From IMG/VR virus record IMGVR_UViG_3300037329_000056, positions 1 to 21,800 of that record: a DNA stretch of 21,800 nt; one strand, written 5' to 3'. Below, piece after piece: positions 1 through 21,800 of this stretch (its first letter is position 1; each line of letters starts with the position of its first letter). The notes beneath the pieces were generated by a model that worked only from the letters and a program-made list of their open reading frames with translations, was not told the origin of the DNA and did no database searches. This DNA comes from a virus. The position numbers and the translations under genes are program-made.

Positions 1-31
1 TCTTTACCACGACAACAGCAACGTATGACAT
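1..31 (-). CDS. Start of an unidentified gene (partial, cut by window edge)
   Basis: An ATG at 31 follows a strong Shine-Dalgarno (CAGGAG, 9 nt before the ATG) and opens a frame that leaves the window after ten codons (MSYVAVVVVK). It lies directly downstream of the terminator-promoter cassette at 67-106, so it is probably the first gene of a separately started transcript. Too little is visible to name a family. Confidence 0.6.
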   Translation of the reverse strand, partial: MSYVAVVVVK

Positions 32-66
32 AATTTAATCTCCTGTTTTTCTCAATTTCTACAGTC

Positions 67-95
67 AGTATAAACGAAAAAAGGGACACTCGCAA
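67..95 (-). promoter_or_regulatory. sigma70-like early promoter overlapping a terminator hairpin (cassette A)
   Basis: On the minus strand, TTGCGA (90-95) and TATACT (67-72) are separated by exactly 17 bp. The -35 lies in the loop and descending arm of the hairpin at 81-106. The stretch 45-87 matches 15057-15099 at 41 of 43 positions, so this is one copy of a repeated regulatory cassette. It would drive the gene starting at 31. I infer promoter activity from spacing and consensus only. Confidence 0.65.
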
Positions 96-106
96 GAGCA
101 TCCCTT
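77..106 (-). terminator. Intrinsic terminator (cassette A)
   Basis: The minus strand reads AAGGGA, two mismatches, CTC, loop TTGC, GAG, two mismatches, TCCCTT and then further Ts. It follows the stop codon of the gene ending at 124, so it would end the transcript that carries the two capsid-targeted proteins. The next promoter is embedded in it. Confidence 0.7.
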
Positions 107-123
107 CATTTTCCTAACTATTT

Positions 124-381
124 TTAATCAACCAAAGCAATGTTCAGTTCTCGATTTTCAAGCTTCAAGCCTTTTGTCTTACCATCGTCAACTTCTTTGA
201 ACATTTTATCAAGGTCAATATCACCAGCGGCTGCTTTACCAGAATCTTTGGCTTTCTGAAACATTTTCATAGCAGCTTCATACTTCATGGTTGCTGACTT
301 TTGAACTTTCCCATCAACAACTACACTAACTTTGTAGCTATTTCCACTTGCCTCGCTTAAAAATTCTTTGTAGGTTTTCAT
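124..381 (-). CDS. Small protein with T4-type capsid-targeting N terminus (candidate internal head protein)
   Basis: The 85-residue product starts MKTYKEFLSEA. This closely matches the capsid-targeting sequence of T4 internal proteins IPI, IPII and IPIII (MKTYQEFIAEA), which the gp21 prohead protease cuts after the Glu. By analogy cleavage here would fall after LSE (residue 10), leaving about 75 residues. The body is short and lysine/aspartate rich, and I recognise no fold. The ATG at 381 has the Shine-Dalgarno AGGGGA. The gene lies 2 nt downstream of another gene with the same N terminus and likely shares its late transcript. The terminator at 77-106 follows. The targeting motif is seen in the sequence. 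Packaging into the head is inferred from T4. Confidence 0.75.
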   Translation of the reverse strand: MKTYKEFLSEASGNSYKVSVVVDGKVQKSATMKYEAAMKMFQKAKDSGKAAAGDIDLDKMFKEVDDGKTKGLKLENRELNIALVD

Positions 382-383
382 AA

Positions 384-668
384 TTATTCCCCTGAGTCTA
401 AATCTGGTGTTTTATTGTATTTCCAATCACTGGTGAAATTAGTTCCTTTCTTGTCTACCTTGAAAGAATCATCAGTACCCATTTTGTAAGAAACCCACTT
501 ATTGGTGTTGGTAGCAACCACCAGATAAGGTTCAGTTTGTTTTAGTATCCATGCATCAAGTTCGTCATTGTTCAGAAGCTCAGAAAATATAGCTTTATTA
601 TTCCTATCGACAACATAAGTGGTAAATCTAGGTTTAGCTTCAGATAGAAATTGTTTGTAGGTTTTCAT
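384..668 (-). CDS. Second small protein with capsid-targeting N terminus
   Basis: Read from the ATG at 668 the product has 94 residues and starts MKTYKQFLSEA, differing by one residue from its neighbour over the first 11. The 21 bp encoding this tag are almost identical in the two genes, which suggests a recent shared origin or exchange of the tag. The bodies are not obviously related. A longer frame from a GTG at 713 exists, but it would add a non-targeting extension across the promoter region, so the ATG with upstream AAGGGAAAG is preferred. A likely late promoter lies at 714-721. By analogy with T4 internal proteins it could be packaged, cleaved after LSE and injected with DNA. Confidence 0.75.
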   Translation of the reverse strand: MKTYKQFLSEAKPRFTTYVVDRNNKAIFSELLNNDELDAWILKQTEPYLVVATNTNKWVSYKMGTDDSFKVDKKGTNFTSDWKYNKTPDLDSGE

Positions 669-690
669 GAATATTTCTTTCCCTTTTCTT

Positions 691-717
691 TTGGTATACC
701 AATAGTATAACACTATT
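691..717. promoter_or_regulatory. Overlapping palindromes upstream of the capsid-targeted pair
   Basis: Positions 691-702 form a perfect 12-bp palindrome (TTGGTATACCAA). It shares two bases with a second inverted repeat at 701-717 (AATAGT, 5-nt spacer, ACTATT). A TATACT hexamer (704-709, minus) and the GATAAATA box (714-721) lie in or next to it. This layout could be an operator for an early promoter, but no strong -35 is visible. It may also be chance in AT-rich DNA. Confidence 0.35.
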
Positions 718-721
718 TATC
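714..721 (-). promoter_or_regulatory. Probable T4-type late promoter (GATAAATA)
   Basis: The minus strand reads GATAAATA, one base from the T4 late consensus TATAAATA. It lies 45 nt before the ATG at 668 and overlaps the stop codon of the upstream gene. An identical box followed by the same two bases (GT) lies before the large capsid-targeted gene at 18834-18841. Genes for gp33 and a DsbA-like protein in this window imply a T4-style late transcription system. Confidence 0.5.
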
Positions 722-1001
722 ACATAATGACACCACCAGAGATTGGTTCTGGAATCTCTGTGTTCGCTCCAAAGGTATCACAGAAATTTGATAAGTTCTT
801 TCTTAGATAGGCTTCTGCCATTGTAAATTTAGCAACAGCATGATTATAAGAAACTTGCTCATTGAGTTTATCAACTCCATCTTCTTCAAAACACTCACCA
901 CAAAACACGAATCCGCATTTTGTAGTGATAAGACAAGCAATTGAATCTTCCCCGTACACGTATTCAATTTTTTCGATTTTTGCTTTTAGTTCAGTTTTCA
1001 T
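720..1001 (-). CDS. Phage Gp49-like protein
   Basis: The 93-residue product resembles the Gp49-like family of small phage proteins (Pfam Phage_gp49_66). It shows the family pattern of a hydrophobic strand (ACLITTKCGFVFCGE), an acidic turn and an alpha-helical half ending in AEAYLRKNL. The molecular role of the family is unknown. The ATG at 1001 has AAGGGATAATC upstream. The gene follows nrdB by 9 nt, so it is probably cotranscribed. Three Cys in the N-terminal half are not arranged as an obvious metal site. Family assignment is from memory of the pattern, moderately sure. Confidence 0.6.
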   Translation of the reverse strand: MKTELKAKIEKIEYVYGEDSIACLITTKCGFVFCGECFEEDGVDKLNEQVSYNHAVAKFTMAEAYLRKNLSNFCDTFGANTEIPEPISGGVIM

Positions 1002-1010
1002 GATTATCCC

Positions 1011-2114
1011 TTAGAATTCGATGTCAAAATCTTGATCTTCATCGTCCCTACGCATGATACTAACTTTGTACTGTCCATTATCCTGTTCTTGTGGTGATGC
1101 CTGTGTTTTAGAAATGTCAAGCCAATTTTCCATAAACTTCAAAGGGTTTGATTTTGGAAGCGTGTGTTCGCTTTTAATTTTAAGGAAGCTATACACAGGC
1201 TTTGAACAAAAAAGCGCCCATTGATTACAAAGGGAGTTAGTCACCCCAACCAATTCACGTCCCTCTGAAAACAGATATCCATTCCAGTCTAGTTCGCTTT
1301 GCACAACCTCGTCAACTAAAGATTTAATCTGTTCAGCACATTGCTCCATGGCAATCTTACCACGCTCTGTTTTCAATTCCTCTGTCAAAACGCGCTTATC
1401 AAATTCAGCATGAACCTCTAGTTCATCTTGTGCAATTTTTTGAACTGCTTTTCCGATAGGGGCAAACATTCCAGTATCACAAATAGCAAACGTTACAGCA
1501 AAGCTAGATGCGAACTGAATGCGTTCCAGACACAGCAATGCTACAAACACCATAAAAGCTTTGTTGTATGTGTCTTGATCGTTTTCAATCATACCTAACG
1601 CATACATGTGAGAAGCTTTGTAAGCCTCGCTAAAGACCCTTGAAACAGATGTCATGCGGGCCATAGCCTGTTCTACTTTCAACACCTCTTCTATGATCTC
1701 AGATGGATCATCAAAGCTACTACGCACAATTTCAGAGTATGTTGCGGAATGCAAAACCTCATTGTCTGAAATTCTTTGAATTGCAGCCCACAATTCAGAT
1801 GACGTGATAAACGGAGCCATAACGGGAGCAATGCTTCGGGAAGCAACACTATCCGCTTCCCATTGCCAAGCCAGAGTTTTGATCATAATTTCATACACAC
1901 TGGCGCTACAGGTCTTAAACTCGACATTGCAAGAACTGTAGTCAAATTCGTTTTCATCCCAGTCTAGGGATTTTTGAGTTTTGTACGTACTCCAAATAGT
2001 GGGGTAGTGTTTATTAATCGTATCAAACAAACCGGATTCTTGTTCTCCAAGCAAAAGCTTAGGTTTTTCGTAATCTGTTTTTTCTGTGTTGAATACATTC
2101 TTATCAATTGGCAT
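1011..2114 (-). CDS. nrdB: Ribonucleotide reductase class Ia, beta (radical) subunit NrdB
   Basis: This 367-residue protein is the small subunit that houses the diiron-tyrosyl radical used with NrdA to reduce ribonucleoside diphosphates. Visible ligands and radical residue are Asp88 (EADSV), Glu119 and His122 with Tyr126 (NEVLHSATY), Glu197 (LERIQF), and the last pair in QDELEVH (Glu231 or Glu233 with His235). In E. coli and T4 NrdB the final motif is DExxH. Here one extra residue lies between D-E and H, as if the helix had an insertion. The C terminus is acidic (DEDQDFDIEF), as expected for the tail that docks on NrdA. Start ATG 2114 has AGAGAG upstream. It lies 26 nt after nrdA, the T4 order. 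Enzyme identity is secure and subclass details are less so. Confidence 0.95.
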   Translation of the reverse strand: MPIDKNVFNTEKTDYEKPKLLLGEQESGLFDTINKHYPTIWSTYKTQKSLDWDENEFDYSSCNVEFKTCSASVYEIMIKTLAWQWEADSVASRSIAPVMAPFITSSELWAAIQRISDNEVLHSATYSEIVRSSFDDPSEIIEEVLKVEQAMARMTSVSRVFSEAYKASHMYALGMIENDQDTYNKAFMVFVALLCLERIQFASSFAVTFAICDTGMFAPIGKAVQKIAQDELEVHAEFDKRVLTEELKTERGKIAMEQCAEQIKSLVDEVVQSELDWNGYLFSEGRELVGVTNSLCNQWALFCSKPVYSFLKIKSEHTLPKSNPLKFMENWLDISKTQASPQEQDNGQYKVSIMRRDDEDQDFDIEF

Positions 2115-2140
2115 TTATTTCTCTCTTTGTGTAAGTTTGT

Positions 2141-4393
2141 TTATATTTCACAGCCGCCATCAGGGCCGCAAGCTTTTTCACCTGTATCTAACTCTATACC
2201 ATCACTTGTTTTGCTGTTTACGTAATACCGAGTCTTTAAACCCATCTTTGTCATATAAAAATAGTCGTTTAACATTTCTGTTGATGTAATGGATGCATCA
2301 CCAACAAGTCTTTTATATAAATCAGCACTAATGCCCTGATCTGTGAATTTTTGAACAATAGCATAACAGTCAATCAAGTCTTTGGTTGGTATATCCCAAA
2401 CAATTTCATACTTTTTCGCAAGCTTTTCACCATCTGGCGCACACCAGTTTATAATAATGTTGTCGTCAGATTTTAGCAGAGATAAATCGCGTATAGGGTA
2501 TAATCCATTTGTGGTTCCAGAAGCTTTAGAACTAGATTCGCTTGGCATATGTGCAACCAAAACAGAATTCCGAATACCCCCATTATCAACAACTTCCTGT
2601 CGCAGTTCTTCCCAATCATACTTCAATTCAGTTCCTACAATTTCATCAACTTTTTTGTTGTATGTGTCAATAGGCAACCAACCAACGGGCCATTTTGTTT
2701 TGTCTATCCATGGCGCGTTGCCAAGTTCTTTACCCAACTGAAGACTTGCTTTAATCATGTAATACATATGCTTTTCTGAGATTTCATGAATTTCTTTTTT
2801 TCCCTCGGTTGTGCTGTAACTCAAACCCTTTTTAGCCATATGATGAGCTAGGCCGATAATACCAACACCAGCATTCAATCTATTCTTAGCAGTAACAGAC
2901 AAGTGTGGTAGTTCATAATGGGTTCTATGAATGCATTTGTCGATCATCAGCAAAGAGTAATAACATGCTTTTTTGTAATGTTCGTCATTTTTAATATTAC
3001 CCACTACAATACCGGCCAAACTACATAAAGCAATTTCACCTCTACCGTGATCCTCTGTAGAATAAAGATCAGACATATTTTCATATCCCTGTGTCGGCAA
3101 TGCAATTTCCGCACACAAGTTTGAACTAAAAATTGTATCATAAAATGGGGTGTGTCTGTTCATTTCATCAGGCCAATGCAAATAAGACCGACCCGTTTCA
3201 TAAGCCTCGTTCAGTGATACCAGCAAAGATTTCCTAGCATTAACATAAGTCTTTTTAAAGCTATCATCAGCTTCATACTTTGCATACAGAGTAGAAAATA
3301 GCTCTTCGTTATCGCTATAAAATGCTGCATACAAATCTGGTGCCGTAAAGCTATTAAACAAAAACACATCTTCTTTCTTAGCTACTTTTCTAGCATAAAA
3401 TTTGTTTGTTCCAGCATTATAATCCATACCACGAATTTTTTTGTCTTCTGTTGACATTGGATTCTTCAATTGAGATATAACTTTTACTTCTGGATCAAAC
3501 ATAGAATAATATGTTGTTGCAGCACCGCCTCGACCATTTTGTAGGTTTGCTTTGATAGCACCAACCAACTGCCTATAATACGGCAATTTTCCTTGGTGTT
3601 TAATTAGACCACCACGAACAGGATCACCAAGAGAACGAATCTGGTGGTGTGCGCCAATACCAGCACTCATATAAGTCATGGTATATCCAATATGATCACC
3701 AATACCAATAGACTTAGCAGTGTCTTTAACAGTATACAAGCAACACGATGCAAAGCCCCTTAGATGTGTTCCAAGGTTGACATAGTTGGGAGTAGGGGCA
3801 TTAATCACCTTGTTCGACAAAAGCTCGTAGAATTCCTCTACGTCAGTCATACGGCGTTCTTTTGGTTCATCCTCAGATAGTGCCATAGCCATACGCATAT
3901 ACACAAATTGTTGTGATTCATATTCTTCACCAGTAACACGGTTCACCAAAGAATATTTTTCACGAATCTGTTTCAGTTCAAAATGTGTAGCCTTCAAATC
4001 TCTGCTATGGTCAATCAACTTCTCAACTTGTGTATATTCTTCATCGCTATAGTTCAGGTATTCCATTATACCGATATTTTGAAGTTTTTTATGTAGTTCT
4101 GAAACAGTTGGAATGATGTCATTAAATACAGTTTTGTAGATTAAAGCACCATACAAACGACCAGCCATACGATTATAGGACCAAGAATTATACTCAAGAC
4201 ACGTCTTGATAAGTTTTTGTTGCAATGTCTGAGAATCACATTCTTTTGGTAGAGTATTGACAGTATACAAAACGACACTTGACCAATCTACTCTCGTTCC
4301 TAGAGTTTTTGCAGCCCACTCACCCCATTGATTTACTTTTGTTGGTGAAAATGCTTGTTTAGTACCATCTCGCTTAATAATTGTTTCTATCAT
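2141..4393 (-). CDS. nrdA: Ribonucleotide reductase class Ia, alpha (catalytic) subunit NrdA
   Basis: The 750-residue product aligns along its length with E. coli/T4 NrdA. An N-terminal ATP-cone-like segment (IKRDGTKQAF) is followed by the ten-stranded barrel. Active-site signatures present are FASCC (first redox Cys), NLCAEIALPT (Asn, thiyl-radical Cys, Glu), GEIALCSLAG (partner Cys), MPSESSSKASG, the radical-transfer tyrosine pair in TRYYVN, and the C-terminal Cys pair in ACGPDGGCEI that re-reduces the active site. A frame from a TTG at 4408 adds five residues, but those bases (GGAAAGGAAAG) are themselves the Shine-Dalgarno for the ATG at 4393, which I therefore take as start. Upstream neighbour is a RuvC-like gene and nrdB follows. 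Confidence 0.96.
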   Translation of the reverse strand: MIETIIKRDGTKQAFSPTKVNQWGEWAAKTLGTRVDWSSVVLYTVNTLPKECDSQTLQQKLIKTCLEYNSWSYNRMAGRLYGALIYKTVFNDIIPTVSELHKKLQNIGIMEYLNYSDEEYTQVEKLIDHSRDLKATHFELKQIREKYSLVNRVTGEEYESQQFVYMRMAMALSEDEPKERRMTDVEEFYELLSNKVINAPTPNYVNLGTHLRGFASCCLYTVKDTAKSIGIGDHIGYTMTYMSAGIGAHHQIRSLGDPVRGGLIKHQGKLPYYRQLVGAIKANLQNGRGGAATTYYSMFDPEVKVISQLKNPMSTEDKKIRGMDYNAGTNKFYARKVAKKEDVFLFNSFTAPDLYAAFYSDNEELFSTLYAKYEADDSFKKTYVNARKSLLVSLNEAYETGRSYLHWPDEMNRHTPFYDTIFSSNLCAEIALPTQGYENMSDLYSTEDHGRGEIALCSLAGIVVGNIKNDEHYKKACYYSLLMIDKCIHRTHYELPHLSVTAKNRLNAGVGIIGLAHHMAKKGLSYSTTEGKKEIHEISEKHMYYMIKASLQLGKELGNAPWIDKTKWPVGWLPIDTYNKKVDEIVGTELKYDWEELRQEVVDNGGIRNSVLVAHMPSESSSKASGTTNGLYPIRDLSLLKSDDNIIINWCAPDGEKLAKKYEIVWDIPTKDLIDCYAIVQKFTDQGISADLYKRLVGDASITSTEMLNDYFYMTKMGLKTRYYVNSKTSDGIELDTGEKACGPDGGCEI

Positions 4394-4410
4394 TACTTTC
4401 CTTTCCAATT

Positions 4411-4980
4411 TTAAATATTATTGCAGATTAGATAATCAACAATAGCCGTTGAGTCTATCACGTCGCCTATGGGTGATTCAATATTTTTTCGTGTGTAATT
4501 CATAATCGTTTTTAAATCTGTGTCAAAACGAGCATCAAAAGCTTCAAGCATAGCTTCTTTTTTAGAATTTCCTTTGCCACTAAAGTGTTTTTTAATAGTA
4601 GTTGGTGCTGGTGTTGTAAATTCAATTCCAGCTTGCCACAATTTCTGTTTAAGAATACCTGTATTTTCACCAATTTGAAAAACAAGCCCACCCTTTGAAC
4701 CCATACTATAGCCTTCCAAAGCAACCTGTTTTACATTAAATTTTTGCAAAATAGCAAGCGCCCATTCACTAATATTATCAAATCGTTCCATTTCAGATTC
4801 ATAAGGAATATGAGGCATTCCGTAAATATTTTTATTAAAGATAGACTTATATTTAGTCTCAGAAGTATAGAAAAAAACTTTTACATCATCAAAATTAACA
4901 ATCGGTTTCATAGAATGAATTGCAATCGCGGGACATCGCATTGAAAAATCTATTCCAGCAACCATTGCAGTCTTACTCAT
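4411..4980 (-). CDS. RuvC-like/RNase H-fold nuclease
   Basis: From the ATG at 4980 the product has 189 residues. It opens with VAGIDFSMRCPAIAI, the first beta-strand and Asp of a RuvC/RNase H-like site. Then come VALEGYSMGS (second strand with Glu), PTTIKKHFSGKGNSKKEAM (typical of RuvC-type proteins) and DVIDSTAIVDYL (third acidic cluster with Asp). This is the pattern of phage RuvC-like proteins thought to cut branched DNA. T4 uses the unrelated gp49 for this, so it may replace or supplement it. A GTG-started extension to 5037 would run inside the zinc-ribbon gene and is rejected. Its start overlaps the stop of that gene (ATGAGTAA), implying coupled translation. Confidence 0.75.
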   Translation of the reverse strand: MSKTAMVAGIDFSMRCPAIAIHSMKPIVNFDDVKVFFYTSETKYKSIFNKNIYGMPHIPYESEMERFDNISEWALAILQKFNVKQVALEGYSMGSKGGLVFQIGENTGILKQKLWQAGIEFTTPAPTTIKKHFSGKGNSKKEAMLEAFDARFDTDLKTIMNYTRKNIESPIGDVIDSTAIVDYLICNNI

Positions 4981-5125
4981 CGTCAGAACCCATATCAAGA
5001 TCACCACGTTGATCTTCTCCACCAGTGGTGTCACCACAAAAAGGGCAATAACTAATTTCTGAGCTTACACTTACTATAATATATTGCTGATCACAGTTTG
5101 GACAAATAACTTCTTGCTTTAACAT
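4973..5125 (-). CDS. Small zinc-ribbon protein
   Basis: A 50-codon gene runs from the ATG at 5125 to a TAA at 4973. It has two CxxC pairs, CPNC (residues 8-11) and CPFC (27-30), spaced like a zinc ribbon, then a Gly/Asp-rich acidic tail (GSDDE). Its Shine-Dalgarno (AAGGGG, 5 nt before ATG) is part of the 3' arm of the hairpin at 5132-5170. The stop overlaps the start of the RuvC-like gene by 8 bases. Its function is unknown. The overlap and likely cotranscription with a nuclease suggest a nucleic-acid-linked accessory. Confidence 0.75.
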   Translation of the reverse strand: MLKQEVICPNCDQQYIIVSVSSEISYCPFCGDTTGGEDQRGDLDMGSDDE

Positions 5126-5131
5126 AAAAAC

Positions 5132-5170
5132 CCCTTGTAGAAAATTGTTTAACTTTAATTTCTACAAGGG
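5132..5170 (-). promoter_or_regulatory. Leader hairpin containing the ribosome-binding site of the zinc-ribbon gene
   Basis: CCCTTGTAGAAA (5132-5143) and its exact complement (5159-5170) form a 12-bp stem with a 15-nt loop. On the minus strand the 3' arm ends in AAGGGG, followed by TTTTT and then ATG. The same bases therefore look like an intrinsic terminator and also hold the Shine-Dalgarno. Folding would hide the ribosome site or end transcription after the gene at 5198-5635. Which one applies cannot be told from sequence. Confidence 0.65.
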
Positions 5171-5177
5171 ATTTATA
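5170..5177 (-). promoter_or_regulatory. Possible late promoter (TATAAATC)
   Basis: TATAAATC matches seven of eight bases of the T4 late box. It lies 45 nt before the ATG at 5125, the same distance as the box at 714-721 from its gene. A transcript from it would begin close to the leader hairpin. The mismatch at the last base makes this tentative. Confidence 0.3.
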
Positions 5178-5197
5178 CTGTATTAAATCACAGAATT

Positions 5198-5635
5198 TTA
5201 GAAAACAGGCTGTACAATTACAATAGCTTTTATATCGTAAAATTTACATCCCAATGATTCAAAAATAAAGTCTTTTATTTTATCCATTGGACAGGAATCA
5301 AAAATTACTGTAAATGGGTTTGTCCTAAGACCTCTAAGGTTTTCAAGTCTTGAATTAGTAATAGAAATTGCTGGTTTAAATCCTAAGATTCTATTAATTT
5401 CTTCTGCTGTGTATTGATTACGACACACTATCAAAACTTCGTCTTTTGATTGACTTACATATTCTTTGATTGCTTCTGTGTGTCCACATTGGCGACCAAA
5501 GCTAAAAATAGTTGCTTTTTCAAATGGACTTACATTCTGATACATATGATCCTTGAAATGATCAGCCGAAATATCAATCATACCTTTTAATAATTCTAGC
5601 GTGTTGTATGTTCTAACTGTTTTAACCAATTCCAT
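5198..5635 (-). CDS. Unknown protein with degenerate P-loop NTPase features
   Basis: The 145-residue product contains FSFGRQCGHTEA (residues 44-55), which looks like a Walker A of the GRxxGKT type in which the Lys is His. A predicted strand-turn (DEVLIVCRNQ, 65-74) follows, then FTVIFDSC (108-115) resembling a Walker B strand ending in Asp113. The protein is shorter than a full NTPase and lacks the catalytic Lys, so a binding or regulatory role is more likely than ATP hydrolysis. Start ATG 5635 has AGAGG upstream. It sits just after the gp32 terminator. I do not recognise a named family. Confidence 0.7.
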   Translation of the reverse strand: MELVKTVRTYNTLELLKGMIDISADHFKDHMYQNVSPFEKATIFSFGRQCGHTEAIKEYVSQSKDEVLIVCRNQYTAEEINRILGFKPAISITNSRLENLRGLRTNPFTVIFDSCPMDKIKDFIFESLGCKFYDIKAIVIVQPVF

Positions 5636-5654
5636 AAAAACCTCTATATGTAAG

Positions 5655-5674
5655 AAGGGGGCATAAGCCCCCTT
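5655..5674. terminator. Strong hairpin terminator after gene 32
   Basis: AAGGGGGC (5655-5662), loop ATAA, GCCCCCTT (5667-5674) form a perfect 8-bp GC-rich stem right after the gp32 stop codon. In the direction of transcription it is followed by TTCTT. On the opposite strand it is followed by seven Ts, so it may work both ways. T4 gene 32 also has a terminator just downstream. Confidence 0.8.
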
Positions 5675-5677
5675 TTT

Positions 5678-6670
5678 TTACTCGCCGTTTGCTAGTTTTG
5701 CAAACTCAGCCAACAGGTCATCATCATCATCATCATCAACAACCACTTCTCTCTTGGCTGGTTCTTTTTTCTTTTCTACTGGATCGGGGGTTTTATCATC
5801 TTCCCCGCTTGACTCTTTATACTGATCTCGAAATTCTTCTTCTGCTTCCTTAGCGTGATCCTCAGAGGTTTTATCAAGCCTGTCATAGTCTTCACCAGTC
5901 ACTTGCTTAAACCGCGCTGCAAGCTCGTCAAACGGCTTCACAACAATGAAGCTAGAAAGATCATAAGTCTTTTCAAAGACTTCTTTCATCTTCTCTTCAT
6001 CACCATCCATAAACCCAGCGACATTACCAAAAAGTGATTCTTCATAATTTGGTACTAGAACCTTATTACCAGTTCGACCATCAGGAATTTCACGCCCTAC
6101 AGCGCGAATTTTTAATGGTGCACCACCCCATAGATCGAACGGATCAATTGGTTCGTCATCTTCGAACTTTGGCTTGATAGCTTTTTCGATAATTGCGAAG
6201 ATTTGTGGACCACATTCCATAATCATTACTTGACCTTCACAATCTGGGTTGTTCTTGTCTTTTTCTACATAGACGTTGAAGAAATACTTTGTCTTGCGCT
6301 TTCGGTTTCTCGCAACATTCTGGTATTTGGTCTTGTCTTCTGTACTTTCTGAATCATCACCCAAACGCCAATACAAGCCGTTGGATATACCTACGGGGTC
6401 TTTCTCGTCAAGAGTTGAACGAGAGTTTTCCCAGTAAAAATTGCTACCAACGTTAAAAGAATGGCTAAACTGGCGAACAAAGTTATCCCCTTCCTGTGCA
6501 GGAAGCAAACGAATAATAGCATTACCAATGCCTTCTTTCTTATCAAATCCCGGCTTATAGATGCGTTCATCTTTTTTGCCGCCACTGCCTTTGTTCATAG
6601 TCTCAAGCTTCTCTGCCATTGCCTTGAGGTTACTGCCTTTCTTTTTCTTTAGTGCGTTAAAATTAGCCAT
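5678..6670 (-). CDS. 32: Single-stranded DNA-binding protein, T4 gp32 type
   Basis: The 330-residue protein has the three-part gp32 layout. A basic N terminus (LKKKKGSNLKAM) takes the place of the T4 LAST cooperativity motif. An OB-fold core follows (IIRLLPAQEGDN; NRKRKTKYFFNVYVEKD; EGQVMIMECGPQIFAII). The tail is acidic (DDDDDDDLLAEFAKL) and would contact UvsX, gp59 and polymerase. T4 gp32 holds a zinc in the core through His64, Cys77, Cys87 and Cys90. The matching stretch here (around residues 80-100) has no Cys or His, so the zinc site is absent. Longer than T4 gp32 (301). ATG 6670 with AGGAATAATTA upstream, 9 nt after gene 59, as in T4. Confidence 0.93.
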   Translation of the reverse strand: MANFNALKKKKGSNLKAMAEKLETMNKGSGGKKDERIYKPGFDKKEGIGNAIIRLLPAQEGDNFVRQFSHSFNVGSNFYWENSRSTLDEKDPVGISNGLYWRLGDDSESTEDKTKYQNVARNRKRKTKYFFNVYVEKDKNNPDCEGQVMIMECGPQIFAIIEKAIKPKFEDDEPIDPFDLWGGAPLKIRAVGREIPDGRTGNKVLVPNYEESLFGNVAGFMDGDEEKMKEVFEKTYDLSSFIVVKPFDELAARFKQVTGEDYDRLDKTSEDHAKEAEEEFRDQYKESSGEDDKTPDPVEKKKEPAKREVVVDDDDDDDLLAEFAKLANGE

Positions 6671-6679
6671 TAATTATTC

Positions 6680-7306
6680 CTAAAAGTGTTTTAATAATTT
6701 GTTTTGTCCAAATTTTTTCATTTCGTCCATGTCATATAAACGAGAGAAGTAGCAACGACAATAAAATTCTTTAGCTTGTCGTTGCTTGTCAACCACTTCT
6801 TTCCATAGAAGAGGATCAGAACTTTGTGATTCTTCAAAGATGCTAGATATATATGCATCAATAAACATCACTGTATTTTTTGAAACCATCCCCTTATCGT
6901 ACCAGACATATAACAGAGGATGCAAGTGAAATTTTCCACCATTGAATAAATCTTTGTACCCACAACCAGTGGATTCTATCATTTTGTTAATGGTGTCTAG
7001 ATCGTCATCAAATTCTACGTCAAAGCTGTTTATTCTGTCAAGACATTTTTTATAATGTTTGTACCACATCTGAGGAATAAATTTTTTATATCCATTTTCC
7101 ATGTTAACAAAGAAGAAAATTTCAAGGTCTTCAACACCCACACGCTTTTCTATACCTGCATATTTATACACGTTTGACTTGTTCTTTTTGAAAGTTTCAA
7201 GCTTCACACTGGTTTTACCATTGTACTTGAAATAGTCATAATTGATCTTATCGTTAAAGTGCATCATGATAGCAAGGTATGTTTGATAAGCTGTGAATCC
7301 AATCAT
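6680..7306 (-). CDS. 59: Helicase loader gp59
   Basis: From the ATG at 7306 the product has 208 residues, close to T4 gp59 (217), and its N-terminal half follows gp59 (AYQTYLAIMMHFNDKINYD-YFKYNGKTSV). It lies directly upstream of gene 32 and downstream of a gp33-like gene, the T4 arrangement. gp59 binds fork DNA and gp32 and loads gp41 helicase, which is also encoded here. A TTG-started frame to 7351 would overlap the upstream gene by 41 nt. The ATG at 7306 has GAGGA eight bases upstream and begins just after that gene's stop. Confidence 0.85.
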   Translation of the reverse strand: MIGFTAYQTYLAIMMHFNDKINYDYFKYNGKTSVKLETFKKNKSNVYKYAGIEKRVGVEDLEIFFFVNMENGYKKFIPQMWYKHYKKCLDRINSFDVEFDDDLDTINKMIESTGCGYKDLFNGGKFHLHPLLYVWYDKGMVSKNTVMFIDAYISSIFEESQSSDPLLWKEVVDKQRQAKEFYCRCYFSRLYDMDEMKKFGQNKLLKHF

Positions 7307-7310
7307 TTGT

Positions 7311-7610
7311 TCAGTCCTCGTTTTGATGATGCAACCAATTACCAGCTTCAAACTTGCTAAGTTTTCTTAGCATATAAACCGAAATTTTTGATGATCTTAA
7401 TTCACTTTTATTTGTCAAAAGATGTGTAACAGCTTTTATATCTCCAAGCTCATACTCAAGGTTTTCTCTATTCGTTAATTGATCATCGGGTGATTTATTG
7501 TCATACCCATGTCTAAGAATTTTTCCTATAGCCTGTTGTGCCTCACCTAGCTCTTCGGATAAAATATACAACCTTTCTAATTGTGCGTCATTGAGTTTAT
7601 TAAATGCCAT
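7311..7610 (-). CDS. MazG-like nucleotide pyrophosphohydrolase
   Basis: The 99-residue all-helical product carries the metal-binding pattern of MazG/dUTPase-2-type NTP pyrophosphohydrolases: EELGEAQQAIGK (ExxE-type helix) and LEYELGDIKAVTHLL (ExxxD helix). Such enzymes hydrolyse NTPs or dNTPs to the monophosphate. In phages they may clean the pool or act on signalling nucleotides. The ATG at 7610 (MAFNKL) has GAGAGA upstream. An in-frame ATG pair at 7628 would add six residues and cannot be excluded. It overlaps the end of the exonuclease gene by 11 nt. Confidence 0.75.
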   Translation of the reverse strand: MAFNKLNDAQLERLYILSEELGEAQQAIGKILRHGYDNKSPDDQLTNRENLEYELGDIKAVTHLLTNKSELRSSKISVYMLRKLSKFEAGNWLHHQNED

Positions 7611-8070
7611 TATAGTCTCTCTCATCATCCATACTTATATAATGTCGAAGGTTTGCAATAGCATCATATAATGCATTATGAGGTACTTCTGATATCCCAT
7701 TAATCATTCGATCTATAGTAAACCGCATTGTGTTCGGTGTATTGATCATTGTTCCAGCACCCGTAATCATAATTTTGCAAATGTGCTGAATATCTTCTGG
7801 CCAGTCAACAATAATTTCGACTTCTTTGTATTGTAGAAAATAAAATTGCATTCTACTTTGAATGGTATCATCTCCTTCCCATACAACAACATGATCCAAA
7901 GGATGTTTGTCAAGGAAAGGAAAAACATTTTCATTAACCCATGGATCAATGTCCATTGATTGTGTCGCGTTTCTTACTGCGTAGAATATTTGACCATCTT
8001 CTGCGACCATACCTATACTAATTAAATCGCCTTTGAATCCATTGAACTCTGTGTCTAAAAATATTTTCAT
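7600..8070 (-). CDS. DEDDh 3'-5' exonuclease (exoribonuclease-like)
   Basis: The 156-residue product begins MKIFLDTEFNGF with Asp6 and Glu8 of exonuclease motif I. It then has LISIGMVAEDG, and ends with HNALYDAIANLRHY carrying His131 and Asp136 of motif III. This spacing matches small DnaQ-fold 3'-5' exoribonucleases of the Rv2179c-like group and not T4 DexA, which is longer. The motif II Asp is probably in the VDWPEDIQH region. ATG 8070 with GGGAG upstream overlaps the stop of the gp33-like gene (TAATG). Role in phage could be RNA or short-DNA turnover. Confidence 0.8.
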   Translation of the reverse strand: MKIFLDTEFNGFKGDLISIGMVAEDGQIFYAVRNATQSMDIDPWVNENVFPFLDKHPLDHVVVWEGDDTIQSRMQFYFLQYKEVEIIVDWPEDIQHICKIMITGAGTMINTPNTMRFTIDRMINGISEVPHNALYDAIANLRHYISMDDERDYNGI

Positions 8071-8297
8071 TAAAACAGACTCCCCATAGTGTTTCCTTTA
8101 ATAACTTTTAAGTCCACACCTTCGCGTTCTATAGAATCAATTAATTTTTTGTTCAACAGCTTAGCTATGTCCTCTATTTCTTGGTCTGTTTCGTTTTCAT
8201 AAAAATGAAGAACAGTTTCAATATAGGTGTCAAGTTCTAAGTCTTTTTTCATCTGTTCAAGATAAAGACAGAAATCGTTTTTTGATCGAAACATCAT
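8070..8297 (-). CDS. 33: Late-transcription coactivator gp33-like
   Basis: The 75-residue product is shorter than T4 gp33 (112) but matches its C-terminal half in layout. A helix with YIETVLHFYEN corresponds to YLEATTAFLEEN of T4. A second helix (IAKLLNKKLIDSIEREGVD) and an ending in GSLF resemble the T4 clamp-binding tail LDFLL. gp33 bridges the RNA polymerase flap and the gp45 sliding clamp. The position upstream of genes 59 and 32 agrees with T4, and late-promoter boxes elsewhere in the window fit. Two tandem ATGs (8297, 8294). The start follows the previous stop directly. Assignment is by synteny plus pattern. Confidence 0.65.
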   Translation of the reverse strand: MMFRSKNDFCLYLEQMKKDLELDTYIETVLHFYENETDQEIEDIAKLLNKKLIDSIEREGVDLKVIKGNTMGSLF

Positions 8298-8825
8298 TTA
8301 TTTAAAACACCCCTTTAGTTTTCCTACGAGTTTAGCTACTCGCGGATAATAATATTTTAGTCCTTTGCTCATGTTATTTCCTGAGTTATAGGATGCCACA
8401 ACATGATTCCATTGTCCATCTCTGCGGTCATCCCAGTACAAAAGTTCTTCTATAGCAAGGGCTATGGCAAGGTCATCATCAAAAACGATCTTAGATGCTG
8501 CTACAGAGCGCATGAAAGGCGTATCTTTGTATCCCAGTCTGTTTATTGCTGTTTTGATATTAATTTGAGTAAGCCCATAATCCTTTGATTCTGGATTAAC
8601 ACGATACAACCCACCCTGACTCTCCTGAATTATAATAGCGGCCAACGTAAGTCCGTAGCCATGATCATACGCGGCGTAATAGCCTTTTGATACATTGTAC
8701 CATTGTTCATTGGTCATTTTTTCTTGTGGTTTGCACGTTGATGCGTTTGCTGTGTTGGATAAAGACAAATGCGCTATGAACACCACCCCGCTTGCAAAGA
8801 GAAATAATTTATCTTTTGATGTCAT
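8298..8825 (-). CDS. Exported lytic transglycosylase (SLT domain)
   Basis: From the ATG at 8825 the product has 175 residues. It has a classic signal peptide: Lys-rich start, hydrophobic core FLFASGVVFIAHL, and likely signal peptidase cleavage after ANA (residue 28). The mature domain shows the family-1 transglycosylase pattern: AAIIIQESQGG with catalytic Glu68, DYGLTQINIKTA, and VASYNSGNN. Cys31 and Cys173 could form a periplasmic disulfide. It would cut peptidoglycan from the periplasm with no holin. A TTG extension to 8849 overlaps the upstream gene further and adds residues before the signal peptide. It interrupts the replication block between gp33 and unknown genes, so it may be an insertion. 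Confidence 0.85.
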   Translation of the reverse strand: MTSKDKLFLFASGVVFIAHLSLSNTANASTCKPQEKMTNEQWYNVSKGYYAAYDHGYGLTLAAIIIQESQGGLYRVNPESKDYGLTQINIKTAINRLGYKDTPFMRSVAASKIVFDDDLAIALAIEELLYWDDRRDGQWNHVVASYNSGNNMSKGLKYYYPRVAKLVGKLKGCFK

Positions 8826-9003
8826 CAGGAACCCCAAAAGATTTTTCAATTTTTCGATTTAGTTGTTCTAGTGAATCCGTAGTTGCATCACCATAACCAC
8901 GAAGATAAGCAATATATAGCGCCTTATATGCTGCTGAATCCTTTTCGTTAGAAATATTCTCAAACATTTCTGACATTAGATCATCAAACCCTGATTTATT
9001 CAT
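8809..9003 (-). CDS. Small conserved-looking protein of unknown function
   Basis: From the ATG at 9003 (AGGA ten bases upstream) the product has 64 residues, mostly helical and acidic in the first half (FDDLMSEMFENISNEKD) with AYLRGYGDATTDSLEQL after it. A TTG-led longer frame would run back into the nuclease gene and is not favoured. It overlaps the transglycosylase start by 17 nt. T4 dsbA occupies this syntenic position relative to gene 33, but this protein does not resemble DsbA. Confidence 0.65.
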   Translation of the reverse strand: MNKSGFDDLMSEMFENISNEKDSAAYKALYIAYLRGYGDATTDSLEQLNRKIEKSFGVPDDIKR

Positions 9004-9013
9004 CGCAATATTC

Positions 9014-9745
9014 CTATAGTCTGTAATAGAGAGAATCTTTTTTGTTACGAGCCCCGTTGTAGATTTCAATTAACTTTTCAAATTCACCACGATAGCTTTC
9101 TATTGGAAATTTAAAAACGCTTGAGTTAGAGAGTTCGTGATTTCCCACGATTATACACCCCTTTATCGGTTTGAGTCCAAACATTTCTTCAATACAAATT
9201 GCATAACCAACACACTGCAAATAGTATTTCCACATTTTTCGTCTAGCGTATTTCTTTTTAACATCAATTTCTCTACGGCTGTTTTTGTGGTCTATAACGT
9301 GAAGAATGCCGTTTATATACGCGATACAGTCAACCCGACCAGCGAATCCGTATCGGTTGCTGTACAGAGGAATCTCAGTAGCTAGAACAGGGTTTATGGT
9401 ATCAAGCAATGGCTTATTGCGGTTGAATAGAACCTTGCCTTTACCGTGAAGCTCAGAGCGTTCTAGCTCATTTCTCAAATACTTTTCACTCAGATCATGA
9501 AGAGAGTTTCCCCGAGCAGATGCTTCATTTTTTATTTTTTCTGCTTCTTCAATACCCACCCGTTTTATCCATGCATCAATACCACCATCATCCAAAATTG
9601 CTAAGATAGTGGTCATTGATGGAAAATTTCCTATGGGTGTTTTGTAAAATCTTTTTCCTGTTTCTTCGTTTGTCACTGACTCTATTTCTTTAAAGTCAAG
9701 GGGTTCCCAATTAAACTTTTTCCATGTAAAGGGATCATTCTTCAT
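9014..9745 (-). CDS. PD-(D/E)XK nuclease, Cas4/RecB-like exonuclease
   Basis: The 243-residue protein shows the RecB/Cas4-like nuclease signature in order: RGNSLHDLSEKYL (residues 78-90), LATEIPLYS with Glu124, GRVDCIAYINGILHVIDHKNS with Asp139 and Asp152-His-Lys154, and YYLQCVGYAICIEEMFG with Gln177 in the QxxxY-type helix. It lacks the four Cys of true Cas4, so no iron-sulfur cluster is expected. The N-terminal YKTPIGNFPSMTTILAI is typical of phage and MGME1-like single-strand exonucleases. Its role is probably DNA recombination or degradation of host DNA. It overlaps the upstream membrane-protein gene by ATGA. Confidence 0.82.
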   Translation of the reverse strand: MKNDPFTWKKFNWEPLDFKEIESVTNEETGKRFYKTPIGNFPSMTTILAILDDGGIDAWIKRVGIEEAEKIKNEASARGNSLHDLSEKYLRNELERSELHGKGKVLFNRNKPLLDTINPVLATEIPLYSNRYGFAGRVDCIAYINGILHVIDHKNSRREIDVKKKYARRKMWKYYLQCVGYAICIEEMFGLKPIKGCIIVGNHELSNSSVFKFPIESYRGEFEKLIEIYNGARNKKDSLYYRL

Positions 9746-9933
9746 AAGTACATGAACCCTCCACCACCGAAGTAAAAAATTATAGTATATAGTAGAAGTG
9801 AGTAGACGCCTGTTGGAATTAAGTTTTCTGTTAGAATTGTTTTAAAAGGAGTTCTTTTAAATATTTTGTCCATCATAGAAAATACAAAAAGGACAAAAAC
9901 CCAGTAAAGTACGTAATCTAGAAACATAATCAT
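9742..9933 (-). CDS. Small membrane protein, two predicted transmembrane segments
   Basis: The 63-residue product has two hydrophobic stretches, DYVLYWVFVLFVFSMM (about 6-21) and VYSLLLYTIIFYFGGGGF (about 43-60), joined by a basic loop (KIFKRTPFK). The second ends in four Gly. Translation is probably coupled on both sides, since it overlaps each neighbour by ATGA. An in-frame ATG at 9927 is a possible alternative start. No family recognised. Confidence 0.65.
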   Translation of the reverse strand: MIMFLDYVLYWVFVLFVFSMMDKIFKRTPFKTILTENLIPTGVYSLLLYTIIFYFGGGGFMYL

Positions 9934-10331
9934 AGTTCAATCTCGTAGTCGCATTTTTTATATTCGTACTTACCTAAAACAGTAAGTGGCATCATACTGA
10001 AAAGTGAATCTTTCTCATCATTGAAAACAATAAAGCAGATACTTACATCGCTTCTGCGAACAAAGATGGCAATAGAATCTTCAGAGTTCATTTTTTCTTT
10101 GTCATCTTCAAAAATTTTGAGAAGATGATCATAGTGGCGGTCAAATAAAAGTTCAAAAATTTCTTTGAATGTTGTCTGATTAATTCCTCGTTCCAACACA
10201 CGTCCAAACAAGTGTGGCTTGTATTTTGTAAAGTATCGAATATTGCTCTTTCGCGTTGAATCAAAAAACTTTTCGTTTATTGGGTAAATAACAGTTTTCA
10301 TTATGTGTGATTTATATTCTAGTGGTGTCAT
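9930..10331 (-). CDS. Unknown 133-residue protein
   Basis: I do not recognise this protein. It is basic in its first half (PHLFGRVLERGI) with a helical middle (FKEIFELLFDRHYDHLLKIF) and an alternating hydrophobic beta-like end (SICFIVFNDEK, MMPLTVLGKYEY). That helix-then-strands layout is seen in several small nuclease and toxin folds, but no catalytic motif is evident. ATG 10331 has GGAGATTATAAA upstream. The 3' end overlaps the membrane-protein gene by four bases. Confidence 0.65.
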   Translation of the reverse strand: MTPLEYKSHIMKTVIYPINEKFFDSTRKSNIRYFTKYKPHLFGRVLERGINQTTFKEIFELLFDRHYDHLLKIFEDDKEKMNSEDSIAIFVRRSDVSICFIVFNDEKDSLFSMMPLTVLGKYEYKKCDYEIEL

Positions 10332-10348
10332 TTTATAATCTCCGATTT

Positions 10349-10570
10349 TTATGCTTGTTCAATAAGTTCAATTCGGATTATATCTTTCAGGGCTTCTTTT
10401 AGTGAAGGACATTCTACACTTATCCAGTCACAGCAATGAAAATATTTATTATCAGAGCCGTTATTTGAAATTGAGGCCAATGAATAACCGCCCCCCACCC
10501 AGTAAATCTTGACCAACCCTATTGGAACATTATAACAATTTTCGTCTATTTCTCTCATAATTGTAGCCAT
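10349..10570 (-). CDS. Unknown 73-residue protein
   Basis: The product has 73 residues with alternating beta-like segments (IGLVKIYWVGGGYSLASIS) and a C-terminal helix (SLKEALKDIIRIELIEQ). Three Cys lie at residues 12, 46-47 region and 54, without clear metal spacing. ATG 10570 has a strong site (CAGGAG). It is the first gene after the tRNA-like gene and the hairpin at 10586-10609. No known family recognised. Confidence 0.6.
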   Translation of the reverse strand: MATIMREIDENCYNVPIGLVKIYWVGGGYSLASISNNGSDNKYFHCCDWISVECPSLKEALKDIIRIELIEQA

Positions 10571-10585
10571 TATTTTTCTCCTGTT

Positions 10586-10609
10586 TACACAAGAAATTAT
10601 TCTTGTGTA
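10586..10609 (-). other. Perfect 10-bp stem hairpin between the tRNA-like gene and next coding gene
   Basis: TACACAAGAA (10586-10595), loop of four, and its exact complement (10600-10609) form a stable hairpin. It begins 11 nt after the encoded CCA and ends just before the Shine-Dalgarno of the gene at 10570. No T-run follows in the direction of transcription, so it is unlikely to be an efficient terminator. It may protect or guide processing of the tRNA 3' trailer or affect translation of the next gene. Confidence 0.5.
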
Positions 10610-10620
10610 GGTGTGTGAAA

Positions 10621-10700
10621 TGGTACGCTAGGAAGGATTCGAACCTTCATGTATCCAGTTACCCTTTCTAGTGCTTAGAAGGCACAGGGGATACTAGCGC
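10621..10700 (-). tRNA. tRNA-Arg(UCU)-like gene without a canonical D-arm
   Basis: The 80-nt minus-strand sequence has a 7-bp acceptor stem (GCGCTAG with CTAGCGT, first pair G-U), discriminator A and encoded CCA. Its T-arm is perfect (GAAGG, loop TTCGAAT, CCTTC). The anticodon-like hairpin has stem GTGC/GCAC and the 7-nt loop CTTCTAA: U33, anticodon UCU (Arg, AGA) and A37. Only seven bases (TATCCCC) lie between acceptor and anticodon region, where a D-arm should be, and about 21 bases lie between anticodon stem and T-arm. Those two parts pair (TATCC with GGATA, CCCT with AGGG), making one long bulged arm. So it is either a D-armless or rearranged functional tRNA, or a decayed or mimic tRNA. 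Its 5' bases overlap the stop codon of the HNH remnant. Confidence 0.6.
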
Positions 10701-10888
10701 ATTTTATACATTCTATCGTGTTCTTCTCTATGACAATTAGAACATAATAAAATACATGTATCAAGTTCTTTCTTTACTTTTTCATTAAATACATATCTTT
10801 TGTATTTTGAAATTGTAAAATCTTTTTTATCTGGATTAATATGATGAAATTCTAAAGCAGATAAAGATTTTGAGTATCCGCATTCAGT
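10694..10888 (-). pseudogene. HNH homing endonuclease, 5'-truncated remnant
   Basis: An open stretch of 64 codons ends at a TAG (10694-10696) and encodes the core of a phage-type HNH endonuclease: ECGYSKSLSALEFHHINP, then KKDFTIS, KKELDTCILLCSNCHREEH. The His-His and Asn of the HNH motif and the second zinc Cys pair (CSNC) are kept. The frame begins after a TAG (10889-10891) with no start codon, and the usual first CxxC knuckle keeps only its second Cys, so the 5' half is missing. The preceding gene stops at 10892-10894 in the same frame, giving two consecutive TAG codons at the break. The remnant's own stop lies inside the tRNA-like acceptor stem. It is unlikely to be expressed. Confidence 0.85.
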
Positions 10889-10891
10889 CTA

Positions 10892-11116
10892 CTATCCTAC
10901 CACACCGTAATAGGAACATGCAAATGAAACTACGTAAATTGTTGGCATTACAAAAGTGTAGAAAAATCCTCTGCTGTTGAAATCAATGCCTTCCCCGTTT
11001 TTCTTAGCTTGTTTAAAAGAGGAAACTGTTTTAAATCCTCCGAGAAGCAACATTATACACGACAAAACAAAGAAAAACATCAGCGTTGTCTTAAAAAAAA
11101 TATCTATACTGTTCAT
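10892..11116 (-). CDS. Small membrane protein, two predicted transmembrane segments
   Basis: The 74-residue product has a first hydrophobic segment TTLMFFFVLSCIMLLLGGF (about 10-28), a polar loop (KQAKKNGEGIDFNSRG), and a second segment FVMPTIYVVSFACSYYGVVG reaching the C terminus. ATG 11116 has AGGT upstream and follows the dCMP deaminase gene by 9 nt. Its stop abuts the HNH remnant, so the natural C terminus could have been altered by that event. The fit of the second segment suggests it is intact. Function unknown. Confidence 0.65.
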   Translation of the reverse strand: MNSIDIFFKTTLMFFFVLSCIMLLLGGFKTVSSFKQAKKNGEGIDFNSRGFFYTFVMPTIYVVSFACSYYGVVG

Positions 11117-11125
11117 ATTAATTAC

Positions 11126-11641
11126 CTATCCTATTACAATTTTTTGCCATTGGTTAAGAGATTGTCTGATTGAGTCATTGAATGGACTAAAAACTAATTC
11201 AAGTTCAATGTCAAGATCATCTAACTCTTTTTTTGTCTCTTCAATACACCACCGGTCAGAAAAATCACCACTGGGTTTGATAGTGACTACTTTATATATT
11301 CCATTTTGTGACAAGACATGACAACAGTGTAGACACGGTGGGTGTGTGATATAAGCTATACACCCCCTAACATCCTTTGTAGCGTTGTATATAGCGTTCT
11401 CTTCGGCGTGAAGAACACGCTTGTACTTCTCTTGTCTATCCAAGAAAGTTGCATCATCATGCTTGTACTCCCTAGAAAAGCCATTAGTACCAAACCCCAT
11501 TGGTCGATTTAATGTGTCTGTTATTACACAACCAACTTTTGTTGATGGGTCTTTACTGAATGTTGAATAGAACAATGCAAGACACAAAAACCGATTACGC
11601 CAAGTATCGCTCGAAGTTTTTTCATTCATACGTGATTTCAT
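11126..11641 (-). CDS. dCMP deaminase
   Basis: The 171-residue product carries the zinc site of the cytidine/dCMP deaminase family: HAEENA (zinc His78 and proton-shuttle Glu80) and PPCLHC (zinc Cys103 and Cys106). Upstream STKVGCVITD and NGFSREYKHDD are typical of dCMP deaminases. It makes dUMP from dCMP for dTTP synthesis, fitting the NrdA/B and SHMT genes in the window. T4 Cd is about 193 residues. Start is uncertain: a TTG at 11653, ATG at 11641 (chosen) or ATG at 11629, all with weak ribosome sites. Translation may be coupled to the small gene ending at 11660. Confidence 0.85.
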   Translation of the reverse strand: MKSRMNEKTSSDTWRNRFLCLALFYSTFSKDPSTKVGCVITDTLNRPMGFGTNGFSREYKHDDATFLDRQEKYKRVLHAEENAIYNATKDVRGCIAYITHPPCLHCCHVLSQNGIYKVVTIKPSGDFSDRWCIEETKKELDDLDIELELVFSPFNDSIRQSLNQWQKIVIG

Positions 11642-11659
11642 ACAATGGCTCAATTATTT

Positions 11660-11737
11660 TCATGAGTCGATCAGCTTGTGTCCACATTCAAAGCCAGAAT
11701 CTTTACAAACAACGTTTTCTTTTCCTATGATTTCCAT
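11660..11737 (-). CDS. Putative 25-residue Cys/His peptide
   Basis: A 25-codon frame begins at ATG 11737 with a good Shine-Dalgarno (AAAGGA, 7-9 nt upstream) and ends in TGA 18 nt before the dCMP deaminase start. The peptide includes CKDSGFECGH, so two Cys and a His lie close together and could hold a metal if dimerised. It fills an otherwise empty gap and may be a leader peptide that couples translation to the deaminase. Its small size means it could also be chance. Confidence 0.45.
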   Translation of the reverse strand: MEIIGKENVVCKDSGFECGHKLIDS

Positions 11738-11748
11738 TTCAACTTCCT

Positions 11749-11988
11749 TTAAAGATTTTTTATTTGTCTAACACCAAATTCAATGGTGACTTCAAATGGT
11801 GTGAATAAATCTTCAAACCAATCAGTTATGAATTCACCTTTTTTATATGTCGAGTTTTGTGCACTAATAACAATACCAGTTCTGGGAGAAACAAACAAAA
11901 CCACCGTATAACAACTATTTTTTGCAACATAAGGATATTTCATACCACCGACTGTTTTTTCTTTTTCACTAACTTTTTCTATGCTCAT
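11749..11988 (-). CDS. Unknown 79-residue protein
   Basis: The product has a charged N terminus (EKVSEKEKTVGG) then a beta-rich body (CYTVVLFVSPRTGIVISAQ) and an acidic aromatic part (ITDWFEDLFTPFEVTIEFG). I know no family for it. ATG 11988 has only a weak AAGAGA site upstream. A candidate promoter lies about 45 nt upstream. Confidence 0.6.
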   Translation of the reverse strand: MSIEKVSEKEKTVGGMKYPYVAKNSCYTVVLFVSPRTGIVISAQNSTYKKGEFITDWFEDLFTPFEVTIEFGVRQIKNL

Positions 11989-12032
11989 ACTTTTTTATCT
12001 CTTAAAATTTCTTAAAATTTTACATAAGGCAA

Positions 12033-12038
12033 ATTATA
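12033..12038 (-). promoter_or_regulatory. Candidate -10 element (TATAAT) before the 79-residue gene
   Basis: A consensus TATAAT on the minus strand lies in the 64-nt gap before the gene starting at 11988. No good -35 is found at 16-18 bp, so it would need an activator. A tandem 10-mer (cttaaaattt twice, 12001-12020) follows it in the leader. The gap holds nothing else visible. Confidence 0.3.
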
Positions 12039-12052
12039 CACTTTTTTAGTAA

Positions 12053-12376
12053 TTACCACATCCATGAAGAAATTTCTCTCTGCCAAGAACAAAGCTTGAA
12101 CTTATATTCTTCTGATTTTACGTAGGTGTTAGCCTTGTACTGATCTTTAAAGACTGCATTCAATGTCAACCCACGCAAACCCACACCATAATCTCTTGCA
12201 TAGAAATAACCATCTTCTGTGTTGATCAAATCATAGAAATTCAAATTGGCAGGATGTGTTTTTGTCCAATTAGTTGTAATAGTCGCTTTTTTAACACTCC
12301 CTACACACACCATGTAGATGACATCACCTTTTTCGATGTCAGATTTATCGTCAAGACGAGATGTTGCGTAATCCAT
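12053..12376 (-). CDS. Unknown 107-residue protein
   Basis: The product has a strand-rich central part (GDVIYMVCVGSVKKATITTNW) resembling a small beta-barrel or SH3-like start, then NFYDLINTEDGYFYARDYGVGL and a Trp-rich end (CSWQREISSWMW). No catalytic motif is seen and I recognise no family. ATG 12376 follows the stop of the preceding gene by one base, so translation is probably coupled. Confidence 0.65.
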   Translation of the reverse strand: MDYATSRLDDKSDIEKGDVIYMVCVGSVKKATITTNWTKTHPANLNFYDLINTEDGYFYARDYGVGLRGLTLNAVFKDQYKANTYVKSEEYKFKLCSWQREISSWMW

Positions 12377-12377
12377 T

Positions 12378-12665
12378 TTAGTAACCTGCTGAGTGATTTA
12401 ATGCGTTGTTGATAGACTGAGCAACTTTCATTTTCTCGCCACGATTCATCTTTTTCATTGCAATGTAGTCTTTCATGGCGTGACGTGGAATGCTTGGAAA
12501 TACATAAACGATGTTTCCAAAGCGCAGATCGGTTCCCTCTAAAAGATTTGTTGTTCCGATCATGGACATGATGTAGTAGATTTCGTTGTTGGCTTCAATT
12601 TCGGTGAAACCGTTGTCACGGACTAGGTAGGTTCTTAGAATGTTTGAAAAAAGTGCATCGTTCAT
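12378..12665 (-). CDS. Unknown 95-residue protein
   Basis: The 95-residue product is predicted helix, then a short strand pair (LRFGNIVYVFPSIP), then a basic helix (MKDYIAMKKMNRGEKMKVAQSINNAL). The last part could contact nucleic acid, but this is a guess. ATG 12665 has a consensus AGGAG site. It is the first gene after the terminator-promoter cassette at 12705-12738 and starts a two-gene unit with the next gene. Confidence 0.65.
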   Translation of the reverse strand: MNDALFSNILRTYLVRDNGFTEIEANNEIYYIMSMIGTTNLLEGTDLRFGNIVYVFPSIPRHAMKDYIAMKKMNRGEKMKVAQSINNALNHSAGY

Positions 12666-12704
12666 ATCTTTAATCTCCTGTGTGTTTCTTTATTCAACAC
12701 AATT

Positions 12705-12733
12705 ATTGTAGCAATAAAAAAGGGCTTTTGCAA
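12705..12733 (-). promoter_or_regulatory. sigma70-like promoter overlapping terminator (cassette C)
   Basis: TTGCAA (12728-12733) and TACAAT (12705-12710) are exactly 17 bp apart on the minus strand. The -35 lies in the loop and arm of the hairpin at 12721-12738. It would drive the gene starting at 12665. Confidence 0.65.
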
Positions 12734-12752
12734 GCCCCTGTGTGAAATTAGT
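12712..12752 (-). repeat. 41-bp perfect repeat, copy 1 (regulatory cassette)
   Basis: This stretch is identical over 41 bp to 13752-13792. It covers the stop codon and trailing bases of the upstream gene, the whole terminator hairpin, the -35 and most of the spacer. The -10 lies just outside and differs (TACAAT here, TAAGAT there). Such identity in non-coding DNA points to recent duplication or exchange. Confidence 0.9.
12715..12738 (-). terminator. Intrinsic terminator (cassette C)
   Basis: The minus strand reads GGGCTT, loop GCAA, AAGCCC, then six Ts: a perfect 6-bp stem with a GNRA-type tetraloop. It follows the stop of the gene at 12748 by about 10 nt. Confidence 0.85.
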
Positions 12753-12918
12753 AAGAAGAATATGCTTCTTTGGCTGCTTCTCTTGTGGCTTCTTCTAAAT
12801 TATCGTCATCGATTAATGCTGATAAAATTGTGTCAAGTGCGCTTTCTAAAGTTCTAATTTTATCTCTCGAATCTTCAAGCTCTTCTTCTGCTTGTTTAAT
12901 ATCGCTTTCAATTCCCAT
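12748..12918 (-). CDS. Small acidic coiled-coil protein
   Basis: A 56-codon gene starts at ATG 12918, directly after the TAA of the upstream gene, and ends at 12748. The product is strongly acidic and almost wholly helical, with heptad-like spacing (AEEELEDSRDKIRTLESALDTI), then ATREAAKEAYSSY. It probably forms a coiled coil. Its stop codon lies in the 41-bp repeat shared with the gene at 13788. Function unknown. Confidence 0.65.
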   Translation of the reverse strand: MGIESDIKQAEEELEDSRDKIRTLESALDTILSALIDDDNLEEATREAAKEAYSSY

Positions 12919-13191
12919 TTAATATACATCCCGAGTAGTTGCGTATTTTCCTTTCTTCAAAACGTAAAAGTCATAGTAGAATACTTCAATAGCTTTCATG
13001 CTTTTTAAAGCATCGGGGCTGATTCTATCTACGCCTTTTACAAATCCGTAGACTTCACTCAGAAACTTTGATTTTGTGAAGATTGCATTGATGTCTTCAA
13101 ATTTATTGGACATCAACCACTTGAAGTATTCGGTTTCAGCCATTGGCCTGAAAACTGTGTTGTTTTTAAAAAACTTGCTTGTATAGTCCAC
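12919..13191 (-). CDS. Unknown 90-residue protein (GTG start)
   Basis: The product has 90 residues, basic and rich in aromatic residues (FKWLMSNKFEDINAIF, IEVFYYDFYVLKKGKY). The start is a GTG at 13191 with AGGAG seven bases upstream, and no in-frame ATG gives a better site. No family recognised. It is followed without a gap by the coiled-coil gene, so the two are probably made together. Confidence 0.6.
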   Translation of the reverse strand: MDYTSKFFKNNTVFRPMAETEYFKWLMSNKFEDINAIFTKSKFLSEVYGFVKGVDRISPDALKSMKAIEVFYYDFYVLKKGKYATTRDVY

Positions 13192-13220
13192 GATAAACTC
13201 CTAATTAAATTTTGATAATC

Positions 13221-13388
13221 TCAAAGTTTCCCAAGTTTTTCCATAGATTTATAATACCCTCTCTTTGTTAGTATTTCTTTGGCTGCATATTTTGTGTCAG
13301 TACTCATCAAGGAATTATTAGTAACACAAACCAACATCTTGCTGTTCATATTATTAAGGGCTTTTGAACTTACATAACCTTCGAACAT
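13221..13388 (-). CDS. Small basic protein of unknown function
   Basis: A 55-codon gene runs from ATG 13388, with AGGAG nine bases upstream, to TGA at 13221. The product (for example VSSKALNNMNSKMLVCV, then DTKYAAKEILTKRGYYKSM) is basic and probably helix-strand-helix. It fills most of the gap between 13191 and 13463. The remaining 74 bases to the next gene show no further signal. I recognise no family. Confidence 0.6.
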   Translation of the reverse strand: MFEGYVSSKALNNMNSKMLVCVTNNSLMSTDTKYAAKEILTKRGYYKSMEKLGKL

Positions 13389-13462
13389 ATTAAATTCTCC
13401 TAATTTGTTTCATCATTTCCTCATTACGTATGCATTCTCTCACAACTGATCAGATTATGCAA

Positions 13463-13717
13463 TTATTTTTTACTAAGAATGTCATGTTCACTAATATCAA
13501 AAACACTAGAGCGACCACTAACATGCCAAATGTTGAATTCGTTTGTGTATCGAACATTCCCCTCTTTCAGATACCGAACCGTTCCCTTTGCATCAAATGA
13601 CGTGGTTTCTGGATTGCTATTTTCTTTCACTTCATGAATCCTAACTGTATTGCCTGAGCGATTGAGATAGGTTCCAGCTTCATTAATAATGGTAGGTAGC
13701 TCATTCAGTGATGTCAT
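13463..13717 (-). CDS. Small beta-rich phage protein of unknown function
   Basis: The 84-residue product starts with LPTIINEAGTYLNRSGNTVRIHEV, then FDAKGTVRY and NIWHVSGRSSVF. This order (GTY, RNG-type turn with RIH, KGT, NIW-x-x-x-GR) recurs in small phage hypothetical proteins I have seen, but none has a known role. ATG 13717 has TTGAGGA upstream. It is the first gene after the cassette promoter at 13745-13773. Confidence 0.65.
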   Translation of the reverse strand: MTSLNELPTIINEAGTYLNRSGNTVRIHEVKENSNPETTSFDAKGTVRYLKEGNVRYTNEFNIWHVSGRSSVFDISEHDILSKK

Positions 13718-13744
13718 AAAATGTTCCTCAATTGATTTACCTAA

Positions 13745-13773
13745 ATCTTAACAATAAAAAAGGGCTTTTGCAA
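13745..13773 (-). promoter_or_regulatory. sigma70-like promoter overlapping terminator (cassette D)
   Basis: TTGCAA (13768-13773) and TAAGAT (13745-13750) are exactly 17 bp apart on the minus strand. The -35 is in the loop and arm of the terminator hairpin. It would drive the gene at 13463-13717. Confidence 0.6.
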
Positions 13774-13792
13774 GCCCCTGTGTGAAATTAGT
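13752..13792 (-). repeat. 41-bp perfect repeat, copy 2 (regulatory cassette)
   Basis: Identical over 41 bp to 12712-12752. In both copies the upstream gene's TAA stop lies inside the repeat, followed by the terminator. The two upstream genes encode unrelated proteins, so only the cassette was copied. Confidence 0.9.
13755..13778 (-). terminator. Intrinsic terminator (cassette D)
   Basis: Same hairpin as cassette C: GGGCTT, loop GCAA, AAGCCC, six Ts. It would end the transcript carrying the small capsid-targeted gene at 13788-13976. Confidence 0.85.
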
Positions 13793-13976
13793 CTGATTCG
13801 TTGTCGCCTTTCCAGCCAGCATCCACCTCATCGTAAAACTTTTTCTTATCTTCGTTTGATAAGTCTTGTGGTGATTTTGCGTCGTACTTTTTTAGCATCT
13901 TGTTGAAGAATTCTTTGTATGCTTTGTCATCGCCAGATTTAGCAACTTCGGTTACAAATTGTTTAAACGGTTTCAT
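13788..13976 (-). CDS. Small protein with capsid-targeting-like N terminus and a conserved marine-phage domain
   Basis: The 62-residue product starts MKPFKQFVTEVAKSG, close to the T4 internal-protein targeting sequence with a likely gp21 site after VTE (residue 10). The rest (AYKEFFNKMLKKYDAKSP, then EDKKKFYDEVDAGW) matches a short module I associate with structural or unknown proteins of marine T4-like phages. A perfect late box TATAAATA lies 42 nt before the ATG at 13976, which has AAGGA upstream. A short, late, capsid-tagged protein would fit an internal head or prohead component. This is inference. Confidence 0.75.
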   Translation of the reverse strand: MKPFKQFVTEVAKSGDDKAYKEFFNKMLKKYDAKSPQDLSNEDKKKFYDEVDAGWKGDNESD

Positions 13977-14006
13977 TTACAGTATTCCTTTTAATATTAC
14001 AGAGAG

Positions 14007-14285
14007 TCAGTCTATTTTATTTATATATCTCCAAATATCTTCAATCACTTTCATAGAAACACTATCGGGGTGATCGGGCGAACAATCAAATCCGTTGCTG
14101 TCTGGTTCTGGCGTCCATGGGTTTTTCCACAATCCGTACTTGTTGCGAATGTGTCTACCCATTGTACTATGGTATTCAATTAAGTCATCTTTTTTACATC
14201 CTGCAAATATTTCGTATTCACTTAAAAGAGCAGTCTCACGCATTTCAATATAAACTTCCTTTACCATATCATTATGTAAAGTCAT
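14007..14285 (-). CDS. DUF6794-like phage protein
   Basis: The 92-residue product has a helical first half (MVKEVYIEMRETALLSEYEI) and then MGRHIRNKYGLWKNPW and SPDHPDSVSMKVIEDIWRYI. The LRN-x-x-GLW, PD-x-x-S and terminal helix with W-x-Y order fits my recollection of the DUF6794 family, whose role is unknown. The ATG at 14285 overlaps the stop of the preceding gene (TGATG). The late box for the next gene lies inside its last codons. Confidence 0.6.
   Translation of the reverse strand: MTLHNDMVKEVYIEMRETALLSEYEIFAGCKKDDLIEYHSTMGRHIRNKYGLWKNPWTPEPDSNGFDCSPDHPDSVSMKVIEDIWRYINKID
14018..14025 (-). promoter_or_regulatory. T4-type late promoter (TATAAATA)
   Basis: The minus strand has a perfect TATAAATA 42 nt before the ATG of the capsid-targeted gene at 13976, within the last codons of the previous gene. 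The spacing to the gene resembles the boxes at 714-721 and 18834-18841. Confidence 0.65.
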
Positions 14286-14452
14286 CAGCTACTATATCCC
14301 AAGTTTAGTTTTTGGATTTCTTCTATTTTGGCCCATCGCCATTTGTAATCCCAACCATGGTCAAAGGGATATTTGACTTGAACTTTGAATGTAGCTTTTC
14401 CAAAGCGACTTGAAATAATCCATTTACCTGTTAATTCTTCCCAGTTCTTCAT
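14285..14452 (-). CDS. Unknown 55-residue protein
   Basis: From the ATG at 14452 (GGAGA nine bases upstream) the product has 55 residues, rich in Trp and basic residues (WEELTGKWIISSRFG, DHGWDYKWRWAKIEEI). A TTG-led frame to 14473 is less likely. It overlaps the previous stop (TAATG) and the next start (TGATG), so three genes form a coupled string. It could be a small beta-barrel, but no family is recognised. Confidence 0.6.
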   Translation of the reverse strand: MKNWEELTGKWIISSRFGKATFKVQVKYPFDHGWDYKWRWAKIEEIQKLNLGYSS

Positions 14453-14760
14453 TAGTATAGGTTCTCCGACCAAAGAATGTCATCTACTGTTTCATTTGAT
14501 TGGTTGGCGACATATCGAATAATTTGATTTTTTCGTTTAGCGACATCCCAAGCTTCCTTTCTTGTTAGAAAGTTTCCATACTGATCAATGAACCCCTGTT
14601 CTTCATTGCCGCCTCGAATTCCTTGTAAGTCGGCTTGTTCAACCATCCATCTATCCCAATGCCTAGCTCCCAGAAGGACTGTACCTTTTTTTGTTCTGTT
14701 AGCAGCACAAACCACCCTACGGGTTTCTTCTTGAATCAAAGCTCTTTCTTCCTCAGTCAT
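14452..14760 (-). CDS. Conserved phage hypothetical (GARHWD...GFIDQYGNFLTR type)
   Basis: The 102-residue product has VLLGARHWDRWMVEQ, then EEQGFIDQYGNFLTRKEAWDVA. This resembles a widespread family of phage hypothetical proteins with a strongly conserved GARH...GF-D-x-x-GNFLTR-x-EA core. Several invariant polar residues (His, Asp, Gln, Arg) suggest an enzyme or ligand-binding site, but no function is established to my knowledge. ATG 14760 has AGGAG upstream. It follows the 90-residue gene by 9 nt. Confidence 0.65.
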   Translation of the reverse strand: MTEEERALIQEETRRVVCAANRTKKGTVLLGARHWDRWMVEQADLQGIRGGNEEQGFIDQYGNFLTRKEAWDVAKRKNQIIRYVANQSNETVDDILWSENLY

Positions 14761-14769
14761 AATTTTCTC

Positions 14770-15042
14770 CTAGTCTGTCCATGCACTTGAAATTTCAGGT
14801 GCTTCGAATGCTGAAATATTGTGTGCTAAACTCATCGCTGTCACACAAGCCACATCAGCGTCTTTGTACATATCGACCAGTCTATCAAGCACAACACGAT
14901 CACCGCTGTTAAGCACCTCTATGGCGCTTTCACATACAGATTCATTGAACTGGTTGGATACATTCATTTTAATTTCACCAGAAACAATCTTTTCAAGATG
15001 ATCTTCGATCAGAACAAGTGCAACAATTTCAAAGTTTTTCAT
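14770..15042 (-). CDS. Unknown 90-residue protein
   Basis: The 90-residue product is acidic and mostly helical (IVALVLIEDHLEKIVSGEI, VVLDRLVDMYKDADVACVTAMSLAHNI). ATG 15042 has AGGAG nine bases upstream. It is the first gene after the cassette-B promoter and heads a run of coupled genes down to 13788. No family recognised. Confidence 0.6.
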   Translation of the reverse strand: MKNFEIVALVLIEDHLEKIVSGEIKMNVSNQFNESVCESAIEVLNSGDRVVLDRLVDMYKDADVACVTAMSLAHNISAFEAPEISSAWTD

Positions 15043-15078
15043 TTTAAATCTCCTAAGTTTTTCTCAATTTCTACAATA

Positions 15079-15107
15079 AGTATAAACGAAAAAAGGGACT
15101 CTTGCAA
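15079..15107 (-). promoter_or_regulatory. sigma70-like promoter overlapping terminator (cassette B)
   Basis: TTGCAA (15102-15107) and TATACT (15079-15084) are exactly 17 bp apart. The region 15057-15099 matches 45-87 at 41 of 43 positions, including leader bases after the -10. It would drive the gene at 14770-15042. Confidence 0.7.
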
Positions 15108-15116
15108 GCCCCTTTT
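15087..15116 (-). terminator. Intrinsic terminator (cassette B)
   Basis: The minus strand reads AAAAGGG, an inner CTTGCAAG mini-hairpin, CCCTTTT and then more Ts and CG. It lies just after the stop of the gene at 15122. Confidence 0.75.
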
Positions 15117-15121
15117 CGGTT

Positions 15122-15466
15122 TTACTTCAAGTAAGCTGGCCCTGTCCATGAGCCGCTGAATACACCAGTTAAGACGTTACCTCTTGCAGAGTTTCTAGCC
15201 GGTGCAGCAAATCCAGCCGCCTTTAGTATGTCGCCAAACTTAAAAGTTCTATCTTCGTTTGAATTCACAACAAATGCTTTAACTGAAGAATTGGCAATGA
15301 TTTTAATGTACTTTTTGCCGATACGAACAGAAAAAGAATTCTTGAAGTTTTCAATATTTTCTTTTGCACGTTCTTCGCCAACTGAACGGATTGTGTATGA
15401 CGCATAATCAGAAACCATGAAATCAATGTAAGCGGCAACGCCTGAATCAATATCTGTGTAGGTCAT
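15122..15466 (-). CDS. Conserved phage hypothetical (KAAGFAAPARNSARGNV type)
   Basis: The 114-residue product has a helical start and then IGKKYIKIIANSSVKAFVV, FKFGDILKAAGFAAPARN-SARGNVL and SWTGPAYLK. The GDILKAA-x-x-APA-x-N-x-ARG core recurs in hypothetical proteins of marine phages. The strand before it (KYIKI..SVKAFVV) is also typical. Function unknown. ATG 15466 has AGGAG upstream and a candidate promoter lies at 15510-15538. Confidence 0.65.
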   Translation of the reverse strand: MTYTDIDSGVAAYIDFMVSDYASYTIRSVGEERAKENIENFKNSFSVRIGKKYIKIIANSSVKAFVVNSNEDRTFKFGDILKAAGFAAPARNSARGNVLTGVFSGSWTGPAYLK

Positions 15467-15494
15467 ATAATGTAACTCCTAGAAAATGGTAATT

Positions 15495-15538
15495 CCTCAG
15501 TACAAGAGTATCTTCTCATACTGAGGGTTGTGCGTCAA
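15495..15538 (-). promoter_or_regulatory. Candidate promoter overlapping a leader hairpin
   Basis: CCTCAGTA (15495-15502) and its complement (15519-15526) form a perfect 8-bp stem with a 16-nt loop. On the minus strand TTGACG (15533-15538) lies 17 bp before GAAGAT (15510-15515), preceded by an extended TGA. The -10 would fall in the hairpin loop. No T-run follows, so it does not look like a terminator. It would drive the gene at 15122-15466 and lies just after the SHMT stop. Confidence 0.4.
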
Positions 15539-15541
15539 GAT

Positions 15542-16687
15542 TTAATTTTCTAAAATTTTAACAATCCTTTCAGAAAGCTCTTCAAACCATTGTGTACCAT
15601 GTCCTCGTGTCGTTTCTGCTGCTGTCCCTAGCCTGATACCAGACGTTTCAACAAAAGACCTTGGATCATTTGGTATTCCATTTTTATTAACTGTTATACC
15701 ATATTCTTCTAAAAGATTAGCAGCTTCTTTTCCAGAATACTTACTATCGCTTAGGTCCAAAAGTATTATGTGTGAATCAGTGCCATTTGTCAAAGTTTTT
15801 AAACCATGATTTTCAAATACACTACACATTACTTTTGAATTGTCAACTACTTGGCGCACATATTTTCTAAATGATTCTGTATCTGCTTCAATAAAACATT
15901 GCGCTTTAGCTGATATGGTATGCATCATCGGCCCGCCTTGTGTGCCGGGAAAAATAGCACTGTTTATTTTTTTAGTGTATTTTTCATCATTCCACATAAT
16001 AATACCACCACGCGGCCCTCTTAGGGTTTTGTGTGTTGTTGATGTTATCACGTCGGCAATTCCTATTGGACTTTCGTAAACCCTACCCGCAATCAATCCA
16101 GAGTAATGAGCTATGTCAGCTAACAAAAAAGCACCTATAGAATCCGCTATAGCTCTAAAACGAATAAAATCTATTTGTCTTGGGTAAGCACTAGCTCCAC
16201 ATATAATCATTTTTGGAAGATGTTTATTGGCAAGACGCTCAACTTCGTCATAGTCAATCCATCCATTTTTATCTACACCATAACTGAATGCGTTATAGAT
16301 TTTTCCAGATATGTTGGGGGATGCTCCGTGTGACAAATGACCACCACTTGCTAGGTCCATTCCCAATATAACATCGGTTGGTTTTAAGAATGCTTGAAAC
16401 ACTGCTGTATTTGCGTTAGCTCCGCAGTGTGGTTGAACATTAGCGTAATTACAGCCGAATAATATTTTTAATTTGCTGATTGCCAAGTCTTCAATTTCAT
16501 CAACATGATTACAACCGTTGTAGTATCTTTTTCCAGAATACCCTTCCGCATACTTGTTAGTGAAAACGCTTCCATTGAGTTTCATCACTGCGTCACTGAC
16601 AAAATTTTCACTTGCTATTAATTCTATGGTATTTGTTTGTCTGAACTGCTCTTTTGCTAATATCTTTTGTATTGTGTTATTGATCAT
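15542..16687 (-). CDS. glyA: Serine hydroxymethyltransferase (GlyA-like)
   Basis: The 381-residue protein interconverts serine and glycine with tetrahydrofolate, making 5,10-methylene-THF. Hallmarks in order: ELIASENFVS, NKYAEGYSGKRYYNG (folate/substrate loop), PHCGANAN (PLP phosphate), SGGHLSHGA, DIAHYSGLIAG (Asp191, His194), STTHKTLRGPRGG with PLP Lys220, FPGTQGGP, and SGIRLGT with carboxylate Arg352. All key residues are kept, so it is probably active. E. coli GlyA has 417 residues. The last 30 or so are missing here, giving a compact form. In a phage it would feed thymidylate or hydroxymethyl-pyrimidine synthesis. ATG 16687 has only a weak AGAGAG site. Confidence 0.95.
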   Translation of the reverse strand: MINNTIQKILAKEQFRQTNTIELIASENFVSDAVMKLNGSVFTNKYAEGYSGKRYYNGCNHVDEIEDLAISKLKILFGCNYANVQPHCGANANTAVFQAFLKPTDVILGMDLASGGHLSHGASPNISGKIYNAFSYGVDKNGWIDYDEVERLANKHLPKMIICGASAYPRQIDFIRFRAIADSIGAFLLADIAHYSGLIAGRVYESPIGIADVITSTTHKTLRGPRGGIIMWNDEKYTKKINSAIFPGTQGGPMMHTISAKAQCFIEADTESFRKYVRQVVDNSKVMCSVFENHGLKTLTNGTDSHIILLDLSDSKYSGKEAANLLEEYGITVNKNGIPNDPRSFVETSGIRLGTAAETTRGHGTQWFEELSERIVKILEN

Positions 16688-16707
16688 CTTATCGGAAATC
16701 TCTCTAT

Positions 16708-16747
16708 TTTATAAACAAGAAAAAAAGGGACTCTTTCAAGCCCCCTT
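16708..16747 (-). terminator. Terminator with decayed promoter (cassette E)
   Basis: The minus strand has AAAAGGGGGCTTGAAAGAGT then CCC and seven Ts, closely like cassette B. TTGAAA (16734-16739) matches the -35 position, but extra bases put TATAAA (16708-16713) 20 bp away. An overlapping TTTATA at 18 bp is also possible. The terminator looks intact and the promoter looks weak. It separates the paralog pair from the SHMT gene. Confidence 0.65.
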
Positions 16748-16777
16748 TTCATTTTTATTGATTATTTATGTTTCCCA

Positions 16778-16945
16778 CTACCATTCAGTACCTCGAATTT
16801 CTAAATAACCATCAATCTGTTCGTACCACTCTTCCAGTGTATTATCTTCCTCATAATAGTCAGTCGTTTCTAATCCTTTCTTATAATGATCCTCAAAGTC
16901 TTGCAAATCCTGCAAAACAATTTTTTTGAATTCATCTATTTTCAT
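16778..16945 (-). CDS. Small acidic protein, tandem paralog 1
   Basis: A 55-codon gene from ATG 16945 to TAG at 16778 encodes MKIDEFKKIVLQDLQDFEDHYKK with KKGLETTDYYEEDNTLEEW after it. It matches the neighbour at 16967-17146 along most of its length (DEFKK, DFE-x-x-YKKGLE-TD-Y). The 23 bases before each ATG are also the same (AAAAAGGAATTTGATT), so gene and ribosome site were duplicated together. The product is acidic, helical and aromatic at its end. Function unknown. Confidence 0.75.
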   Translation of the reverse strand: MKIDEFKKIVLQDLQDFEDHYKKGLETTDYYEEDNTLEEWYEQIDGYLEIRGTEW

Positions 16946-16966
16946 AATCAAATTCCTTTTTAATCA

Positions 16967-17146
16967 TTAGTATTCTTGTGTTCTGTATATGTATTTTAGT
17001 TCTGAAAAAGCCTCAAATTGCTCTTGCCAATCATGCAATGAATTTCTTTGTCGATAATGATCAGTTTCTTCTAATCCTTTTTTATAACTAATCTCAAAAT
17101 CTTCTACATCTTTCAACAAAACTTTTTTGAATTCATCTAAATTCAT
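16967..17146 (-). CDS. Small protein, tandem paralog 2
   Basis: From the ATG at 17146 (AAGGA upstream) the product has 59 residues, beginning MNLDEFKKVLLKDVEDFE. It is the paralog of the downstream gene at 16778-16945, but more basic in its second half (HYRQRNSLHDWQEQFEAF). A TTG two codons earlier is the only reason a longer frame is seen. It lies 14 nt after the DsbA-like gene, so is probably cotranscribed with it. Confidence 0.75.
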   Translation of the reverse strand: MNLDEFKKVLLKDVEDFEISYKKGLEETDHYRQRNSLHDWQEQFEAFSELKYIYRTQEY

Positions 17147-17160
17147 AATCAAATTCCTTT

Positions 17161-17475
17161 TTAATCATCAAATTCTTCGAAGGTTTTCTCTTCTGAATTG
17201 TTTTTCATTTTGACAATGGTTTCATAAAAGGCTTCGTACTCTTCGAACTCTTTCACAGTTTTGTCAAATTTATCTTCATGAAAATCTTTCAAAGTCTTTG
17301 AAATCCACTTTGGATCAATTTCATAGGTTTCTTTAATGAACTTCTTTGTTTCCTTAATGTAATCTGATTCGCCTTTCATACGAGTCAGTGAATTAGACAT
17401 CTGCTCGATAGCTGCGAAAATTTCTTTGCGATGCTCTTCTGAGCTAGGGATGTTAATTTCAATTTGATCAGACAT
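17161..17475 (-). CDS. dsbA: DsbA-like double-stranded DNA-binding protein (late transcription)
   Basis: The 104-residue product resembles T4-type DsbA. The pattern IKETKKFIKETYEIDPKWIS followed by LKDFHEDKFD and EEYEAFYETIV aligns with the T4 segment ending in YHKDN...EEVVELYDTV. The N-terminal EINIPSSEEHRKEIFAAIEQ is as I recall from DsbA of other T4-like phages. T4 DsbA (89 residues) binds dsDNA near late promoters. In T4 it adjoins gene 33, but here it lies about 9 kb upstream. ATG 17475 has AAAGGAAAT upstream. A copy of its first four codons persists at 17729-17740. Moderately sure. Confidence 0.65.
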   Translation of the reverse strand: MSDQIEINIPSSEEHRKEIFAAIEQMSNSLTRMKGESDYIKETKKFIKETYEIDPKWISKTLKDFHEDKFDKTVKEFEEYEAFYETIVKMKNNSEEKTFEEFDD

Positions 17476-17538
17476 TCATATTTCCTTTATAGATTAAAAA
17501 GTTGATCTTCAACTTTTTGGTCAGAATTGACCACCCGC
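17463..17538 (-). repeat. Direct repeat, downstream copy
   Basis: Bases 17463-17516 match 17728-17781 at 53 of 54 positions. A further 14-bp identity (aattgaccacccgc, 17525-17538) matches 17791-17804. It spans the end of the 71-residue gene, the intergenic leader and the first codons of the DsbA-like gene. Confidence 0.9.
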
Positions 17539-17702
17539 ATTTTTTCATGAATGAAATTTATCTCTTTTTTAATCTTTTCATTCAATTCTGAAAATTCTTC
17601 ATGTGTTTTTTCGTTTTCTGCTATTTTTTCTATTACAGAGTGAATGCTTTTAAAAGCTTCTTCAAGAGGTTTGTTTTCGATCCAAACTGAAAGTTCTTTC
17701 AT
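17487..17702 (-). CDS. Short protein derived from the second module of the neighbouring large gene
   Basis: The 71-residue product starts MKELSVWIENKPLEEAF, matching MQEFSEWVDNKLEESS (residues 151-166) of the 348-residue neighbour, and ends KVEDQLFNL, identical to that neighbour's last nine residues. The helical middle (FKSIHSVIEKIAENEKTHEEF) has no match. Near the end the DNA encoding GWSIL in the large gene is present but read in another frame, through one missing base. So this is an internally replaced and frameshifted paralog. It may still be made: the ATG at 17702 overlaps the stop of the relic reading frame (ATGA). Function unknown. Confidence 0.6.
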   Translation of the reverse strand: MKELSVWIENKPLEEAFKSIHSVIEKIAENEKTHEEFSELNEKIKKEINFIHEKMRVVNSDQKVEDQLFNL

Positions 17703-17740
17703 AACAATTCCTCTTTTGATTGTGTCGTTTGATCAGACAT
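17699..17740 (-). pseudogene. 13-codon relic fusing the dsbA start to the large-gene interior
   Basis: ATG 17740 opens MSDQTTQSKEELL and stops at 17699. The first four codons and the ribosome site copy the DsbA-like gene. From the fifth codon the bases match the DNA of the large gene just before its internal ATG at 18348 (TTQSKEE against MTQLNEG), with two extra bases. It marks the junction of an old deletion. It could act only as a leader peptide coupled to the 71-residue gene. Confidence 0.6.
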
Positions 17741-17804
17741 TCATATTTCCCTTATAGATTAAAAAGTTGATCTTCAACTTTGTCTGCCAAAATTGACCAC
17801 CCGC
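17728..17804 (-). repeat. Direct repeat, upstream copy
   Basis: Partner of 17463-17538. Here it spans the end of the 348-residue gene, the leader and the relic dsbA start. Confidence 0.9.
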
Positions 17805-18798
17805 GTTTTCCGTTTACAGTAGAAGGTAGTTTTACTTCTTCAGACTCAAAAGCAAATTCACGCCCGCCAATCCTTGAAAGAAACTCACCAGCTACCTTAC
17901 CATATCTAGAATTTCCTACAACCTCCCGATTACCCAGTGCTGGAAAAGAATCGTCGCGTTTTGATGTTCCGATCAAGTAAGCGCCTTTGCCGCCTTGTGG
18001 AACAATCAACACAGAGTCTTGATCAAAGCGTGTTCCTAGAGCAACCAGATCACGTTCTAGCTTACCACCATCATTCATATCAACTACAAAGAACGATGGT
18101 TCACCGACTTCTCTGGCGTTCTCAGAGCCGAAGTTTTCAATGTAGTTACCTTGGACAGATGTTATAGAATATCCCTGCTTTGTCAAGTAAGATTTAATTT
18201 CGCGGTTATTCTGCTTGTTCTGTGATTTTTCGTTTTCATCACGATAACCAGAAATCGCACCAGCTTGATGATCTTGAACATGCCGCCAGATACGTGATAA
18301 TGAACTCTCTTCTAGCTTGTTGTCAACCCATTCTGAAAATTCTTGCATAACTCCCTCATTTAATTGTGTCATTTGGGTTAATGATTCTTTCAGGTTGTGC
18401 ATGGTTTCAAAAACTTGTTCAAGACCTTGTGGCAAAATGCTGATATTGAATAGCTTCTTACCTGTCATGTATAAAACCGCTGTTGTTGTTCCGCCACCGG
18501 GCAAAAGAAAAAGTGGTGCTATCAAAGCAAATTTAGCCACATCCCCTAATTGTCTAAGAGCCCGTTTAACATCTTCATCTGTAATCGTTTTTTCTTTCTT
18601 TAAAATTTCTTTCAACTTCTTAAAGAAAGTTTCCAACATGAATATAGTCTCTTTTCGTTCAAAGTCAAGACCAGATAGCAATTTTTTTATTTTTATAACA
18701 GTGTTTGCTGACATTGATTTTGCTTTGTCCATGATAGCAGCTTTAATACCCGCCTCATCTAAAATTTCTTGTTGATAAAAGTCATCAAAAGATTGCAT
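17752..18798 (-). CDS. Two-module protein with capsid-targeting-like N terminus (candidate head or ejected protein)
   Basis: The 348-residue product begins MQSFDDFYQQEILDEAG, similar in pattern to T4 capsid-targeting sequences with a possible cut after LDE (residue 15). Module 1 (about 20-130) is helical with KEKTITDEDVKRALRQLG and a hydrophobic APLFLLPGGGTTTAVLYMTG segment, like LETM1-like stretches in other phage proteins. Module 2 starts at Met151 (MQEFSEWVDN), itself targeting-like. It runs through SSLSRIWRHVQDHQAGAISG, EPSFFVVDMND and DSVLIVPQGGKGAYLIG, resembling a DUF3293-like fold. Met151 has its own GAGGGAG site, so module 2 may also be made alone. Late box at 18834. AAAGGA precedes ATG 18798. 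Confidence 0.75.
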   Translation of the reverse strand: MQSFDDFYQQEILDEAGIKAAIMDKAKSMSANTVIKIKKLLSGLDFERKETIFMLETFFKKLKEILKKEKTITDEDVKRALRQLGDVAKFALIAPLFLLPGGGTTTAVLYMTGKKLFNISILPQGLEQVFETMHNLKESLTQMTQLNEGVMQEFSEWVDNKLEESSLSRIWRHVQDHQAGAISGYRDENEKSQNKQNNREIKSYLTKQGYSITSVQGNYIENFGSENAREVGEPSFFVVDMNDGGKLERDLVALGTRFDQDSVLIVPQGGKGAYLIGTSKRDDSFPALGNREVVGNSRYGKVAGEFLSRIGGREFAFESEEVKLPSTVNGKRGWSILADKVEDQLFNL

Positions 18799-18833
18799 GG
18801 GTTATCTGTCCTTTATGTTTTTTGATATCAAAC

Positions 18834-18841
18834 TATTTATC
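18834..18841 (-). promoter_or_regulatory. Probable T4-type late promoter (GATAAATA)
   Basis: GATAAATA followed by GT, identical to the box at 714-721, lies 36 nt before the ATG at 18798 and overlaps the stop codon of the gp41 gene. Confidence 0.5.
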
Positions 18842-20225
18842 CCAAATCCCAATCTTCTAATTTTGACTTCTCAAAAATTTCTTTAGTCTTCTTTATCTCT
18901 GGTTTATCAGATGAATTACTACCACCCACCATAGAATCAATATCAGTGTATCTCATTTTTGTAAAATCTACACCAACTAACTGAGACTTTGATTTTTGAT
19001 TTTTAGCACCATATCTAGTTTTCAACTGAATAAGAAGCTGTTGGTTCAGTTCCATCAAATTATCATTTGTAACAATAGCGGCCATGAAATCTGCTGTAGC
19101 GGGCAAACCGAAACTTTCAGATGTGTTTGTCATGTCTGGTGATGAACTGTTGCTACCATCACGATTTACTTGTGTTGCTGTTACTATAGGTAAATTTTCT
19201 TCAACAGCCAAGCCTCTTAATTCTTCTGCAATGGCTTTGATGTATGAATAAGAGTTAACCCCGTTTAATGTCTTGTATCTTGAGCTTGTAAAAATATTGA
19301 TATAATCCAAAAAGATAATATCAGGAGTAAACTTTTTCTTCTGCTTTAACTCTTTCAAGTACTGTTTAATGTGTCCAGCATGAGCCGATGAAGTTGGATA
19401 TTCTTTTGCAAAGTATCGACCAGCCCCGCGCTCTTTTAGCTTCCTCAAACTACCCATAAACCACTCTTTGTCAAGATTTGGGTCTTTGAGTTTGTCGGTA
19501 GTAACGTCTAAAAGGTTTGCATCTATTCTTTCATTTAGTGCGTCCTCACTCATTTCAGCACTAATATAAAGAACGTTTTTACCTTGTTTTACTAATTCAC
19601 CAGCCAAAAAACACATCAAAGCTGATTTTCCAGCATTTGTTGTTGCTAAAAAGACATTCAAAGTCTTAGGTGGTAGTCCACCATTTGTCAATATTTGCAA
19701 TGCTTCTAATGGCAAAGATAGTCTAGATTCTGGATTTGTATAGTATGCATATCTTGCTTCTGCATCTTCAAAATAGTCAGAGCCCAATTCTTGGTTAAAT
19801 TGTATTGATATGGCTTCACTAAGAAGTTCTGGAATAAAATGCTTATCTCTTTTTTTGTCATTACCTTCAAGAATCTGGATACTGTCATAAACAGCATTGT
19901 AAGTAGCTTTATCAGAACAATATTCTTCTGTTTCATCTACCAACCAATCAAAATCTACAACCTCTTTTCTGTTTTTGTAGATTTCTTCAAGAACTCCAAC
20001 ACTGTCTTTAAAGACATCTTCGTTTAAAGGTAGCTTTTGCAAGTATAGTAGCAATGCTTCCATTGTAGGTTTTTTATTGTACTTGTCAAATAAATATGCA
20101 TAAGAATTAAACAGTGTTTTTAAAGTACCATCGAAATACTCATCCTTTAGGTAAGGATAGACCTTTAAAGCGTAATCATCATTAAACAAAAGTCCACGCA
20201 TTATTACATTTTCAATTGATTCCAT
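18837..20225 (-). CDS. 41: Replicative DNA helicase gp41 (DnaB-like)
   Basis: The 462-residue protein (T4 gp41 has 475) has a helical N-terminal region that would interact with primase and loader, then a RecA-like motor. Walker A is ATTNAGKS (194-201), followed by VLYISAEMSEDALNERIDANLL (motif 1a). Walker B is DIIFLDYINIF with Asp307, then PIVTATQVNRDG with the sensor Gln. The end is acidic (SKLEDWDLG). It unwinds the lagging strand 5'-3' and is loaded by gp59, also encoded here. ATG 20225 has AGAGGATTAG upstream. It follows uvsX by 65 nt. Confidence 0.93.
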   Translation of the reverse strand: MESIENVIMRGLLFNDDYALKVYPYLKDEYFDGTLKTLFNSYAYLFDKYNKKPTMEALLLYLQKLPLNEDVFKDSVGVLEEIYKNRKEVVDFDWLVDETEEYCSDKATYNAVYDSIQILEGNDKKRDKHFIPELLSEAISIQFNQELGSDYFEDAEARYAYYTNPESRLSLPLEALQILTNGGLPPKTLNVFLATTNAGKSALMCFLAGELVKQGKNVLYISAEMSEDALNERIDANLLDVTTDKLKDPNLDKEWFMGSLRKLKERGAGRYFAKEYPTSSAHAGHIKQYLKELKQKKKFTPDIIFLDYINIFTSSRYKTLNGVNSYSYIKAIAEELRGLAVEENLPIVTATQVNRDGSNSSSPDMTNTSESFGLPATADFMAAIVTNDNLMELNQQLLIQLKTRYGAKNQKSKSQLVGVDFTKMRYTDIDSMVGGSNSSDKPEIKKTKEIFEKSKLEDWDLG

Positions 20226-20247
20226 CTAATCCTCTGTAGTGTTGGTT

Positions 20248-20275
20248 TGTGTGACAAGATGATTCTTGCCACACA
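20248..20275. other. Hairpin between uvsX and gene 41
   Basis: TGTGTG-A-CAAGA, loop TGAT, TCTTG-C-CACACA gives an 11-bp stem with one mismatch in the 65-nt gap. No T-run follows on the minus strand, so it is not a standard terminator. It might tune the relative expression of helicase and recombinase or stabilise the processed mRNA. Confidence 0.45.
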
Positions 20276-20290
20276 TAGTTATAATGGGAA

Positions 20291-21379
20291 CTATTCTACC
20301 AACTCGCCTGTATGTGGGTCAACCCCTTTTCCGATTGCCTCTAACAGTGCTGAATCAACGGTTTTGCTTCCGCCAGCACTCAGAAGATACAGTTCACCCA
20401 CGGCTTTATCAAAGCTTGGATCATCAATAATGGGTTTCCAGAACTCGTGACACGAAGACTCTTTCCTGCGCCAATTCTTATCTTCCTCTACAGCGGGCCT
20501 AGAGTACCACCCCTGCTTTGGTTTTATGACGTGACCGGTTAGCAAGGCAACATCCAAAAGCCCGCCGTAGGGGTCCACACCTTCTGCATACGTAGCTGCA
20601 TACACCAATGCTGACTTTTCTTTGATAAAACGAGATTTGTCTGAGTTAAGAATAAAGTCATAACCCAACATTTCTTTGGTTTTTTCATCTTTAACTTGTC
20701 TGCGACCAACAATCAAAGACCAATCAGAAGAATACTGAATACCAGTACCACCACTAATAATAGTTTTACTGTAGGTTTCCTGAGTTTGATATACGTGAGC
20801 GATACAAATCATAGGAATAAATTTCATATGAAGCTTTGGCGTCACAATACGAAAGAACCCTTTCAATTTCTTTGCACGAGTCATGTCCATTGCAGAGTTT
20901 TCACCTTCCGCATCGGCTACCTCTTTCTTTGACGCCAAGTTGCCAACCGAGTCAATAAGAATGATGACCTTATCAGATTCTTCAATCTCTTTTAGCTTTT
21001 GAGCAACGTCAAATGTTAATTCTTCAATGTCACTAATAGGAACGTGAATAACTCGATCTTCATCAACACCGGACTTTTCAAAGTAACCTTTCTTTGTGCC
21101 GAACTCGGAATCATAGAAAATACAAATAGACTCTTTGTGTTTCTTCATATAACTACTAACGATTTCTAAACTCAAGTTAGATTTGAAGTGTTTTGATGGG
21201 CCTGCAATGACACCAACTCCCGGCAGAATACCACCGTGAATTGATCCGCTAAGAGCGATATTTAGTGAATACACACTTGTCGGGATACCGATGTCATCGT
21301 TAAAAAATCTTGACTTTTTCAACATACTGGCACTGTTACCTTTTGCACCAGCTTTTAGTAGTCTATCTGCTAAACTCAT
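20291..21379 (-). CDS. uvsX: RecA-like recombinase UvsX
   Basis: The 362-residue protein has the UvsX-type Walker A GPSKHFKS (60-67), the catalytic stretch CIFYDSEFG, Walker B KVIILIDSVGNLAS (Asp143), MDMTRAKKLKGFFRI and ISGGTGIQYSSDWSLIVGRRQ near DNA-binding loop 2, and FILNSDKSRFIKEKS. T4 UvsX has 391 residues and the C terminus is shorter here. It drives strand invasion for recombination-dependent replication and repair with gp32 and gp41. Its mediator UvsY is not in this window. ATG 21379 with AGAGGAAATGTAA upstream, 13 nt after the methyltransferase gene. Confidence 0.95.
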   Translation of the reverse strand: MSLADRLLKAGAKGNSASMLKKSRFFNDDIGIPTSVYSLNIALSGSIHGGILPGVGVIAGPSKHFKSNLSLEIVSSYMKKHKESICIFYDSEFGTKKGYFEKSGVDEDRVIHVPISDIEELTFDVAQKLKEIEESDKVIILIDSVGNLASKKEVADAEGENSAMDMTRAKKLKGFFRIVTPKLHMKFIPMICIAHVYQTQETYSKTIISGGTGIQYSSDWSLIVGRRQVKDEKTKEMLGYDFILNSDKSRFIKEKSALVYAATYAEGVDPYGGLLDVALLTGHVIKPKQGWYSRPAVEEDKNWRRKESSCHEFWKPIIDDPSFDKAVGELYLLSAGGSKTVDSALLEAIGKGVDPHTGELVE

Positions 21380-21392
21380 TTACATTTCCTCT

Positions 21393-21800
21393 TTAAAATA
21401 ATTGACTCTCACGCTTGTCTTTTGCTTCTTGTATTCTCTTTTCCCCTATCTTAAAATATTTTTTGTCCATTTCAATACCTATAAATTCCCTGTCAAGGTT
21501 AACGCAGGCCACGCCGGTTGTAAACGACCCAGCCGTAAAATCTAAAACGGTTTCATTTTCATTAGTGTATGTTTTTATCAAGTATTCCATCAAAGCAACA
21601 GGTTTTTGTGTGGGGTGTATTTTAGTTCCGTTTCCGTTTGGAACACTACTGATAGCCTGAACACTCATTGGGTATATTTTATCTTTATCGTACTCTCTAT
21701 AACTTATTTCAGTTTTATTTCTTTCAAAATTCATAAAATTTGATGTATTTTTTCTCCCATCAACAACTTTTCCATTGGTTGGGTTTTTCCACAAAGATAG
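21393..21800 (-). CDS. DNA methyltransferase, N6-adenine/N4-cytosine beta-class type (3' part only)
   Basis: The frame is open to the window edge and gives the last 135 or so residues of an amino-methyltransferase. The target-side HPTQKPVALMEYLI, then TVLDFTAGSFTTGVACVNLDREFIGIEMDKKYF forms the AdoMet site at the C terminus. The catalytic DPPY-type motif should lie upstream and is not visible, as expected for the beta-class order. The second Gly of the usual GSG is Phe here (AGSFTTG), a variant seen in phage enzymes. It may protect phage DNA from restriction. Its position just before uvsX suggests cotranscription. Confidence 0.88.
   Translation of the reverse strand, partial: LSLWKNPTNGKVVDGRKNTSNFMNFERNKTEISYREYDKDKIYPMSVQAISSVPNGNGTKIHPTQKPVALMEYLIKTYTNENETVLDFTAGSFTTGVACVNLDREFIGIEMDKKYFKIGEKRIQEAKDKRESQLF

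Follow-up and report, generated by a model that had tools for sequence, protein, structure and literature searches.

The locus described here raises the question of how a 71-codon reading frame (ORF71) came to lie between a large two-module gene and dsbA, and whether this frame is a gene. It belongs to IMG/VR virus record IMGVR_UViG_3300037329_000056, of which positions 1-21,800 were analysed; this 21.8-kb fragment is referred to as the window. Profile matches revealed T4-like genes, including a helicase (phrog_19), DsbA (PF11126) and serine hydroxymethyltransferase (PF00464), and a UvsX-like recombinase was recognised by eye. The minus strand carries, in this order, helicase, large gene, ORF71 and dsbA (Table 1); the match of DsbA to PF11126 reached 30.3 bits, above the curated cut-off of 25. 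Just downstream of dsbA, a gene of about 60 codons forms a diverged tandem pair (16799-16967 and 17000-17168, 75%); in the related viral contig L008 this pair is absent between dsbA and the hydroxymethyltransferase gene. A terminator-like hairpin of the AAAAAAGGGACTCTTGCAAGCCCCTTTT type was found five times near small genes of the window (77-111, 12715-12749, 13755-13789, 15089-15123 and 16721-16755).

Table 1. Features of the large gene–dsbA locus, with positions in the window
Feature	Position	Strand	Content or evidence
Large two-module gene, 348 aa	17752..18798	-	PF23780, E=1.3e-13; orthologues in 6 contigs, 91-92% aa
Large-gene N-module			aa 1-150
Large-gene C-module			aa 181-283; S-adenosylmethionine (SAM) lyase domain
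Large-gene nt 371-504	18295..18428	-	Final N-module helix and linker with internal start MQEFSEWVDNKLEE^SSLSR
Repeat copy 1	17728..17804	-	Large-gene tail, stop, spacer, dsbA codons 1-4
265-nt insertion	17517..17781	-	Relative to single-copy relatives; pairwise alignment with L004, L007 and L008
13-codon frame	17699..17740	-	Truncated dsbA start fused to large-gene linker
ORF71, 71 codons	17487..17702	-	Segments A, B and C
ORF71 segment A			Codons 1-11; linker
ORF71 segment B			Codons about 12-52; probable source large-gene nt about 371-504 (18295..18428)
ORF71 segment C			Large-gene tail
Repeat copy 2	17463..17538	-	ORF71 end, spacer, native dsbA start
dsbA, 104 aa	17161..17475	-	T4 DsbA family; PF11126, E=5e-7; phrog_639, E=8e-19

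An earlier note on this DNA had described the order as large gene, dsbA start fused to large-gene interior, short paralog of the large-gene tail and then dsbA, with repeats at 17463-17538 and 17728-17804 sharing a 53/54 core. We found every one of these coordinates to be correct, and the repeat and alignment data confirmed the order. The direct repeats at 17463-17516 and 17728-17781 are identical at 53 of 54 positions, with 30 and 23 nt as their longest common exact runs; if a 1-nt gap is allowed, the similarity continues leftwards on the minus strand, as far as about 17538 and 17804. They hold the last large-gene codons (VEDQLFNL and the stop), an 11-nt spacer with a Shine-Dalgarno sequence and dsbA codons 1-4. 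Copy 2 is the true dsbA start; copy 1, with the real large-gene stop inside it, breaks off after dsbA codon 4 and has a private base (AAGGG) that is absent from the relatives. Past codon 4 the sequence aligned to large-gene nt 429-482 (44/54 bases plus a 2-nt gap), a match that none of 500 dinucleotide shuffles equalled, bearing out the proposal that the scar links dsbA codon 4 to a large-gene position close to the internal start (ATG at 18348, GAGGGAGTTATG). Judged by eye, both partners of this dsbA/linker join, the first of the joins, carry CAAAT (CAAA(T) microhomology), the second join shows ACAA(G/A) and the third is blurred. The frame that begins at the truncated dsbA start ends in a TGA overlapping the ATG of ORF71 as ATGA (17702-17699), and both short frames at the scar are open, as had been claimed. 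It is a 2-nt insertion that produces this 13-codon frame and its TGA; with those two bases removed, the dsbA head would read in frame with the linker.

When viral contigs were searched with the large gene and dsbA as queries, relatives came from 8 of 43 and 11 of 29 pattern stretches, and with alignments from 10 of 140 and 12 of 111. The N-module was present in 11 contigs. In six contigs (L003-L008) the large gene runs directly into dsbA; in L015 a different C-module adjoins dsbA, and L018 has a truncated dsbA head ahead of its real dsbA. Two other genes separate the large gene from dsbA in L010, the coordinates of L009 imply the same spacing, and L022 ends within the large gene. A tail-motif search matched exactly L003-L008, with one copy in each. 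The single-copy ancestor, which the earlier note had proposed to look for among relatives, therefore exists: all six repeat-bearing IMG/VR contigs are single-copy, with the large gene followed by dsbA. Alignment of the window with L004, L007 and L008 showed one clean insertion with flanks 87-89% identical. No second contig with the insert was found among the viral contigs searched. This result, together with the origin of the window as an IMG/VR fragment, would fit an artefact in which the loci of two strains were merged at the 54-nt repeat during metagenome assembly. We regard such a chimera as very improbable, because the repeat copies differ, copy 1 having a base of its own, and because merging two intact strains would not give segments A and B of ORF71, which are diverged and themselves rearranged.

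The two genes between the large gene and dsbA in L010 (5028-5549 and 5591-6094) have leader-like starts (MIDFRYFIIES and MKNFKSYLKEA) and no Pfam match. By eye, the helicase gene of L010 (854-3959) and L018 (23-986) appears to be broken up by a fractured intein, an endonuclease-like ORF separating the two halves; the L018 locus includes the split helicase only in part, and the helicase of the window is unsplit. Similar split inteins are known.

Analysis of the insert indicated that it derives from the neighbouring gene, clearly for segments A and C and at the DNA level only for segment B. The end of ORF71 is the parent tail, where a 1-nt deletion restores the parent frame. With gap-tolerant scoring, the middle of ORF71 matched large-gene nt 371-504, again the final N-module helix and linker, and none of 400 codon shuffles or 400 dinucleotide shuffles was as good. 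The large genes of L008, L010, L015, L018 and L022 pick the same region for the middle (at most 1/400 shuffles as good in each case), and among 283 window segments on both strands nt 371-504 came top with a score of 201, the rest having a mean of 89 (sd 23) and the next 151. Segment B matches its source at 67 of 105 bases (about 64%), in two codon-aligned blocks; its helix-like composition is also found in other genes, the next best scores being about 150. The protein alignment pairs LEEAFKSIHSVIEKIAE-NEKTHEEFSE of ORF71 with LEQVFETMHNLKESLTQ..NEGVMQEFSE of the large gene, and at this level 8 of 1000 shuffles were as good for the whole of ORF71 and 222 of 1000, not significant, for the middle alone. 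These data suggest that the middle very probably comes from the large gene as a second, diverged piece, and that the insert is made of the large-gene 3′ half and the dsbA head, rearranged by about three joins. Hence the description of the 71-codon frame as a paralog of the large gene holds at both ends and probably in the middle. A source of the middle in the helicase gene (39 nt, E=1e-3) was set aside on the higher score of the large gene (201 versus 151).

Relatives of ORF71 were found neither in viral contigs, annotated phages and the records of 12 relatives nor in genome contigs, and a DNA search of phage records with the region gave no match. The one match of a scar-pattern search, in viral contig L027, is an unrelated gene with the start MSDQMTQEIKD. 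The finding that was to tell against the earlier note, a long, conserved 71-residue gene in relatives with no relation to the large gene, was looked for and not found. A 71-codon frame between 54-nt repeats and without database relatives might in principle stem from the insertion of an unrelated small gene at this site, the repeat being its target-site duplication; this is hardly credible, as large-gene sequence makes up both ends of ORF71 and the bases upstream of it, and the middle, too, matches the large gene. The predicted structure of ORF71 alone (three helices, pLDDT 68) says little.

As the origin of the insert, we consider a microhomology-mediated partial duplication of the large-gene 3′ half likely. 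Microhomology-mediated recombination in a T4-like phage would have copied this 3′ half together with the tail and the first four dsbA codons. A tandem duplication with its endpoints in the CAAAT at dsbA codon 4 and at large-gene nt about 426 would yield the observed order directly. Later short joins in the second copy would have deleted the greater part of the SAM-lyase domain and duplicated the linker region, with ORF71 needing at least two more joins, from large-gene nt about 486 to about 371 and from about 504-530 to about 990. The product would be a 265-nt insert with a 71-codon frame that keeps the internal start of the parent, a Shine-Dalgarno sequence and the in-frame parent C-terminus. 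We infer this route through microhomology and this order of joins from the present arrangement. Tandem duplication followed by deletion, as first proposed, was thus right in kind; the copying of a full large-gene/dsbA unit with a single deletion was not supported in that form, and several joins probably took place within the 3′ half. Segmental amplifications in T4 arise by recombination at short homologies, of 2-10 bp in the earlier studies that PMC9391042 reports. The present case would resemble the T4 segmental tandem amplifications of dmd-tifA, as that source describes them (PMC9391042), in being a local tandem duplication in a T4-like phage with putative short homology at its ends. It differs in the age of the copy, in its internal rearrangement and reduced length, and in encoding another product.

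Comparison of the relatives revealed further exchange at the same place. L015 and L008 are 90-98% identical in the N-module, 54-78% in most of the C-module and up to 95-97% in dsbA, whereas L018 and L015 share 72-88% in the N-module and 93-95% in the C-module. Two interchangeable C-module types are found behind nearly the same N-module (L015:2964-3995, L018:1027-2058 and L022:4001-4639 versus L008:4001-5047), and the swap is clean, at the linker and the dsbA start. In L018 an independent scar (2059-2161) consists of a 16-codon truncated dsbA start and a stop ahead of the real dsbA; the head (MSYEQIEINNPSSEDH and stop) resembles the dsbA start of L015 and lies in the same place as the scar of the window. 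From the two scars, imprecise exchange seems to have occurred at this spot at least twice, which makes a displaced cassette a serious rival to duplication within the genome. Under this alternative, a C-terminal module and a dsbA head from a co-infecting relative recombined upstream, and the shortened resident was left as ORF71, much like the orphan modules of polymorphic genes. It agrees with the C-module swaps between the lineages of L015, L008 and L018, with the truncated dsbA head retained in L018, and with the linker and tail of ORF71, which are no closer to the large gene of the window than to that of L008. Segments A and B are equally distant from the two large genes and, by eye, ORF71 agrees with L008 and not with the large gene of the window at several differing tail and linker sites, suggesting that its source may have been another phage. 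However, the displacement requires a donor and a short-module resident, neither of which was found, and the C-module of the window is 84-93% identical to that of L008, in line with the flanks (77-92%). We judge it an unlikely origin, and retain partial duplication through microhomology as the likely one.

We then considered the age of the copy. ORF71 and the large gene of the window differ over 46 codons by dN 0.43 and dS 0.51, and ORF71 and the L008 large gene by dN 0.43 and dS 0.49; the values for large-gene orthologues are dN 0.05 and dS 0.39 over the same codons and dN 0.04 and dS 0.63 over the whole gene. Since the dS of ORF71 to its parent is close to that between orthologues, the duplication dates from about the time of the split from the L003-L008 group. 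Either that group lacked the insert from the outset or it lost it, perhaps through recombination between the repeats, which would recreate the exact single-copy state. The 53/54 identity of the repeats gives no date for the event, because the window and its relatives have this stretch in identical or nearly identical form, while the surrounding gene differs by 13%.

These values also bear on whether ORF71 works as a gene. The ATGA coupling and a GAGG at the right distance suggest that it can be translated. The idea of the earlier note that a new gene arose from debris stands in so far as the frame is intact; set against it are the near-neutral substitution and the 7-11% of simulated sequences that stay free of stops without selection. 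ORF71 has a codon score of 0.237 per codon, dsbA 0.269 and 21 spurious plus-strand ORFs at most 0.14, but codon bias was rejected as proof of coding because it is inherited from the coding parent. We lean towards ORF71 being inert debris with a frame still unbroken, a functionless duplication, which is compatible with the duplication origin. The nearly equal dN and dS against the low dN of the orthologues, the inheritance of both frame and bias, and the outcome of the searches for relatives of ORF71 all point in this direction. Segment A, the leader, points the other way with dN 0.23 and dS 0.88, although it comprises 11 codons only and the rest of ORF71 is near neutral, and so does the retention of the Shine-Dalgarno sequence and of the LxE^A leader. 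A working new gene is possible and unproven.

The nature of the parent is relevant to what ORF71 might do. The C-module of the large gene scored 51.5 bits against PF23780, above the curated cut-off of 28, and on this match is a SAM lyase, an assignment that is new here. The catalytic residues of the SAM lyase Svi3-3 are Tyr58, Glu69 and Glu105 (PMC7877911). The C-module belongs to the family of the phage SAM lyases Svi3-3 and T3 SAMase (PMC7877911; PF23780) and, unlike them, is fused behind another module; ORF71 is without the lyase domain. Free-standing relatives start with MNFEQLLES..LSESSLSR (Alishewanella phage), MRFKDYI..FNESSLSR (Campylobacter phage), MQFKQYILGESSLSR (Microcystis phage) and MKSFKQSIDESSLSR (L023). 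A leader-like start directly before the conserved ESSLSR is seen in the window (17752-18348, minus strand), L023:4004-4588, L024:2968-3573, L025:2432-3061 and L026:2507-3793. Among 21 more distant loci, outside the group of the window, 15 start MDMNESSLSR without a leader, 5 have a leader-like extension and 1 has another start, so that ESSLSR belongs to the lyase itself, and LxE^S in the lyase leader is weakened as proof of capsid targeting. It looks as if the internal start of the large gene was once the start of a SAM-lyase gene with its own leader, which was fused behind another leader-bearing gene. Searches of solved structures with the large gene gave chance-like helical matches only, and an AlphaFold model from five sequences was poor (mean pLDDT 39) and was set aside. 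A literature search, in that wording only, found no paper joining 'capsid targeting sequence' with 'S-adenosylmethionine', and we know of no earlier case of a packaged SAM lyase.

According to the sources cited, the internal proteins of T4-like phages are packed in the head and have only an N-terminal capsid-targeting sequence in common (PMC3012670), the prohead protease gp21 cleaves after L/I-x-E (PMC9026906), and packed internal proteins can be injected anti-restriction factors (PMC12373910). A leader pattern drawn after viewing the sequences (M..[FYL]..[FYWI], then [LIV]xE within a few residues) fitted 6 of 188 minus-strand ATG candidates; the controls gave 0 of 37 on the plus strand, 2 of 3829 internal positions and 0.1 per shuffled window. 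The six are an 85-aa ORF, an internal ATG of a 109-aa ORF, a 62-aa ORF, the large gene, its internal start and ORF71. By the site rule given in PMC9026906, L/I-x-E sites lie near the N-terminus in ORF71 (PLEE^A), the large gene (ILDE^A) and the linker (KLEE^S), and the ORF71 leader, MKELSVWIENKPLEE^A, is inherited from the internal start of the large gene. The 85-aa and 109-aa ORFs have weak matches to the internal head protein family phrog_2667 (E=0.007 and 0.014), and searches with ORF71 up to E=1 gave no profile match to it. The internal start, ORF71 and four other starts in the window look like T4 capsid-targeting sequences, a resemblance described here for the first time. As IPI, IPII and IPIII of T-even phages are presented in PMC3012670, PMC9026906 and PMC12373910, they share with ORF71, the large gene and its internal start the hydrophobic-spaced leader with L/I-x-E, and the leader is kept while the cargo differs; ORF71 differs from them in being known from sequence alone and in having no phrog_2667 match. 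The retained leader, ending L-E-E^A, suggests that ORF71 may be a small head-packaged protein, a reading we put forward only tentatively. Equally doubtful is the fuller proposal that it is a newly born internal head protein, injected, that arose when the leader of the SAM-lyase module was duplicated and its cargo rearranged.

Should ORF71 be inert, the locus would amount to an ordinary recombination scar. If it is a packaged protein, the region between the large gene and dsbA would be a workshop in which the leader stays fixed and the packaged anti-defence cargo behind it is exchanged. It would then offer a datable intermediate for the origin of the diverse packaged proteins of T4-like phages, with the single-copy ancestor, the joins and a possible leader all visible. 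The large gene leads to a testable suggestion, that some T4-like phages may carry in the head a SAM-destroying enzyme, which would act on host methylation as the DNA enters.
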